In this document: piece by piece, positions 1 to 64,000 of the stretch
Layout of the letters: each line of letters starts with the position of its first letter
Numbering within the stretch: the stretch's first letter is position 1
NCBI RefSeq assembly: GCF_001661915.1
Contig: NZ_LYWY01000040.1
Location: 62,001-126,000 of the forward strand
Reading direction: 5' to 3'
Length of the DNA stretch: 64,000 bases
From: Croceicoccus pelagius
GTDB lineage: Bacteria; Pseudomonadota; Alphaproteobacteria; Sphingomonadales; Sphingomonadaceae
Notes under the pieces: model-generated
Database searches by the model: none
The model's input: only the letters and a program-made list of their open reading frames with translations
What the model was told of the DNA's origin: nothing
Made by a program: the position numbers and the translations under genes

Positions 1-1164
1 CTGGAACTCGCTCATATGGTCGCGCAGGCGAGTGTAGCGGTGCGGCTGCGCCACGGCGATGACGCGCCCCCCTCTCCCGCTACTGCCCGCCCCTTCGCGC
101 GCGGCGGAAAGCACGGCGCGGATCTCTACGGGGTGGTGGCCATAGTCGTCGATGACGATCGCCGGCTCGGCTCCCGTCGCGATCTCGCCCACCTTCGTAA
201 AGCGGCGCTTCACGCCCGAGAAGCGCGAGAAGCCATCAGAAATCGTCCCGTGCGGGCACTGCATTTCAAGCGCGACGGCAATCGCGGCCAGCGAGTTCTG
301 CACGTTGTGGCGGCCCGCCATCGGCAGGTCGACGCCCTCGATCTTGTCGACATGGCCATCGCGGTGGCGGATCGACACGTCGAACCTGTTGCCACCGGGA
401 TAGGGCTGCACATTCTCGCCGCGCACGTCGGCCTGCGCGGAAAAGCCGTAAGTGACCACGCGCCGGTCGCGGATTTTTGGCAGGATCGCCTGAACCTCGG
501 GATGGTCGATGCACAGCACCGCCGCGCCGTAGAAAGGCACGTTCTCGATGAATTCGACGAAGGCGTCCTTCACCGCATCGAAGCTGCCGTAATGGTCGAG
601 ATGTTCGGGATCGATATTGGTGACGACCGCGATCTGCCCGTCGAGACGCAGGAAGGACCCGTCGCTCTCGTCCGCTTCGACGACCATCCAGTCGCTCTCA
701 CCCACGCGCGCGTTCGAACCGTAGGAATTGATGATGCCGCCGTTGATGACCGTCGGATCGACCCCGCCCGCGTCAAGCAGCGCAGCGATCATCGAGGTTG
801 TCGTCGTCTTGCCGTGCGTGCCCGCAACCGCGACCGTGCGTTTGAGGCGCATCAGTTCGGCCAGCATTTCCGCGCGGCGCACTACGGGGATGCGGTTTTC
901 CAACGCATAAACCACTTCGGGATTGTCGCGCTTCACCGCGGTCGAGGTGACGAGGACGGCGACCCCTTCGAGGTTCTCGCCCTTCTGCCCGATCATCACC
1001 GGGATGCCCTTCTTGCGAAGCCCCTCCACGACGTAGCTTTCGTTGATGTCCGACCCCTGCACCGAATAGCCCAGGTTGTGCATCACTTCGGCAATGCCGG
1101 ACATGCCGATGCCGCCGATGCCGGCGAAGTGGATCGTGCCGATGTCGGTCGAAACGCCCTTCAT
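1..1164 (-). CDS. murC: UDP-N-acetylmuramate--L-alanine ligase MurC (3' end outside window)
   Basis: MurC adds L-alanine to UDP-MurNAc in the cytoplasm, the first step of the peptidoglycan stem peptide. The reading frame begins at an ATG (complement of 1162-1164) and stays open to the window edge, giving 388 codons. Visible motifs are the N-terminal nucleotide-fold glycine loop GIGGIGMSG at about residues 15-23, the ATP loop AGTHGKTTT at about 114-122, and the Mur ligase central-domain run EADESDGSF. The start overlaps the murG stop as ATGA, so it is probably translationally coupled. Only the last part of the C-terminal domain is missing. Confidence 0.96.
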
Positions 1165-2333
1165 GCGCCTGCTCCTGCGGTCTGGGTGGAAGTTTCGGGC
1201 GCTGCCGACTTGCCGACGCGGATCACGTCCATCAGCGGCGCGCCGCCGAAGCTTTCCACCAGGTCGGCCAGGTCCTTTGCCGCATTTGGGCGGCCGCAGT
1301 TCCAGGCCATGTGCGCGGCATTGCCCAGCGTTTCGGGATCGGCTGCCATCGCCTCGATCTGGCGGGACAGTTCCTCGGGCGTGAACCTGTCCTGCCGGAT
1401 GGATCGCGCGCCGCCCGCTTCTGCCATGTCGCGCGCATTGGCGGACTGGTGATCGTCCATGGCACTGGGCAGCGGGATCAGGATCGCGGGGCGGCCCACG
1501 GCGGTCAGTTCGGCAATGGTCGATGCGCCCGCGCGGCCGATGAACAGGTGCGCGTCGGCAAGGCGTTCGGCCATGTCCTCGAAATAAGTGCCCAGCTCGG
1601 CGGGAATTTCGTGACGCTGATAGGCCTCGCGCACCGTATCGATGTCAGCGGCGCGGCACTGCTGCGTCACCTGCAACCGGTGCCGAATGCTCTTGGGCAA
1701 TTGCGCCAGGCCGTCGGGAACGACCTTGGACAGCACCGTCGCGCCCTGGCTACCGCCGGTGACGAGCACGCGCAGAAGGCCATTTTCGCTGAACGCCGGA
1801 TAAGGGCGGTCGCGCAGCTTGAGCACTTCGGCACGGACGGGATTGCCGACGAGGTGGATCTTATCCGCCGTGCCCGCAGGCATTCGTTCGATCTTTTCGT
1901 AGGCTGTGGCGATCGCCGCGACGCTACGGGCAAGGAAACGGTTCACGCGGCCCAGCACCGCGTTCTGTTCGTGGATCACCGACGGCACTTTGGCGGCGCG
2001 CGCGGCAAGCAGCGTGGGAAGTGCGGGGTATCCGCCGAAACCGACGACGGCGCTCGGCTCGATCTCTTTCAGAAGGCGCAGCGCCATGCTCCGCCCATTC
2101 CAGATCGCGATCAGGGCCTTGACGCGGGCCAGCAGTCCGCCCTGCATCCGGCCCGCGGGCAGGACGTGGACCGACAGGCCGTCGGGCACGCCGGGTATCG
2201 CCTCGCCCCGGCTGTCGGTGACAAGCGCGACCTGGTGCCCGCGCGCGAGCAGCTCGCTCGCCAGCGCGAATGCGGGGATCATGTGCCCGCCGGTGCCCCC
2301 GGCGGCTAGTACGTAATGGCGCGTGACGCTCAT
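1161..2333 (-). CDS. murG: Undecaprenyldiphospho-muramoylpentapeptide GlcNAc transferase MurG
   Basis: MurG transfers GlcNAc from UDP-GlcNAc to lipid I to make lipid II on the inner face of the membrane. The protein of 390 residues opens with the GT-B glycine loop GGTGGH at residues 12-17, and has the second-domain run GGSQGA and the donor-binding stretch [12 protein letters not shown] chose the ATG giving [13 protein letters not shown] rather than the in-frame ATG 16 codons upstream, because MurG proteins begin just before the glycine loop. It lies 19 bp after ftsW and overlaps murC by ATGA. Confidence 0.96.
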
Positions 2334-2352
2334 CGCCTCAGCTATCGTCCTT

Positions 2353-3579
2353 CTATCGTCTCGGCCCCTTGGGGAGCCCATCGCGCGTCAGATACGGGTT
2401 GCGCCGCGTAACCGCCAGTAGCAGCCCGACGGTAAGGCACAGCGCGATCATCGAGGAACCGCCGTAGGAAATCAGCGGCAGGGTCATGCCCTTGGACGGG
2501 AACAGTTGCAGGTTCACCGCCATGTTGATGAAGGCCTGCCCGCCAAGCAGCGCCGCAAGACCCGTACCGGCCAAAAGGGTGAACAGGTCGTCCTCCCCCG
2601 CAAGCCGCCACAGGACGCGAACAACCAATGCGCAAAACAGCAGGGCGATCCCGGCAACCGCGATCAGGCCGAATTCCTCGCCGATGACCGACAGGATATA
2701 GTCGGTATGCGCCTCGGGCAGGGCGTTCTTGCGTTCGCCCATCCACAGCCCCCGTCCGAACCAGCCCCCGTTGGTCAGCGTCTTGTTGGCAAGGTCGACC
2801 TGGCTGTACGCCTCCGTCCCGCCGAGGAAGTCGTCGATACGGCGGCGCGCGTTGTCATAGAAGAAGTAGGCCGCCACGATCAGAGCGACGATCCCGCCCA
2901 TCGCCCAGCCCACGCGCTGCAAAGGCAGGCCGACGGTGACGACCAGCACGAACCACACGCCGCACAGCAGCATCGCGGTGCCGAAGTCGGGCTGAAGCAT
3001 CAGCAGGCCGACCGACACCGCAAGCACCGCGCCCGAAAGGACCATGACCGGAAGCTGCGGATCGCGCACGCGCCACGACAGGATCCACGCCATCATGATC
3101 GTGAAGGCGGGCTTGTAGAATTCGGACGGCTGGAAGGATGCACCCAGCCTGATCCAGCGGCGCGCGCCGTTGATTTCAGAACCTACGAAGGGCACCGCGA
3201 TCAACAGGATGAACATTCCCGCCCCAAGCAGGATCGATAGCCTGCGCGCGGATTCGCGCGGCAGCAGGCTGGCCGCGAACATCGTGGCGATGCCCATGAC
3301 CAGCCAGGTCAGGTGCATCCAGAAAAAGTGCAGGTCCGACAGTTTCGTTTCCGCCGTCGACAGGCGATGCGCGCTGGCCGCGCTGCCCGCGGCGACGCCG
3401 ATGATACCCGCCGTCATCAACAGGGCGACGATGGACAGCAGGACCTTGTCGATCTCGCGCCACCAGACGGTGAGTTCGTGCCAGCGGCCATTGCGGCGGG
3501 TGGTCGAGCGGCGGGCGATATGGACGCCGCCCGCGCCGCTCTGGAAATTGCCGCCTTCGAATTGCGGAGCAAGGCTCAC
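2353..3579 (-). CDS. ftsW: Septal peptidoglycan polymerase FtsW
   Basis: FtsW is the SEDS-family glycosyltransferase that polymerises lipid II at the septum together with FtsI. The 408-residue product has about ten hydrophobic segments and family runs such as GARRWIRLG and QPSEFYKPA. It also has AHTDYILSVIGEEFG and the C-terminal ISYGGSS. The start is a GTG that shares GTGA with the murD stop; a GGGGGGAG ribosome site lies just upstream. An upstream ATG in the same frame lies inside murD and gives an implausible Arg-rich extension, so I rejected it. Confidence 0.95.
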   Translation of the reverse strand: MSLAPQFEGGNFQSGAGGVHIARRSTTRRNGRWHELTVWWREIDKVLLSIVALLMTAGIIGVAAGSAASAHRLSTAETKLSDLHFFWMHLTWLVMGIATMFAASLLPRESARRLSILLGAGMFILLIAVPFVGSEINGARRWIRLGASFQPSEFYKPAFTIMMAWILSWRVRDPQLPVMVLSGAVLAVSVGLLMLQPDFGTAMLLCGVWFVLVVTVGLPLQRVGWAMGGIVALIVAAYFFYDNARRRIDDFLGGTEAYSQVDLANKTLTNGGWFGRGLWMGERKNALPEAHTDYILSVIGEEFGLIAVAGIALLFCALVVRVLWRLAGEDDLFTLLAGTGLAALLGGQAFINMAVNLQLFPSKGMTLPLISYGGSSMIALCLTVGLLLAVTRRNPYLTRDGLPKGPRR

Positions 3580-4940
3580 GATGCGTCTCCCCCCAATGAC
3601 CGGACGATGCTGACAAAGGCCTCCCCGCGCTTTTCGTAGTCGCGGAACTGGTCGAAACTCGCACACGCGGGGCTGAGCAGGACGACATCGCCCTCACCCG
3701 CAGCGGCGGCAGCGGCGCACACCGCCTCTGCCATCAGTTCGGCACGTACGACTTTGGGCACGCGGCCGTCCAGAAGCTGCGCGAACATGGGCCCTGCCTC
3801 GCCAATGGTGTAGGCGGCCGCGACATTGCCAAGGTGCGGTTCGATTTCGGCAAGGCTGTCGCCTTTGGGCAAACCGCCGACGATCCAGTGCACGCGCGGC
3901 TTGCCGGCGATCGGCGGAAACGCGGCCAGCGCGGGGGCGGCGGAGGCGGGATTGGTCGCCTTGGAATCGTTGACGAACAGCGCGCCGCCGACAGTATCCA
4001 CCCGCTCCATCCGGTGCGGGAGACCGGGGAAGCTTTTCAGCCCCGCCTCGATCTGGTTGTCGGTCAGCCCCATGCGCCGCGCGGCGGCGACGGCGGCGGC
4101 TGAATTGCCCATGTTGTGGGGGCCTTGCAGCGCGGGCCAGTCGGCCTGGTTGCCGGGGATCGTCACGTCCTCGATCACCACGGGCGCGCGGCCATCAAGC
4201 GCGCGGGCGACGGGGCGGATCTGTTTAAGCGAGTGCCGGTCGACGATGGCAAGCCCGCGCCCGTGCTGCATCTCGAACAAACGGGCCTTCGACGCGGCAT
4301 AGCCGGGGAAGCCCTCGTCGTAGCGGTCGAGGTGATCGGGCGAAATATTCAGAAGGATCGCGATGTCGGCTTCAAGGCTGCGCGTCAGGTCGATCTGGTA
4401 GCTCGATAGTTCCAGCACATAGACCCCGCCCTCGGGCAGCGGCTCGGTACCCAGGATCGGAATACCGATGTTCCCGCCAAGCCGCGCCACGCGCCCCGCG
4501 TTTTCCAGCAGGTGGTGGATCAGCGCGGTCGTCGTCGACTTGCCGTTGGTGCCGGTGATGGCGACCACACCATGCGCGGGCAGCGCCTTGCGGGCCGCGG
4601 CGAACAGTTCGATGTCGCCGATCAGCGGTACGTTGGCGGTGCGCGCGATGTCGGCGATGGGGTGGCGGTTTATCGGCACGCCGGGCGATACGACGATGCC
4701 CTTGCAGCCCTTCACCGTTTCCGGCGTCAGTTCTGCGACGGTGCAGGCGCCGAGGGCATCGGCGAATATCGTCTCCGCCTCTTCGCGCGCGCTTTCGTTG
4801 CGGTCCCACGCCACGACGCTGGCGCCTGCGGCGCACAGCGCACGCACGGTGGCAAGCCCGCTGCGTGCCAGCCCGAGCACCGCGTAGCGCGATCCGTCGA
4901 AGATCGCGCGCGGCAGGATCGAGGCCGGCTGCCCGTTCAC
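3576..4940 (-). CDS. murD: UDP-N-acetylmuramoylalanine--D-glutamate ligase MurD
   Basis: MurD adds D-glutamate to UDP-MurNAc-L-Ala. The 454-residue protein has the family layout: an N-terminal uracil-binding domain ([10 protein letters not shown], about 21-30), the ATP loop GTNGKST at 130-136, the central run ISPDHLDRY, and a C-terminal domain with [11 protein letters not shown] and a late [12 protein letters not shown]. Its GTG start overlaps the mraY stop by GTGA, and its stop overlaps the ftsW start in the same way, so three genes in a row are coupled. Confidence 0.96.
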
Positions 4941-5998
4941 CGCAGTTTCAGCGTGGCAAGGCCGATCACCGCAAGCACGATGGCGACGATCCAGAAACGG
5001 ATCACGACAGTGCTCTCGGCCCAGCCCTTCTGTTCATAGTGGTGGTGGATCGGCGCCATGCGGAAGATGCGCCTGCCCGTCCGCTTGAACCAGAAGACCT
5101 GCACGATGACCGACACGGCTTCCAGCACGAAAAGCCCGCCGACGATGGCGAGCACGACTTCGTGGTGCGCGGCGACGGCGATCACGCCCAGCGCGCCGCC
5201 AAGGGCCAGCGAACCGGTATCGCCCATGAAGACGGCGGCGGGAGGTGCATTGAACCACAGGAAGGCAAGCCCCGCCCCGATGATCGCGGCGCACAGGATC
5301 GCCAGTTCGCCCGCGCCCTCGACATAAGGAATGCCCAGGTATTCGGCAAAGTCTGTGCGACCGACCAGATAGGCGATGATCGCGAAAGTGCCCGATGCGA
5401 TGATGACCGGCATGATCGCCAGCCCGTCGAGCCCGTCGGTCAGGTTCACGGCATTGCCCGCCCCTACGATCACGAAAGCGGCAAATACGTAATAGATTGG
5501 CCCCAGCGGGATGCCGAAAGTCATGAAGGGCAAATAGAGCGTGGTGTCATCGACCACGAGCCACGCGGCCAGCCCTGCAATCAGGAATTCGAAGAACAGG
5601 CGCACCTTGCCCGACAGGCCCTTGTGCGAACGCTTCGTCACCTTGTCGTAATCGTCCAGGAAACCGATCAGGCCGAAACCGACCGTCACCGCGATGCAGG
5701 CCCATACCATGAAGCTGGTAAGATCCATCCACAGCAGCATCGAGATCAACAGCGAGGTCATGATCAGCAAGCCCCCCATCGTGGGCGTACCGCGCTTGGC
5801 AAGGTGCGTCTGCGGGCCGTCGGCGCGGATCGGCTGGCCTTTGCCTTGGCTGACCCGAAGGTAACCGATGAAGCGAGGACCGATGATCATGCCGATGGTC
5901 AGCGCCGTCAGCAGGCAGGCGCCTGCGCGAAAGCTCTGGTAACGGACAAGGTTTGCCAGTCCCTCGAACTCGAAAAACTGGGCAAGCAGGTAAAGCAT
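4937..5998 (-). CDS. mraY: Phospho-N-acetylmuramoyl-pentapeptide transferase MraY
   Basis: MraY moves phospho-MurNAc-pentapeptide from UDP to undecaprenyl phosphate to form lipid I. It is a 353-residue multi-pass inner-membrane protein. Catalytic signatures are present: the Asp pair in [18 protein letters not shown], and the histidine-rich loop PIHHHYE. GAGGAG sits seven bases before the ATG. Unlike its neighbours it does not overlap the gene before it: 146 bp separate it from the MurF-like stop, so it may have its own promoter or depend on readthrough of a structured spacer. Confidence 0.96.
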
Positions 5999-6080
5999 CG
6001 GCGCTCCTCAGCGGTGCTCTGGACAATGGCGGGCGGGCGCGAAGCCCGAACCGGAAAACGCGTAGTCCTGCCATGCGCGA

Positions 6081-6108
6081 AGCGGCCCGCCTTGTGAAGC
6101 GGGCCGCT
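6081..6108 (-). other. Strong hairpin in the murF-like/mraY spacer
   Basis: The 146-bp gap 5999-6144 is the only sizeable break in the cluster. It holds a perfect 10-bp inverted repeat (AGCGGCCCGC and GCGGGCCGCT, 8-base loop). No T-run follows in the direction of transcription, so it does not look like a simple intrinsic terminator. It could be an RNA processing or stability element, or a scar. No coding sequence is recognisable in the gap. Confidence 0.6.
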
Positions 6109-6144
6109 GTTCATTTCCCCAGTGGGGCCGGGGAAACGGCGGCC

Positions 6145-7098
6145 TCAGACTGCGACCGTCCCGGGCAATGCACGGTCCGTCGAACCGGCGGATTGCAGCA
6201 CGAGCGCGGCGCATCCCATCGAGGCCCCTGCGGCACGCATCGCGCCGAACACGGCAAGCGAGGCGCAGGCGTCGCCGAAATGCTGGCCGAGCGAGAAGCA
6301 CATGCGCTGACCCATGATCTCTGCCGTTACCAGCCATCCACCGTCGAAACCGCCAACGGCATCGAGCAAGCAGATGTCGGCGCTGGCCTTGCGGCCATAG
6401 CCGAAAACCTGCGCGCCGGCATCGAGTGCTGCGGCGCGCCAGCAGGCGAAGTCGGGATGGTCGGCGGGAAGCACGGCGGCACCGCCCGACTGGAGCGCTG
6501 CGCCTGCGCGCATGCCCTCGGCCCGCGAAAGTTCGCGTCCGCCGACAAAGATATGCGGGCGAAGGCGTTCGATCGAGGCGCATTCGTCGATGTTGAAGAC
6601 CGCGTGGCTGCGATCGGCGGCAAGGCCCGAAAGCGCGGCATCAAGGCCGTCTGCCATGTTAGCCTTCAGCGCAAGACCGCGGCTTGCCATGTTGAGCGCG
6701 GTGAAGATGGAGCGGCCGACCGGCGTTCCGGCCATACCGGCATGCGCGACGATCGTGGCGCGGGCGCGCGACCGGGCGGCGCGGGCAAGGCGGGCCAGCG
6801 CCTCGTCGATGTCGGCGACCAGGATATGGGGACCGCGCACCGGGCGCGTAGTGACGACGCCGACCGCGCCGCGCGCAAGGGCGGCAACCGCGTCGACTTC
6901 GCCGCGCGCGAAATAGAGCGCGCCGGGTTCGACTTTCGCGGGACTCATCGCGATGGAATGGGCCGCGAAGTCGCCATGCGCTTCGCCGCCTGTGGACAGG
7001 GCGACCGTGTGGGCGCGCCACAAGGTGCGATAGGCGGTGCCGTCGCTTTCCTCGATGATGGCGCGGCGGGTGGCGGTAGGTACTGGCTGAGCGCTCAT
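6145..7098 (-). CDS. Truncated, degenerate MurF-like protein in the murF slot
   Basis: This gene occupies the position of murF between murE and mraY and overlaps murE by ATGA, but it does not look like a working ligase. It has 317 residues where MurF usually has about 450-480. The N-terminal UDP-substrate domain is recognisable (SPAKVEPGALYFARGEVDA, then HILVADIDEALARLA). Where the ATP loop GSxGKT should be it reads AGTPVGRSIF (about 123-132), with Lys replaced by Arg. The central-domain glutamate motif and the Asn-x-x-x-x-His motif are also not recognisable, and the C-terminal ligase domain is absent. No frame of the following gap restores that domain. It could be a pseudoenzyme that binds substrate or MurE/MraY, or a decaying gene. 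A complete murF must then lie outside this window. The frame is intact for over 950 bp, which favours an expressed protein. Confidence 0.8.
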   Translation of the reverse strand: MSAQPVPTATRRAIIEESDGTAYRTLWRAHTVALSTGGEAHGDFAAHSIAMSPAKVEPGALYFARGEVDAVAALARGAVGVVTTRPVRGPHILVADIDEALARLARAARSRARATIVAHAGMAGTPVGRSIFTALNMASRGLALKANMADGLDAALSGLAADRSHAVFNIDECASIERLRPHIFVGGRELSRAEGMRAGAALQSGGAAVLPADHPDFACWRAAALDAGAQVFGYGRKASADICLLDAVGGFDGGWLVTAEIMGQRMCFSLGQHFGDACASLAVFGAMRAAGASMGCAALVLQSAGSTDRALPGTVAV

Positions 7099-8570
7099 GC
7101 TGCACATTCCCTGGCTACGGTTACGTCGTCGAAAGGATGGACCCGGGCATTTTCCCCGCGTCCGATGATCTGCCCCTGTTCATGCCCCTTGCCGGCGAGG
7201 AGGACGATGTCGCCCCGGCCCGCCTGCTTTATCGCGGCGGCGATAGCGTCACGCCGGCCCGCAATTTCCGTGATGTTGTCCGCGTCGCCTGCCCCGGCGA
7301 CGATGGCTGCCCTGATGTCCGCAGGGTCTTCGCCGCGCGGGTTGTCGTCCGTCACGATGGCGACGTCCGAGTGGGCGGAAACGATCTCGCCCATGGGCGC
7401 GCGCTTGCCAGTGTCCCGGTCTCCGCCCGCGCCGAATACGGTGATGAGCCTGCCCTTCACATGCGGGCGCAACGCGAAGATCGCGGCCTCCAGCGCATCG
7501 GGCGTGTGGGCATAGTCGACATAGACCGGCGCGCCCGCGCGGTTGATCGCGGCACGTTCCAGACGCCCGCGCACCGGCTGAAGCCGGGAAAGCGCGTCGA
7601 ACACCTCTTTGGCGCCCGGCCCGGCCTCTTCCGCCGTCGCCAGCACGAGACCCGCCGCGACAAGCGCGTTCGCGGCCTGATAGGCCCCGATCAGCGGCAA
7701 GGAGACCTTGTATTGCTCTCCCATGAAGGAAAGCTTCAGCACCTGACCCAGCTCGGTCGGTGTGCGTTCGAGCAGGCGGATCCCGTAATCCGCGGCATCC
7801 GCCTGCTCGCCCACTTCGAACACGCGAAGACCCCGCCGTTTCGCATGTTCGCAGGCCGCGCCGGAGCGCGGATCATCCATCCAGATCACGGCCGATCCAC
7901 CATCCGAGACGACCTCGTCGAAGAGGCGCATCTTGGCGGCGAAATAGGCCTCCATGTCGGCGTGATAATCCAGATGGTCGCGGGAAAGGTTGGTGAAGGC
8001 GCCGGCTGCGACCTGAAGGCCTTCGTTGCGATACTGGGAAAGACCGTGGCTCGACGCTTCGTAGGCGACGTGGGTCACGCCTTCGCGCGCCAGGCCGGTC
8101 ATGTTCGAAAGGAACGTCACGATGTCGGGCGTGGTAAGTCCTGTCGAAACGCTCGCATCGGGCGTGGTGACGCCCAGCGTGCCGATGGACGCGGCGGAGT
8201 TGCCGCACATGCGCCAGATCTGACGGGTCATTTCGACCGTGCTGGTCTTGCCGTTGGTGCCGGTGACGGCCACCACGGTGCGCGGCGTGGGGGTGAAGAA
8301 CTGTGCGGCCAGCTTGGCAAAGGCGCGGCGCGGATCGGCATCGGCGATGTGGATCGCGCCCTCGACCTTCGCTGCGGGGCGTGCGACGACGGCGATCGCG
8401 CCGTCCTTTATGGCGGCAGGAATGAAATCCTCACCGTTCACCGTGCTGCCCTGAAACGCGCCGAACACGGTGCCGGGCGCGACCTTGCGGTTGTCGATGG
8501 CAAAGCCGGTGACATCGGCATCGCCCGATACGGTCAGGCCAGCGCGCTGAGAGAGGGTGGAAAGCTTCAT
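7095..8570 (-). CDS. murE: UDP-MurNAc-L-Ala-D-Glu--2,6-diaminopimelate ligase MurE
   Basis: MurE adds the third stem-peptide residue. The DNPR motif (in TDDNPRGEDP) is the signature of enzymes that add meso-diaminopimelate, as expected in a Gram-negative. The 491-residue protein has an N-terminal substrate domain, the ATP loop GTNGKTST at 104-111, NLSRDHLDYH in the central domain, and VDYAHTPDALE plus GAGGDRD in the C-terminal half. I used the ATG giving MKLSTLSQ, which overlaps the ftsI stop as TGATG; a longer in-frame start would run into ftsI. Confidence 0.96.
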   Translation of the reverse strand: MKLSTLSQRAGLTVSGDADVTGFAIDNRKVAPGTVFGAFQGSTVNGEDFIPAAIKDGAIAVVARPAAKVEGAIHIADADPRRAFAKLAAQFFTPTPRTVVAVTGTNGKTSTVEMTRQIWRMCGNSAASIGTLGVTTPDASVSTGLTTPDIVTFLSNMTGLAREGVTHVAYEASSHGLSQYRNEGLQVAAGAFTNLSRDHLDYHADMEAYFAAKMRLFDEVVSDGGSAVIWMDDPRSGAACEHAKRRGLRVFEVGEQADAADYGIRLLERTPTELGQVLKLSFMGEQYKVSLPLIGAYQAANALVAAGLVLATAEEAGPGAKEVFDALSRLQPVRGRLERAAINRAGAPVYVDYAHTPDALEAAIFALRPHVKGRLITVFGAGGDRDTGKRAPMGEIVSAHSDVAIVTDDNPRGEDPADIRAAIVAGAGDADNITEIAGRRDAIAAAIKQAGRGDIVLLAGKGHEQGQIIGRGENARVHPFDDVTVARECAA

Positions 8571-10351
8571 CAGTGCGCCCCACCCTTTTCGATCAGGGGG
8601 CGTACGTCGGACAGGTCGATCTCGCGGTTTTCGTCCGGATAGACACCCAGCATCGGGCCGATGCGCGGGACGATGCGGCCGACGGCGGCTGCCGCGTTCC
8701 ATGCGGCGGTACGCTGATAGCTTGTGGCCGCGGTGCCCTTGGGCTCGTCATACATCGTGATGACGACATAGCGCGGATTGTCCATCGGGAAGGCCGATGC
8801 GAACGTGGTGACAAGCGAAGTGCGCCTGTAGCCGCCTTCGCCCGGCTTTTCGGCCGAACCGGTCTTGCCGCCAAGTCGGAAGCCCGGCGCGTCAGCCTTG
8901 CGGCCCGTGCCGTCGGTGACGATCAGGCGCAGCAGCTGGCGCATGCGGGCGCTGGTCGATTCCTTGAAAACGCGTCGGCCTTCGGGGACTTCGTTCGGAG
9001 CCAGCTTCTTCAGCGTTGCCGGACGCCACACCCCACCATTGACCATCGCGGCATAGGCGCTGGCAAGATGCAGCGGGGTCACCGCGATGCCGTGGCCATA
9101 GGACACCGTCATCGTCGTCAGGCGCGGCCATTCGCCGCTGCGCCAGATCGGGAAACCGCGGGCGGGCAGTTCGATATAGGGACGTTCGTTGAAGCCGAGC
9201 CGCTCCATCGTCGCCTTCATCCGCTTGCTGCCCAGTTCGTCGGCGATCTGCGCCGTGCCGATGTTGGACGAGTGAATCAGGATTTCGGGAACGTTGATGT
9301 TCTGGCCGATGGTGTGGCTGTCGCGAATGCGGAACCGACCCACCTGCAGCGGCTTGCCGGCGGGGTAGGTCTTGGCAAGGTTGGTCACCACGCCTGCATC
9401 GATCGCGGCGGCAACGGCCAGCGGCTTGAACGTCGAACCGAGTTCGTAGACCTGGTTGGTCACCCGGTTGAACATCAGCTCCATGCCCTTTTCGTCGATG
9501 TGATTGGGATCGAAGCTGGGCAGCGAGGCAAGCGCGACGACTTCGCCGGTATCGACATCGAGCACGATGCCGCCTGCGCCCTTGGCCTGCGAAAGGCCCA
9601 TACCGCGCAGCAGTTCGTCTTCAAGCGCGGCCTGAACGCGCGAATCGATGGCAAGAACCTGTTCGGTGCCGCGGGTCGACGGGTCGGTGAGCGAGGTGTT
9701 GAACACCTCTTCCATGCCGACGCGGCCCTTCCCGTCCGCCCCGACATAACCGAGGACGTGGGCGGCAAGGTTGCCTTCGGGGTAATAGCGGCTGGGCTCG
9801 GCAGGGGGCGACAGGGCCGGTTCGCCGATCTCGAAGACGCGGTTCGCCTCTTCAGGTAGGATGCGGCGGCGCAAGTACTGGCCCTTGCCCGATGCAAGGC
9901 GTTTTTCCAGGTCCGCCTCGTCCATGTCGGGGAAGATCGCAACCAGCTTCTTCGCCACTTCGCGCGGAGACCGGGTCAGCGGGTCGCCGCCTTCCATCGC
10001 CTTGGGATTGAACCACAGGGCATAGGACTTGAAGTCGCGGGCCAGCGGCACGCCGTTGCGATCGACGATCATGCCGCGATCGGGCAGCAGCGCGTCACCA
10101 GCCGGCGTCAGCCCGCCCGAACCGCCGAAGACGCCCATCATCGCGACGCGCAGCACCAGGACGGCGGTCGCCAGCGCAAAGACGAAAGCGATCAGCGCGA
10201 CGCGCTTGCGCGCCATCGTCAGGGTAGAAGCGCGAAGATCCGCACGGCGCCCGGGCGATGCCTGGGATGCCTGCGGAGTTGCCTGCCGTGCGCGGTGCCG
10301 GTGGGCGGGCCCGGTCAGGCCCTGGGCCGTTCCGAGCGGTATCGATGCCAT
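8570..10351 (-). CDS. ftsI: Septal transpeptidase FtsI (penicillin-binding protein 3)
   Basis: FtsI cross-links septal peptidoglycan with FtsW. The 593-residue protein has a cytoplasmic N-terminus of about 50 residues rich in Arg, one membrane anchor (about 50-70), a PBP dimerisation domain, and a transpeptidase domain with all three active-site motifs: STFK at 306-309 (nucleophile Ser), SSN at 361-363, and KTGS at 496-499. The start overlaps the ftsL stop as TAATG. Confidence 0.95.
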   Translation of the reverse strand: MASIPLGTAQGLTGPAHRHRARQATPQASQASPGRRADLRASTLTMARKRVALIAFVFALATAVLVLRVAMMGVFGGSGGLTPAGDALLPDRGMIVDRNGVPLARDFKSYALWFNPKAMEGGDPLTRSPREVAKKLVAIFPDMDEADLEKRLASGKGQYLRRRILPEEANRVFEIGEPALSPPAEPSRYYPEGNLAAHVLGYVGADGKGRVGMEEVFNTSLTDPSTRGTEQVLAIDSRVQAALEDELLRGMGLSQAKGAGGIVLDVDTGEVVALASLPSFDPNHIDEKGMELMFNRVTNQVYELGSTFKPLAVAAAIDAGVVTNLAKTYPAGKPLQVGRFRIRDSHTIGQNINVPEILIHSSNIGTAQIADELGSKRMKATMERLGFNERPYIELPARGFPIWRSGEWPRLTTMTVSYGHGIAVTPLHLASAYAAMVNGGVWRPATLKKLAPNEVPEGRRVFKESTSARMRQLLRLIVTDGTGRKADAPGFRLGGKTGSAEKPGEGGYRRTSLVTTFASAFPMDNPRYVVITMYDEPKGTAATSYQRTAAWNAAAAVGRIVPRIGPMLGVYPDENREIDLSDVRPLIEKGGAH

Positions 10352-10968
10352 TAGCGCTTTTCCCCGATCACGGAGTCGATATCGAACCGCTCTGCAAAGG
10401 AAGCGGCGCGTTCGGCCTTAACTTCCTTGGCGGCGGGTTTTGCTGTTTCCCGAGCCGTGTCGCGAGCGACGAGCTGGCGCATCATCCTGGGCGCTTCGGC
10501 AGCGGCAAGGCGGACAGGAAGATCTGCTTTCGCCTTTTCGGGATCACCCTTCAGCTTGACTGGCCCTGCAACCTCGGCGCTGGCCATGCGGACGGGAGCG
10601 GGTGCTTCCTCGCCCTCGGCCACGACTTCGGCGGCATCGGCCATGCGGATCGGCGCACTTTCGATGATGTCGACCGGCTTGCCCAACATGGCAAGCTGTG
10701 CCTGGCCGTCGAGGAACTGGCTGGCCTTGGGGGCAACATAGCCGAATTCGACCTCGTTCCAGCGGACCAGCTGCTGCTGACGCGCGCGGGTCTGGAATTC
10801 GGTTTCGAGCACCGCGATGCGCTGTTTCGTGGCAAGGATCGACTTCTCCGTCTCCGCGATCTGGCTGTTCACGGCCTTGACTTGCAGCGTCAGCGCCAGC
10901 GCGAGTGCAAGGGCAAACGCCACCGCACCTGTCCAGAGCAGGGAATGCAGGCGGGCGCGGTTGGTCAT
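10351..10968 (-). CDS. ftsL: FtsL-like division protein with long C-terminal extension
   Basis: The position between rsmH and ftsI and the layout (short cytoplasmic tail, one membrane segment at about 11-30, then a coiled coil at about 32-70) identify FtsL, the small bitopic scaffold that works with FtsB/FtsQ to activate FtsWI. At 205 residues it is roughly twice the usual length. The extra periplasmic half is Ala/Glu-rich and carries a short repeated motif: PIRMADAAE (106-114), PVRMASAE (125-132) and PVRLAAAE (151-158). It overlaps rsmH by ATGA. Confidence 0.85.
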
Positions 10969-11924
10969 GCTGAGATCCTCTCGGCTTCAGGGCGGGCGGG
11001 TGCGGCGGTGCGGATGGCGGAGCGCAGCACGGCAGACCGTGCGCGCGGATTGCGGTCGAGTTCGGCCTTGCCGGCGCGGACCGCCTTGGCAGGCTTGCGG
11101 AAGACCGGCTGATGCGCGGTGCCGACATCGGGCATGTGGCGCGAGGGCGCCGCGCCCGAATTGGACGCATCGCGCAGGAACCGCTTCACGATGCGGTCTT
11201 CAAGACTGTGAAAGCTGACGACGGCAAGGTGGCCGCCGTCCTTCAGGAGCGCTTCGGACGCGGACAGCGCGGCTTCGAGTTCGTCGAGTTCGCCGTTCAC
11301 GTGGATGCGGATTGCCTGAAAGCTGCGGGTCGCCGGATCCTTCGGCGCGCCGGGACGATAGCCGAGTGCCTTGCGAACGACATTTGCCAGCTGACCGGTC
11401 GTTTCCAGCGGCCGCGCGGCGACGATGGCGCGGGCGACGCGGCGCGACTGGCGTTCCTCGCCGTACTGGAACAGGACGTCGGCGATCGTTTCCTCTGCCG
11501 CCGAGTTCAGGAAATCGGCCGCGCTCTCGCCTTCCTGGCTCATCCGCATGTCGAGGGGGCCGTCGGACGAGAAGGCAAAGCCCCGTCCGGCCTGGTCAAG
11601 CTGCATTGAGGAGACGCCGATATCCATGACGACTCCATCCACTGCCGCCACACCAGATTCGTGCATTGCGTCCAGCATTTCGGAAAAGCGACGGGGATGG
11701 AGCACCAGACGCGGGTTATCCCCGGAGGTTTCTTCCCACTGGCGCGCGGCGGCGATCGCGTCGGGATCGCGGTCGAAGCCGTGGACGGTGGCCCCGGCAT
11801 CCAGCAGCGCGCGGGTATAGCCGCCCGCACCGAATGTCGCGTCGATGATGACGCTGCCGGGTTTCGGATTGAGCGCCTCGACCACTTCGTCGAGAAGCAC
11901 GGGAATGTGCGGCGCGCCGGTCAC
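10965..11924 (-). CDS. rsmH: 16S rRNA (cytosine-1402-N4)-methyltransferase RsmH
   Basis: RsmH (MraW) methylates C1402 in the ribosomal P site using S-adenosylmethionine. The 319-residue protein starts with [13 protein letters not shown], has the SAM-binding run [10 protein letters not shown], the segment [14 protein letters not shown], and the C-terminal [15 protein letters not shown], all typical of the family. The start is a GTG overlapping the mraZ stop as GTGA; the ATG 16 codons upstream lies within mraZ and was rejected. Confidence 0.96.
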
Positions 11925-12424
11925 TTGCGGCCTCGCTTCGGCTTGTCGGCATCGGCCATCAGCGCCTTGCACGCAGCCTTTGCCGCCGCCCAGTCGTCGC
12001 CCATTTCCATGAGCTTTGCCGGGTTCCAGATTGTGAAGAACGCGCCGCCGCCCTGAAAAAAGACCTGCTCGTCCAGCGCACCAAGTTCGGCGAGGTATTC
12101 GGGCACGATGAAACGGCCCGAATCGTCGAACGGCACTTCCATGAAACCGTAAAGCTGGGCCGAACGGGTATCGCGGTCGAAGTCCTTGTCGAGGCGGATC
12201 GCGCGTTCCTCCTCGCGGTCGAGCTGTTCTTCAAGCTCGTCCATGCGGGACAGACCAAATCCGGTCAGGCAGTCCCAGCGTTCATGCTTGGCGATGCAGA
12301 GGATCTTGCTGTCGTGCGAGCTGTCGCGGACGACCTTGCGGAACGCGGGAGGCAGCACGAGACGACCCTTTTCGCCGCGAAGCGAAAAGCCCTGCCCCCG
12401 ATAGCTGAATGGCCGTCCCGCCAC
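11921..12424 (-). CDS. mraZ: Transcriptional regulator MraZ
   Basis: MraZ is the AbrB-fold, ring-forming DNA-binding protein at the head of the dcw operon, which represses its own promoter in studied bacteria. Two SpoVT/AbrB-like half domains are visible: [14 protein letters not shown] near the N-terminus and [16 protein letters not shown] in the second half. I chose a GTG start ([10 protein letters not shown], 167 residues) with GGGGA five bases upstream; an in-frame ATG 27 codons further up would add an atypical Pro/Gly-rich leader. A Lys/Arg-rich C-terminal tail (KPKRGRK) may contact DNA. Confidence 0.9.
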
Positions 12425-12783
12425 GTGATCCCCAAAGGTCGAAGTTGGTCCCCGCGGAACACACGTCTCCCCCGCACCGGGCCGCGTTCCAGCGCTGCCC
12501 GGCACGCCCCCTGCGGGCGCGGCAAATCATGCGTTCCATGAATGATGGAAGTAATACCTCGGTCTTATCGGGGATGAAAGGGGAAATTACGGGAAAATGC
12601 GTTTCAACCTGTGGAACCGGTGGAAATCCGTAGTTCGCGTGCCCTTTTCATGACGGCAGAATCGCCCATCGAGGCCCCCGATTCAAGCGCAATCCCGTGT
12701 TTTCCCGTGAGAATCACCGCGCTTACCCGCTCTATTCCCGCATCGTCCCCGAATCGTGGGCCCCGGCCCGCGCATTCCCCGGA
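12425..12783. promoter_or_regulatory. mraZ leader region with phased GGGA/CCCG tracts
   Basis: This 359-bp non-coding stretch lies upstream of mraZ and must hold the dcw promoter. GGGA recurs at 12571, 12581 and 12591, exactly 10 bp apart. CCCGTG recurs at 12694 and 12704, and CCCG at 12726, 12737 and 12748. A GTGGAA pair lies at 12611 and 12620. MraZ is known to bind short G-rich direct repeats about one helical turn apart, so these are candidate boxes, although the first array is on the strand opposite to mraZ. I could not fix a -35/-10 pair. Confidence 0.45.
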
Positions 12784-13536
12784 TCAGGGTGCCTTGGGCG
12801 GCGTCGCGGCGGCTTCGATCAGGCCGAGAAGCAGCGCATCCCCGCCCTCTCCCGCATGATCCCCGTCGGCAAGGAAAGTCGCATCGGCCAGCAGCATAAT
12901 CTTGCCTGTTCCGACATTGCACCTTGCGACCAGCCCTTCGCCATCGAGGTGGCAGCGGCTTTCGTGACCCGTATCGGTCAGTTCGAACAACCCGCCTTCC
13001 TCCACCGGGAAAGTGCGGCCTTTCCATTGGCCCGCGTAAGCCTCGCGCCCGTCATGGACCAGCTTCAGCCCCCAGCGACCAAGGATCGGCGACAGCATGG
13101 CAATCGCCTCGGGCCGCCGCCTGTCGCCAAAGCCGTAGGAGGAATGAACGTCCAGCATCGGATCGACGATCAGCACGACCCTGCCGCCGCCCCGCACGAA
13201 GTTGTCGAGCGCGACGTTTTCGTCACCCGACAGCGCGCGTGGCTGCGCCATCAGCAAGACGCCGCTTTCGGGAAGCGAAGTCAGCGTATCGAGCGGCTTG
13301 AGATCATACCGCGTTTCCAGCGCGGTCCGCGCCCAGTGCGTTTGCGCATTACCCGACAGCATGTCTCCCACGCCGCCTTCCGACCAGTAGATCGGCAGGC
13401 TGGTGAACAGCAGCAGCTCCTCACGCTCGGAAACCGGCGTGCTCGTTTCGCTCGCATTCGGGGACCGCGCGGGATCGTCCGGCTGGGCCGAACAGGCGAC
13501 CAGCGCGAAAGCGGCGAGAACGGGCGTCAGCTTCAC
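12784..13536 (-). CDS. GldG-like/ABC-auxiliary domain lipoprotein
   Basis: The 250-residue product starts at a GTG and has a lipoprotein signal ending LVAC, so it is probably anchored in the envelope. The body (LFTSLPIYWSEGG, then LLMAQPRALSGDENVALD and GGGRVVLIVDPML) resembles the periplasmic GldG-type domain of ABC-transporter auxiliary proteins, in which a receiver-like fold carries a conserved Asp. No ATPase or permease partner of that type is adjacent, although ccmAB lies two genes upstream on the same strand. Its substrate and role are unknown. Confidence 0.7.
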   Translation of the reverse strand: MKLTPVLAAFALVACSAQPDDPARSPNASETSTPVSEREELLLFTSLPIYWSEGGVGDMLSGNAQTHWARTALETRYDLKPLDTLTSLPESGVLLMAQPRALSGDENVALDNFVRGGGRVVLIVDPMLDVHSSYGFGDRRRPEAIAMLSPILGRWGLKLVHDGREAYAGQWKGRTFPVEEGGLFELTDTGHESRCHLDGEGLVARCNVGTGKIMLLADATFLADGDHAGEGGDALLLGLIEAAATPPKAP

Positions 13537-13552
13537 GTGTTGTAACCCGATT

Positions 13553-13888
13553 TCACTGGTCGGCTTCGGGCATGGTCTCGTCAATGGCCTCGGGCGGCAT
13601 CTGCTCTGCCGGAAGGTCGGGGACGATGATCGGCTTGGCCTGATCGCCGGAAAGTTCGGGCGCGACACCGATATCGACCAGCGGATCCTTGGCCGGTTCG
13701 TTGCCTTCGTCCTGCGCCATCTGTCGGGCGGGATCGTCGGCCTGCTGCGCGGTCTGCAATATGGAACTGGCAATCGCGACGATCAGCAGCACGATCAGCA
13801 ATCCGCCCACACCCACCTTGAGCCGGTACATCGCTTCTTCCCGCGTACCCATCAGGCCCGACGGCTGGGGAGTGGTAATGCGTGCCAC
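13553..13888 (-). CDS. Small one-TM protein of unknown function
   Basis: A GTG start with AAGGGGAAGG upstream gives 111 residues. A short cytoplasmic part (MARITTPQPSGLMGTREE) is followed by one membrane helix at about 27-45 and an acidic, Pro-rich periplasmic tail. I recognise no domain. It starts 11 bp after the cysteine synthase stop and ends 16 bp before the GldG-like gene, so the three are probably co-transcribed. The longer in-frame ATG start overlaps the cysteine synthase gene and gives an Arg-rich shadow sequence. Confidence 0.7.
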   Translation of the reverse strand: MARITTPQPSGLMGTREEAMYRLKVGVGGLLIVLLIVAIASSILQTAQQADDPARQMAQDEGNEPAKDPLVDIGVAPELSGDQAKPIIVPDLPAEQMPPEAIDETMPEADQ

Positions 13889-13899
13889 GGTCCTTCCCC

Positions 13900-14901
13900 T
13901 TACGCCTTCAGCCAGGGAAATACGGGCAGGCCCTTCTTCTCCAGCCACTCGGCATTGTAGAGGCTCGACAGATAGCGGAAGCCGGTGTCGCACAGGATCG
14001 TGGCGACGCGCGCCGGGCGGCCATGCTTCTCGGTCAGCATGCGGCCCAGCATGACTGCGCCCGCGACGTTGATGCCGCTCGACAAACCGAGGCACAGACC
14101 TTCTTCGGACAGCAGGCGGCGGACCCACTCAAGCCCTTCCTCGTCCGAGATGCGGAACTGTGTGTCGACCGGCGCATCTTCGAGGTTCGCGGTGATGCGC
14201 CCCTGCCCGATGCCCTCGGCCACCGAAGACCCTTCGGACTTCAGTTCGCCATGCGCGTAATATTCATAGAGCGCCGCGCCGTGCGGGTCGGACAGGGCGA
14301 TGGTGACGTTTTCGTCCTTTTCCTTCAGCCCCATGCCCACGCCCGCCAGCGTGCCACCCGTGCCGACCGCACAGGTAAAGCCGTCGATGAGGCCTTCCAT
14401 CTGCTCCCAGATTTCGGGCGCGGTGGAATCGATGTGCGAACGGCGGTTGGCGATATTGTCGAACTGGTTGGCCCAGACCGCGTTCTCCGTTTCCTCGGCA
14501 ATTCGGCGCGAGGTGTGGACGAAGTGGCCCGGATTGGAAAACGGCGCGGCTGGCACCGTGACGAGCTCCGCACCAAGGGCACGCAGCGTGTCCATCTTCT
14601 CGCGGCTTTGCGTTTCGGGCATGACGATGACCGTCTTGTAGCCCAATGCATTGGCGACGAGTGCGATGCCGATGCCGGTATTGCCGGCCGTGCCTTCGAC
14701 GATAGTGCCGCCGGGCTTCAGCACGCCGCGCTTTTCCGCGTCGCGCACGATCCACAGCGCCGCACGATCCTTCACCGAAGCGCCGGGGTTAGCGAATTCG
14801 CACTTGCCGAAGATGTCGCAGCCGGCAGCTTCGCTAGGCCCTGCAAGACGGACGAGCGGCGTATTGCCGATAAGGGAAAGAGTATCAGGTAGCGTGTTCA
14901 T
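13900..14901 (-). CDS. cysK: Cysteine synthase A (PLP-dependent)
   Basis: This fold-type II PLP enzyme of 333 residues makes cysteine from O-acetylserine and sulfide. The PLP lysine is in NPGASVKDRAA, the substrate loop is GTAGNTGIG, and the phosphate-binding loop is VGTGGTLAGV. The start MNTLPDTLSLIGNTPLVRL is typical of the family. Cystathionine beta-synthase is an alternative for this sequence type, but there is no heme or CBS domain and no cystathionine lyase next door. The symbol cysK is by family. Confidence 0.88.
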   Translation of the reverse strand: MNTLPDTLSLIGNTPLVRLAGPSEAAGCDIFGKCEFANPGASVKDRAALWIVRDAEKRGVLKPGGTIVEGTAGNTGIGIALVANALGYKTVIVMPETQSREKMDTLRALGAELVTVPAAPFSNPGHFVHTSRRIAEETENAVWANQFDNIANRRSHIDSTAPEIWEQMEGLIDGFTCAVGTGGTLAGVGMGLKEKDENVTIALSDPHGAALYEYYAHGELKSEGSSVAEGIGQGRITANLEDAPVDTQFRISDEEGLEWVRRLLSEEGLCLGLSSGINVAGAVMLGRMLTEKHGRPARVATILCDTGFRYLSSLYNAEWLEKKGLPVFPWLKA

Positions 14902-14971
14902 TATGCCGCGAGAGGTAGGACGCCAAACCTGTCGGGGCAATGAAGAAAAGCTTGGGATGCCTATTCGGCGC

Positions 14972-15622
14972 TTACTCCCGGGCCGCGCGCAGCGCCGCGC
15001 CCGCGGCAAAGGGGCTCAATGCCACGAGCACGAGACTGGCCGCACCGGTGAGGGCAAGCCCGCCCTCACCACCCGTGGACAGGCTGCCCGCCCCGAAGAT
15101 CAGCAGCGGCACGGCCAGCGGCAAAATGAGCAATCCCGCCAGCGCCGCCCCGCCGCGCAGGCCCGCGGTCACGGCCGCGACCGCCACGCCAAGCGCCGCC
15201 AGCCCCGGCGTGCCCGCCAGAAGGCCGAGTTCGAGCGTCAGCAGCTGCTCACCCGAAAGCCCCAGCAGAACCGCCGCGATGGGCGTCGCCAGCATCAGCG
15301 GCACGGCAAAGCACAGCCAATGCGCGAGGATGCGAATCGCGCAGATCCATTCCTCGGCCAAACCGCGCAAGGCCCACTGATCGAAGAACCCCGCCTCCAG
15401 ATCAGGCTCCACCAGCCGGTCCAGCGGCAGGATCGCGGCCAGCAGCGCTGCCACCCAGACCACGCCGCCGCCCGTGCGCGCCAGCAATTGCGCATCCGGC
15501 CCCACGGCAAAGGGATAAAGCATGGCGACGGCAAGAAAGAACAGGATCGGCAAGAGCGCCCCGCCCCTGCGGCCACCTCCGAGCAGGAGCACTACGTCGC
15601 GTTTCAGGATCGCCCAGATCAT
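14972..15622 (-). CDS. ccmB: Heme exporter permease CcmB
   Basis: CcmB is the membrane subunit of the CcmAB ATPase, which releases holo-CcmE during cytochrome c maturation. The 216-residue protein begins [14 protein letters not shown] and has six hydrophobic segments, with the family run PLDRLVEPDLEAGFFDQW between helices two and three. It overlaps ccmA by ATGA. The other ccm genes are not in this window. Confidence 0.92.
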   Translation of the reverse strand: MIWAILKRDVVLLLGGGRRGGALLPILFFLAVAMLYPFAVGPDAQLLARTGGGVVWVAALLAAILPLDRLVEPDLEAGFFDQWALRGLAEEWICAIRILAHWLCFAVPLMLATPIAAVLLGLSGEQLLTLELGLLAGTPGLAALGVAVAAVTAGLRGGAALAGLLILPLAVPLLIFGAGSLSTGGEGGLALTGAASLVLVALSPFAAGAALRAARE

Positions 15623-16215
15623 ACGACGAACTCGGCCAGTTCGAGCCTTTTGAGCCCCGGCACCGCGACCGGCTGGTGCGAGGCGAGCACGCAGACCCCA
15701 CCATCGGCGCAGTGCTGCGCCACCAGCTTCTCCACCACGGCGACCGACGCGGTATCGAGCCCGTTCAGCGGTTCGTCCAGCAGCCAGATCGGCGAACCTT
15801 GCGCGATCGTGCGGGCCAGCGCCGCGCGCTTCCTCTGCCCCGTCGACAAATACCGCACCGGCACGTCGAGCAGGTCCTGCAGACCCACGGCGGCCAGAAC
15901 CGTGTCCAGCCGCTCTGCCGGTGTCGCATCGACCTCTCGCCAGAAATCGAGAGCACGGCCAAGCGGCAGATGCGTGTCGAGCGCGGGCCTTTCGTCCAGC
16001 AACGCCATCGCGCCTTCGCGCTCCACCTCGCCTGAAAAGGGGCGCATCAGGCCGGCAAGGATGCGCATCAGGCTGGATTTGCCGATGCCGTTCGCGCCTG
16101 CAAGGTGCAGCACCTCGCCCGCCTCGACCGCCAGCGACAGGCGCGCGAACAGCAGCCTTTCGCCCCGGCGGCAGGCAATGTCGGTGGCCCGAAGATAGGC
16201 GTGGCTCGCATTCAT
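15619..16215 (-). CDS. ccmA: Heme exporter ATPase CcmA
   Basis: This 198-residue ABC ATPase pairs with CcmB in cytochrome c maturation. Walker A is GANGIGKSS (40-48), the signature is LSTGQRKR, Walker B is [11 protein letters not shown], and the switch histidine is in ASHQP. The short length without a C-terminal extension is typical of CcmA. It is divergent from phhB, with about 75 bp between the starts. A c-type cytochrome gene at 17629-18000 would need this pathway. Confidence 0.93.
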
Positions 16216-16289
16216 CGAAACGCTGCCCTATGGGATCGCGCGAGGCCTGCCAAGTTGCAGGATGGAACAAGAAACAGCGGAGCAAGACC

Positions 16290-16577
16290 ATGGTGGCACG
16301 GATCGAAGGCGAAGCACTGCACGCGGCAGTGGCGGACCTTGACGGCTGGGAACTGCGCGAAGACCTGCTGGCGATAGAGCGCAAGTTCAAATTCGCCGAC
16401 TTCGTCGAGGCTTTCGGCTTCATGACCCGAGTCGCGATCCTGGCCGAAAAGGCGGACCATCATCCCGAATGGTTCAACGTCTACAACCGCGTCGAAATCA
16501 CGCTCACCACGCACGATGCCGACGGCGTTTCGCAGCGCGACATCGACCTTGCCAACGCAATCGAGGGCCTGCTCTGA
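16290..16577 (+). CDS. phhB: 4a-hydroxytetrahydrobiopterin dehydratase (PCD/DCoH)
   Basis: The 95-residue product matches pterin-4a-carbinolamine dehydratase, which regenerates the pterin cofactor of aromatic amino-acid hydroxylases and also occurs where no such hydroxylase is present. The family core [18 protein letters not shown] is present, with the paired active-site histidines, followed by [16 protein letters not shown] took the ATG giving [10 protein letters not shown]; a longer frame upstream is antisense to ccmA. No hydroxylase gene is nearby. Confidence 0.9.
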
Positions 16578-16644
16578 TCGGGCGCGATTTGCGCGAAGGC
16601 CAGTAATCTGTTCCACTCACCCCTGAATAGGGGGGAAGTGGACC

Positions 16645-17574
16645 ATGCATCGCATCATCATCGCATCGCTATTGGCGCTGTGCCTGGCCGCTTGCAGCGC
16701 GCCTGCGCCTGAGCAGGACGAGCCTGCACAGAACGTCCTTGAACTGGATGTAGAGGGGCTGAAGTTCGTCGGTCCCGACACGATCAAGTCTGGCTGGACG
16801 ACGGTGCGGATCAACAACGGCGGCGGGATGACGCACCATGGGCTGGTCTATCGCCTGCCCGATGGCGTGACAGCGCAAATGTTGGACGAAGAGGTCGTGC
16901 GCCCGATCCAGGCCAGCCTGACCGCGATGATCGAAGGCGACGGCGAAAAGGCCGCGCAGATCGCCTCGACCTTCCCCGCGTGGCTGGGCGACATCAAGTA
17001 CCTCGGCGGGCCGGGCATGATGTCCGACGGAGTGACCGGAGAGGCGACGATGTTCCTTGAGCCGGGCAACTACATCGTCGAATGCTACGTGAAGTCGAAC
17101 GGGGTGCAGCACAATTTCAACCCCACGCCGGGCGAACTCGGCATGGTCCTGCCGTTGACGGTCCTTCCAGAAGACGGCGGCATGGCGGAGCCGCAAGCCA
17201 ACGTGACGCTGGCGATTTCGAATCAGGGTTACGAGATTACCGACGGCGCTTTCGTACCGGGCAAAAACACGGTGCGCGCCGAATTCGTGCAGCAACAGCT
17301 TTACAACGACTTCGTCGGCCACGACGCGCACGTGTTTCGCATCGATGCCGACACCGATGTGGATGCCGCTGCGCGCTGGCCCGACTTCTTCCCCGTCGAT
17401 GGCCAGCAGACGCCTGCGCCCGCGAAATTCGTGGGCGGCATTCACGACATGCCCGAAGGCTCGACCGCCTATTTCACCGTCGTTCTGGAAGAAGGCGAAT
17501 ACGGGATCACCGCCGAAGTACCGGATGCGCAGGCGAAGGGCCTGTTCACAAGGATAACGGTAGCTGGAAGCTGA
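16645..17574 (+). CDS. Tandem cupredoxin-like lipoprotein
   Basis: A signal peptide ends in LAAC, so Cys17 should be lipidated. Two beta-rich halves follow (about 35-175 and 185-309). The first has a cupredoxin-like pattern: MTHHGLVY (His64/65), then Cys147 in NYIVECYV, His156 in GVQHNF, and Met167 in ELGM just before the final strand. This is a plausible type 1 copper set with an enlarged Cys-to-His loop. The second half keeps the strand pattern (FVGHDAHVFRID, then STAYFTVVLEEGEYGI) but has no Cys or His at the end, so it is probably metal-free. The copper assignment is inference. It converges on a cytochrome c gene, so a periplasmic electron-transfer or copper role is possible. Confidence 0.65.
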   Translation: MHRIIIASLLALCLAACSAPAPEQDEPAQNVLELDVEGLKFVGPDTIKSGWTTVRINNGGGMTHHGLVYRLPDGVTAQMLDEEVVRPIQASLTAMIEGDGEKAAQIASTFPAWLGDIKYLGGPGMMSDGVTGEATMFLEPGNYIVECYVKSNGVQHNFNPTPGELGMVLPLTVLPEDGGMAEPQANVTLAISNQGYEITDGAFVPGKNTVRAEFVQQQLYNDFVGHDAHVFRIDADTDVDAAARWPDFFPVDGQQTPAPAKFVGGIHDMPEGSTAYFTVVLEEGEYGITAEVPDAQAKGLFTRITVAGS

Positions 17575-17628
17575 GCGCGTGGCCGGGCCTTGCGGGATTC
17601 AGTTCCTGTGCACTCTCCCTGCGCACTC

Positions 17629-18000
17629 TCAAGGCGAGCGGAGTGACATGATGTAGGCCGTAGCAATCTCGGCCTCGTCCTCTTCAAGCAGGATCGTCAT
17701 CGCAAACGGATCGTCGTGCCCGTCGAGAAAGAACTCGCGCAGCCTTTCGGGAGTGAAGTCCATCTCGTTTGCGACCGCCACGAAGCTGGGCGCCTGCGGA
17801 TTGGGCGGTTCGATGCCCGGCTCTACCGCATGGCATCCGCTGCATTTCGCAGCAACAAACGCATGGCCACGCGCAATCTGTGTCTGTTCGGCCTTTGCAG
17901 GAGCGAGTTGCGAGTTTGCAGCAGGAGGATCGCTGACGGTGTGCCCGCACGCGCACAACAGGGCGGTGGTCAATGCAGCGATCGATCGGCAAAACGGCAT
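17629..18000 (-). CDS. Small c-type cytochrome, exported
   Basis: The 123-residue protein has an N-terminal export signal with cysteines at its end (LLCACG), possibly a lipobox, and one heme motif CSGCH at 53-57. Methionines in ANEMDFTP and DPFAMTI are candidate sixth ligands. It is a mono-heme class I-like cytochrome of the cytochrome c family, probably anchored in the periplasm. An in-frame ATG nine codons upstream is also possible; I chose MPFCRSIAAL because the signal then starts cleanly behind an AAGG site. Its redox partner is unknown. Confidence 0.85.
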   Translation of the reverse strand: MPFCRSIAALTTALLCACGHTVSDPPAANSQLAPAKAEQTQIARGHAFVAAKCSGCHAVEPGIEPPNPQAPSFVAVANEMDFTPERLREFFLDGHDDPFAMTILLEEDEAEIATAYIMSLRSP

Positions 18001-18095
18001 GGCGGGCCTTTCTAAGGTCGAGGGCACCGAAGCCAGATTAACCTACATCCCGCATCAAGGCCAACCTTGCCGCGCCCGACCCTTTCGCCAATACC

Positions 18096-18123
18096 AAAAA
18101 AGGCGCCGCCCATGGGCAGCGCC
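18096..18123 (-). terminator. Intrinsic terminator after the entericidin gene
   Basis: Read on the minus strand, a 10-bp GC-rich stem with one G-T pair (GGCGCTGCCC and GGGCGGCGCC) is followed directly by six Ts (18096-18101). It lies 31 bp beyond the entericidin stop, where the transcript should end. Confidence 0.8.
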
Positions 18124-18153
18124 TCTTTATTGCGTCGGTAACGCGGGTGCGGC

Positions 18154-18288
18154 TTAGCAGTTGCCTTCGACGCCGTCAGCGCATTCGCCGACCGATTCCA
18201 CGTCTTCGCCAAGACCCTTGACGGTGTTGCAGGCCGAAAGGAGCACCATCGAGGTGCCGAGGGCCATGACGGTCAGAAGTTTCTTCAT
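18154..18288 (-). CDS. Entericidin A/B-family lipoprotein
   Basis: This 44-codon gene encodes a basic start (MKKLL), a hydrophobic signal and the lipobox LSAC with Cys20, then about 24 residues containing NTVKGLGEDVESVGE. That layout and the GLGEDV run match the entericidin (EcnA/EcnB) family of tiny outer-membrane lipoproteins. In E. coli they form a toxin-antidote pair; here only one member is present. GGAGAAAG lies upstream of the ATG and a terminator follows. Two extra cysteines (37 and 44) near the C-terminus could form a disulfide. Confidence 0.85.
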   Translation of the reverse strand: MKKLLTVMALGTSMVLLSACNTVKGLGEDVESVGECADGVEGNC

Positions 18289-18300
18289 AGTCTTTCTCCG

Positions 18301-18546
18301 GTGCAGCGGCCTGAGAGGGAGCCCGCCAGGATGTTGATAATGAACGCAACGTTACCGGTCACAGTTGGTTCCGGAAGGCCCGCGCGGAACGCGACAAGAC
18401 GAGGCTGGATGCCGAGCTTGTTCGCCACCATCACAACCGATGTTCTGGCGAAGGCCGGGCAGCGTCTCGCCCACACCCAGCGAACCGGCCCCGAATGCGA
18501 GGCGAGAGACGACAAGGCCGCTGTTGCCGAGGGTGGTGTACTGCAA
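18301..18546 (-). pseudogene. Decayed aldo/keto reductase remnant
   Basis: A TTG start behind GGAG (18546 downward) opens with QYTTLGNSGLVVSRLAFGAG, the characteristic N-terminus of aldo/keto reductases of the YajO/Kv-beta type. Similarity fades after about 35 residues. In another frame from about 18436 down comes VANKLGIQPRLVAFRAG followed by LPEPTVTG, which could be the C-terminal helix region (the usual pattern is like IAEKLGVSPAQVALAW, then QPGVTS). If so, roughly 200 codons are deleted with a frameshift. The N-terminal match is good; the C-terminal match is tentative. The remnant lies immediately upstream of the entericidin gene. Confidence 0.5.
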
Positions 18547-18877
18547 GCGCGCTCTCCGAACCGGTTGATGGTGTCGGGGCCATGAGAACACAGGTTAACG
18601 CGCCCGTCGGATGCGAAGCGCGCAATGGCCGCTTGTCGGGGACAGAAGGAGCCGTAGAAAGCCCTGTCCTACATCGCGGCACGTCGTCATGGTGCGCGCC
18701 GCTGTTTCAGATCGTCGTTTCCCGCCGCAATGCGTCACCCTGACCGATGACTCGCGAATGGCTCAACTCTGCGCTTTTTCGGGAATAGCGCAGGGTGACA
18801 GGGTGTCACCTTTGTAACCCGCGGCAATATCAGATCCCTGTCAGGGTTCGCCGAAAAACGTGGCGCGATGAGACCCG
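18547..18877. other. Non-coding stretch upstream of the reductase remnant
   Basis: I see no convincing gene here. The stretch contains the 17-bp palindrome at 18794-18810, an inverted repeat pair GTCACCCTG (18734-18742) and CAGGGTGAC (18791-18799), and CCCTGTCAGGG at 18836-18846. All three share the word TGACAGGG or its complement in whole or part, so this looks like the old control region of the reductase gene. Confidence 0.45.
18794..18810. promoter_or_regulatory. Perfect palindrome, operator-like
   Basis: GGTGACAGGGTGTCACC is a perfect 7+3+7 inverted repeat in a gene-free stretch. Its half-site recurs nearby. It has the size of a dimeric repressor operator. The binding protein is unknown. 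Confidence 0.45.
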
Positions 18878-18942
18878 GAGCGCAGCGTACTTCAGTACGT
18901 GAGCACCGGAAGCGCGCCGCGACGCGATTTGCAGGCCACCAT
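18878..18942. repeat. Dispersed intergenic repeat, copy 1
   Basis: A 65-bp element shared with 45261-45324. Conserved blocks are GAGCGCAGCGTACTT, GTACGTGAGCACCGGAAG, and TTGCAGGCC near the end. The middle forms a small hairpin CGTAC-TTCA-GTACG; the other copy keeps the stem but has a TTGCC loop. It begins about 16 bp after the alkA stop, on the 3' side of that gene. Confidence 0.75.
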
Positions 18943-18957
18943 GACGCGGATCAGAGA

Positions 18958-19575
18958 TCAGAGCGCCGGGTTCTGGTAGTAGTGCCAGATGAACACCGCC
19001 GCCGCGCCGCGATGGGGGCGCCACGGTTCGGCCAGCTCGCGCGTTTCCTTTTCGCTCGGCCTGTCGGGAAGGTCCAGCAGTTTGCCCATGCCGACCTGCA
19101 CGGCGAGGTCTCCGGCCGGCCAGATGTCCTCTCGCCCCTCGGCGAACAACAGGTAGATTTCGGCCGACCAGCGCCCGATGCCCTTGATGCGGGTCAGCGC
19201 AGCAATCGCTTCCTCGTCATCGGCGGGCAGGTTTTCGAAATCGACCTCGCCCGCCGTCACCAGCTCGCAGAGCGAACGCGCATAGCCCTGCTTCTGCCGC
19301 GACAGTCCGCAGGCGCGCAGGGCGTCGAATTCGCTGGCCAGAAGCTCCTCGGGCGGGATCGTCTCGCCCAGCAACGCTTCGAGTTTGCGCCATACCGAAT
19401 CGGCTGCCGCGACCGACACCTGCTGGCCCACGATTGTGCGCAGCATGGTGCGATAGCCCCGGTCGCGGATGCGTTCGTCGGGATAGCCGACCGCCTCGAT
19501 CGCCTGCGCCATCGCGGGTTCGTGTGCGGCAATCGCATCAAGGCCGGCCTTCAACTGCTTTCGAGATAATCCCAA
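18958..19575 (-). CDS. alkA: DNA-3-methyladenine glycosylase II (HhH-GPD)
   Basis: This base-excision enzyme removes alkylated purines. The 205-residue protein has the helix-hairpin-helix LTRIKGIGRWSAEIYLLF followed by the GPD loop WPAGDLAV, whose Asp is the catalytic residue of the superfamily. An N-terminal AlkA domain is lacking, as in the short bacterial MPG II enzymes. The best start is a TTG with AAAGGG seven bases upstream. A dispersed repeat follows the stop directly. Confidence 0.85.
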   Translation of the reverse strand: MGLSRKQLKAGLDAIAAHEPAMAQAIEAVGYPDERIRDRGYRTMLRTIVGQQVSVAAADSVWRKLEALLGETIPPEELLASEFDALRACGLSRQKQGYARSLCELVTAGEVDFENLPADDEEAIAALTRIKGIGRWSAEIYLLFAEGREDIWPAGDLAVQVGMGKLLDLPDRPSEKETRELAEPWRPHRGAAAVFIWHYYQNPAL

Positions 19576-19707
19576 GATCGCACCCTTTGCTTGCCGGATA
19601 TTTCACTGACCACTTGCCAATTGCACTTCCAGCCAGTAGCAGCCCCGCCAGAGTTTAAACGGATATGCCCGCCAGGCGATCCGTAAGCGAAGGACAAGCG
19701 AGAACCA

Positions 19708-20025
19708 ATGCCCAAGCTGATCGTCGTGAACCGCGAAGGAACCGAGTCCACCGTAGAGGCGGACGATGGCCTGACGGTCATGGAAGCGATCCGCGACAAC
19801 GGTTTCGACGAACTCCTCGCGCTGTGCGGCGGCTGCTGTTCGTGTGCGACCTGCCACGTCTATGTCGACCCCGCATTCAAGGACAAGCTTCCGGAAGTGA
19901 GCGAGGACGAGGACGATCTGCTTGACAGTTCGGACCATCGCAACGAGAACTCGCGACTGTCCTGTCAGCTGCCGCTCAACGCGGAGACTGACGGCCTTAA
20001 AGTTACCATCGCGCCGGAAGACTGA
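19708..20025 (+). CDS. [2Fe-2S] ferredoxin, adrenodoxin type
   Basis: The 105-residue protein binds a [2Fe-2S] cluster through Cys40, Cys46, Cys49 and Cys86 (C-x5-C-x2-C and a distal Cys). Two additional cysteines at 43 and 44 lie inside the first loop. Acidic residues (SEDEDDLLD) follow the cluster loop, as in adrenodoxin and FdxB-type ferredoxins that feed electrons to cytochromes P450 or Fe-S assembly. The gene is monocistronic and is followed by two hairpins. Confidence 0.92.
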
Positions 20026-20071
20026 GCGCGACGCGGCAAACTGGCCGCATACGAGTTCGGAGAGGAGAGAA

Positions 20072-20107
20072 GCCCCGGTGCCGCGCAGCGCCGGGGCAAT
20101 CTCTTTT
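20072..20107 (+). terminator. Terminator after the ferredoxin gene
   Basis: The stem GCCCCGG...CCGGGGC (20072-20078 and 20091-20097) is followed by AATCTCTTTT. A second hairpin GGGGCCCGG...CCGGCCCC with ATTTT lies just downstream (20110-20143), before the convergent map gene. Confidence 0.7.
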
Positions 20108-20145
20108 CTGGGGCCCGGAAAACGCCTTACCCGGCCCCATTTTCA

Positions 20146-20973
20146 TCACATGTAGGGCGGGCTGTGCAGGCCCTTCGGACTCTCGGTAAAGATCTCGCAG
20201 CCGTCTTCGGTAATGCCGATCGAATGCTCGAACTGGGCCGAGAGCGAACGGTCCCGCGTCACGGCCGTCCAGCCGTCTTCCAGCAGCTTCACCGACGGCT
20301 TGCCGAGATTGATCATCGGCTCGATCGTGAAGAACATGCCGGGCTTCAGTTCGGGGCCGGTGCCGGGGCGCCCTGCGTGGATCACTTCGGGCGCGTCGTG
20401 AAACAGGCGGCCAAGGCCATGCCCGCAGAAATCGCGCACGACGCCATACCGGTGGCTTTCGGCGTACTTCTGGATAGCTGCACCGATATCGCCCAGCCGG
20501 TTGCCCGGCTTTGCCTTCTCGATGCCGATCATCAGGCATTCGTAAGTCACCTCGACAAGGCGCTTTGCCTTCAGCGGTGCCTCGCCCACGATGTACATCC
20601 GGCTCGAATCACCGTGCCAGCCATCCAGCATCGGGGTGACATCGATGTTGAGGATGTCCCCTTCCTTGAGCGTCTTGGCCCCCGGAATGCCGTGGCAGAC
20701 CACGTGGTTGATCGAGATGCAGCACGAATGGGCATATCCGCGATAACCCATCGTTGCCGGCACCGCCCCGCCCTGAAGCGTCAGGCGGCGTACTTCGTCA
20801 TCGATCTGCGCGGTGGTGACGCCCGGCTTGATCAGCGGGACCATCGCGTCGAGGATTTCGGCCGCAAGGCGCCCGGCCTTGCGCATCCCTTCAAAGCCCG
20901 CCGGGCCGTGCAGTTTGATCGTGCCGTCGCGCGGCAGCATGTCGTGTTCGTCGACTGTCATGTATTCGGTCAT
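20146..20973 (-). CDS. map: Methionine aminopeptidase, type I
   Basis: Map removes the initiator methionine from new proteins. In the 275-residue protein the metal-binding and catalytic residues can be placed: His in VCHGIPG, Asp in LNIDVTP and HGDSSRMY, His in CGHGLGR, Glu in FFTIEPM and QFEHSIG. The N-terminus carries about 20 extra residues with a second Met (MTEYMTVDEHDM), so a start four codons later is possible. It is transcribed alone. Confidence 0.95.
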   Translation of the reverse strand: MTEYMTVDEHDMLPRDGTIKLHGPAGFEGMRKAGRLAAEILDAMVPLIKPGVTTAQIDDEVRRLTLQGGAVPATMGYRGYAHSCCISINHVVCHGIPGAKTLKEGDILNIDVTPMLDGWHGDSSRMYIVGEAPLKAKRLVEVTYECLMIGIEKAKPGNRLGDIGAAIQKYAESHRYGVVRDFCGHGLGRLFHDAPEVIHAGRPGTGPELKPGMFFTIEPMINLGKPSVKLLEDGWTAVTRDRSLSAQFEHSIGITEDGCEIFTESPKGLHSPPYM

Positions 20974-21047
20974 GACAGTGCATGTAGCGCCCCTTCCCCC
21001 GATTTACGAGGGGGAGCGAAGCATATCAGCGCAACTGGCCGAGCTTA

Positions 21048-21905
21048 TCAGCGCACTTGGAATGCGCGGACATATTCGGGCTTCACCGTGTCGAGCAGCG
21101 CAGGCGTGACCGGCAGCGTCACTTCGTAGGTCCCTTCCGCATAGGGCCCCGCATTATAGGCCGGGATCAGGAAGCCCACGCGGTCGAACCCCTGCTTGCC
21201 GGCAGAGCCCAGAATGACGGTCGAATTGGCGACCGGCGCGATGCAGTCGTAGAAGGGATCGCCATTGCGCTTCACCGGCCCGCCACGCTTTCTTGCCCGC
21301 GCCTTGTCGAGATGGTCGCAAAAGTCGTCCTGCACCGCCGCATCCAGAACCTGCGTGTTGCGGAACATGTCGATCGGCTTGATCGCGACCTCTTTCTCGC
21401 GGTCCCAGACAAGCGCATCGTAAACGGTCATCCCATGCGCGCCGCCGGTATAGGAATAGACGCTGGCCGAAAGCGAGAGATAGCGCGGCAGGTCGGTCAC
21501 GACGCTCCACTCCTTGTCATAGCCACGACTTCTGCACGATACGCAGTCGGCCATGACGGTGTCCTCCTGCGCCTCGTCCCATTCGCCCCGCCAATTGGCA
21601 TAGGCGGCCGCGCGCTCGGCATCGAAGCGGGCGACAAGCGATGGAACGGCCGAGACTTGCGCGGGCCACGAATATTCGAACTGGAACCGGCCAGTCTCGC
21701 CGCCCGCGTTAACCTTCTGCGAAAAGCCTTTCGCGTCCGCGCTGTCAGCAGTCGCTTCTGCGGTCGGGCCGCCCTCGCCCGCATCGGCCATTGCGACCGC
21801 GCCGGCAGCAGGCTCCTCAGGCGGAGCCTCGGACGACGGGCCGCAGCCACCAAGGAACAGGAAGGGGGCCAGTGCCGTTCCGATGAGCACAGATTTCACT
21901 CGCAT
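21048..21905 (-). CDS. RsiV/DUF3298-like lipoprotein
   Basis: The 285-residue product has a signal ending LGGC (lipidated Cys), an Ala/Glu-rich linker, and a C-terminal domain with VYSYTGGAHGMTVYDALVWD and KPIDMF. These match the DUF3298/RsiV fold, which binds lysozyme or muropeptides in some proteins. CxxC occurs in DCVSCRSRGYD. I started at MRVKSVLIG, not at the ATG 14 codons earlier that overlaps the pepA start region. It is divergent from pepA with 31 bp between the starts, so they share a promoter region. Confidence 0.75.
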   Translation of the reverse strand: MRVKSVLIGTALAPFLFLGGCGPSSEAPPEEPAAGAVAMADAGEGGPTAEATADSADAKGFSQKVNAGGETGRFQFEYSWPAQVSAVPSLVARFDAERAAAYANWRGEWDEAQEDTVMADCVSCRSRGYDKEWSVVTDLPRYLSLSASVYSYTGGAHGMTVYDALVWDREKEVAIKPIDMFRNTQVLDAAVQDDFCDHLDKARARKRGGPVKRNGDPFYDCIAPVANSTVILGSAGKQGFDRVGFLIPAYNAGPYAEGTYEVTLPVTPALLDTVKPEYVRAFQVR

Positions 21906-21936
21906 ATCTCTTTCCCGAAAGGCTACTGCCACGGTC

Positions 21937-23322
21937 ATGACCGACAAAGACGCACTTATTCAGCCCGATCGCGGGCAGGACGCAACCCCGATCCACCTCG
22001 TCGACACAGATGGCTTCGACGACTGGTCGAAAAAACTGACCGCTTCGCAGCGCGCAAACCTCGCCGCGCAGAAATTCACCGGCAAGGGATACCAGACGGC
22101 GGTCGTCCCCGATGGCGATGCATGGTTTGCGGTCGGCGGCGTTGCCGACACCGAAAAGCTTTCCGCCTGGTGCCTTGCCAAGCTGGCCGAAGTGCTGCCT
22201 GCCGGAACCTACCGCCTTGCCACTGGCGATGCGGGCGCGGCGCTTTTCGGCTGGCAGAGCGCGCAATATGCCTTCACCCGCTACAAGGACGACAAGGACG
22301 CCGAAGGCCCGCGCATGCTCCTTACCAAGGACGTCGCCGCGATCGACGGCATGATCGCCGAGGCCGAGGCGGTGAACTTCGTTCGCGACCTTGTGAACAC
22401 CCCGTCCGAAGATATGGGGCCCGAAGCGCTTGAGGCCGAAGCCGCGCGCCTTGCCAAGAAGTTCGATGCCAAGCTGACCGTCACGCGCGGCGACGCTCTC
22501 GAAAAGGGTTATCCCATGGTCCACGCCGTGGGCCGCGCCGCTGCGCGCAGCCATGCCCCGCGCCTGATCGAGCTGGAATGGGGCCCTGCCGATGCGCCGC
22601 GCATCGCCATCGTCGGCAAGGGCGTCTGCTTCGATTCGGGCGGGCTCGACATCAAGCCGACCAGCGGAATGGCGCTGATGAAGAAGGACATGGGCGGTTC
22701 GGCCCATGCCTTGGCCCTCGCCTCGCTCATCATGGGTCAGCGGCTGAAGGTCCGCCTGCACCTGTTGGTCCCCGCTGTCGAGAACGCGATTTCGGGCAAC
22801 GCCTTCCGGCCCGGCGACGTGCTGGCCACGCGCAAGGGTTTGACGGTCGAGGTGACAAACACCGACGCCGAAGGCCGCCTGGTGCTGGGCGACGCCCTGA
22901 CGAAGGCGAGCGAGGACGGCGCAGGGCTCATCATCGATTTCGCGACGCTGACGGGTGCTGCTCGCGTTGCGCTGGGGCCCGACTTGCCCGCGCTGTTCAC
23001 GCGGCAGGACGACACGGCAGATGCGCTTCTCGAAGCGGGCCTTGCGTATGACGATGCCTGCTGGCGCCTGCCGTTGCACGACGGGTACCGCGAGATGCTG
23101 AAGAGCGACATCGCCGACATGGTGAATTCTGCCAGCGGCGGTTTCGCCGGTGCAACGACGGCGGCCCTGTTCCTCGACCGATTTGTCGCAGAGGGCATAG
23201 AATGGGCCCATTTCGACACGTTTGCATGGCGTCCGGCGGCAAAGCCGGGCCGTCCCAAGGGCGGCGCGGCGCTTGGCCTGCGCGCGGCGTGGCAGATGCT
23301 GAAGAAGAGGTACAACGGTTAA
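21937..23322 (+). CDS. pepA: Leucyl aminopeptidase, M17 family
   Basis: This cytoplasmic dizinc or dimanganese exopeptidase is 461 residues long. The M17 signature NTDAEGRLVLGD is present, and GKGVCFDSGGLDIKP carries metal-ligand Asp and the catalytic Lys region, followed by MKKDMGGSA. I started at MTDKDALIQ because the in-frame ATG 18 codons upstream overlaps the divergent lipoprotein gene. It stands alone before a convergent MEKHLA gene. Confidence 0.93.
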   Translation: MTDKDALIQPDRGQDATPIHLVDTDGFDDWSKKLTASQRANLAAQKFTGKGYQTAVVPDGDAWFAVGGVADTEKLSAWCLAKLAEVLPAGTYRLATGDAGAALFGWQSAQYAFTRYKDDKDAEGPRMLLTKDVAAIDGMIAEAEAVNFVRDLVNTPSEDMGPEALEAEAARLAKKFDAKLTVTRGDALEKGYPMVHAVGRAAARSHAPRLIELEWGPADAPRIAIVGKGVCFDSGGLDIKPTSGMALMKKDMGGSAHALALASLIMGQRLKVRLHLLVPAVENAISGNAFRPGDVLATRKGLTVEVTNTDAEGRLVLGDALTKASEDGAGLIIDFATLTGAARVALGPDLPALFTRQDDTADALLEAGLAYDDACWRLPLHDGYREMLKSDIADMVNSASGGFAGATTAALFLDRFVAEGIEWAHFDTFAWRPAAKPGRPKGGAALGLRAAWQMLKKRYNG

Positions 23323-23351
23323 GGCGTGCCAGTCGGCAGCTGCGGCCAACG

Positions 23352-23834
23352 CTAAAGCGCGACCCAACGGTCGAAGGTCGCGGCCTGCCCCATCCTCACG
23401 CCACCCTTATCCACAAGGTTCCAGACCGTCGCTGCCTCGATGCGGAAGCGCTGGCCGGTGGATGCGATGCGCACGCCTCTATAATCGTCGATGAAGCCCC
23501 GGTCGCGAACTTGTGCCAGCAAGCTCTCCCGCTCGCCCCTCTCCGGCATTTCGGCGGACAGGCGCGAAGGCATGTCCAGCAACTGTTCACCGGTCAGAGC
23601 GAACAGGTCGAGCGCGGCGCGATTGGCATAGAAGAACAACGGATCGTCCTCGGTCCCATGTGCCAGCACGACGGCAGGCAGATGCCACAGCGCATGGGCG
23701 AAGTCGGTGCCGTCCGGCACGAGCGGCTTTCCCGTCACGCGCAAGTGGCTCGCCGCGATCAGCGCGATGCGCGGCAGGCCCGCGTTCGCCTCGATCACGC
23801 GGCGATCCGCATCGCGGTCGTAATTGCACTCCAT
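23352..23834 (-). CDS. MEKHLA-domain protein
   Basis: The 160-residue protein is a stand-alone MEKHLA domain, a PAS-like fold. Family runs visible are VVLAHGTEDDPLFFYANRAALDLF, split here as VVLAHGTEDDP and FFYANRAALDLF, then PSRLSAE, GFIDDYRGVRIASTG and the end AATVWNLVD and GQAATF. The domain was first described in plant HD-ZIP III regulators, where a ligand-sensing role was proposed; bacterial members are uncharacterised. There is no output domain, so a partner or small ligand is expected. Confidence 0.8.
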   Translation of the reverse strand: MECNYDRDADRRVIEANAGLPRIALIAASHLRVTGKPLVPDGTDFAHALWHLPAVVLAHGTEDDPLFFYANRAALDLFALTGEQLLDMPSRLSAEMPERGERESLLAQVRDRGFIDDYRGVRIASTGQRFRIEAATVWNLVDKGGVRMGQAATFDRWVAL

Positions 23835-23943
23835 CGTGTTTCAATCGCCCCTTAAGCTATTTCTGCGACCATCTGCCGGGTTGCCCTTCCCGATCACGCG
23901 GTTTAAGCGCCGCGGTTCGAACCACACAAGAATTACCAGACCA

Positions 23944-24285
23944 TTGTCCAGCCAGTATACCGATAGCCCCGCGATCCAGAGCTTCGCCCTTGCCGGTCCG
24001 TCGCGCCACGAGCGCGGCACGGTCCTGCCTGTGCGCGGCGATCTTGCGCATATCCGGCTGGCTGGCGAAGTCTTCGTGCCGCACTACGCGGTGCCGATGC
24101 CGCACAAACTGGCATCGGATTGCGCGCTGCTGTCGGCCGCGCGGGACGATGCCGAAGTGCTGGGTCAGCTTTTCGAAGGCAGTGCCTTCGACGTGCTGGA
24201 CATGGCAGGCGGATGGGCCTGGGGCGTTGTCGATGGCGACGGCGCCGTGGGCTATGTCGCGCTCGATCAGCTGACGCAGGCCTGA
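23944..24285 (+). CDS. Stand-alone SH3-type domain protein (NlpC/P60 N-terminal-like)
   Basis: The sequence LPVRGDLAHIRLAGEVFVPHYAVPMP, here in two parts LPVRGDLAHIRLAGEVF and VPHYAVPMP, then LDMAGGWAWGVVDGDG and GYVALDQL, matches the N-terminal SH3 domain of NlpC/P60 cell-wall peptidases. The catalytic Cys/His domain that normally follows is absent: the frame stops and argC starts 4 bp later. I suggest a TTG start (113 residues). An ATG at 23824 in the same frame would add 40 Arg/Pro-rich residues and overlap the divergent MEKHLA gene. It may bind peptidoglycan peptides or be a truncated peptidase. Confidence 0.65.
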   Translation: MSSQYTDSPAIQSFALAGPSRHERGTVLPVRGDLAHIRLAGEVFVPHYAVPMPHKLASDCALLSAARDDAEVLGQLFEGSAFDVLDMAGGWAWGVVDGDGAVGYVALDQLTQA

Positions 24286-24289
24286 GGTC

Positions 24290-25225
24290 ATGGGCGCCCG
24301 CGTTTTCATCGACGGCGCTGCCGGTACGACCGGACTGGAAATCGCCGAACGGCTCGAAAGCCGCGACGACTTTTCTGTCATCATTCTTCCCGACGAACTA
24401 CGCAAGGACGACAGTGCCCGCGCCGACGCGCTGAACGCGGCGGATTTCGCGATCCTGTGCCTGCCCGACGATGCCGCACGCGCCTCTGTCGATATGCTGC
24501 GCGACGACAGCACGCGCGTGATCGACGCATCGACCGCGCATCGCGTTGCGGAGGGATGGACTTACGGCTTCCCCGAAATCGTCGGCGCCGAGAATGTGCG
24601 TAATGCTCGCCTCGTCTCCAATCCGGGGTGCTACCCGACTGGCTTCATCAGCCTCGTCGCGCCGCTGGTGCGGGCAGGGCTGATCCCTGCCGACTGGCCC
24701 TATGGCTGCCACGCGGTCTCTGGCTATTCTGGCGGCGGCAAAGCCATGATCGCCAGGTACGAGGGTGAAGAACCGGCCCCGGCCTTCCTCGGCTATGCGC
24801 TGCACGGCGGGCACAAGCACTTGCCGGAAATGGCGGCGCACGCAGGGCTGGTACGCCCGCCGCTTTTCTCGCCTGCCGTCGTGCCGACGTTCCGCGGCAT
24901 GATCGTCGAAGTCGCCCTGCCGGCGTCGGCCTTCCTCGGCTCGACGCCAGATGACCTGCGCGATGCGCTGGCCAGCTTCTACGAAAGCAGCGCGATCGTA
25001 ACGGTAAAGCCCGAGATGGCAGAGATGACCGAGATCACCCTTGCCGGCGATACGCAGCCTTGGGACGGGCTCGACATCCATGTCTTCGGCGGCAAGCAGG
25101 GCGAACAGGCCCGGCTCGTCGCCGTGCTCGACAATCTCGGCAAGGGGGCAAGCGGTGCGGCGCTGCAGAACCTCAACGTCATGGCAGGCCTGCCGGGCGC
25201 GACCGGGCTTCGTCTCGACCGCTGA
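24290..25225 (+). CDS. argC: N-acetyl-gamma-glutamyl-phosphate reductase, type 2
   Basis: ArgC reduces N-acetylglutamyl phosphate with NADPH in arginine synthesis. At 311 residues it is the shorter type 2 form. The dinucleotide loop is DGAAGTTGLEIAERL near the N-terminus, the catalytic Cys is Cys114 in SNPGCYPTG, and HAVSGYSGGGK follows. The gene begins 4 bp after the SH3 gene, so the two are probably co-transcribed. Confidence 0.94.
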   Translation: MGARVFIDGAAGTTGLEIAERLESRDDFSVIILPDELRKDDSARADALNAADFAILCLPDDAARASVDMLRDDSTRVIDASTAHRVAEGWTYGFPEIVGAENVRNARLVSNPGCYPTGFISLVAPLVRAGLIPADWPYGCHAVSGYSGGGKAMIARYEGEEPAPAFLGYALHGGHKHLPEMAAHAGLVRPPLFSPAVVPTFRGMIVEVALPASAFLGSTPDDLRDALASFYESSAIVTVKPEMAEMTEITLAGDTQPWDGLDIHVFGGKQGEQARLVAVLDNLGKGASGAALQNLNVMAGLPGATGLRLDR

Positions 25226-25405
25226 AAATCGTGCCTGATTTTTGGGCAAAGCCTCAATTTTGGGCACGAAGTTGCCGGTTTCGCGCAACTAGCTGACGGA
25301 TCGTTTCGCACCAGCGGCAAAACGCGCAGCAAAAACCTTCGCAATCGCCGCAATACCCCTTTCGCCCCCCTATTCCATCGCCTAGGTTGCCGCACATCAG
25401 AGAGG
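25226..25405. other. Upstream part of the glnB control region
   Basis: No gene is visible between argC and the promoter candidate at 25406. The nonamer TTTTGGGCA occurs twice (25240-25248 and 25258-25266), 18 bp apart, and could be an activator site. I did not find a clear NtrC palindrome. Confidence 0.35.
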
Positions 25406-25420
25406 TGGCACGATTCTTGT
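25406..25420 (+). promoter_or_regulatory. Candidate sigma-54 promoter of glnB-glnA
   Basis: TGGCACGATTCTTGT matches the -24/-12 consensus TGGCACG-N4-TTGC at every fixed base except the last (T for C), with the correct spacing of the GG and GC elements. It lies about 130 bp upstream of the glnB start, in the non-coding stretch 25226-25550. Sigma-54 control of glnB-glnA under nitrogen limitation is well known in other proteobacteria. Confidence 0.65.
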
Positions 25421-25424
25421 TTAA

Positions 25425-25889
<465 letters not shown>

Positions 25890-25899
25890 GTTAACCCAC

Positions 25900-25952
25900 G
25901 GGCCTGACAGGGCCCGATCCGTATAGTGCCATCCCCCGGAAATGACACCGGG
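25900..25952 (+). other. Two small hairpins in the glnB-glnA spacer
   Basis: GGGCC-TGACAG-GGCCC (25900-25915) and CCCGG-AAATGACA-CCGGG (25935-25952) lie in the 87-bp spacer, the second about 10 bp before the glnA ribosome site. Neither has a T-run. They may set mRNA stability or the glnB:glnA ratio. The role is not known. Confidence 0.4.
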
Positions 25953-25976
25953 ACACACCAATCGAAAGGGATGAAA

Positions 25977-27386
25977 ATGGCCTCTGCAAAGGACATCCTC
26001 AAAAGGATCAAGGACGAAGAGATCGAATGGGTCGATCTCCGCTTTACCGACCCCAAGGGCAAGTGGCAGCACCTCCAGATGTTGGCCGAGCCGCTTGGCG
26101 AGGACGAGCTGGAGCAGGGCCTGATGTTCGACGGTTCGTCGATCGAAGGCTGGAAGGCCATCAACGAATCGGACATGATCCTCAAGCCCGACCTTGACGC
26201 TGCCTACATCGATCCGTTCTCGGCAACGCCGATGATGGTTCTGTTCTGCGACATCGTCGAACCCTCGACGGGCGAGCTCTACTCGCGCGATCCGCGTTCG
26301 ACCGCAAAGCGTGCAGAAGAATTCCTCAAGTCGACCGGCCTCGGTGACACCGTGTACGTCGGCCCCGAACCGGAATTCTTCATGTTCGACGACGTGAAGT
26401 TCTACGACGGCTACGACGGTTCGGGCTTCAAGATCGACGACATCGAACTGCCCGGCAACACCGGCAAGGACTACGAAGGCGGCAACCTCGGTCACCGTCC
26501 GCGCGCCAAGGGCGGCTACTTCCCCGTCCCGCCGGTCGACAGCTGCATGGACATCCGCGGCGAGATGGTTTCCACGCTGGTCGAAATGGGCCTGCCGATG
26601 GACAAGCACCACCACGAAGTGGCCGCTGCCCAGCACGAGCTTGGCATCACTTTCGGCACACTGACCACCACGGCCGATCGCGTGCAGATCTACAAGTACG
26701 TCGTGCAGATGGTCGCCCAGGCCTATGGCAAGACCGCGACCTTCATGCCCAAGCCGATCCGCATGGACAACGGTTCGGGCATGCACACGCACATGTCGAT
26801 CTGGAATAACGGCAAGAACACGTTCGCGGGTAACGGCTATGCCGGCCTTTCGGACACCTGCCTCTACTACATCGGCGGCGTCATCAAGCACGCTAAGGCC
26901 ATCAACGCCTTCACCAACCCGACGACGAACAGCTACAAGCGTCTCGTCCCGGGCTTCGAAGCGCCGGTTCTGCTGGCCTACTCGGCCCGCAACCGTTCGG
27001 CTTCGTGCCGCATTCCGTATGGTGCAGGCGAAAAGGCGAAGCGCGTCGAATTCCGCTTCCCCGATCCGCTGGCGAACCCCTACCTCGCTTCGGCTGCCCT
27101 GCTCATGGCAGGCATCGACGGGATCAAGAACAAGATCCACCCCGGCGACGCCATGGACAAGAACCTCTACGACCTTCCGCCGGAAGAGCTCGCCGAAGTT
27201 CCCACCGTCTGCGGCTCGCTGCGCGAGGCCCTGGAATCGCTGATGGCCGACCACGACTTCCTTCTCGAAGGCGGCGTGTTCACCAAGGATCAGATCGATG
27301 CCTACGTCGAACTGAAGTGGGAAGAAGTCTACCGCTTCGAACAGACGCCGAGCCCGGTCGAGTACGACATGTACTATTCGTCCTGA
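25977..27386 (+). CDS. glnA: Glutamine synthetase, type I
   Basis: GlnA makes glutamine from glutamate, ammonia and ATP as a dodecamer. The 469-residue protein shows [10 protein letters not shown], the metal-ligand region [18 protein letters not shown], and [10 protein letters not shown]. The adenylylation tyrosine is Tyr398 in NLYDLPPEE, so activity is probably switched by GlnE. Two ATGs lie six bases apart after AAAGGG; I took the second (MASAKDILK), as in related enzymes. Confidence 0.97.
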
Positions 27387-27409
27387 TCCTTCGCGATCAG
27401 ACGACAGCG

Positions 27410-27446
27410 AAAGGGCGTCCGGGAAACCGGGCGCCCTTTCTCTTTG
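27410..27446 (+). terminator. Intrinsic terminator after glnA
   Basis: AAAGGGCG (27410-27417) pairs with CGCCCTTT (27431-27438), with an inner CCGG-GAAA-CCGG part, and CTCTTT follows. Confidence 0.85.
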
Positions 27447-27498
27447 GCGGTACGCAGGCGTGTGTTGCAATGCAGCATGAACGCGCCATATTGCAGGC

Positions 27499-28620
27499 AT
27501 GGCAAAGGCTGAACCGAGCGCCGAAGAAAACGTCCTCGTCCTGCAGGGCGGCGGCGCACTCGGCTCCTACCAGGCGGGCGTTTACGAAGCACTGGCCGAA
27601 TGCGGCACCACCCCGAACTGGGTCGCAGGGATATCGATCGGGGCGATCAACTCCGCGATCATCGCAGGCAACCCGCCAGAGCGCCGCGTGGAACGGTTGC
27701 GCGCCTTCTGGGACCTTGCATCCTCGCGGGTCACGTTCCCCTCCCCCAGCCGGGATGGCGAAGCTCGCCGCTGGTTCAACGAATTCTCCGCCGCAGTCGT
27801 CGCCGCAACCGGTATTCCCGGCTTCTTCCACCCGCGCCTGATCCCGCCCGGCGTGTTCTGGCCCGACGAGCCACAGTCGCTCAGCTATTATGACACCGCG
27901 CCGCTGAAAAAGACGCTGCTCGAACTCGTCGATTTCGACCTCATCAACGAGCCCAAGGGGCTGCGTCTCAGCGTCGGGGCGGTCAATGTGCTGACGGGCA
28001 ACTTTGTCTATTTCGACAACCGCGAACGCACGATCGGGCCCGAACACATCATGGCCAGCGGCGCACTGCCGCCCGGTTTCCCGCCAGTCTTCATCGACGG
28101 AGAACCGTACTGGGACGGCGGCATCGTATCCAATACGCCGCTGCAATACGTGCTGGACACGACGCCTTGCGGCGGGCTCACCATCTTCCAGGTCGATCTG
28201 TTCAGCGCGCGCGGGCGGATGCCGGTCACGATGCCCGATGCGCTCCAGCGCGAGAAGGACATCCGCTTTTCCAGCAGGACGCGCCTCAACACCGATCTCA
28301 ACAAGCATCTGGAGGAACTGCGCGACGCGGCCCGCCGCCTGATGGCGAAGCTCCCGCCAGAGCTTTGCTCCGATCCTGATGTGCAGATGCTGGCGCAGTT
28401 GCCCACGCATGGCGGGGTCTCGGTGATGCACCTCATCAACCGCAGCGAAATGAGCGAGAGCCATTCCAAGGACTACGAGTTCTCGCGCTACACGATCGAC
28501 GAACACTGGCAGACCGGCCACCGCGATGCGCACCTTTCGCTGCACGATGATCGCTGGACGGGGCGTGAGCGTGGGGTCGGGGGTATCAACACTTTCGACC
28601 TGACCTCCGAACTCTACTGA
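27499..28620 (+). CDS. Patatin-like phospholipase (DUF3734 type)
   Basis: The 373-residue protein has the patatin Ser-Asp dyad: the oxyanion loop QGGGALGSYQ (16-25), the nucleophile Ser46 in GISIG, and Asp206 in WDGGIVSN. The C-terminal part (DHWQTGHRDA-like end, here IDEHWQTGHRDAHLSLH) resembles the DUF3734 tail found in intracellular patatins of alphaproteobacteria. There is no signal peptide, so it is probably cytoplasmic and acts on acyl lipids. It sits alone between the glnA terminator and the Gly-Asn-rich gene. Confidence 0.88.
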   Translation: MAKAEPSAEENVLVLQGGGALGSYQAGVYEALAECGTTPNWVAGISIGAINSAIIAGNPPERRVERLRAFWDLASSRVTFPSPSRDGEARRWFNEFSAAVVAATGIPGFFHPRLIPPGVFWPDEPQSLSYYDTAPLKKTLLELVDFDLINEPKGLRLSVGAVNVLTGNFVYFDNRERTIGPEHIMASGALPPGFPPVFIDGEPYWDGGIVSNTPLQYVLDTTPCGGLTIFQVDLFSARGRMPVTMPDALQREKDIRFSSRTRLNTDLNKHLEELRDAARRLMAKLPPELCSDPDVQMLAQLPTHGGVSVMHLINRSEMSESHSKDYEFSRYTIDEHWQTGHRDAHLSLHDDRWTGRERGVGGINTFDLTSELY

Positions 28621-28756
28621 ACGGCAGCTAAACGGCCGGTTAAGGCCCCTCTGCCCGTCGTCTCAACTCTTCGCCCTGTCCCGCCTTGGTGCACCGCTTG
28701 CCGCGCGTCAGGAACGGCGCAGCGTCAGGGCCGTTGGTGGCGAAAGGAGTTTTGAC

Positions 28757-29821
28757 ATGCGAAATTTTGTGATGGGCGTTGCTGCTATCGCTCTCGCGGC
28801 CGGCGGGGCCTATGCCCAGCCCGGAAATGGCAATGGCGGCGGCAATGGTAATGGCAAGGGCGGCGGTAATTCCGCCGCTGCGGCCAAGAACAACGGCGGC
28901 GGTAATGGCAATGGCCAGGCGAACCGCGGCAACGGCAATTCCGGTGCCAAGGTCGCGCAGGCCAATGGCAATCGCGGTAACGGTAACGGCAACGCGAAAA
29001 ACGTCGCCGTTCGCGGCAACGGTAACGGTAACGGTAACGGGAATGGCAACGGCAATGCCGGGAACGCCAACCGCGGTAACGGCAATTCGGCCGTCAAGAT
29101 TACCGGCAACGGCAATGCCAAGGCTGTCGTGCGCGGTAACGGAAATGGCAATTCGGGCAACATCCGTATTGCCAACCGCGGGAAGGGTAACGGCAGCGAT
29201 GGCTATGAAGTCATCCGCTATTCGTTCCGCGACAAGATCGCCCGCGATTACGGCCTGATCGATGGCTGCCCCCCGGGGCTGGCCAAGAAGAACAATGGCT
29301 GCAACCCGCCCGGCCTCGTAAAGCGCGACTATTACGATTACGACCGGGCCAACTGGTGGGGCCTCCCGGGCCTGATCGACGGTCGTTATCGCTATTATGA
29401 CAATAATCTCGTTCGCCTGTCGAGCGCGGGCACGATCCTCGGCTACTATCCGCTTTTGGGCGGTGCGTTGTCGACGGGTAACGTCTGGCCCTCGTGGTTC
29501 GATTACCAGCCGGTGCCTTCGTACTACGAAAGCTACTATGGCCTCGGCCCCACGGGCAGCTATCGCTATGCCGACAATGCTCTCTACCGCGTCGATCCGG
29601 AAACGGCCGCGATCACTTCGGTCGCCGCACTGCTGACAGGTGACACCTTCACGGTCGGGCAGCGGATGCCGATGGGCTACGACGTCTACAACGTGCCCTA
29701 CGGCTACCGCGACCGTTACGTCGACGGCCCGAACGCTATGTATCGCTACAGTGATGGCTACGTCTACGAAATCGACCCGACGACCCAGCTCGTCGCGGCC
29801 GCGATCGAACTGCTGATCTGA
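28757..29821 (+). CDS. Secreted protein with long Gly-Asn repeat domain
   Basis: The 354-residue protein has a signal peptide (cleavage after AGGAYA, about residue 20), then about 120 residues dominated by Gly-Asn pairs broken by Ala, Arg and Lys, such as GNGNGNGNGNGN. A Tyr-rich C-terminal domain of about 200 residues follows. Its junction holds GCPPGLAKKNNGCNPPGL, a motif seen before the C-terminal domain of RcnB/CigR-like exported proteins. A strong AAGGAG precedes the ATG. The repeat is low in complexity at DNA level too (GGNAAY units), so its length may vary between strains. Function is unknown; a surface or matrix role is possible. The fasciclin lipoprotein follows 10 bp later. Confidence 0.8.
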   Translation: MRNFVMGVAAIALAAGGAYAQPGNGNGGGNGNGKGGGNSAAAAKNNGGGNGNGQANRGNGNSGAKVAQANGNRGNGNGNAKNVAVRGNGNGNGNGNGNGNAGNANRGNGNSAVKITGNGNAKAVVRGNGNGNSGNIRIANRGKGNGSDGYEVIRYSFRDKIARDYGLIDGCPPGLAKKNNGCNPPGLVKRDYYDYDRANWWGLPGLIDGRYRYYDNNLVRLSSAGTILGYYPLLGGALSTGNVWPSWFDYQPVPSYYESYYGLGPTGSYRYADNALYRVDPETAAITSVAALLTGDTFTVGQRMPMGYDVYNVPYGYRDRYVDGPNAMYRYSDGYVYEIDPTTQLVAAAIELLI

Positions 29822-29831
29822 GGAGACTGAC

Positions 29832-30386
29832 GTGAGCAAGTTCAACCGCAAGGGCGGTCTCCTGATCGCCGCATCACTCGCCTTCGCGCTTCCCCTCGCT
29901 GCCTGTTCGGGCAGCGAGGAAGCGGCGACCGGCGAAACCGTAAGCAACGACACCCTCGCCAGTCAGCTGGCCAGCGCAGACTCGCTGTCGAGCGCAAGCA
30001 GCGCACTCAACGAAAGCGGCCTCGCGCAAATCTTCGACGGCACGGCAAACTACACGCTTCTCGCGCCCGATGACGCCGCGTTCGAAGCGGCCTCGTCGCT
30101 CCAACTCGACGATCCGGCGAACCGCGCGCTTCTGGCCGAAGTGCTGCGCGATCACATCCTGCCCGGCGCGATGTCGGGCAACGATATCGGCAAGGCCATC
30201 GACGACACCGGCGGCCCGGTCGAAATGAAGACGATGGGCGACACGACGGTCACTTTCGCTAAGGCAGAGGACGGTTCGATCACCGTCACTTCGTCCGACG
30301 GCAGCGAAGCGCATTTCGCAGGTGACGCAGTGATGACGAGCAACGGCTCGGCCATTCCGATTGACACGATCCTTCGCAAGATCTGA
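29832..30386 (+). CDS. Fasciclin (FAS1) domain lipoprotein
   Basis: The 184-residue product starts at GTG, has a lipobox LAAC (Cys25), and one FAS1 domain: YTLLAPDDAAFEAA, then LAEVLRDHILPGAMSG and the closing GSAIPIDTILRKI, which resembles the usual H2 box (the normal NGVIHVIDxVL is degenerate). FAS1 domains mediate adhesion to other cells, polymers or surfaces. It follows the Gly-Asn-rich secreted protein by 10 bp and is closed by a terminator, so the two form a small envelope operon. Confidence 0.88.
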   Translation: MSKFNRKGGLLIAASLAFALPLAACSGSEEAATGETVSNDTLASQLASADSLSSASSALNESGLAQIFDGTANYTLLAPDDAAFEAASSLQLDDPANRALLAEVLRDHILPGAMSGNDIGKAIDDTGGPVEMKTMGDTTVTFAKAEDGSITVTSSDGSEAHFAGDAVMTSNGSAIPIDTILRKI

Positions 30387-30408
30387 CCTTCAGAACTGGC
30401 GACGTTTG

Positions 30409-30437
30409 ACGCCGGTCCCTTCGGGGGCCGGCGTTTT
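30409..30437 (+). terminator. Intrinsic terminator after the fasciclin gene
   Basis: The stem ACGCCGGTCCC with a TTCG tetraloop and GGGGCCGGCGT is followed by TTTCG. It separates the plus-strand operon from the convergent tamB gene. Confidence 0.85.
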
Positions 30438-30447
30438 CGTTGCACAC

Positions 30448-33400
30448 TCAGTAGTCCTTGGAAATCTCGGCCTCGATCCCGTTGCCGCCGATCGAGGATA
30501 TCGTCGCCAGCAGCGAGAGCCATGCGGTAACGCGGTATTCGAGTTCCGTCGCGCTATAGCCCTGCCCGTCGGTGACAAGCTCGACATAGAGATCGCGGCC
30601 AAGGTATTCGCCCACCGCCACGCTGGTTCCGCGGCCCAGCGCCTCGTCCGCGCCGACGACGCGCAGGCGATCCAGCCCGATGGCGCTGCGTAGCTTGTTG
30701 ATGGGGTCCAGCCCACCGCCGCCGCCGCCCTGAAGCGAGGCCAGCGCCGCCCCCAGCTGCAGCGCTTCGGGCGCAGAGATGTTCGAGATCGAATCGCCGA
30801 ACAGCAGACGCGAAAGCACCTCTTCCTCGGGCAGCGCGGGGATCGAGCTGAATGCGATCTGCGGGGCGAGCGCGGTACCGGTGATCGAGATCGTCGCGTT
30901 GATATCCTCGATATCGGCCTGCGCGACGACATCAAGACGCGGCGCGGGCGGGCTTTCGCCCGAAAACCGGATGCGCCCGCGCGTCAGTTCGAAACGCTTG
31001 CCCGCAAATTCATAACCTCCGCGCACGAGGTTCGCCTCGCCCAGGATGCGCGGCGCGGCGGTCGTCCCGCGAACCTGGACGTCGGCGGACCATTCGCTGT
31101 CGAGCCCCATGCCGGTGACGGTGAAGCGGTTGTTGGCGTTGACGTTGATCAGGTAACGCCACGGCGCGGATGCTGCGGCACGTTCCTGCCTGTCGGGCGG
31201 GGTGTTGAGCTCTCGCTTGGCGACATTGGGCAGCGTCGCTTCGGCAGAGGCATTGTTGAGCTTCCACCGCCCGCTGATCACGTCGAGCCGTCCGGCGATC
31301 GTGCCGCGATTGTTCTTCGCCACAATACGCAGCGGACCGGTGACTGTTGCGGCCATGTCGTCGCGATTGAGCAAACGCGCGTCACGCGCGGCGACGCGGA
31401 TGTCCATGCCGACGCCGTTCGTGGCGATGTCCGACATGTCGATCGACCCGCTGCCCGAAACCGAACCGCCGTTCGACGCCGTTCCGGAAAAACGCGAGAG
31501 GCGCAGGATCGAACCGTCGAAACTGCCGCGCGCTGAAATGCCGGTCACGTCCGTGCCCGTAAGCGTCGATTGCAGGCGCATGTCCTCTGCCTTCAGCGTG
31601 CCGCGCACTACCGGGTTGTCGAGCGTGCCGGTCACGTCGCCTGCGACCTCGATCGGGCCGGTAAGGTCGAAAACCTCGATGGCTGCAAGGCGCCAGAGCG
31701 AGTCCGCCGGACCGGCATACCGCATCTGCCCGAACAGCCGTCCTGCGCGCAGACGTTCGACCAGTCCCCCGCTCGGTGGGAGAGCGGAGATACGCGCCTG
31801 CAACCTGCCACTGCTGTTGCCGTCTTGCTTGAACAGGGCACGGGTCTGCAGGTCCGTAGCGCTAAGGTTCGCGGCCATGAGAATGTCGATGGGCCGCGAG
31901 GTCAGGACGAGGCCGGAGCGAGTCAGATCGTCGAACTTCAGCCGCGCATTGCCCGTCGCCAGACGACCTGGCGCATCGTCGAATTCGACCACGCCCGAAA
32001 CCGAGCCGCCAAGGCCGAGGTCGGGCATGAACAGGTCCGCGATATTCAGGGGCATGTCGGCGACTTTGACGGTCATCGCGTTTGCATCCCCGAATTGCCC
32101 TTCGGCAAGGATCCCGCCGCCCGCGAAATTGAGCTGTGTGCGCTCGAGCGCCCAGCCGCCGTCGATCTTGTTGAGCACCGCACGGCGCGGCATCGTGATG
32201 CGTTCGCCCGCATAGCGCCCGCGCGCACCGACCGAAATGCGTTCGGGCGAGACATCGCCCACGACGCGCAAGTTGAACCGCTGTGTCCGGCGACCGGCAA
32301 GGCGGGCGTTGAAGCTGCCTATGCCGTCGCGCATTTCGCCTTCTGCCGCGAACCTGCCAATGAACAAATTGCCGCGGGAGATCCCTTGCGCGTTCACACC
32401 CGCCTTGATCGTGGTGGCATCGCCGATCGTGCCATTGGCAACAATATGCGCGGCACGCACTGTAATCGCGGGTTCGCCTTCGAATCGCGCATTGCGCAGG
32501 ATGACGTCGGCGTTCACGCCCTGCCCCTCGGCATCGGGGGCAAGGCTAATGGTACCGTCCACACCACCGCCGGTCATGGCAAGGTCGCCGGTCGCCCCGC
32601 CTTCGCCAAGCGTGAGCGAGCCGGTCACGTCGGTATTGGTCACGGTCAGCCGGTCGATGTCGATCCTTGTCGGGCCGTCTGCGGGAATGACGACGAAAGC
32701 CGTGCCGTCGAACGGGCCAAGCATCGACTGACCCTCGGTATCGATTTCGAACCCGTCGTCGGTCGGATCGATCGCCACGCGCACATCGCGCAGCCCTGCG
32801 GAGGGCACCGGCTCTGCAAATACGAGAACGGCGTGCGGCCCCGCGCCGTCGATCGTGCTGTCGACAGTGAAGGCGCCGTAGCTCGCCTGTTCGCCGCTGC
32901 CGGTCAGCGTCACGGTGCCATCGACCGCCCGGCGGCCGGACACGTTGAGCTTGAGGTTCTTCGACGATACCCGCGCCGAGCGGACCAGCACCGGCGCATT
33001 GCCCGCCGCGCTGATGTCTGCCCGCACCGCGATGGCCGGACCGGCAAGGTTCGCAAGTGTCGCGTTGGTCACGTTGGTCAGCTTGCCGTCGAGGTCTGCG
33101 GTAACCGACCAGCCCTGCGGCCCGCCGATCACGGCGCGCAGGTCCGCGAGCACGTTGGCGCGGCCCATACCTTCAAGCTGCACGCCCTGCATCGCGATCG
33201 GTCCGGCGAGCGTGTAACGGCCCGCGTTCGTATTGCCGAGCAGGGTCATTTTCGCATCGACACCCGGCGCATCGAAGACCAGTTCGTCCGATGCCACACG
33301 ACCATCGCCATAGGTGATCGTGCCCGTCAGCGCCGCACCTTCCAGCCTCGGGTCGAGCAGGGCGACACCCGTCGCGATGCGGTCCGCCCGTGCGTTCAGC

Positions 33401-34650
33401 GGCAGGGTCAGTGTCTTGCCGTCCCACTTCGCGTCACCGCTGGCGAGAAGCCCCGCGACTTGCGTTTCACCCGCCGCGATGCGGGTCGAACGGACGCGGT
33501 AGCCGATATCGAGATCGTCGAAATCACCGTCGAGGTCGAGGAATGCGCGCAAACCCTCGGCCCGCATGCCCAAAAGCATCGGGTCCTTCACGCGCGCCTG
33601 CACCGCCATTTGGTCGAACAGGTTGTCGGCAAGGTCGACGGTGCCGTCGGCCTGGACCCAGCCGCCTTGTCCGACCAACATAGCCTTGCCGTCGAAGACG
33701 CTCTCCTCGAACTTCGTCGCCAACCGAACCGACAGCTTTTCGCCCACGGCGCGCGCCGGAATGCCGGTCAAGTAGCCATCGGGCACGACTTGGCCGAGCG
33801 CGGTGTAGACATCGTCCTTCTTGCCCAGCTTGAAGGCCGCGAACGTGGCCCCGCCCTGACGGATGTGCAGCTTGCCATCCCAATCGGTCCAGGTGCCGTC
33901 GCCGAATATGATCGCGTCGACATCTTCCTCGGCACCGACCAGCCCCGCAAGGAACCCGCCCACTGGCGCGTTGTAGCGGGCCATCAGGTCGAGCCGATCG
34001 TCCTTTTCCGACGCATCGAGTCTCAGGAAAATGTCATCTTCTTCGCCAAGGTCGCTGATGACGTTGAGCTTGGCCCGACCGCTCGCAATGTCGGCGCTGG
34101 CCTTCAGGTCAACGTAGCGCCCGATGCCGGCAACCGCCTCGTCGACGTAAAGCCGGTCTATCTCCAGCCGGTCCACGCGTATCGGAAAGTCGGGCAGGAG
34201 CGGCGCGTCCGGATCGCCGGGATTGAGTGAGGGCAGGCGGCTCAGTGTGCCGCGATGCAAGACGAGCTTGCGCACGTCGAGCCCGCTGGTGAACCATTCG
34301 AGCGGGCGCCAGTCGAGCTCGACCTCGGGCACGGAGAGGAACTCGCCCTCAAGGTCATAGAACCGCACGTCGTGCAGCGTCGCCTGCGACAGGACCGAAC
34401 CCTCGATCCGCCCGACCTTGATGCGAAGGCCCGATGCCGGCGCAAAGGATGCAAGGCTGTTGGTGATGAAGCGGTGGCCGATCGAACTGTCGAGAAGCAA
34501 CGCGCCAGCCCCCAGCAACAGGACGAGACCGAGAAGCCCCGCGGCGATGCGCCTGCGCCAGTACTTGCCCCAGTCGCGCTTGGGCTTCGCGGGCGCAGCC
34601 TCTGGTGCCGGCGGTTGTTCGGGCACGGTCATGTCGGTCTCGTCCGCCAT
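30448..34650 (-). CDS. tamB: Translocation and assembly module protein TamB
   Basis: TamB is an inner-membrane-anchored periplasmic protein that spans to the outer membrane and works with TamA in outer-membrane protein insertion or lipid transport (AsmA-like superfamily). The 1,400-residue protein has a Pro/Ala-rich cytoplasmic N-terminus, one membrane segment at about 35-53, a very long beta-rich repeat body, and a C-terminal TamB domain (GEANLVRGGYEFAGKRF, LPEEEVLSRLLFG). The length fits the family. It overlaps tamA by TGATG. Confidence 0.94.
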   Translation of the reverse strand: MADETDMTVPEQPPAPEAAPAKPKRDWGKYWRRRIAAGLLGLVLLLGAGALLLDSSIGHRFITNSLASFAPASGLRIKVGRIEGSVLSQATLHDVRFYDLEGEFLSVPEVELDWRPLEWFTSGLDVRKLVLHRGTLSRLPSLNPGDPDAPLLPDFPIRVDRLEIDRLYVDEAVAGIGRYVDLKASADIASGRAKLNVISDLGEEDDIFLRLDASEKDDRLDLMARYNAPVGGFLAGLVGAEEDVDAIIFGDGTWTDWDGKLHIRQGGATFAAFKLGKKDDVYTALGQVVPDGYLTGIPARAVGEKLSVRLATKFEESVFDGKAMLVGQGGWVQADGTVDLADNLFDQMAVQARVKDPMLLGMRAEGLRAFLDLDGDFDDLDIGYRVRSTRIAAGETQVAGLLASGDAKWDGKTLTLPLNARADRIATGVALLDPRLEGAALTGTITYGDGRVASDELVFDAPGVDAKMTLLGNTNAGRYTLAGPIAMQGVQLEGMGRANVLADLRAVIGGPQGWSVTADLDGKLTNVTNATLANLAGPAIAVRADISAAGNAPVLVRSARVSSKNLKLNVSGRRAVDGTVTLTGSGEQASYGAFTVDSTIDGAGPHAVLVFAEPVPSAGLRDVRVAIDPTDDGFEIDTEGQSMLGPFDGTAFVVIPADGPTRIDIDRLTVTNTDVTGSLTLGEGGATGDLAMTGGGVDGTISLAPDAEGQGVNADVILRNARFEGEPAITVRAAHIVANGTIGDATTIKAGVNAQGISRGNLFIGRFAAEGEMRDGIGSFNARLAGRRTQRFNLRVVGDVSPERISVGARGRYAGERITMPRRAVLNKIDGGWALERTQLNFAGGGILAEGQFGDANAMTVKVADMPLNIADLFMPDLGLGGSVSGVVEFDDAPGRLATGNARLKFDDLTRSGLVLTSRPIDILMAANLSATDLQTRALFKQDGNSSGRLQARISALPPSGGLVERLRAGRLFGQMRYAGPADSLWRLAAIEVFDLTGPIEVAGDVTGTLDNPVVRGTLKAEDMRLQSTLTGTDVTGISARGSFDGSILRLSRFSGTASNGGSVSGSGSIDMSDIATNGVGMDIRVAARDARLLNRDDMAATVTGPLRIVAKNNRGTIAGRLDVISGRWKLNNASAEATLPNVAKRELNTPPDRQERAAASAPWRYLINVNANNRFTVTGMGLDSEWSADVQVRGTTAAPRILGEANLVRGGYEFAGKRFELTRGRIRFSGESPPAPRLDVVAQADIEDINATISITGTALAPQIAFSSIPALPEEEVLSRLLFGDSISNISAPEALQLGAALASLQGGGGGGLDPINKLRSAIGLDRLRVVGADEALGRGTSVAVGEYLGRDLYVELVTDGQGYSATELEYRVTAWLSLLATISSIGGNGIEAEISKDY

Positions 34651-36809
34651 CAGAACGCCTGACCCAGCGCGACATAGACCGCGATGCGGCTGTCACCCGG
34701 ACGCCGGTTGATGGGCGTTGCAAGATCGACGCGCAGCGGTCCGAAGTTGGTGTGATAGCGGATACCGATACCCGCCCCGAACTGCAGATCCCGCAGGCGC
34801 GGTGTCGTGGTCGTGTCGACCGCGCCTGCATCGACGAACGGTACCACGGAGATCGCACCGTCCATGAAACCGGTGCGCACGCGGGCTTCCATCGAAAGCT
34901 CGGTCAGCGAACGCCCGCCGCTCGGATCGCCGAGGCTGTCCTTGGGGCCGATCTGCTGGTAGCCGTAGCCGCGAACCGACCCGCCGCCACCGGCATATAG
35001 CCTGCGCGAAGGCGCGATATGATCGAGCGCGGTGCCCTGGATCGTGCCGACCTTGGCGCGCGCGGCCAGCACGATCGAATCGCTGACCGGCTGGTAATAG
35101 CGGCCCTCGACATAGCTGCGCGCATAGAGCGATTGCGTGCCGTTGTTGCGCGAAACTTCGGGCGAGACCCAGCCTTCGAGGCGCCAGCCATTCGTGGGAT
35201 CGAGCAGGTCGTCGCTTTGGTCCAGCAGCACGCGGCCCGGCAGCGCGGCGACGAAATAGGTCTCGCGCGGGCCGACCTGTCCATCCAGCGTGCCTTCGCG
35301 TTCCTGCGTTGCGACCAGTTCGAGGCCGATCGAGTAGGACAGTTCCTTTTGGAAGATCAGCGTCGAGAGCCGTTCGTACTTCGCGATCGCCGAAAGGGTG
35401 CGCGCCTCATAGGCGTCGCGGTCGATCGTGTTGGCAAAGACGTCGAGCGAGATGACCTTGTCGCGCCCGTGCCAGTTGTTGCGGCGCACCGTCGCGCCCA
35501 GCAACTGCTCCTGCGTACCCGCGATGGCCCGGACGCGCAGCATTCCCTCGGGCGGGAAGAAATTGCGATGCTCCCAACTCGCCTCGGCGCGGAAACCGTC
35601 GGTGCTGGCATACCCCAGCGATCCGGCAATCGTGCGCAGCGGGCCTTCTGTCATGTCGACGTCGAGTTCGACGACGCCGGGTTCGCCATTGGCAGGTGCC
35701 TGCACTTCGCGCGGTTCGATCGAGAGCGTTGAGACCAGGCCCGTCGCAAGGATCGCGCGGCGCAGGTCCTCGACATCGCTTTCCTTGTAGACGTCGCCTG
35801 CGTCGAAACGCGAAATTTCGGCAAGGTGCTTGCCCGACAGGAATTTGGGCAGCGTACTGACAACCGAGCCGAATACGTACTTGCCGCCCGGTGTGACCGG
35901 CAGGGCAAGGTCGCCCTCGTCGCGCGCATGGTCGATGGTCAGTTCGGGCGCGCCGACTTCGGCAAAGGCGTAACCGTTTTCGCCCAGCGCCACATCGAGG
36001 TCGATACGTTCGAAGACGATCGTGTCTTCGTTGATATAATCGCCGGTGTCGATCTCGAAGGCCGAGCGCAACGTGTCGTAATCTGCGCCGACCGCGCCCA
36101 GTTCGCCAAGGTCGATTGCGCCGAACTTGTAGCGCGGCCCCGGATCGATGGTGAACGTGAAGCGCGCGTCGCTCGCCTGGATCGTGCCGTTTTCGCCGCT
36201 GCCCTCACCCTCGCGCGGGGTCTGCACGCGCTGCGTCACGCTGCCGTCGTAGTAGCCATAGACCGACAGCAGCGTCTGCAGCAGTTCCATGTCCGCCTTC
36301 GCGCGGTTGGCAAGCTGGGCAAGGTTGTCGTCCTTGTCGGCCAACAGGATGATGTCGGACAAGTCGCGGAAACGCTGTTCGAACTCGTCGATGTTCTCGA
36401 ACTCGGCGAAGCTCGACGGATAGCGCAGCGTAATGCGTTTCGAGACTTCGTTGCTGACCCGTTCGGCCTCTTCCTCGCTCTCTTCCTCGGCCATTTCGGG
36501 AAGCGCGATATCGGCGGCAGGGCGCGGCGCGCGGCGGGACAACGCCTCGGTCAGCTCGGGGTCTTCTTCGAGCGGCTCGAAGGCGACGTCGAAATCGTCG
36601 TCGGGCCAAGGCAGTGTGAACTCGCCCTCACCGTCCAGCGGCGTGTCGGGATCGGGGCCGCTATCGTCGGGCGTTTGCGCGGCCTCGGTCTCCATCGCCC
36701 ACCCCTCGGGGTCTGCGACGGCTGCATCGGGGATGAGATCCTCAAGCTCTGCATCGGCGGATTGCGCGAAAGCAGGGTTGATCGTCAGCGAGGAAAGGAC
36801 AAGCGCCAT
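34650..36809 (-). CDS. tamA: Outer-membrane BamA-family protein TamA
   Basis: TamA is an Omp85 barrel with periplasmic POTRA domains and partners TamB. Visible parts are a signal peptide ending INPAFAQ, an acidic extension of about 110 residues (for example PDDDFDVAFEPLEEDPEL), POTRA-like segments, and a C-terminal barrel with RRLYAGGGGSVRGYGYQQIGP, here RRLYAGGGGSVRGYG, the conserved loop-6 motif (VRGY). The start is uncertain: the only usual start codon after the upstream gene is the ATG used here (719 residues). That gives a short signal without basic residues, while the in-frame codons just before it (ITRASRTALVGGA) would supply them. Confidence 0.88.
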   Translation of the reverse strand: MALVLSSLTINPAFAQSADAELEDLIPDAAVADPEGWAMETEAAQTPDDSGPDPDTPLDGEGEFTLPWPDDDFDVAFEPLEEDPELTEALSRRAPRPAADIALPEMAEEESEEEAERVSNEVSKRITLRYPSSFAEFENIDEFEQRFRDLSDIILLADKDDNLAQLANRAKADMELLQTLLSVYGYYDGSVTQRVQTPREGEGSGENGTIQASDARFTFTIDPGPRYKFGAIDLGELGAVGADYDTLRSAFEIDTGDYINEDTIVFERIDLDVALGENGYAFAEVGAPELTIDHARDEGDLALPVTPGGKYVFGSVVSTLPKFLSGKHLAEISRFDAGDVYKESDVEDLRRAILATGLVSTLSIEPREVQAPANGEPGVVELDVDMTEGPLRTIAGSLGYASTDGFRAEASWEHRNFFPPEGMLRVRAIAGTQEQLLGATVRRNNWHGRDKVISLDVFANTIDRDAYEARTLSAIAKYERLSTLIFQKELSYSIGLELVATQEREGTLDGQVGPRETYFVAALPGRVLLDQSDDLLDPTNGWRLEGWVSPEVSRNNGTQSLYARSYVEGRYYQPVSDSIVLAARAKVGTIQGTALDHIAPSRRLYAGGGGSVRGYGYQQIGPKDSLGDPSGGRSLTELSMEARVRTGFMDGAISVVPFVDAGAVDTTTTPRLRDLQFGAGIGIRYHTNFGPLRVDLATPINRRPGDSRIAVYVALGQAF

Positions 36810-36855
36810 TGCTCCGCCGACGAGGGCGGTCCGCGACGCGCGCGTGATGAAAAGC

Positions 36856-37719
36856 TCAGTCCTGCGGAACGGTGTCGGGATTTTTAAGCGACCGCTGATC
36901 GACGATACCGTCCTTAGACAGTCCTTCGCCTTCGCGGCTTTCGCCGGGGCTGGCGAAGACGCCGGCGATGAGGGAGCTCTGCCTTTCGGCGTCGAAACGC
37001 TCCCACCCGTCCGCACCGAGCCGTTCGAGCGGACGGAAGCGGATCTTGTACTGCATCCGGGACGATCCCTCGATCCAGTATCCGAGATAAACGTAGGCGA
37101 GCCCTGCCGCGGCAGAGCGCCTGATGTGGTCGAGGATGATGTAGTTTCCAAGCCCTGACCGGTTCTCGTGCTGCGGGTCGTAGAACGAATAGATCATTGA
37201 AAGACCATCGTTCTGTCGGTCCGTCAAGCATGCTCCGACGAGCCGACCGGGCTTATCGCCTTCGGACGGTTCGCGATATTCGACGATATAGCTGGTGACG
37301 GGCGTCTGCTCGACCATGTCGGCATAGTCCATCTCGTCCATTGCGGACATTCCGCCGCCGGGATGACGCGATGCCAGGTACTTCTGCAAAAGCTCGTACT
37401 GTTCGACCGTCGACCACGGCCGGCAGGCGGTGGCGACAAGGTCGGAATTGGCCTTCAACGTGCGGGCCTGCGACTTCGACGCCTTGAATTCGCTTGCCAC
37501 GACTCGCACCGAAACGCAGGCATTACAGCCCGCGCAGGACGGGCGGTAGGCGACAGTCTGGCTGCGACGGAAACCGATTCGGCCAAGGGCATCGTTGAGC
37601 GCGTCCGCATCGGGGCCGCCAAGCTCGGTAAAGACCTTCCGTTCCTGTCTGCCCGCAAGGTACGGACACGGCGCGGGCGCGGTCACGTAGAAGCGGGGGA
37701 AACGAACCGGGGCGGTCAC
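36856..37719 (-). CDS. bpt: Aspartate/glutamate leucyltransferase (arginyltransferase family)
   Basis: This enzyme transfers Leu (or Arg in some relatives) from tRNA to proteins with N-terminal Asp or Glu, marking them for ClpS/ClpAP under the N-degron rule. The 287-residue protein starts at GTG, carries the N-terminal Cys pattern C18 and [12 protein letters not shown] (Cys62, 65, 68), and has [19 protein letters not shown] in the catalytic half, here seen as [12 protein letters not shown]. It lies 46 bp before tamA, so they may share a transcript. The leucyl versus arginyl choice cannot be read from sequence alone. Confidence 0.88.
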
Positions 37720-37900
37720 GAAGCTACCTTGTTACCTCTTGTTCTTCATAGGGAGGGGCCGACCCGGGGCACTGGGCCGGCCATCCTGCCGCTTGCGCCG
37801 GTGGGCGAACCAGGAAAGCCGCCGCCGAACGCGTGACCTCCTTATGCCTCACAAGGCGAAAGTGTTAAAGACCATTAACCACGATGAGGCCATTTGACAC

Positions 37901-37918
37901 AAAACGGGCCAACCCGTT
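37901..37918 (-). terminator. Probable terminator after ilvA
   Basis: Read on the minus strand, AACGGG-TTGG-CCCGTT runs into TTGTGT about 40 bp after the ilvA stop. The stem is only six pairs, so this is moderate evidence. Confidence 0.5.
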
Positions 37919-37959
37919 CCGGGCCATCCAGCACCACCGCAAGTTATACGCCTTCCCCC

Positions 37960-39216
37960 TCAGGCGAGTTCCGCCTCACGCACGGTATATCCCTGGCTGG
38001 TGAGCGAGGCGATGAGGGCCTCGATCTGCTTGCGGTCGCGCGCCTCGCACTCGATGTCAGTGATCAGACCCTTGGCCGGCAGCGTCGTGAAGATGCGCTG
38101 GTGATAGATCTCGATGATGTTGACGTTGTGCTGGTCGAAGGCGTGCATCACCTTGAACAGTGCGCCGGGACGATCCTGCAACGTGATCTGAAGCCTTGCG
38201 AGACGGCCCGACCGCGCCAGATCGCGCAGCAACACGTTGGCCAGCAGGCGCGTGTCGATATTCCCGCCGCACAGAACGAGGCCGATCTTGCGCCCGGCAA
38301 AACGGTCACGGTGGCTCAACACGGCAGCAAGCCCTGCCGCGCCCGCGCCCTCGACCACGGTCTTTTCGATCTGCAGCAGCAGCGAGACCGCGTTTTCCAG
38401 CGCGGCTTCGTCGACGAGCAGGATGTCGTCGACTAGCGCCTTGATGACCTGCGAGGTGATCTCGCCCGGTGCCTTCACGGCAATGCCCTCGGCCAGCGTG
38501 TCGCCGCCGCAGGGCAAGTCTCCGCCCTTGATGCGCGCGAACATCGACGGGTAGAGCTTGACCTGCACGCCGATGATCTCGATATCGGGATTGATCGATT
38601 TCGCGATCGTGGAAATGCCCGAGATCAATCCGCCGCCGCCGATCGGCACGACCAGCGTGTCGAGTTCGGGCACGTCGTCCAGCATCTCGAGGCCCACGGT
38701 CCCCTGCCCCGCCGCGACGACCGGATCGTCGAAGGGGTGCACGAACGTGAGGCCCAGTTCCTTTTCCAGTTTGCGAGCGTGGGCGTACGCCTCGTCGAAA
38801 GTTTCGCCTTCGAGTACGACCTTGCCGCCCACGCTCTCGGTCTGCATGACCTTCACCGTCGGCGTCGTGCGCGGCATGACGATGGTGACGGGCACGCCAA
38901 GGCGGGTGCCGTGATAGCTTAGCCCCTGCGAGTGATTGCCCGCCGATGCCGCGATCACGCCCTTGGCGCGCTGTTCGTCGTTCAGCTGCAGCAGCGCATT
39001 CAGTGCGCCGCGCTCCTTGTAGGCGGCAGTGAACTGCTGGTTTTCGAACTTCAGCCAGATGTCCGCGCCGGTAATCTTGGACAGCGTCTGCGAATGGAGA
39101 ATGGGCGTGCGCACGACCTGGCCGGCAATATTCCTTGCCGCCTGCCGAACGTCATCCGCATTGAAAGGCAGGCCCGCCTGGGCTGCCAGGGTCGTCGCTG
39201 TGCTGTCCTGTGTCAT
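37960..39216 (-). CDS. ilvA: Threonine ammonia-lyase
   Basis: This PLP enzyme deaminates threonine to 2-oxobutanoate, the first step to isoleucine. In the 418-residue protein the Schiff-base lysine is Lys67 in AAYKERGA, with SAGNHSQGLSYHG and the phosphate loop PIGGGGLISG. A C-terminal ACT-like domain of about 80 residues (ITLQDRPGALFKVMHAFD) replaces the two regulatory domains of E. coli IlvA, so a catabolic or ACT-regulated form is also possible. It is divergent from the amidohydrolase. Confidence 0.92.
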   Translation of the reverse strand: MTQDSTATTLAAQAGLPFNADDVRQAARNIAGQVVRTPILHSQTLSKITGADIWLKFENQQFTAAYKERGALNALLQLNDEQRAKGVIAASAGNHSQGLSYHGTRLGVPVTIVMPRTTPTVKVMQTESVGGKVVLEGETFDEAYAHARKLEKELGLTFVHPFDDPVVAAGQGTVGLEMLDDVPELDTLVVPIGGGGLISGISTIAKSINPDIEIIGVQVKLYPSMFARIKGGDLPCGGDTLAEGIAVKAPGEITSQVIKALVDDILLVDEAALENAVSLLLQIEKTVVEGAGAAGLAAVLSHRDRFAGRKIGLVLCGGNIDTRLLANVLLRDLARSGRLARLQITLQDRPGALFKVMHAFDQHNVNIIEIYHQRIFTTLPAKGLITDIECEARDRKQIEALIASLTSQGYTVREAELA

Positions 39217-39274
39217 ATGATGCGGCCCCTATCGGATATGGCGCGCAATGGAAATGCCGTTTAAGCCGTGCGCC

Positions 39275-40978
39275 ATGACTGGTCGCACCGTGAAATTCCG
39301 CCATCTCGTTCTCTCCACTGCCGCTCTTGCCGCGATTGCGGCGCCTGCGGCCCATGCCGATACGCTGGTCGACAACGTCGACGGTATCCGCGTCGATGCC
39401 GAAGGATCGGTTCAGCGATTCGGCGCGATGCTGATCGATGACGACGGGCGGGTGGAGAAACTCTACCGCCGCGGCGCAAAGCTGCCCAAGGATCCCGACT
39501 ACCGCGTTGACGGCGAAGGCCGCGTTCTCCTCCCCAGCTTTATCGATGGGCACGTCCACGTCTCTCGCGTGGGGTTCAATGCCATCGGGCTGGACCTGTC
39601 GGGCGCGAACACGATGGCAGAGGCGCTGAACCGAATTGCCGACTATGCCCGCCGCAACCCGAACAAGCCGTGGATCGTCGGGCGCGGCTGGAACGAAGTC
39701 AGGTGGGGCCTTGGCCGCCTGCCCACCGCCGCCGAACTCGACGCCGCCGTGCCCGATCGCCCGGTCTGGCTCGTCCGCGCCGACGATCACGCGGGCTGGG
39801 CCAATAGCGCCGCGATGGAGCGGGCCGGTATCACGGCCGCGACCAAAGCGCCCGACGGCGGCCGGATCGAGCGTGGCAGCGGTGGCAAGCCCAGCGGTGT
39901 CTTCATCGATTCGGCACGCCAGCTGGTCGAGGCGAAACTGCCCGCTCCGCTGCCAGAGGAACGCGACGTCGCTTTCCTGCAGGCGCAGGACGTCTTTCTG
40001 AAACGAGGGATCACCGCCGTGGCCGACATGGGCACGACCCTGCTCGACTGGCAATCTATGCGCCGGCAGGCCGACATCGGCCGGATGCAACTTCGCGTCG
40101 TGTCCTACGCCCACGGCGTCGATGACATGGTGACGATCGCCGGTCCCGGCCCGACGCCGTGGCTCTATGGCGACCGGCTCAAGCTGACCGGCCTCAAGCT
40201 CTATCTCGATGGCGCGCTCGGTTCGCGCGGGGCGTGGCTGTCTGCGCCATATGCCGATGCGCCGGGTGACACGGGGCTGCAGATGCTTTCCGGCACGCAG
40301 CTGCGCAACCTGATGAGCCGCGCAGCGATGGACGACTTCCAGGTTGCCGTTCACGCCATCGGCGATGCCGCCAACGCGGAAGTTCTCGATGCGGTGCAGG
40401 AGATGAAGGACAATTACCCCGGCGACCGGCGTTGGCGGATCGAACACGCGCAGATCGTGCAACCTTCCGACTTGCCCCGTTTCGGCAGCCTTGGCGTCGT
40501 CGCCTCGATGCAGCCGCACCACCAGGTTTCAGACCGCGTCATGGCCGAAACACGCCTTTCGCCCGATGGGCTTGCCGGTGCCTACGCATGGCGCTCGATC
40601 CTCGTAGGCGGAGCGAGGCTTGCCTTCGGTTCGGACGCGCCGGTCGAGACTCCCGATGTGTTCGAGGGGCTGGCCGATGCCATCACGAGGCAGGACGCGA
40701 ACGGCGAACCTTTCGGCGGTTGGCAGCCACAGGAAGCGATCAGCCGCGAACAGGCGCTGGCCGCCTATACTGCGGGCGCGGCTTACGCGATGGGCGCGGA
40801 CGGGAAATTCGGCACGTTGGCGGAAGGCGAGTGGGCCGACTTCGTCTTCGTGACGGTGGACCCGCTGCTGGCTGCCCCGGCCGACCTTCGTCAAGGGCGC
40901 GTGCTGTCGACGTGGATCGCCGGGCGCAAGGTCTGGTCGGTGCAGGGCAACGTCGCTGCCCCTGCCTCGGAACGCTAG
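39275..40978 (+). CDS. Exported amidohydrolase, YtcJ-like
   Basis: The 567-residue protein has a signal peptide (LVLSTAALAAIAAPAAHA) and an amidohydrolase family 3 body. Metal-binding motifs are visible: DGHVHVSR near the N-terminus, KLYLDGALGSRGAWL, HAIGDAANAEVLDA, RIEHAQIV and AFGSDAPVE, the last with the catalytic Asp. Substrates of this family are mostly unknown amides or carbamates. I used the ATG giving MTGRTVKFRH; a GTG five codons later is also possible. Its stop codon overlaps the convergent tatC stop within CTAG. Confidence 0.85.
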   Translation: MTGRTVKFRHLVLSTAALAAIAAPAAHADTLVDNVDGIRVDAEGSVQRFGAMLIDDDGRVEKLYRRGAKLPKDPDYRVDGEGRVLLPSFIDGHVHVSRVGFNAIGLDLSGANTMAEALNRIADYARRNPNKPWIVGRGWNEVRWGLGRLPTAAELDAAVPDRPVWLVRADDHAGWANSAAMERAGITAATKAPDGGRIERGSGGKPSGVFIDSARQLVEAKLPAPLPEERDVAFLQAQDVFLKRGITAVADMGTTLLDWQSMRRQADIGRMQLRVVSYAHGVDDMVTIAGPGPTPWLYGDRLKLTGLKLYLDGALGSRGAWLSAPYADAPGDTGLQMLSGTQLRNLMSRAAMDDFQVAVHAIGDAANAEVLDAVQEMKDNYPGDRRWRIEHAQIVQPSDLPRFGSLGVVASMQPHHQVSDRVMAETRLSPDGLAGAYAWRSILVGGARLAFGSDAPVETPDVFEGLADAITRQDANGEPFGGWQPQEAISREQALAAYTAGAAYAMGADGKFGTLAEGEWADFVFVTVDPLLAAPADLRQGRVLSTWIAGRKVWSVQGNVAAPASER

Positions 40979-41772
40979 GCGTCCTCGACCACGGCGGGGA
41001 CCTTCGGGTCCTCGTTCTTCTTCTTGCGGTCGCTGAACCACATCAGGATGAGCGAACCTTCGAAAAGCAGGATCAGCGGCGCTGCCAGCATCAGCTGCGA
41101 GACGACGTCGGGCGGCGTGATAATGGCGGCCACGGCGAAAATGCCCACGATCAGATAACGCCGCGCCTTTGTCATCTGCTCACGGCTGACGATGCCTGCG
41201 CGGTTGAGCAGCAGCAGCAGAACGGGAAGCTGGAAGCTGATCCCGAAGGCGAGGATGAACTGCATGACGAGGCCGAGATATTCGCCCATCGCCGGCAGCG
41301 CTTCCTGCTGCAGTCCGCCGGTCATGCCCTGAAAGCCGAGGAACCATTTGAACGCCGTCGGCATGACGACGAAATAAGCAAGCGATGCGCCCGCGATGAA
41401 CAGGATCGGCGATGCGAAGAGGAAAGGCAGGAAAGCCTTCTTCTCTTTCGCGTAGAGCCCCGGCGCGACGAAGGCCCAGAGCTGGTTCGCGATGATCGGG
41501 AACGACAGGAAGAACGCCGCGAAGATGGCGACCTTGATCTCCACGAAGAACGCTTCGTAAAGCTTGGTATAGACCAGCCGACCCTGCCCTTCGGGAAAGG
41601 CCAGCGTAAGCGGACGGACGAGAAATCCGAAGATCGTGTCGGCCAGCGGCAGGCAGATCGCAAAGCATACGATCAGCGCGATCACCGCGCGGAAAAGCCG
41701 CGTGCGCAGCTCGATCAGGTGCTCGAGAAGCGGGGCCTCTGTCTCGTCGAGATCGGAAATCTTGAATGCCAC
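40975..41772 (-). CDS. tatC: Sec-independent translocase subunit TatC
   Basis: TatC is the receptor that recognises twin-arginine signal peptides of folded exported proteins. The 265-residue protein has six membrane segments and the family N-terminus EAPLLEHLIELRTRLFRA, with the Glu and Arg residues typical of the first cytoplasmic region. The start is GTG. It follows tatB by 4 bp. A charged Lys-rich C-terminal tail (SDRKKKNEDP) lies after the last helix. Confidence 0.95.
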   Translation of the reverse strand: MAFKISDLDETEAPLLEHLIELRTRLFRAVIALIVCFAICLPLADTIFGFLVRPLTLAFPEGQGRLVYTKLYEAFFVEIKVAIFAAFFLSFPIIANQLWAFVAPGLYAKEKKAFLPFLFASPILFIAGASLAYFVVMPTAFKWFLGFQGMTGGLQQEALPAMGEYLGLVMQFILAFGISFQLPVLLLLLNRAGIVSREQMTKARRYLIVGIFAVAAIITPPDVVSQLMLAAPLILLFEGSLILMWFSDRKKKNEDPKVPAVVEDA

Positions 41773-41776
41773 CGGT

Positions 41777-42241
41777 TCAGTCCTTCGCCCGGTCGGCCAT
41801 GTCTTCGAACAAAGGCAGCGTGTTGCCCTTGGGCGAGGGCTTCGGCTCTGCCGCGGCGTCGTTCACCAGCGACTTGGGCGCAGCGTCGGGTTCGACCGTC
41901 GCATCGGCCTTTTCCGCCGCGGGCGATGCTTCGTCAGCAGGCTTGTCCGCAGCAGGCGCTACTTCGGCAGAAGCGTCCGTCAGCTGTCCGGTCTCGGCGC
42001 TGGCATCAGGGTGCTTCTTCATGATCTCCGCGTTGCGGCGATCCCACTCCTTCTGCATGTCCTCCATCTCGGCCTCGCGCACCATGGCGTCCAGCCCTGC
42101 GCGGAAATGGCCGGAGACCTTGCGCAACTTGCCGATCCAGCGCCCAGCGGTGCGCAGGGCCATGGGCATGTCCTTGGGGCCGATGACGAGGACCGCCACG
42201 ACGATGATGAGCAGGAGTTCGGTTGCGCCGATATCGAACAT
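41777..42241 (-). CDS. tatB: Tat translocase subunit TatB
   Basis: The 154-residue protein begins MFDIGATELLLIIVVAVLVIGPKDMP, here MFDIGATELLLIIVVAVL then VIGPKDMP: a short transmembrane helix, the Gly-Pro hinge, then an amphipathic helix (LRTAGRWIGKLRKVSGHFR) and a long acidic, Ala-rich tail. This is the TatB layout; the Glu in the first segment is conserved. It lies between tatA and tatC. Confidence 0.95.
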   Translation of the reverse strand: MFDIGATELLLIIVVAVLVIGPKDMPMALRTAGRWIGKLRKVSGHFRAGLDAMVREAEMEDMQKEWDRRNAEIMKKHPDASAETGQLTDASAEVAPAADKPADEASPAAEKADATVEPDAAPKSLVNDAAAEPKPSPKGNTLPLFEDMADRAKD

Positions 42242-42288
42242 GGGCGGTTACGGCCGGTGCAGCGCGATGGCGCGCCGCGACGAGGCGA

Positions 42289-42534
42289 TCAGGCCTTCTT
42301 TTCGCTTTCCTTGACCTCGGCGGTCTTGGTTTCGGTAGCGGCAGGGGCCGCGTCGGCGGACTGTTCAAGGCGCAGGTCCTTGGCCATGTCCTTGCCGCTT
42401 TCGTCGTTCATGCCCTGCTTGAAGCTCTTGATGCCCTTGCCGAAGTCACCCATCATTTCCGAAATCCGGCCGCGCCCGAAAAGCACGAGGATAACGAGGG
42501 CAATGATAATCAGCTGCCAGGGGCCAACGTTCAC
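42289..42534 (-). CDS. tatA: Tat translocase subunit TatA
   Basis: The 81-residue protein has the pore-forming TatA layout: a short transmembrane helix (QLIIIALVILVLFG), FGRGRISE at the hinge, and an amphipathic helix with FGKGIKSFKQGM, then an acidic/basic tail ending SEKKA. The start is GTG behind AAGGAG. Confidence 0.95.
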   Translation of the reverse strand: MNVGPWQLIIIALVILVLFGRGRISEMMGDFGKGIKSFKQGMNDESGKDMAKDLRLEQSADAAPAATETKTAEVKESEKKA

Positions 42535-42564
42535 TTGGGATTCTCCTTGAAGGTCAGCCCCTCT

Positions 42565-43227
42565 CTAGGCGCTTTCGTCGCCCATATCCAGTGATCGTAC
42601 GTCGTCGTCTGTCGCTTCTTCCTCGGTATGCTCGCCTGCATCGCCGCTATCGGCAGCATTTTCTGTCGCACGGCTGTCAAGCTCGCGCTCCATCGCCTCC
42701 TCCACCGGTTCCAGAAGGCCCGCTGCGCGCAGTTCGGCAAGGCCGGGCAGGTCGCGGCGGCTTTCAAGACCGAAGTGCGACAGGAAGTCGGCAGTGGTCG
42801 CGTAGATCACCGGCCTTCCGGGCACTTCGCGGCGCCCCGCGGCGCGGACCCAACCCGCTTCCATCAGCACGTCGAGCGTGCCCTTGGCGGTCTGCACTCC
42901 GCGAATCGATTCGATCTCCGCGCGGCTGACAGGTTCGTGATAGGCGATGATGGCAAGACACTCGGTCGCGGCGCGCGACAGGCGGCGCACTTCCTCGCGC
43001 TCGCGCCGCAAAAGGTTCGCCATGTCGGGCGCGGTCTGGAAATGCCAGAGCTTCCCCCGCTTCACGAGGTTCACGCCGCGCCCGTCGTAATGTTCGGAAA
43101 GGTCAGCAAGCGCATCGCGCACGTCCGCGCCGCCGAGATGCTCCGAAATCTCGTCTCGGGTCATCGGATTTTCGGCTGCGAACAGAACCGCTTCCACGGC
43201 GCGGGTGAGGTCGTCGGGCGCGCTCAT
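42565..43227 (-). CDS. scpB: Segregation and condensation protein ScpB
   Basis: ScpB is the winged-helix kite subunit of the SMC-ScpAB condensin. The 220-residue protein shows the family runs AVEAVLFAAENPMTRDEIS and LSRAATECLAIIAYHEPVSRAEIE, here LSRAATECLAIIAYHEPV, followed by RGVQTAKGTLDVLMEAGWV. The acidic C-terminal tail is not conserved. It overlaps scpA by ATGA. Confidence 0.94.
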   Translation of the reverse strand: MSAPDDLTRAVEAVLFAAENPMTRDEISEHLGGADVRDALADLSEHYDGRGVNLVKRGKLWHFQTAPDMANLLRREREEVRRLSRAATECLAIIAYHEPVSRAEIESIRGVQTAKGTLDVLMEAGWVRAAGRREVPGRPVIYATTADFLSHFGLESRRDLPGLAELRAAGLLEPVEEAMERELDSRATENAADSGDAGEHTEEEATDDDVRSLDMGDESA

Positions 43228-44081
43228 TCACCCTCCCCCCGTTTCATCGAACGCAGGCGCAGCGGGCCGAATGTCTCTTCCTGAGCCAGTTCGGCCTTTC
43301 CCTGCTTGGCCAGTTCGAGCGCCGCCACGAAACTTGAGGCGAGCGCCGACTTCTTCAGCTTCGGATCGGCGTGGGGCGGCAGGAACTGCCTCAGCTCCAT
43401 CCAGTCGATCGCGACGCCCAGCATGGATGACACGCGCGACAGCGCACTTTCCAGCGTCATCACCATACGCTCGCGCACCATGTGGACAACCGGCGCAGTG
43501 CGAGCCTTCACCTGTCCATAGGCCTGGACAAGGTCGAACCACTCGCACTCCCACGCGCGCTTCTTCAGCACGCGCAGGCCTTCCGGTGCGCCGCGCACGA
43601 AGACATCGCGTCCCAGCCTGTCGCGCGCCATGAGCCGCGCCGCAGCCTCGCGCATTGCGGCCAGCCGTTGCAGGCGCAGTTGCAGGCGCAGGGCCAGCTC
43701 CTCAGGGCTCGGGTCTTCCTGCTCTTCCTTGGGCAGTAGCAGCGCGGATTTGAGATAGGCCAGCCATGCCGCCATGACGAGATAGTCGGCGGCCAGTTCC
43801 AGCTTCATCTCGCCCGCGCGGTCGATGAATTCGAGATACTGGTCGACCAGTTCGAGGATCGAGATCTTGCGAAGGTCCACCTTCTGCCGCCGCGCAAGGT
43901 CGAGCAGGATGTCGAGCGGACCTTCGTAGCCGTCGACGTCGATGTAGAGCTTGGCCGGATCGTCGCGCGCATCCTCGACGTGGGCTTCCCATGCCTCCTC
44001 GTCGAACGGCAGGGTCGCGGGCGGCAGGTCGGGCACGTCGTCCGGCGCCCCTGTCGCGCCGTCGTCCCCGCCCCCGGCCAT
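43224..44081 (-). CDS. scpA: Segregation and condensation protein ScpA
   Basis: ScpA is the kleisin that bridges SMC heads. In the 285-residue protein the core begins about residue 48 with DGYEGPLDILLDLARRQKVD, followed by ISILELVDQYLEFID and AADYLVMAAWLAYLKSALL. The C-terminal winged helix ends FVAALELAKQGKAELAQEE. An N-terminal acidic extension of about 45 residues is added. A GTG directly before the chosen ATG is an alternative start. Confidence 0.93.
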   Translation of the reverse strand: MAGGGDDGATGAPDDVPDLPPATLPFDEEAWEAHVEDARDDPAKLYIDVDGYEGPLDILLDLARRQKVDLRKISILELVDQYLEFIDRAGEMKLELAADYLVMAAWLAYLKSALLLPKEEQEDPSPEELALRLQLRLQRLAAMREAAARLMARDRLGRDVFVRGAPEGLRVLKKRAWECEWFDLVQAYGQVKARTAPVVHMVRERMVMTLESALSRVSSMLGVAIDWMELRQFLPPHADPKLKKSALASSFVAALELAKQGKAELAQEETFGPLRLRSMKRGEGE

Positions 44082-44097
44082 CACGCAATCGGCCCCG

Positions 44098-45126
44098 TCA
44101 TGCAGTCACGCCCGCCGCGGCCAGAAGCTCGTCACGCTTGGCGATAACCGCCTCGCGCTCTTCCGCGCGTTCGAAGGGGCAGGCAACGTTCGCCCCTGCC
44201 ATTGCGGTGTCCAGCCTTTCACGTGCTTTCGCGGTCATTTCGGGCAGCACTTCGGCGATGCCTTCCATGTCGTCCATCTTCGCCCAGCAATTGAGCACGA
44301 CATCGCAGCCCGCGGCGATGGCGGCGGCCGAACGTTCCGGAATCGTGCCCGAAAGCGCTTCCATGTCGATATCGTCGGTCATCAGCAGGCCATCGAACCC
44401 GATGCGCCCGCGAATGATGTCCTCGATCACGGTGGGCGATTGGGTGGCGGGGTGTGCCGGATCCCATGCCTCGAACACGACATGCGCGCTCATCGCCATG
44501 GGCGCATTCCTCAGGGTCTCGAACGGGGCGAGATCGGTGGCGAGTTCTTCCTCGCACGCGCAAACCCTCGGCAGGTCCTTGTGGCTGTCGCACAGCGCCC
44601 GGCCATGGCCGGGCATGTGCTTGACGATGCCGACAACGCCCGCATCTGCTAGCCCCTGAAGGCATGAACGCCCCAATGCCGCGACGCGCGAGGGTTCGTG
44701 GCCATAGGCACGGTCGCCGATGACGTCGTGCGCCCCTTCCTGCCGCACGTCGAGCAGCGGAAGTGCGTCGGAGGACACGCCCGCCTCGGCAAGATCTAGC
44801 CCGATGGCGCGGGCGTTGCAGCGCACCGCCTCCATCGCCGAGATCGGGGCGACGTCGTAAAGCCGGTCGAACACGCCCTGCGGCGGGTATTTTGGCCAGA
44901 CGGGCGGCTTCATGCGCGTGACGCGGCCGCCTTCCTGATCGATCAGGATCAGCAGGTCATCGCGCCCGTGCAACGCGCGCAGTTCGTCGGTCAGCGCGCG
45001 CATCTGCGCAGCGCTCTCGCAGTTGCGGCCGAACAGTATGTACCCCGCCGGATCGCTGGCGCAAAAGAAAGCGCGCTCCGCGTCGGTCAGGCTCAGGCCG
45101 GACATGCCGAAAATCGATGGCGTCAT
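44098..45126 (-). CDS. nagZ: Beta-N-acetylhexosaminidase NagZ
   Basis: NagZ, glycoside hydrolase family 3, removes GlcNAc from anhydro-muropeptides during cell-wall recycling. In the 342-residue protein the family motifs are LIDQEGGRVTRM, the catalytic His loop KHMPGHGRA, and the nucleophile Asp in LLMTDDIDMEAL. It has no signal peptide, as expected for a cytoplasmic recycling enzyme. I chose the ATG giving MTPSIFGMSG; a TTG seven codons upstream is possible. Confidence 0.93.
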   Translation of the reverse strand: MTPSIFGMSGLSLTDAERAFFCASDPAGYILFGRNCESAAQMRALTDELRALHGRDDLLILIDQEGGRVTRMKPPVWPKYPPQGVFDRLYDVAPISAMEAVRCNARAIGLDLAEAGVSSDALPLLDVRQEGAHDVIGDRAYGHEPSRVAALGRSCLQGLADAGVVGIVKHMPGHGRALCDSHKDLPRVCACEEELATDLAPFETLRNAPMAMSAHVVFEAWDPAHPATQSPTVIEDIIRGRIGFDGLLMTDDIDMEALSGTIPERSAAAIAAGCDVVLNCWAKMDDMEGIAEVLPEMTAKARERLDTAMAGANVACPFERAEEREAVIAKRDELLAAAGVTA

Positions 45127-45260
45127 AGATTCGCAAGGTTTGGCCAACCAGTCGCCAAGCGCAAGGGGCAGAGCGCCATCATGCCCCGATTCAAAGCGCT
45201 AGTCTCAACTCAGACGAATTTGCTCCGGGTGGGTCGAGGATGGTGAGTTTCCGTGAATTA

Positions 45261-45324
45261 GAGCGCAGCGTACTTGCCGTACGTGAGCACCGGAAGTGCG
45301 GAAAATCGCCACTTGCAGGCCGCC
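45261..45324. repeat. Dispersed intergenic repeat, copy 2
   Basis: Second copy of the element at 18878-18942. The same blocks are present, with the hairpin CGTAC-TTGCC-GTACG (stem kept, loop changed). It lies about 20 bp beyond the stop of the SPOR gene, the same relation to a minus-strand 3' end as copy 1 has to alkA. Confidence 0.75.
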
Positions 45325-45344
45325 CAAGGCAAAATCCCCGCAGG

Positions 45345-46013
45345 TCAGCGCTTCACTTGGCACTCGATGCCATTGCGGCGCATGTCGTCACACAGTGCGA
45401 ACGCCCCTGCCGTGTTCGGCGCAACCGCCTGCAGGCGATAGACCGTCCCGATGTCGGCGCGGCCCTGCACGATGCGGCGGTCATAGTTCTTCAGCGGCTC
45501 GTAACGCTGACGGATGAGGTCCCAACCTTTGCGCGCGTCCGCTTCGGTCGAATAAGCGCCGACCTGTACGGCAACGCCTGTCAGCGGCGGCTCGGGCGTC
45601 GCGGTGGGCGTCGGCGTGGCCGATGCGGTGGGCGTCGGTTCGGGTGTGGCGGTCGGCTTGGGCTGGGCCAGGCTTGCCTCGTTGTCGACGCCTTCGCCCA
45701 CCTTGTACGAGGTATCGCCCGTACCCGCGACCTTGGTGCCGCCCGGATCGGCGGGGCGCACCTTGTAAGGTTCGTCCGGTGCCTCGATCAGCGAGCCGTC
45801 GCCTTCGGGAGGTCGGTTCAGGTATTCGCGCCCGACGAAGATAGCCATCGCGGCCATGACCAGCAAAAGCGCGACCACGGCGGCGAACTTGCCGATGCGG
45901 GACCAGTCAAGCCCCTCGTCCAGATCCTCGTCCGCCGATTCGAGCCACGGCAGGCGCATTTCCGGCTCCTCCAAAGCGAGGCGGCCGTCCGCTTCTCCTG
46001 CCTGGCTGTTCAC
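45345..46013 (-). CDS. SPOR-domain membrane protein
   Basis: The 222-residue bitopic protein has one membrane helix at about 40-60, a Pro/Thr linker of repeated TPxPT units, and a C-terminal SPOR domain (VAVQVGAYSTEADARKGWDL, then YRLQAVAP). SPOR domains bind denuded glycan strands at the septum. The start is GTG, with AAGGGA upstream. It lies 13 bp after argS, a common alphaproteobacterial order. It may be a division protein of the FtsN/DedD kind, but the family role is only inferred. Confidence 0.88.
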   Translation of the reverse strand: MNSQAGEADGRLALEEPEMRLPWLESADEDLDEGLDWSRIGKFAAVVALLLVMAAMAIFVGREYLNRPPEGDGSLIEAPDEPYKVRPADPGGTKVAGTGDTSYKVGEGVDNEASLAQPKPTATPEPTPTASATPTPTATPEPPLTGVAVQVGAYSTEADARKGWDLIRQRYEPLKNYDRRIVQGRADIGTVYRLQAVAPNTAGAFALCDDMRRNGIECQVKR

Positions 46014-46026
46014 GTGCGCGATCCCT

Positions 46027-47787
46027 TTAAAGCTGCTCCGCAGCCTCGACACCAAGGATGGCGAGACCGTTGCGGATCACCTGTCCGATACGTTCGGCCA
46101 GATAGAGCCTTGCGCCGGAAAGGTCGGCATTGTCGGCCACGACGAAACGCTTGTCGAGACGGTCGTTGCCGATGTTCCAGTAGGCGTGGAAAGCTGCCGC
46201 CAGATCGCCGAGGAAAAAGGCAATGCGGTGCGGTTCGCGGGCCCGCGCCGCGGCCTCGACCTGGCGCGGAAACTGGGCCGCGACCTTGACGAGATCCATC
46301 TCTTCTTCGCCCAGCAGACCCAGATGTTCGGCGCTCGGCGTAAAGCCCGCGTCAGCGCCCTTCTTCAGGGTCGAACAGATGCGTGCGTGGGCGTACTGCA
46401 CGTAGAAGACCGGATTGTCCTTCGACGCTTCGACGACTTTCACGAAGTCGAAGTCCATCTGCGCCTCGGGCTTGCGGGTCAGCATCGTGAAGCGCACGAC
46501 GTCCTTGCCCACTTCCTCGACCATGTCGGCGATCGTGATGAAGTTGCCCGAACGCTTGGACATTTTCGCCGGTTCGCCATCGCGCAGCAGTTGCACCATC
46601 TGCACCAGCTTCACATCGAAGGGCTTGGCCCCGCCCTCATCGCCCTCGGTCAGGGCGGCGACGGCGGCCTTGATGCGCTTGACCGTGCCGGCATGGTCCG
46701 CACCCCAGATGTCGATCAGTGCGTCTGCCCCTTGCGCCTTCTGATAGTGATAGGCGAGGTCGGCACCGAAATAGGTCCAGCTGCCGTCTGACTTCTTGAT
46801 CGGGCGGTCCTGATCGTCACCAAACTGCGTGGAACGGAACAGCGGCAGTTCGACCGGCTCCCAGTCCTCCGGCGTCTTGCCCTTGGGGGCTTCGAGAAGG
46901 CCGTCATAAACAAGACCCTTCTCGCGCAGGAACGCCTCTGCCGCCTCGGGCTTGCCCGCGGCCTGAAGCTCCGCCTCGGACGAAAACAGGTCGTGACGGA
47001 TGCCGAGCGTGGCAAGGTCGTCGCGGATCATGTCCATCATCGCGGCAACCGCCTTGGTGCGGAACAGCGCGAGCCATTCGCTCTCGGGCTTGCCGACGTA
47101 GGCATCGCCGAATTCCTCGGCCAGCGCCTTGCCGATCGGGATCAGGTAGTCGCCGGGATAGAAGCCTTCGGGAATCTCGACCGTTTCGCCCAGCGCCTCG
47201 CGGTAACGCAAGTGGACCGAGCGGGCGAGCGTCTGGACTTGCGCGCCTGCGTCGTTGACGTAGTATTCCTTGACGACCGCGAACCCTGCGAACTCCAAGA
47301 GGCCCGCCAGCGCATCCCCGACGACCGCGCCGCGGCAGTGGCCCATGTGCATCGGGCCGGTCGGGTTGGCCGAGACATATTCGACGTTGACCGTCTGGCC
47401 CGCACCCATCGCGCTGCGGCCATAGGCATCGCCAAGTTCTGCAATGGCAGCAAGTTCATCGCGCCATGCACCGTCCGCCAGCCGCATGTTGATGAAGCCG
47501 GGGCCGGCAATCGTCGCCTCGCTAACCGCCGGGTGCGCCGAAAGCTCGGCCACAAGCGCTTCGGCAAGGGCGCGCGGATTGGTCTTTGCAGGCTTGGCAA
47601 GAACCATCGCCGCGTTCGTCGCAAGATCGCCATGCGAAGGATCGCGCGGCGGTTCGACCGCGACGTTGGCGCGATTGATACCGTCCGGCAGCGTGCCAGC
47701 GGAAACGAGCGCATCGAGCGCGCTGTCGACGGCACGCGTCATCGCGCCGTGGATGGTCTTGGTCTCGGACTTAACGATTTCGGTCAT
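46027..47787 (-). CDS. argS: Arginyl-tRNA synthetase
   Basis: This class I synthetase charges tRNA-Arg and is 586 residues long. The HIGH-type motif is HMGH in GPMHMGHCRGAV, preceded by VEYVSANPTGP, which is specific to ArgRS, and the KMSKS loop is KMSKRSGNFI. An N-terminal tRNA-binding domain precedes the core and the DALR anticodon domain ends the protein. I used the ATG giving MTEIVKSETK. Confidence 0.96.
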   Translation of the reverse strand: MTEIVKSETKTIHGAMTRAVDSALDALVSAGTLPDGINRANVAVEPPRDPSHGDLATNAAMVLAKPAKTNPRALAEALVAELSAHPAVSEATIAGPGFINMRLADGAWRDELAAIAELGDAYGRSAMGAGQTVNVEYVSANPTGPMHMGHCRGAVVGDALAGLLEFAGFAVVKEYYVNDAGAQVQTLARSVHLRYREALGETVEIPEGFYPGDYLIPIGKALAEEFGDAYVGKPESEWLALFRTKAVAAMMDMIRDDLATLGIRHDLFSSEAELQAAGKPEAAEAFLREKGLVYDGLLEAPKGKTPEDWEPVELPLFRSTQFGDDQDRPIKKSDGSWTYFGADLAYHYQKAQGADALIDIWGADHAGTVKRIKAAVAALTEGDEGGAKPFDVKLVQMVQLLRDGEPAKMSKRSGNFITIADMVEEVGKDVVRFTMLTRKPEAQMDFDFVKVVEASKDNPVFYVQYAHARICSTLKKGADAGFTPSAEHLGLLGEEEMDLVKVAAQFPRQVEAAARAREPHRIAFFLGDLAAAFHAYWNIGNDRLDKRFVVADNADLSGARLYLAERIGQVIRNGLAILGVEAAEQL

Positions 47788-48144
47788 GGCCGCGCGCCTA
47801 GCCGAACACGGGGCCAAGTGGAAGGTGGGATTGTTTGTTGGGGGTGTCCGAATGCCAGAGCTGTGGCTCCGCGGTTTTTGTTTTAGCCCCTCAGACGCCG
47901 GGCGGGGTGCATCCGCACCCCTTGGCTTCGCCGCATAAGCGGCGGCGGCCGTTCGGCCTTGCGGGAGTCGCTGACGCGCCCCAGGTCTCTTTTTGATGGC
48001 TTGTGCCTTTCCGGGCGCGAAGCGACACCGGCAAGCGCGAACGCGCGCTCGAGCTTATGCGAGGCCAGCCAAGGGGCCGGATGGCCCCGCCGGCGCTTGA
48101 GGCTAAACAAATAATCCCCCGCCGGCGTTCGAGGGACTAAAAAA
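47788..48144. other. Gene-free stretch filled by a dispersed repeat
   Basis: Between the divergent ends of argS and a lipoprotein gene lies about 350 bp without a convincing gene. Most of it is the repeat element described at 47881-48141. An open frame of 75 codons runs through it, but it is Arg/His-rich and fits translation of a repeat rather than a gene. Confidence 0.55.
47881..48141. repeat. MITE/REP-like element with inverted terminal arms
   Basis: About 230 bp is bounded by inverted arms: TTTTAGCCCCTCAGACGCCG at 47881 and, on the other strand, TTTAGCCTCAAGCGCCGGCG (arm 48085-48107). A third related arm follows at 48115-48141 (minus strand TTTTAGTCCCTCGAACGCCG). The centre is GC-rich with several palindromes (for example GCGGCGGCGGCCG parts). 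It has no coding capacity I trust. The third arm ends in a T-rich stretch on the minus strand and may terminate the neighbouring lipoprotein transcript. Confidence 0.6.
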
Positions 48145-48804
48145 TCAACGCGTCGCGTTATACGCCAGCTGGTCCTGCGTCAGCTGGAAGCCGATCAGCA
48201 TCTCGAAAGTAGAGCGGGCGATCGCCGCTTTCACTTCGGGATCGGCCAGCGGGTCGAGCGCTGCGTCGATGTCGCCTGCCTTGCGCTTGCGCGTGATGCG
48301 TTCGCGCACGTCGGCGGGAAGCGTCGCAGCAGCCGCATCGACATAGGCACCAGCGCGGGCCGTGGTCGAAGCGCGGGTTTCACCGGCGGCAAAGTCGAGA
48401 CGGACGGTGCCGACGCGCTTGGTAACGACGGCGGTGCCGCCCTGCAGGACGGTGACGAAATAGGGCAGTTCCACGCTACGCGCAGCGCCCGCATCGCGGC
48501 GGGTGCCGAGGACGTCGAAAGTCGCTTCGGAATAGACTTTCGCGCCGCTTTCGTCGCACGCGGGGCGTACGTTGGTGATGACCGCCGTCACGTCGAGCGC
48601 GGATTGCGTCTTCGCGCCTGCCTGCGTGAACGTGGTCACATCGCCAAGGTAGTCGGGCACGCCGACCGCGGGGCAGAGCGAGCGGATCGCGGTGATGCCA
48701 ACGCCCTGGTTGACGACGATGTCGCCTTCCGACTTGCAGGCCCCCAGCGAGGCGGCAGCAAGGGCCAGCGTGATCGCGGCGGCGGGGCGGATACGGAAAG
48801 TCAT
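48145..48804 (-). CDS. Conserved lipoprotein of unknown function
   Basis: The 219-residue protein has a lipoprotein signal ending LGAC. The mature part has two Cys (SLCPAVG and RPACDES) and a beta-rich middle (TVRLDFAAGETRASTT), and ends in a helical segment (FEMLIGFQLTQDQLAYN). I do not recognise a domain. It is divergent from ispH with about 185 bp between them. The start MTFRIRPAAA was chosen because an ATG nine codons earlier puts charged and polar residues before the signal. Confidence 0.75.
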   Translation of the reverse strand: MTFRIRPAAAITLALAAASLGACKSEGDIVVNQGVGITAIRSLCPAVGVPDYLGDVTTFTQAGAKTQSALDVTAVITNVRPACDESGAKVYSEATFDVLGTRRDAGAARSVELPYFVTVLQGGTAVVTKRVGTVRLDFAAGETRASTTARAGAYVDAAAATLPADVRERITRKRKAGDIDAALDPLADPEVKAAIARSTFEMLIGFQLTQDQLAYNATR

Positions 48805-48990
48805 CGTCGGCAAGAACCCATCGTTGTGCAAATCGCGCGCCAGCCCTAGCCCGCACGAGCCGGTTGGGCAATGCGCTGCGGCAATCTGGCCACGATTGAA
48901 GCCGCGAACCTTTCTCCAGCATTTACGGCGCCACCGAAATAGCCTTGCGCGCTTTACCTTGCCGCCCGTCGGGAGCTAAAGGGGCTCGCA

Positions 48991-49968
48991 ATGCCGAACC
49001 GAACCGTGATCCAGTCCGCCCCGCCTGCCAGCGACAAGCCGCTGCGCCTGCTGATCGCTGCCCCGCGCGGCTTCTGCGCCGGGGTCGACCGCGCCATCGA
49101 GATCGTGGAAAGGGCGCTCGATCGCTATGGTGCGCCGGTCTACGTCCGGCACGAGATCGTCCACAACCGCTTCGTCGTCGATTCGCTGAAGGCCAAGGGT
49201 GCGGTCTTCGTCGAGGAACTGGACGAAGTGCCCGATGGCGTTCCCGTCGTCTTTTCCGCGCACGGCGTGCCGAAATCGGTCCCGGCAAATGCCGAGGAAC
49301 GCGGCCTCGACTATCTGGATGCGACCTGCCCGCTGGTCAGCAAGGTCCACCGCCAGGCCGAACGGCAGGTGGAGCATAATCGCCACATCCTGTTCATCGG
49401 CCACAAGGGCCACCCCGAGGTCATCGGCACTTTCGGACAGGTGCCCGAAGGCCGCATGACGCTGGTCGAAACGGTCGAGGACGTGGCGAGGCTGGACTTC
49501 CCCGAAGGCACCGGCCTTGCCTACCTTTCGCAGACCACGCTCTCGGTCGACGACACCACGCAGATCATCGAGGCGTTGACACAGCGTTTCCCTGACATCG
49601 TAGCGCCCAAGGCAGAGGACATCTGCTACGCCACCAGTAACCGGCAGGCCGCGGTCAAGGCAATCGCGGGCGAGTGCCAGCTGCTGCTCGTCATCGGCGC
49701 GCCCAATTCCTCGAACTCGCTGCGGCTGGTCGAAGTGGCGGAGCGCATGGGCTGTGTGGCGAAACTGGTCCAGCGCGGGTCGGAAATTGATCCGGCATGG
49801 CTCGACGGGGTAGACACCATCGGTCTTACCGCAGGGGCATCCGCCCCCGAAGTGCTGGTCCGCGAAGTGGTCGACAGGCTCGCCTCGATGCGTCCGCTGA
49901 CCGAGGAAGTGGTCCGCACTGCGCAGGAGAGGATCACGTTCAAGCTGCCCCGCCAGCTGCAGGACTGA
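48991..49968 (+). CDS. ispH: 4-hydroxy-3-methylbut-2-enyl diphosphate reductase
   Basis: IspH makes IPP and DMAPP in the last step of the MEP isoprenoid pathway with a [4Fe-4S] cluster. In the 325-residue protein three cluster cysteines are visible: Cys29 in [11 protein letters not shown], then [11 protein letters not shown] and [11 protein letters not shown]. Family runs AHGVP and GHKGHPEV are present. It opens the ispH-thrB-rnhA set. Confidence 0.95.
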
Positions 49969-49974
49969 TCACAG

Positions 49975-50958
49975 GTGGCCGTCTATACCCGCATCGGGGC
50001 CGAGGCGATGGATGCGCTGATCGCGCGCTTCGACGTCGGCACGCTGACCAGTGCCAAGGGCATTGCCGAGGGCGTTTCCAACAGCAACTGGATCATCGAG
50101 ACCACAGGCAAGAGCGGGGGCGGCGCGCGCTTCATCCTCACCGTCTATGAAGAGCGGACCGAGGTTGAGGAACTGCCCTTCTTCCTCAACCTGCTCGACC
50201 ATCTTTCCGCCGCGGGCTGTCCGGTGCCGCGCACGATCCACGACGTGGACGGCGCCCCGTTCCGCGAATTCGTTACCGATGACGGCGAGACCAAGCATCT
50301 CGCCCTGATCGAATTCCTGCCCGGCGTGTCCGCCGACAACCCGACCCCAGGGCAGGCCGAGGCCGTGGGCCGCGCGCTGGCGGGCATTCATCTTGCCGCG
50401 CTGGACTATCCGGCGCAGCGCAAGAACACGATGGGCCATGCCGCATGGCGCGGGTTCGTCGCCGATTGCGAAGGCCGCTGGGGCGAGATCGATAGCGCGC
50501 TGGAAGTCGTGCCCACAGCGGTCGAGGACGTGATCGCCCGATGGCCGCGCGGCCTGCCGCAATCGGTGATCCATGCCGACCTGTTCCCCGACAACGTCCT
50601 ACTTGTTGGCGACAGCGTTTCGGGCCTCATCGACTTCTATTTCGCCTGCACCGGGCCGATGGTCTACGACGTCGCCGTGACCCACGCGGCGTGGAGCTTT
50701 TCGGGTGACGGCAAGCGGCACGACCGCGCCGTGGGCGATGCCATCCTGCGCGGCTACGAAGCGGTCCGCCCGCTTTCGTCCGAGGAACGCGCCGCCCTTC
50801 CCATCATGTCCGAAGGCGCATCGCTGCGCTTCCTTTTGACCCGCGCCTACGACTGGCTGTTCACGCCCGCCGGCGCGCTGGTGACGAAGAAGGACCCGCT
50901 GGCGTTCAAGCGCCGCTACGACTTCTACCAGCGCGAGGGTGCAGGGGCGTTCGCGTGA
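49975..50958 (+). CDS. thrB: Homoserine kinase, APH-like type
   Basis: This ThrB is of the aminoglycoside-phosphotransferase-like type common in alphaproteobacteria. The 327-residue protein has the N-lobe [12 protein letters not shown], the catalytic loop [12 protein letters not shown] (H-x-D-x4-N), and [11 protein letters not shown], with the magnesium-binding Asp. The start is GTG, 6 bp after ispH, and its stop overlaps the rnhA start as GTGA. Confidence 0.93.
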
Positions 50959-51395
50959 CCCGCATCGAAATCTACACTGACGGGGCCTGCAAGGGGAATC
51001 CCGGCCCCGGCGGCTGGGGCGCGTTGCTGCGCATGGGCCAGACCGAGCGCGAGATTTCGGGGCGCGAAAAGCACACGACCAACAACCGTATGGAACTGAT
51101 GGCCGTGATCGAGGCGCTGCGCGCGCTGAAGCGTCCGTGCGAGATCGACCTGTTCACCGACAGCAAGTACGTGATCGACGGAATTACCAACTGGGTACAC
51201 AGCTGGATCAGGCGCGGCTGGAAAACGGCCGCGAAGAAGCCCGTCATCAACGACGACCTGTGGCGCGACCTGCTGGAAGCATCGGCCCCGCACACGATCC
51301 GCTGGCACTGGGTGAAGGGCCATGCCGGTCACCCCGAGAACGAGCGTGTGGACGCACTCGCCAGCGAGCAGGCCCTGCTGGCAAGCGCGTCCTGA
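50955..51395 (+). CDS. rnhA: Ribonuclease HI
   Basis: RNase HI degrades RNA in RNA-DNA hybrids. All four catalytic acidic residues are in place in the 146-residue protein: Asp9 ([11 protein letters not shown]), Glu47 (NNRMELMAV), Asp69 (FTDSKYV) and Asp133 (ERVDALAS). The start is GTG. The gene is convergent with a DUF1508 gene only 7 bp away. Confidence 0.96.
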
Positions 51396-51402
51396 AACTC
51401 GC

Positions 51403-51585
51403 TTATTCGACGGTAGTATCGACGACTTCGGCGTTAGGACCGTTTTTGAGGATCGATTCGATCGCGTTCTTGGCGCTGGCCTTCGAGGAATAACCCTCGG
51501 TCCAGAACATGGTCTCGCTGTTGTAGACGAAATAGGCGACAAACTCGCCCTTCTTGTTCTTACGAATCTCGAAACGATGCGCCAT
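51403..51585 (-). CDS. DUF1508 (YegP-like) small protein
   Basis: This 60-residue protein is a single DUF1508 unit: FEIRKNKKGEFVAYFVYNSE, then EGYSSKASAKNAIESI. YegP of E. coli has two such units. The function is not established; an unusual beta-helix fold with a hydrophobic groove has been described for the family. I started at MAHRFEIRK rather than 19 codons upstream. It follows the divergent FAD-gene end by about 70 bp. Confidence 0.85.
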   Translation of the reverse strand: MAHRFEIRKNKKGEFVAYFVYNSETMFWTEGYSSKASAKNAIESILKNGPNAEVVDTTVE

Positions 51586-51651
51586 GTGCGGCCTCCCTTG
51601 TTGTGCGAGCACCGAACCTAACGCGCCGCCAAAAGGGCGCAACCCCGTAGC

Positions 51652-52761
51652 TTAGTCGAACCTTTCGGGCGCATAAGCCGCAGGATCGATGCCGTCGGCG
51701 ATGGGTGAGACTGCACGGTCCAGCAAGAGCGAGGCGGCAAGCGCGGCTGCGGCAGGCGCGGTCTGGATGCCAAAACCGCCCTGCCCCGCGCACCAGAAGA
51801 AGCTATCGCGCGCCGTGTCGAAACCATAAACCGGCAGCCGGTCCGGCGCGAAACTGCGCAGCCCTGCCCACTTGCGCTCCACCGCCTCGACCTTCCAGTC
51901 GACCGCGTGTTCCATCCGGTCGATCGCGATCGCGACGTCGAGTTCTTCGGGCGCGGCGTCACAAGGCTCGCTCGGCGTCTCGTCATAAGGGGTCAGCCAG
52001 ATGCGGCCGCTTTCGGGCTTGAAATAGAACTGCTCATTGATGTCGAGCACCAGCGGCATGTCCGCAGGCACGGCAGGCGAAGTGCGAAGCTGCGCGACCG
52101 TGCGGCGCAGCGGCGTGATGCCGAGCGGGCGGGCACCGGCGATCTGCGCGACCTCGTCGGCCCAGGCACCGGCGGCATTGACTAGCGTGTCGCAGACGAG
52201 CGTGCTGCCGTCCGCGAGGTTAAGCGTCCAGCGTCCTTCCCCCCGCTCTGCCGATTGCAGGCCCGCCCGCGTCAGGACTTCAGCCCCTGCCTTCGCCGCC
52301 AGCGAAAGGTAGTGCGCGTGCAGGCCCGCGACGTCGATGTCTGAGCAATCGGGCTCCCACGATGCACAGGTCCATCCAGGCAGAAGGCCGGGCACCATCC
52401 CGTCCATCGCTTCCCGTTCGAGCAGTTCGATACCCGCACCGAGATCGGCAAAGTTGCGGACGAAAGCCTCGACCTTGTGGCGATCATCCTCGCGGCCGAT
52501 GTTGAGCGCGCCGCGCCGCGTCAGGAAACCGTGTTCGCGCAGATAGGGCCCTGAAGCCATCGTCAGCGGGAATACGCCGGGGCCGCCATAGGTCTCTTCC
52601 CAGAACGCCGCCGACCGGCCCGTCGCATGGTACCCGGGGCGTTCCTCTGCCTCCAGCAGGACAACCCGCGCGTGGGGCGCGACCATCGCGGCAAGGCTGG
52701 CTCCTGCCATCCCCGCGCCGACGATGGCGATATCGGCCCTGGCGGTCATCGAGACGGTCAT
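51652..52761 (-). CDS. FAD-dependent oxidoreductase, DauA/DadA-like
   Basis: The 369-residue protein has a Rossmann glycine loop IAIVGAGMAGASLAA, an FAD-binding second motif around YHATGRSAAFWEE, and the late FFWCAGQGGFGIQTAPA run. The YHATGRSAA signature fits D-arginine dehydrogenase-like DAO-family enzymes acting on D- or amino acids. The true substrate is not evident. It starts at an ATG overlapping the hydrolase stop as ATGA, so the two are co-transcribed. Confidence 0.85.
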   Translation of the reverse strand: MTVSMTARADIAIVGAGMAGASLAAMVAPHARVVLLEAEERPGYHATGRSAAFWEETYGGPGVFPLTMASGPYLREHGFLTRRGALNIGREDDRHKVEAFVRNFADLGAGIELLEREAMDGMVPGLLPGWTCASWEPDCSDIDVAGLHAHYLSLAAKAGAEVLTRAGLQSAERGEGRWTLNLADGSTLVCDTLVNAAGAWADEVAQIAGARPLGITPLRRTVAQLRTSPAVPADMPLVLDINEQFYFKPESGRIWLTPYDETPSEPCDAAPEELDVAIAIDRMEHAVDWKVEAVERKWAGLRSFAPDRLPVYGFDTARDSFFWCAGQGGFGIQTAPAAAALAASLLLDRAVSPIADGIDPAAYAPERFD

Positions 52762-53741
52762 CGGGCGTTCTCGTCAAAGAAGCGGGTGATCGCATCGAGC
52801 GCCCTGTCGCGCACCGGATCGGCCTCGCGCAGGATCTCGTGCGCCGATTCGGGGCCGAACTCCACAAGCTCGGCATCGGGCAGAAGTTTCGCCGCCTTGC
52901 GAATCGCGCTGGGCGACACCAGCCGGTCTGCAGAAGTCGAAAGCAGCAGCACCGGCAGCCTCACTTGTCCCAGCGCATCGGGTGCCATGACCTTGCGCAT
53001 CGAGATCACCGACTGCTCCAGCCAGCCCCAGCTTGCCGGACCCATAACGAGCTCGGGCCGCTTTTCGCGCCACCAGCTTTCGTCGGCATAGCGCGTGTCG
53101 TCATGGGTCAGCAGCTGCTGCCTGCCCGCCGGAAGCGCGCCGGGCTTCTCGCTCCATTTCCAGGCCGGGCGGCGAGGATCGCCCAAGCTGGCGCGCAGCC
53201 GCCCGAAGGCGCGCAGCAGCCAATAGGGCAGCGGCACGCCCGCAAAGCCCAGCATCGGCGCGACCAGAACGGCGGCGGCAGGGTCAATTCTTTTCTCGGC
53301 CAGCGTGCGCAGGACAAGATGCCCGCCCATCGAGTGCCCGACGATGACGCGCGGCTTTTCGTGATCGCACTCCCACTCGGACCAGAAGGCTGCGAGATCG
53401 TCGACCCAGTGGGCAAAATCGTCGACATGGCCGGTCGTCTCGTCGAAACCCAGCCGCCCGGACCCGGCCTGCCCGCGCCAGTCGAGCGCGGTGACTTTCC
53501 AGCCCTGAAGATAGAAGTGGTGCAGCGTCTCGAGGTATTTCTCGTAGGCGTCGCCGCGGCCCGGCATGAACAGCATCGATCCGCGATTCCTGCCCCCGCC
53601 GCCTGCAGGCCAGTCGATCCGGCGCAGGACATGGCCGTCGGGCGCTTCCCATGTCGATTCGGTCGCGGCGTCGGGAATGGCGCGGCGCGCTTCGCCCGGA
53701 AGCTGGTGGGCAGACCTCTGATCGACAGGCGTGCCGGTCAT
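52758..53741 (-). CDS. Alpha/beta hydrolase, lysophospholipase-like
   Basis: The 327-residue protein has the nucleophile elbow VGHSMGGHLVLR (Ser in GHSMG), the oxyanion region LFMPGRGDAYEKY, and GQAGSGRLGFDE. The catalytic Asp and His are likely in LLLSTSADRLVSP and in PESAHEIL near the end. It belongs to the PldB/monoacylglycerol-lipase group. There is no clear signal peptide. It overlaps the FAD oxidoreductase gene by ATGA. Confidence 0.85.
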   Translation of the reverse strand: MTGTPVDQRSAHQLPGEARRAIPDAATESTWEAPDGHVLRRIDWPAGGGGRNRGSMLFMPGRGDAYEKYLETLHHFYLQGWKVTALDWRGQAGSGRLGFDETTGHVDDFAHWVDDLAAFWSEWECDHEKPRVIVGHSMGGHLVLRTLAEKRIDPAAAVLVAPMLGFAGVPLPYWLLRAFGRLRASLGDPRRPAWKWSEKPGALPAGRQQLLTHDDTRYADESWWREKRPELVMGPASWGWLEQSVISMRKVMAPDALGQVRLPVLLLSTSADRLVSPSAIRKAAKLLPDAELVEFGPESAHEILREADPVRDRALDAITRFFDENAR

Positions 53742-53858
53742 CCCTGCGCGGCGACCTCAGGCGCAAGACCCTTCGGCTTGGTTACTGTTTGGTAAGCCAT
53801 CCTGCCTAGACCGGCCCTCAGCAAGGTAAATATTTCTCAACGCAGCGAAGGGCCCGCA

Positions 53859-54374
53859 ATGGACGCCGCACTGGTCACTTACGGACTGCTCGCCGGATTG
53901 GCAATCGCAGTGGTCTATGCCGCTTTCACCGACATCCGATCTCGCCGGATCGCGAACCGTCTGACGTTTACCGTCGCGGCCTTCGCACCCGTGTTCTGGT
54001 GGGCATCGGGCCTGTCGATCTGGCCCGGCGTCGCGGTGCAGATCGCGCTGGCGGTCGGCATGTTCTTCTTCGGCGCGCTGATGTTCCGTTTCGGCCAGAT
54101 GGGCGGCGGCGACGTCAAGCTGCTCACCGCGATCGCGCTCTGGCTGCCGCCGACCGCATTTTTCGTACTGATGCTGATGATTTGCATCGTGAACGGCGTG
54201 CTTACCGTCTTCATGATCAAGCGTCATCGCAAGGCCCGGCGCGCAGGTAAGGCACCGGAAAAGCTGCAGATTCCCTACGGAGTCTCGGTCGCGCTGTGCA
54301 TGCTTGCCCTGCTCGCCGTTCAGTACGGCGCGCAGGCTTCGGAAACGCTGGCCACGAATTCGATGTGGTCTTGA
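53859..54374 (+). CDS. cpaA: Prepilin peptidase CpaA (TadV type)
   Basis: This 171-residue aspartic membrane peptidase cuts Flp pilins. The catalytic Asp residues are Asp25 in FTDIRSRRI and Asp85 in MGGGDVKLL, the GxGD signature. About five membrane segments are visible. It starts the tad pilus operon. No Flp pilin gene precedes it in this window. Confidence 0.93.
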   Translation: MDAALVTYGLLAGLAIAVVYAAFTDIRSRRIANRLTFTVAAFAPVFWWASGLSIWPGVAVQIALAVGMFFFGALMFRFGQMGGGDVKLLTAIALWLPPTAFFVLMLMICIVNGVLTVFMIKRHRKARRAGKAPEKLQIPYGVSVALCMLALLAVQYGAQASETLATNSMWS

Positions 54375-54476
54375 CCTGATTTTAACCATTGCCCGCGAGT
54401 CTGGCGGGACAACGCGGGTGAGCCGAAAGAATCGCAAGGCCATCCATAGGGACATGACGAAGGGGCGACTTGAGCC

Positions 54477-55475
54477 ATGGACAAGAAGAAGATGATATTG
54501 CTGGTTGTCGCGCTCGTCGTGGCGGTAGGTACCGCCCTGATGGCACGATCCATGTTCGCAGGCAGCGCCACTCCGAAGGTTGCCGCCGCCACTGCCGAGC
54601 CGGAAGGCCCGCGCGTGCTTGTCGCGACCCGCAAGCTTCCGATCGGCACGATCATCACGGCCGATGCGCTCCAGTTCAAGCTGTGGCCCAAGGAAATGGT
54701 CCAGGACGCCTACTTCGTCGAAGGCAGCGCCGACATGAACCAGCTGCTCGGCACGGTTTCGCGCTTCCCCATCACGGCAGGCCAGCCCGTTACGCAGGGC
54801 GCGCTCGTCATGCCCGGTGACCGCGGCTTCCTTGCAGCGGCGCTTGGCCCCGGTATGCGTGCCGTCACCATTCCGGTGTCGGCCAAGACCGGCGTTGCCG
54901 GCTTCATCTTCCCTGGTGACCGCGTCGACCTTCTCCTGACCCAGGCCGTCGGCGGCCGCGGCCAGGAAAGCTTCTCGGCCTCCGAAACGGTTCTGCGCAA
55001 CCTGCGTGTTCTTGCCACCGACCAGCGCACCGACAGCAATGTCGTTGACGGCAAGACGACCGTTACGAAGACCAGCCTCGTCACGATCGAAGCCACCCCG
55101 CGCATCGCCGAAAAGATCGCCGTCGCCCAGAAGCTGGGTTCGCTGAGCCTCGCTCTGCGCCCGCTGGCCGACACCCGCGCCGAACTCGACCGTGCCATCG
55201 CCCGTGGCGAAGTGGTCGTCCCCGAAGGCGCGACGGCCGAGGAAGAGGAAGAAATCCTGCGCCTCGCCATGAACAAGCCGCAGGAAGGTCGCACGACCTA
55301 CCAGACCGGCGGCGACGTCTCGCGCTTCCAGTCGCGCTTCAACGGCCCGGTTTCGAAGGCTCCGCCTGTCGCCATCGGCGGCGGGAAGTCCGACGGCCCG
55401 AGCAACATGCCCAGCGGTCCGGTAGTCCGGATCAGCCGCGGCAACGCCACCCAGGCCGTCACGGTCGCCCGCTAA
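54477..55475 (+). CDS. cpaB: Flp pilus assembly protein CpaB
   Basis: CpaB/RcpC has one N-terminal membrane anchor (ILLVVALVVAVGTALMA), a SAF domain (VLVATRKLPIGTIITADAL, here VLVATRKLPIGTI then TADALQF), and the RcpC segment PVSAKTGVAGFIFPGDRVDLLL. The 332-residue protein sits in the periplasm near the secretin. A Ser/Gly/Pro-rich tail follows. Confidence 0.94.
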   Translation: MDKKKMILLVVALVVAVGTALMARSMFAGSATPKVAAATAEPEGPRVLVATRKLPIGTIITADALQFKLWPKEMVQDAYFVEGSADMNQLLGTVSRFPITAGQPVTQGALVMPGDRGFLAAALGPGMRAVTIPVSAKTGVAGFIFPGDRVDLLLTQAVGGRGQESFSASETVLRNLRVLATDQRTDSNVVDGKTTVTKTSLVTIEATPRIAEKIAVAQKLGSLSLALRPLADTRAELDRAIARGEVVVPEGATAEEEEEILRLAMNKPQEGRTTYQTGGDVSRFQSRFNGPVSKAPPVAIGGGKSDGPSNMPSGPVVRISRGNATQAVTVAR

Positions 55476-55538
55476 GCCCTACCCGAGAAGGACAAGCGGA
55501 CCATGATCAAGAGCAATCATTCCCAAGGGGGAACCAAG

Positions 55539-57050
55539 ATGAAACGCATGCTCGCCAGCATCGCCTTCGCCGCCACCGCACTGGCGCCCGTAGGCCTGGC
55601 CGGAACGGCTACCACTGCCGCAGCGCAGGCTGCCCGCCCGGCCAACGACATCGTCATCTCGATCGGACGCGGCCAGCTGGTCAACGTCAGCGGCCGGATG
55701 ACCGACATCTTCATCGCCGACGAAGCCGTCGCCGATGTCCAGGTGAAGGCCACCAACCAGATCTACCTGTTCGGCAAGAAGGCGGGCGAGACCACGGTCT
55801 ATGCCAGCGATTCGGCAGGTAACATCGTCTGGTCGGCCAACGTCCGCGTCGGGAACAACATCGACAGCATCGACCAGATGCTGGGCCTGGCGATGCCGGA
55901 AGCGAACATCACCACCGCGACGATGAACAACACGGTCCTGCTGACCGGCACCGTCGCCGCCCCCGAAGACGCGGCAGAGGCAGAACGCCTCGTCTCCGCC
56001 TTCGTCGGCGAAGGGACCAACGTAATCAGCCGCCTGCGCCTGACGACGCCGCTGCAGGTCAACCTGCGCGTCCGCTTCGCCGAAGTGAGCCGCTCGCTCG
56101 TCCGCGTACTCAACGCCAGCGTCAACACCTACGACGGCACCGACGGCTTCAAGTTCGGCGTCGCGCAGGGCCGCGGCGATTTCCTGCCCGCATGGACGGT
56201 CGGAACCGGTCTGTTCACCGGCGGCACACAGGCCGGCGGCTCCACGCTGATCGGCCAGGGCGCTGCCACCACGCTTGGCGGCGTCGGCAAGTTCCTCGGT
56301 CTCGACCTGGCCGGCGCACTTGACGTCGGCGAGACCGAAGGCCTCGTCACCACGATCACCGAACCGAACCTGACCGCCCTTTCGGGCGAAACGGCCGACT
56401 TCCTGGCGGGCGGCGAATACCCGATCCCGATCAGCAGCGGCCTCGGCTCGACTGCGATCGAATACAAGAAGTACGGCGTCAGCCTGTCCTACACCCCGAC
56501 GGTGCTCGCCAATGGCCGCATCTCGGTCCGTGTCCGTCCGGAAGTGTCGGAACTGTCGAGCTCGGGTGCGATCACGCTCGGCGACGTGCAGGTCCCGGCT
56601 CTCACCGTGCGCCGCGCGGAAACGACGATCGAACTCGGCTCCGGCCAGAGCTTCATGATCGCCGGCCTGCTGCAGAACTTCAACAACTCGACGATCGACA
56701 AGACCCCGGGCCTGGGTGACATTCCTATCCTGGGCAACCTGTTCCGCTCGAACTCGTTCCGCAAGGGCGAGACCGAGCTGGTCATCGTCGTGACGCCGTA
56801 TCTGGTGAAGCCGGTCGACGCGAAGGACATCGTCCTGCCGACCGACGGCTACGCCACCCCCGGCGAGATCGAGCGCCTGCTGCTCAACAAGTGGAGCAAG
56901 GACACCGGGATCAAGCGCCCGATGCCCACCGCCGTCGACACGCAGGTAAGCCCCGGCATCAGCGCCGCTTCGCCCGCACAAGGCACCCCGTCGAGCCAGC
57001 CGGTTCGCAGCGCCGATGCGACCGGTTCGAACCCCGGGTTCTCGTTCTGA
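55539..57050 (+). CDS. cpaC: Tad pilus secretin CpaC
   Basis: CpaC/RcpA forms the outer-membrane ring of the Tad pilus. The 503-residue protein has a signal peptide (LASIAFAATALAPVGLA), N-terminal pilus-family and BON-like domains (VLLTGTVAAPEDAAEAERLV), and a secretin core with the end motif VRPEVSEL and VPALTVRRAETTIELGSGQS, here VPALTVRRAETTIEL. I chose the ATG behind AAGGGGG; an in-frame ATG 12 codons earlier is weaker. Confidence 0.95.
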   Translation: MKRMLASIAFAATALAPVGLAGTATTAAAQAARPANDIVISIGRGQLVNVSGRMTDIFIADEAVADVQVKATNQIYLFGKKAGETTVYASDSAGNIVWSANVRVGNNIDSIDQMLGLAMPEANITTATMNNTVLLTGTVAAPEDAAEAERLVSAFVGEGTNVISRLRLTTPLQVNLRVRFAEVSRSLVRVLNASVNTYDGTDGFKFGVAQGRGDFLPAWTVGTGLFTGGTQAGGSTLIGQGAATTLGGVGKFLGLDLAGALDVGETEGLVTTITEPNLTALSGETADFLAGGEYPIPISSGLGSTAIEYKKYGVSLSYTPTVLANGRISVRVRPEVSELSSSGAITLGDVQVPALTVRRAETTIELGSGQSFMIAGLLQNFNNSTIDKTPGLGDIPILGNLFRSNSFRKGETELVIVVTPYLVKPVDAKDIVLPTDGYATPGEIERLLLNKWSKDTGIKRPMPTAVDTQVSPGISAASPAQGTPSSQPVRSADATGSNPGFSF

Positions 57051-57070
57051 TTTGCCGAGGAGCAAGGTAG

Positions 57071-57739
57071 ATGACCATGAACACGAAACATAAGACCGCC
57101 CGGCTTCGGCAGATCCGCCCGGTCACGCTGGCTATCGTTGCCGCTCTCGGCCTGTCGGGCTGCGCCGGCGGGGTTGCGACCAACCAGTCGCTCTACTCGC
57201 TGAACCAGCCGGTCGTATCGCGCACCAACTACGTCTTCGACGTGCAGACGAACGCCTCGGGCGTCCCGTCGAGCGAGGAACGCCGCCTGACCGACTGGTT
57301 CGAGGCTCTCGATCTCGGATATGGCGACAAGGTCTCGCTGGACTCCAGCATGATCTCCATCGCGGCCCGCGACGACCTGAAGTCGATCGCCAGCCGTGAG
57401 GGCTTCATCATGACCGATGGCGCACCGGTTACCGAGGGCGCAGTCGGTGCGGGCATGGCCCGTGTCGTCGTGACCCGTTCGGTCGCATCGGTGCCGAACT
57501 GCCCGAACTGGTCGGCAAATTCGGACTCCAACCCCAACAACGCGACCAGCCCCGGTTACGGCTGCTCGATCAACGGCAACCTCGCGGCGATGATCGCCGA
57601 TCCCGAGGACCTGCTGCGTGGTCAGCGCGGTTCCGGCGAGACGGTCGTGATGAGCTCGACCAAGGCGATCGAAGCTTATCGTGACGCCCCGACCACCGGC
57701 AAGGGCAACACGGTCAGCGAAGTCGCGTCCGACGAATAA
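57071..57739 (+). CDS. cpaD: Tad pilus lipoprotein CpaD
   Basis: The 222-residue protein has a lipobox LSGC (Cys31) and the CpaD family region RLTDWFEALDLGYGDKVSLD, here RLTDWFEALDLGYGD, then ARVVVTRSVASVPNCPNWS and GYGCSINGNLAAMIADPEDL, with two Cys that may pair. CpaD is the outer-membrane lipoprotein that helps the secretin assemble. It follows cpaC by 20 bp. Confidence 0.92.
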   Translation: MTMNTKHKTARLRQIRPVTLAIVAALGLSGCAGGVATNQSLYSLNQPVVSRTNYVFDVQTNASGVPSSEERRLTDWFEALDLGYGDKVSLDSSMISIAARDDLKSIASREGFIMTDGAPVTEGAVGAGMARVVVTRSVASVPNCPNWSANSDSNPNNATSPGYGCSINGNLAAMIADPEDLLRGQRGSGETVVMSSTKAIEAYRDAPTTGKGNTVSEVASDE

Positions 57740-57756
57740 GGCAGGAGGATAGAACG

Positions 57757-59022
57757 ATGAATGCTCCCTGGAATCCCGGATCGGGCTCCGACCGCGACGC
57801 CTTCGCCGCCTTCGTTTGCGACGAGGCCACCATCGATGTCGTGCGCAACACCGCGTCCGAACTCGGCATGCCGCATGAAAAGTGCCACAAGGGCGGACTT
57901 CGCAACGCGGTCCAGACCCTGTCGGTCTCGGCAAGCCCGTCGATCCTTCTGGTCGATCTTTCGGAATGCGGCGACCCGCTGAGCGACATCAACGCGCTCG
58001 CCGAGGTTTGCGAACCGGGGACCGTCGTTCTCGCCGTTGGCCAGGTCAACGACGTACGCCTTTATCGCGACCTCGTCGCCAGCGGCATCCAGGACTACCT
58101 GATCAAGCCGCTGACCGAGGAAATGCTGCGCGATGCGCTAATCCAGGCGCAGACCACGTTCTCGGCGCCCCGCTCGTCGAGCGACAGCAAGGCCGCGCGC
58201 GATCACGTGATGACCGCTGTGGTGGGAACGCGCGGAGGCGTCGGCGCTTCGACCATCGCGACTTCGCTGGCATGGATGTTCTCGACCGAGCACAAATTGC
58301 CGACCGCCCTCCTGGACCTCGACGTCCATTTCGGCACCGGCGCGCTGACGATGGACCTTGAACCGGGCCGCGGCCTGACCGATGCCATCGACAACCCCAG
58401 CCGCATCGATGGCCTGTTCATCGAACGTGCCATGGTGCGTGCGAACGATCACCTCGCCGTCCTTTCGGCCGAAGCGCCGATCCACACGCCGCTGATGACC
58501 GACGGATCAGCCTTCGTGCAGCTTGAAGACGAGTTCCGCCAGGCCTTCGACATGACCGTCGTCGACCTGCCGCGCAACATGCTGATCAACTTCCCGCACA
58601 TCCTGAACGGGGCGGACGTCTTCGTCCTCGCGACGGAACTGACGCTGGCCTCGGCCCGCGACGCGATCCGCATTCTGTCGTGGGTGTCGAGCCATGCCGA
58701 ACACATGCGCCCGATCATCGTCGCCAACCGCGTCGCACAGGGCGCTGGTGAGATCAGCCGCGCAGACTTCGAAGCCTCGATCGAACGCAAGATCGACTAC
58801 GTGATCCCGGCCGACGTGAAGGCCGCCGTTCACGCGGCCAAGCTCGGCCAGGTTTTCGTCGAAGCCAACCGTTCGAGCAAGGCCACTGCGGTCCTGCGCG
58901 ATCTGGGCAAGTCCATCGCGGCACACGGCACCGATGCCCCGGTCGCAAAGGGCGAGGCGAAGGGTTCGCTGATGGACAAGTTCAACCTCGGCTCGATGCT
59001 TGGTTCCAAGCAGAAGGCGTAA
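57757..59022 (+). CDS. cpaE: Pilus assembly ATPase-like localisation protein CpaE
   Basis: CpaE/TadZ positions the Tad machine at a cell pole. The 421-residue protein has a receiver-like N-terminal domain (SILLVDLSECGDPLSD, then YLIKPLTEEML) and a MinD/ParA-like domain with the deviant Walker A GTRGGVGASTIATSLAW. The Lys usually found in the P-loop is lacking (GGVGAST), as in many CpaE proteins. It begins 17 bp after cpaD. Confidence 0.93.
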   Translation: MNAPWNPGSGSDRDAFAAFVCDEATIDVVRNTASELGMPHEKCHKGGLRNAVQTLSVSASPSILLVDLSECGDPLSDINALAEVCEPGTVVLAVGQVNDVRLYRDLVASGIQDYLIKPLTEEMLRDALIQAQTTFSAPRSSSDSKAARDHVMTAVVGTRGGVGASTIATSLAWMFSTEHKLPTALLDLDVHFGTGALTMDLEPGRGLTDAIDNPSRIDGLFIERAMVRANDHLAVLSAEAPIHTPLMTDGSAFVQLEDEFRQAFDMTVVDLPRNMLINFPHILNGADVFVLATELTLASARDAIRILSWVSSHAEHMRPIIVANRVAQGAGEISRADFEASIERKIDYVIPADVKAAVHAAKLGQVFVEANRSSKATAVLRDLGKSIAAHGTDAPVAKGEAKGSLMDKFNLGSMLGSKQKA

Positions 59023-59075
59023 CGCCTTCGATCCGAAACTGAACGACGTAGATTAGACTTGTAAGGACCAGGACG

Positions 59076-60047
59076 ATGGACATCGCGCAAATCGGCGTAA
59101 TCACCCTTGGCTTGTTCGCGATCATGTTCATCGCCTACGTCCTGCTTTACGGGTCGGCTGCCAATCGCACGCAGAACCGCCGTCTTCAGCAGATGCGCCT
59201 GCGCCATTCGCAAAACGGCGAGGCCAAGGTAGAGGCGCAATTCAAAAAGGCGATCGCGGCCCGTCGCTTCAAGCCTCACACCGCGGCCGGTGCGGATTCG
59301 AAGATCGCGGCGCTTGCGCTGCGCCTGGAACGCACGGGCAAGGAATGGACGGTCCAGCAGTATTTTTACGCATCGGGCGGCATCGCGCTGGCCGTCGCGC
59401 TGCCGATCATACTCAAGTTCGGCGCGCCGCTGCTTGGCCTTGCCGTCGGCGCAGCACTGGGCGCAGGGATTCCGCATCTTGCCGTCAAATACCTCATCGG
59501 CAAGCGCACGAAAGCGTTCAACACGAAGTTTCCCGACGCCATCGAACTGCTGGTCCGCGGCCTGCGTTCTGGCCTTCCCGTGACCGAGACGCTTGGCGTC
59601 GTCGCCAAGGAAGTCCCCGGACCCGTGGGCGAGGAGTTCCAGGACGTCGTCGACAAGGTCAAGGTCGGCAAGACGCTGGACGATGCGCTGCAGGAAACGG
59701 CCGACAAGCTTGACCTTGCCGAATTCAAGTTCTTCTGCATCTCGCTCGCCATCCAGCGCGAGACTGGCGGTAACCTTGCCGAGACGCTGTCGAACCTTGC
59801 CGACGTGCTTCGCAAGCGCGCGCAGATGAAGCTCAAGATCAAGGCGATGAGCTCGGAAGCCAAGGCATCCGCCTATATCGTCGGTGCCCTGCCCTTCATC
59901 GTGTTCACGCTCGTCTACATGCTGAACCCGGAATACCTGGGCGGCTTCTTCACCGACGACCGCCTGATCGTGGCCGGCCTGGGCGCCATGGTGTGGATGA
60001 GCATCGGCGGCTTCATCATGTACAAAATGGTCAGCTTCGAGATCTGA
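59076..60047 (+). CDS. tadB: Tad platform protein TadB
   Basis: TadB is an inner-membrane T2SSF-type platform protein (323 residues). The core has PDAIELLVRGLRSGLPVTET, here PDAIELLVRGLRSGLPV, and LAIQRETGGNLAETLSNLADVLRKR, the latter being the family signature (ETGGNLAETL). Four membrane segments are visible. In related operons cpaF lies just before tadB; here only 53 bp separate cpaE and tadB, with no ATPase gene. Confidence 0.93.
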   Translation: MDIAQIGVITLGLFAIMFIAYVLLYGSAANRTQNRRLQQMRLRHSQNGEAKVEAQFKKAIAARRFKPHTAAGADSKIAALALRLERTGKEWTVQQYFYASGGIALAVALPIILKFGAPLLGLAVGAALGAGIPHLAVKYLIGKRTKAFNTKFPDAIELLVRGLRSGLPVTETLGVVAKEVPGPVGEEFQDVVDKVKVGKTLDDALQETADKLDLAEFKFFCISLAIQRETGGNLAETLSNLADVLRKRAQMKLKIKAMSSEAKASAYIVGALPFIVFTLVYMLNPEYLGGFFTDDRLIVAGLGAMVWMSIGGFIMYKMVSFEI

Positions 60048-60065
60048 TCGGGAAAGGCACGAACA

Positions 60066-61079
60066 ATGGTCAACAACCCCGCCGGTCCCACGCTTCTCGG
60101 TTTCGACGTCATCTTCGTCGGCACCGTCCTTGCAGGCGTCGCTGCCCTTGCCATGATGATGGCAGTCTATGCCGCGGTCACCGTCCGCGACCCGATGGCC
60201 AAGCGCGTAAAATCGCTCAACGCCCGCCGCGAAGACTTGAAGGCAGGCCTGATGGGCACGGTCAACGTGCGCCGCTCGATCCGCCGCAAGACCGATGTCA
60301 CGAACAAGATCCGCGACGTCCTCGGCTCGCTCAAGATGCTGCAGGATTCGCAGATCAAGGACATCGAGCAGAAGCTGATGCAGGCCGGTATCCGCCGCAA
60401 GGAACTGGCATACGTCGTCGTCGCTGCGCGTCCCATCATGATGATCGTGTTCGGCCTTGCCGGCGCAATGGTCTGCTACTGGTCGAACATGTTTCCCGAA
60501 TGGGGTTCGCTACGCCGCTTCATGACGTTCGCGGGTATCCTGATCTTCGGCTACAAGGCGCCGGACATCTACCTGAAGAACATCATCACCAAGCGCACCG
60601 ACGCGATCCGCAAGGGCCTTCCCGACGCGCTCGATCTTCTGGTCATCTGCGCCGAGGCCGGTCTCACCGTCGACAGCGCCTTCGGCCGCGTCGCCAAGGA
60701 ACTGGGCCGCGCCTATCCCGAACTGTCGGACGAATTCGCGCTGACCTCGATCGAGCTGTCGTTCCTGTCCGAACGCAAGATGGCCTTCGACAACCTGGCC
60801 TATCGCGTTAATCTGGAAGCGGTGAAGGGCGTGACCACCACGATGGTCCAGACCGAACGTTATGGTACCCCGCTGTCGAGCGCGCTGCGCGTCCTTTCGG
60901 CGGAATTCCGCAACGAACGCATGATGCGCGCCGAGGAAAAGGCCGCCCGCCTGCCCGCGATCATGACCGTTCCGCTGATCATGTTCATCCTGCCCGTTCT
61001 CTTCGTCGTGATCCTTGGGCCGGCGGCCTGCTCGATCTCCGATGCCTTGATGGGCGGCAACAACCCGGCCACCAAGTAA
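60066..61079 (+). CDS. tadC: Tad platform protein TadC
   Basis: The second T2SSF platform protein, 337 residues. It has PDALDLLVICAEAGLTVDSAF and the late RMMRAEEKAARLPAIMTVPLI, the TadC end pattern (RAEEKAARLPVKL is usual). Membrane segments lie near the N-terminus, the middle and the C-terminus. It closes the operon, with a strong terminator 30 bp after the stop. Confidence 0.93.
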   Translation: MVNNPAGPTLLGFDVIFVGTVLAGVAALAMMMAVYAAVTVRDPMAKRVKSLNARREDLKAGLMGTVNVRRSIRRKTDVTNKIRDVLGSLKMLQDSQIKDIEQKLMQAGIRRKELAYVVVAARPIMMIVFGLAGAMVCYWSNMFPEWGSLRRFMTFAGILIFGYKAPDIYLKNIITKRTDAIRKGLPDALDLLVICAEAGLTVDSAFGRVAKELGRAYPELSDEFALTSIELSFLSERKMAFDNLAYRVNLEAVKGVTTTMVQTERYGTPLSSALRVLSAEFRNERMMRAEEKAARLPAIMTVPLIMFILPVLFVVILGPAACSISDALMGGNNPATK

Positions 61080-61108
61080 GGTCCAGAGTTTCGGAACCGA
61101 CAACGGCG

Positions 61109-61150
61109 AAGGGCGCCGGGCTAGCGAAAGCCCGGCGCCCTTTCCTTTTC
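61109..61150 (+). terminator. Strong terminator of the tad operon
   Basis: A perfect 14-bp stem (AAGGGCGCCGGGCT and AGCCCGGCGCCCTT, loop AGCGAA) is followed by TCCTTTTC. The convergent marR gene ends 26 bp beyond it; its complement also reads AAGGGCG at the top, so it may act in both directions. Confidence 0.88.
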
Positions 61151-61175
61151 CCAGAAGCGATGTGCGAAAAGCGCC

Positions 61176-61628
61176 TTAGCTGATGTCGGTGTCGCGGACC
61201 TGTGCGAAAAGCTTGTCGAGGATTTTCCGCAAGTTGCGTTGCTCCGCCGCGGTCAGGCATTCGAGCAGGCGTTCCTCCATCCCCATCGCCAGCGGCATGA
61301 TCTGACCATGCATCTCGCGGCCCGATGCGGTAAGTTCGAGAATATGCGAGCGTCCGTCGCTGTCGTTAGGCCGCCGTTCGACGAGGCCTCGGTCGACCAG
61401 CACCTTGCAGGCGCGGTTGACGGCAACCTTGTCCATGAACGTCGCACCGACGAGCTGTCGCTGCGTCAAAGAGCCGACGTCGCCCAGGACCGCCATGACC
61501 CGCCACTCGGGAACATTGACCCCGAACCGCGCGCGATACTCGACCGCGATGCGGTTGCTCACCGCGTTCGAAGTGACCGAAAGACGGTACGGAAGGAAGT
61601 CGGCAAGGCGTGCATTATCACGGGGCAT
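61176..61628 (-). CDS. MarR-family transcriptional regulator
   Basis: The 150-residue protein has the MarR winged-helix layout: VTSNAVSNRIAVEYRARFGV leading in, VPEWRVMAVLGDVGSLTQRQLV as helix 2-3, DKVAVNRACKVLVDRGLVERRP as recognition helix, and DGRSHILELTASG in the wing (DxR motif). I started at MPRDNARLADFL; the longer in-frame ATG gives a Cys-rich leader that does not match the family. It is divergent from the TonB receptor, which it may control, but target and ligand are unknown. Confidence 0.85.
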   Translation of the reverse strand: MPRDNARLADFLPYRLSVTSNAVSNRIAVEYRARFGVNVPEWRVMAVLGDVGSLTQRQLVGATFMDKVAVNRACKVLVDRGLVERRPNDSDGRSHILELTASGREMHGQIMPLAMGMEERLLECLTAAEQRNLRKILDKLFAQVRDTDIS

Positions 61629-62021
61629 GTGGAGCGTGATACGAAATGCGAAGTCGAGTGCCAACAAAAAGTAACAACCGAAATGCACTGTTGCATGTGG
61701 ACAACATAAGATTCCAGTTTGACGGGCATCCGGCATAAAGTGGTTTCAAGCGTAAGGAGACATCACGAGGGCGCACCGCAAACGCCCTTGTCCTTCCGCT
61801 ACGTTTTCCCAAGATTCCACCCGATCACAAGGCGTTGACAGATCGCTTGTGGGCAGGCCGTGACTCGCGATCGGAATCGTCCCGACCAGGGTTGCCGGCG
61901 CCCTTATTGTTGCGAAGGCGCAACACCCCCCGCTCAAATGTTCCAGATGCAACTATCGGGTTTTGCAAATGACACGCCGATGATGGATGTCCGGCAAATT
62001 CCCGTCGCGCGAGCAATTCGC
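61629..62021. promoter_or_regulatory. Divergent control region of marR and the TonB receptor
   Basis: The full gap is 457 bp and has no recognisable gene. It holds a bulged hairpin with arms GTTGCCGGCGCC and GGCGCAAC (61891-61923), an early CCCGACC (61881-61887), and short inverted repeats. No vitamin B12 box or other riboswitch I know is visible. The region should hold both promoters and most of the receptor leader. Confidence 0.5.
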
Positions 62022-62047
62022 GGTCGGGTACCGATCCCGACCTTTTT
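62022..62047 (+). terminator. Leader terminator upstream of the TonB receptor
   Basis: GGTCGGG (62022-62028) pairs with CCCGACC (62036-62042), followed directly by TTTTT. It lies 39 bp before the receptor ATG, on the same strand, inside the leader. A further GGTCGGG (62052-62058) follows the T-run and CCCGACC occurs earlier (61881-61887), so alternative pairings exist. It could be an attenuator, or the end of a small RNA. Confidence 0.6.
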
Positions 62048-62085
62048 ATCCGGTCGGGACACATTGCGAAGGGACTACATTCACA

Positions 62086-64000
62086 ATGAAGACTAGCACG
62101 ATCATGAAGCGCGCCCTTGTGGGCACCGCGCTGTCGGCGATCACGCTGACCACCATGGCTGCGCCTGCTTTCGCCCAGGACGACGAATCCGATGCACCGA
62201 TGGCCAACACCATCGTCGTCACCGGTTCGCGTATCCAGAGCACGGATTTCGAAACCGTTGCTCCGGTCCAGGTCATCGATGAGCAGTCGATCGAAGCCAC
62301 CGGTGCGGTGAACATCCAGGAAACGCTGCTCCGCAACCCGGTTTTCGGTACGCCGACCCTGTCGCGTACGAACACTTCGTTCTCCACCAGCGCAACGGGC
62401 ATCTCGACCATCGACCTGCGTAACCTCGGTGTTAACCGCACCCTGGTCCTCGTCGACGGCCGCCGCTTCGTTTCGGGTCTCCCCGGTTCGTCCGCGGTCG
62501 ACCTCAACGCCATCCCGACCGCGCTCATCGAACGCGTCGACATCCTGACCTCGGGTTCGGGTTCGGCAATTTACGGTTCGGACGCTGTCGCCGGTGTTGT
62601 CAACTTCATCACGAAGAAGGACTTCGAAGGCGTCCAGGCAGAAGCTTCGGCCGGTATCACCGAAGCGGGCGACTCGGAAGAGTACACCCTCGGCCTGCTG
62701 GTTGGCGGCAACTTCGCCGACGGCCGCGGTAACGCCACGGTTCACGCAGGTTACACGTACGAAGGCGAAGCCTTCCTGCGCAACCACAAGACCGAAGCCG
62801 GCCCGTCCGAGCAGGACAGCCTCTCGGAACTGTTCTTCGGCGGTGACTACCAGACCCCGGTCGAGCCGTTCCTGTCGAGCTACTCGCCGTTCGGCACCTA
62901 CTTCACCGACAACTATGCGTTCACGTATGCGCCCGCCGGTGTCCTGCAGCCCTGCACGACCACCAACGGCACGTCGTGCTCGAGCGCACTTGGTACCGGT
63001 ACGGGTCCGACGGGCTTCAACCGCACCTTCTATCGTTACCTCGCCGCCCCGACCGAACGTTTCTCGCTGTCGCTGAACGCGAACTACGAACTGTCGGAAT
63101 CGGCCAACGTCTTCGTTCAGGGCACCTATGCCTCGACGAGCGTGAACTCGAACATCGAACCGTTCCCGCTTGCTTCGGAAGATATCTGGGGCGACGGCCA
63201 GATGCCGATCGAAACCTATCTTCCCGATGGTACGATCTTCCGCAACCCGTACGTTCCCGACGCGATCTACAACGACGCATCGGACACCAATGGCGACGGC
63301 CTGCGCGATCTGTTCTTCACGAAGCGTCTGACCGACTTCGGTCCGCGTGCTTCGTCGGCGGATCGTGACACCTTCCGCATCGTCACCGGTGTGAACGGCG
63401 AATTCGGTTCGGCGTGGAACTACGAAGTCTTCTTCAACTACGGACGCACCAAGCAGACCCAGCTGGGCAACGGCCAGATCAACACGCCGAATGCCCGTCT
63501 TGCTGCCCAGATCGTTCCGGACGGCAACGGCGGCTACATGTGCGCCGATCCCGACGCGGTTGCACAGGGCTGTGTTCCGACCAACTGGTTTGGCCAGAAC
63601 TCGATCACCGGCGACTCGCTTGCATACCTCGCGGCTCCGACTACCTTCAACGCGAAGGTCAGCCAGATCCAGACCGGTGCATTCGTTGGCGGCGATCTGT
63701 TCTCGCTCTACGAAGGTGCCGACCCGATCCAGGTCACTGCCGGCGTCGAATACCGCAAGGAAAAGTCGTCCGACATCTGGGACGTCCTTTCGCAGCGCGG
63801 TCTGAACGCAGGTAACGCCCTTCCCCCGACGAGCGGTTCGTTCGACGTCAAGGAAATCTACGGTGAAATCAAGGTCCCGCTCGTGCAGGACAGCTTCATC
63901 TATGATGCCTCGGTTCGTGCGGCAGCCCGCTACTCGGACTACAGCACCGTTGGTGGCACCTTCAGCTGGAACGCTGGCGGTGAGATCGCTCCGGTTCGCG
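62086..64000 (+). CDS. TonB-dependent receptor (3' end outside window)
   Basis: The 638 codons present encode a signal peptide (cleavage after AAPAFA, about residue 30), a TonB-box-like DAPMANTIVVTGSRI, and a plug domain with PVQVIDEQSIEATGAVNIQ, here PVQVIDEQSIEATGAV, DLRNLGVNRTLVLVDGRR and ILTSGSGSAIYGSDAVAGVV, then the first part of the beta barrel. This style is the oar/IroN-like group of sphingomonad receptors. The ligand cannot be read from sequence. GAAGGGA lies about 12 bases before the ATG. Confidence 0.92.
   Translation, partial: MKTSTIMKRALVGTALSAITLTTMAAPAFAQDDESDAPMANTIVVTGSRIQSTDFETVAPVQVIDEQSIEATGAVNIQETLLRNPVFGTPTLSRTNTSFSTSATGISTIDLRNLGVNRTLVLVDGRRFVSGLPGSSAVDLNAIPTALIERVDILTSGSGSAIYGSDAVAGVVNFITKKDFEGVQAEASAGITEAGDSEEYTLGLLVGGNFADGRGNATVHAGYTYEGEAFLRNHKTEAGPSEQDSLSELFFGGDYQTPVEPFLSSYSPFGTYFTDNYAFTYAPAGVLQPCTTTNGTSCSSALGTGTGPTGFNRTFYRYLAAPTERFSLSLNANYELSESANVFVQGTYASTSVNSNIEPFPLASEDIWGDGQMPIETYLPDGTIFRNPYVPDAIYNDASDTNGDGLRDLFFTKRLTDFGPRASSADRDTFRIVTGVNGEFGSAWNYEVFFNYGRTKQTQLGNGQINTPNARLAAQIVPDGNGGYMCADPDAVAQGCVPTNWFGQNSITGDSLAYLAAPTTFNAKVSQIQTGAFVGGDLFSLYEGADPIQVTAGVEYRKEKSSDIWDVLSQRGLNAGNALPPTSGSFDVKEIYGEIKVPLVQDSFIYDASVRAAARYSDYSTVGGTFSWNAGGEIAPVR

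Follow-up and report, generated by a model that had tools for sequence, protein, structure and literature searches.

An apparent MurF pseudoenzyme in the dcw cluster of Croceicoccus and a candidate membrane-bound ligase for the MurF step

Introduction

In the dcw cluster of Croceicoccus, the gene that occupies the murF slot (here called murF') appears to encode a dead pseudoenzyme. An integral-membrane MurF-like ligase, whose gene shares a cassette with those of an alpha/beta hydrolase and a Ddl-like protein, now seems to carry out the MurF reaction, and murF' is guessed to act as a partner protein. A probability of about 0.64 is assigned to this combined reading. Peptidoglycan synthesis is generally taken to depend on MurF as a single, soluble and essential enzyme, which is also viewed as a drug target. 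A literature search, in which coverage of subscription journals was mostly lacking, returned no description of a membrane MurF or of a MurF pseudoenzyme. A dead MurF under selection offers a natural test of whether Mur ligases, beside catalysis, also serve as structural members of a cytoplasmic Mur complex.

The murF slot of the dcw cluster

The window, i.e. the whole stretch of 64,000 nucleotides that was analysed (G000:C34:62001-126000), belongs to a draft assembly of 40 contigs. The features used below are as follows.

3576..4940, minus strand: murD, with Mur ligase M and C domains and a MurD-like N domain
4937..5998, minus strand: mraY, with Glycos_transf_4 and the MraY signature
5999..6144, minus strand: murF'-mraY spacer, 146 nt, with two GC-rich stem-loops
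6145..7098, minus strand: murF', a degenerate MurF of 317 aa and apparent pseudoenzyme in the murF slot, identified from ORF listing, family profiles, motifs and fold
6709..6738, minus strand: former P-loop, now GMAGTPVGRS, residues 121-130 of murF', from sequence and alignment
6769..7023, minus strand: remnant of MurF domain 1, residues 26-110 of murF', DSR and DGH motifs lost
7095..8573, minus strand: murE, its start taken at MKLSTLSQ (the listed ORF extends to 8702)
G000:C32:247054-248673, minus strand, outside the window: integral-membrane MurF-like ligase, 540 aa, the best TIGR01143 match in the same genome
L069:8671-9570: alpha/beta hydrolase of the cassette

On the minus strand the dcw genes run in the order ftsI-like, murE, murF', mraY, murD, ftsW-like and murG; the names ftsI, ftsW and murG were assigned from position and characteristic motifs. 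murF' is contained in the ORF 6145-7107, with the ATG at 7098 as its likely start, and this start overlaps the murE stop (7095-7097) as ATGA. The same overlap is present at 14/14 Croceicoccus loci. The open frame and the coupling to murE, which had been described in the earlier note for this one gene, thus hold for all of them. The spacer between murF' and mraY is too short for a MurF C-terminal domain. Folding of the spacer gave -73.4 kcal/mol (z -2.9) with two strong stem-loops, and similar inverted repeats are visible by eye in the nearest relatives. A terminator scan of the spacer returned one site, on the plus strand only and not above chance.

Loss of the catalytic motifs

A Pfam search of murF' returned no family. 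The NCBIfam matches were weak, with NF010693 at 54.5 bits against a cut-off of 544 and TIGR01143 at 28.6 bits against 288.6, the latter over domain 1 only. The motifs of the 14 Croceicoccus murF' proteins were compared with those of 16 full-length MurFs from 16 other genera of the family (of 22 such genomes). The P-loop GxxGK[TS], the A[PS]AH of the central domain, the NPxS of the C-terminal domain and the DGH of domain 1 were each found in 16/16 full-length MurFs and in 0/14 murF' proteins. The D[ST]R pattern, likewise present in 16/16 full-length MurFs, occurs in four of the 14 murF' proteins, in all four off the aligned place (residues 9, 15, 15 and 83). About 13 residues around A[PS]AH are deleted in Croceicoccus murF', the C-domain is absent, and the protein, 315-345 aa long in 14/14, ends at the boundary of the central and C-terminal domains. 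The losses reported in the earlier note (ATP-loop lysine, central motifs, C-terminal domain) are therefore borne out in every Croceicoccus protein, and the motifs of domain 1 have to be added to them.

Structure prediction, which took in the murF' of the window and five relatives, gave the fold of MurF domains 1 and 2 with a mean pLDDT of 78.5; models 3-5 of the five were poor (36-51). The best PDB match of the predicted model was P. aeruginosa MurF 4cvl (Foldseek E 1e-18; TM-score 0.69 by query length), and the 10 best matches were MurF or MurE-MurF. By its predicted fold, murF' is a homologue of MurF made up of domain 1 and the central domain. It resembles canonical MurF (TIGR01143 / NF010693; structures 4cvk-4cvm and 1gg4) in this predicted fold and in its slot behind murE, whereas it is without the tested catalytic motifs and the C-domain. 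These losses indicate that murF' is almost certainly devoid of MurF catalysis.

Retention of murF' in Croceicoccus

murF' was found in all 14 Croceicoccus genomes examined, one per species, at 54-100% identity. Its closest named relatives are those of C. gelatinilyticus (97%), C. sediminis (92%), C. ponticola (79%) and C. bisphenolivorans (75%), which NCBI taxonomy places in Erythrobacteraceae, Sphingomonadales. A new N-terminal stretch of the protein, PVPxxTR, is invariant in the alignment of the 14.

Pairwise omega values (YN00; pairs that gave a value, which the most distant ones did not) were 0.036-0.278 for murF', 0.047-0.127 for murE and 0.007-0.058 for mraY. Among the 15 pairs with values for both genes, omega of murF' exceeded that of murE in 11 and was the smaller of the two in 4, which indicates that murF' is constrained, but mostly less than murE. 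With NG86 and bootstrap, four Croceicoccus murF' pairs gave 0.077 (0.048-0.108), 0.168 (0.115-0.231), 0.112 (0.062-0.163) and 0.244 (0.162-0.352). Omega was lower for domain 1 than for the central part in three of the pairs, and the order was reversed in the fourth (0.349 vs 0.160). Conservation of the degenerate state in relatives and purifying selection on it, both of which the earlier note had proposed to look for, were thus found (14/14; omega 0.08-0.24). Retention of murF' by selection is very probable on these values. With its catalytic residues lost and the protein retained by selection, murF' qualifies, on its sequence, as a pseudoenzyme.

A membrane-bound MurF-like ligase

The earlier note had left a choice between a pseudoenzyme and a decayed murF with a second copy elsewhere, and had expected a full-length murF with GSxGKT in the rest of the genome. 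A TIGR01143 search of the genome of the window returned no full-length MurF. The conserved pseudoenzyme under selection and the need for another gene are upheld, but not a second ordinary MurF. A candidate for the functional copy was found, but it is a membrane MurF-like ligase without domain 1.

A full-length MurF is present in only 1/14 Croceicoccus genomes (G006), on a foreign contig. This contig, G006:C14 (L075), carries a second murE-murF-mraY-murD set. Its MurE is 47% identical to that of the window, against 63-85% for the other loci compared, and its GC is 0.61 against 0.68 at the own dcw locus of G006. On the basis of GC and MurE identity, the intact murF of G006 was rejected as a Croceicoccus MurF. 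A set of this kind would deceive a presence/absence scan.

The membrane ligase of the window's genome matches TIGR01143 over model positions 64-402 with 198 bits (cut-off 288.6). It contains Mur_ligase_M and Mur_ligase_C, and its P-loop reads GSFGKT (GS[FY]GKT in the 22 aligned sequences). Where domain 1 would be, residues 5-140 contain four hydrophobic segments. With a profile of 22 membrane-ligase relatives, the best PDB match was MurF (E 2.5e-51), over the M and C domains only. The protein therefore resembles canonical MurF in its P-loop and its MurF-type central and C domains, and differs from it in that domain 1 is replaced by hydrophobic helices and the curated score is not reached. All 22 of these sequences carry the motif QQEEY directly behind the first hydrophobic segment; some f110 relatives among the matches listed have QQDDY instead.

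The ligase is present in 14/14 Croceicoccus genomes at 71-100% identity (split over two contigs in G012), while no match covering its N-terminal part was obtained in the 22 other genera sampled from the family. It was found in 31/297 genomes of a sample of the order and in 16/389 of a sample of the class, G000 being in both. A tree built from 26 membrane ligases and 4 canonical MurFs separates the former from the latter by a branch with 100/100 and groups the 6 Croceicoccus rows together (99/100); most of the deeper order is not settled.

In 38/62 of the genomes carrying it (14 Croceicoccus, with G006 taken without its foreign contig, and 24/48 others), the membrane ligase is the sole candidate detected for the MurF step. 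The failure to detect an intact-looking soluble MurF in these 38 points to a membrane-bound substitute. In Croceicoccus the ligase probably performs the MurF step. Against replacement, the ligase has no domain 1 with which it would bind UDP-MurNAc-tripeptide, and it scores below the MurF cut-off. Moreover, 24/48 genomes outside Croceicoccus have both the ligase and a full-length MurF, so that the substrate of the ligase could differ from that of MurF.

The murF slot in other genomes with the membrane ligase

tblastn and ORF listing were used to assign the state of the slot. The 48 non-Croceicoccus genomes with the membrane ligase comprise 24 with a full-length MurF and 24 without an intact-looking one. 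The full-length MurFs, 13 in one set and 11 in another (nine exceed the cut-off; those of G069 and G493 fall short of it but have full length), were called without motif reading. In 12 of the 24 genomes without an intact-looking MurF the slot is deleted (G040, G063, G075, G081, G084, G098, G101, G354, G369, G416, G494 and G502); in G040 (2 contigs, completeness 100) murE overlaps mraY directly. A degenerate MurF fills the slot in 8/24 (G072, G095, G093, G105, G363, G564, G620 and the contig-cut G047), and a small C-domain-like relic in 2/24 (G504 and G669); in 2/24 (G338 and G711) the state is not settled. These deleted, degenerate and relic slots show that loss or decay of soluble MurF has recurred in lineages that carry the membrane ligase. 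Full-length, degenerate and deleted murF states all occur within the genus g27.

None of the seven complete degenerate MurFs outside Croceicoccus has a P-loop, A[PS]AH or NPxS; the D[ST]R pattern was seen in G105 and DGH in G363. Those of G072 and G095, a pair from another genus (g91), keep all three domains in length. This pair (L105:147-1565 and L110:150-1568), without P-loop and NPxS and with an omega of 0.051, constitutes a second retained dead MurF.

The relics of G504 and G669 are proteins of about 150 aa (L121:9474-9932 and L124:2039-2497), for which Pfam and NCBIfam gave no match of note. They match the C-terminal part of the G564 and G620 degenerate MurFs at 38-41%, and in one of two f110 pseudo-MurFs this C-terminal part gives a weak NF010693 alignment to the C-domain of MurF. 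The view that this C-terminus is an unrelated fused domain was dropped on these two grounds; it is probably a relic of the C-domain.

In the class sample (389 genomes), a MurF over the cut-off was found in 2/16 genomes with the ligase vs 355/373 without it (Fisher p 3e-15, kinship not corrected). The 18 of 373 without a MurF over the cut-off comprise 12 with no match at 1e-60, five of them from one genus with genomes of 0.9-1.0 Mb, and six with a match below the cut-off. The contrast is weaker in the order sample, where 18/31 ligase genomes also have a full-length MurF.

Possible role of murF'

The link between murF' and murE has a counterpart in G363 (L138, G363:C246:13400-19800; an assembly of 290 contigs), where MurE (residues 1-475) and a degenerate MurF (from residue 499) are fused in frame within one ORF of 803 aa. 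Another Mur-ligase relative, the MurE-like plastid protein PAP11, has a role that we take to be non-catalytic. As a subunit of the plastid RNA polymerase (8r6s), PAP11 is similar to murF' in that the Mur-ligase fold would be reused in a complex; PAP11 is MurE-like, whereas murF' is MurF-like. The Bordetella MurE-MurF is reported to be a fused, active, MurG-binding protein (PMC6420597). It is comparable (structure 8f5d) in that MurE and MurF are linked, by start/stop overlap in the window and by fusion in G363. MurF is reported to be active in Bordetella, whereas the MurF partner of the window is without the motifs.

Taken together, the start of murF' on the murE stop, the G363 fusion and the Bordetella protein make a partner or scaffold beside MurE the simplest guess. 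A role of murF' as partner or scaffold, for MurE or for the membrane enzymes, is accordingly slightly favoured. The dead MurF joined to MurE in G363 fits a scaffold or regulator as well as a partner. The two-domain body of murF' might still dock on MurE, and perhaps on MraY, MurG or the membrane ligase, and the docked protein might help to pass UDP-MurNAc-tripeptide to the membrane; murF' may have been retained for such a non-catalytic task. A partner would not be generally needed, since the slot is devoid of murF in 12/24 genomes that apparently depend on the membrane ligase. A substrate carrier, as put forward in the earlier note, has become less plausible because DSR and DGH of domain 1 are absent at the aligned places in 14/14.

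The main rival to the partner role is that murF' is a relic on its way out, decaying slowly after takeover by the ligase and headed for deletion, with its conservation incidental or serving translation coupling in the operon only. The empty slot in the 12/24 non-Croceicoccus genomes, the coexistence of all three murF states in g27 and the weaker constraint on murF' than on murE in 11/15 pairs agree with such decay. However, omega is well below 1 in the four Croceicoccus pairs and in the g91 pair (upper bootstrap limits <=0.352), the open frame, length and start are kept in 14/14 genomes, and a role in cis alone would leave the amino acids unconstrained. A relic is therefore possible, but unlikely.

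Considerably less probable is a split enzyme, with murF' lending domain 1 for substrate binding in trans to the membrane ligase. In domain content the two proteins complement each other, and domain 1 is under tighter constraint than the central part in 3/4 Croceicoccus pairs; yet this domain is the one that has lost DSR and DGH from their aligned places in 14/14, and 12 genomes keep the membrane ligase with no murF in the slot.

Two further explanations had been foreseen in the earlier note, namely that the short form is an ordinary active MurF and that a frameshift or sequencing error conceals a normal one. An active divergent ligase with an unrecognised nucleotide site would accord with the gene position, the murE coupling and the conservation, but with P-loop, APAH and C-domain gone in 14/14 it is hardly credible. 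An artefact, with the normal murF missing only from the 40-contig draft, was rejected as the least probable of all, since the identical truncated state is common to 14/14 genomes, one per species, including the single-contig or 3-contig assemblies G003, G005, G007 and G010.

The Ddl and the hydrolase beside the membrane ligase

Sixteen membrane-ligase neighbourhoods with 9 family labels were compared. The alpha/beta hydrolase adjoins the ligase in 15/16 (the exception is L124), and Ddl is present in 12/16, some of the four without it being cut by the end of the stretch. In 12/12 neighbourhoods with both, the hydrolase lies between Ddl and the ligase. A ddl-like gene was found at <=6 kb from the membrane ligase in 44/50 genomes (exceptions G363, G416, G493, G494, G504 and G711). 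A single Ddl was detected at E 1e-20 in 44/50 ligase genomes, and more than one in G040, G041, G084, G098, G363 and G504. Each of the 14 Croceicoccus genomes has one Ddl match, beside the membrane ligase. In the 14 kb of dcw downstream of murG no Ddl was found in the genome of the window or in G005, while in the dcw region of G014 this search does recover one. In the family relatives G014, G015 and G027, a Ddl over the cut-off lies near the dcw MurF.

The cassette Ddl of the window's genome matches the whole TIGR01205 model at 211.3 bits, below the cut-off of 245.65. It resembles the Ddl of that model in the full-length match and in the omega-loop K-Y; it differs in its score, in lying outside the dcw cluster and in standing beside a hydrolase and a membrane MurF-like gene. 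The K-Y pair, which we take to denote D-Ala as the second substrate, is present in the 11 neighbourhoods (of 12 scanned) in which a Ddl was picked up by the pattern.

The replacement of MurF by the membrane ligase may have proceeded as follows. The cassette would have arrived in the ancestor of Croceicoccus; the dcw ddl would then have been lost, and afterwards murF would have lost catalysis. The membrane ligase and its Ddl would most likely make and add D-Ala-D-Ala, and this would account for the loss of the dcw ddl and for the decay of murF. More tentatively, Ddl, alpha/beta hydrolase and membrane MurF may form an alternative module for the end of the stem peptide. The membrane would then be the site of D-Ala-D-Ala addition, with lipid-linked MurNAc-tripeptide after the MraY step, in place of the soluble UDP-precursor, as a possible substrate, and the soluble MurF would be freed, several times independently, for loss or for a role as MurE partner; this proposal is doubtful. 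The nucleophile elbow of the hydrolase reads GHSFG in the six neighbourhoods where the pattern found the hydrolase.
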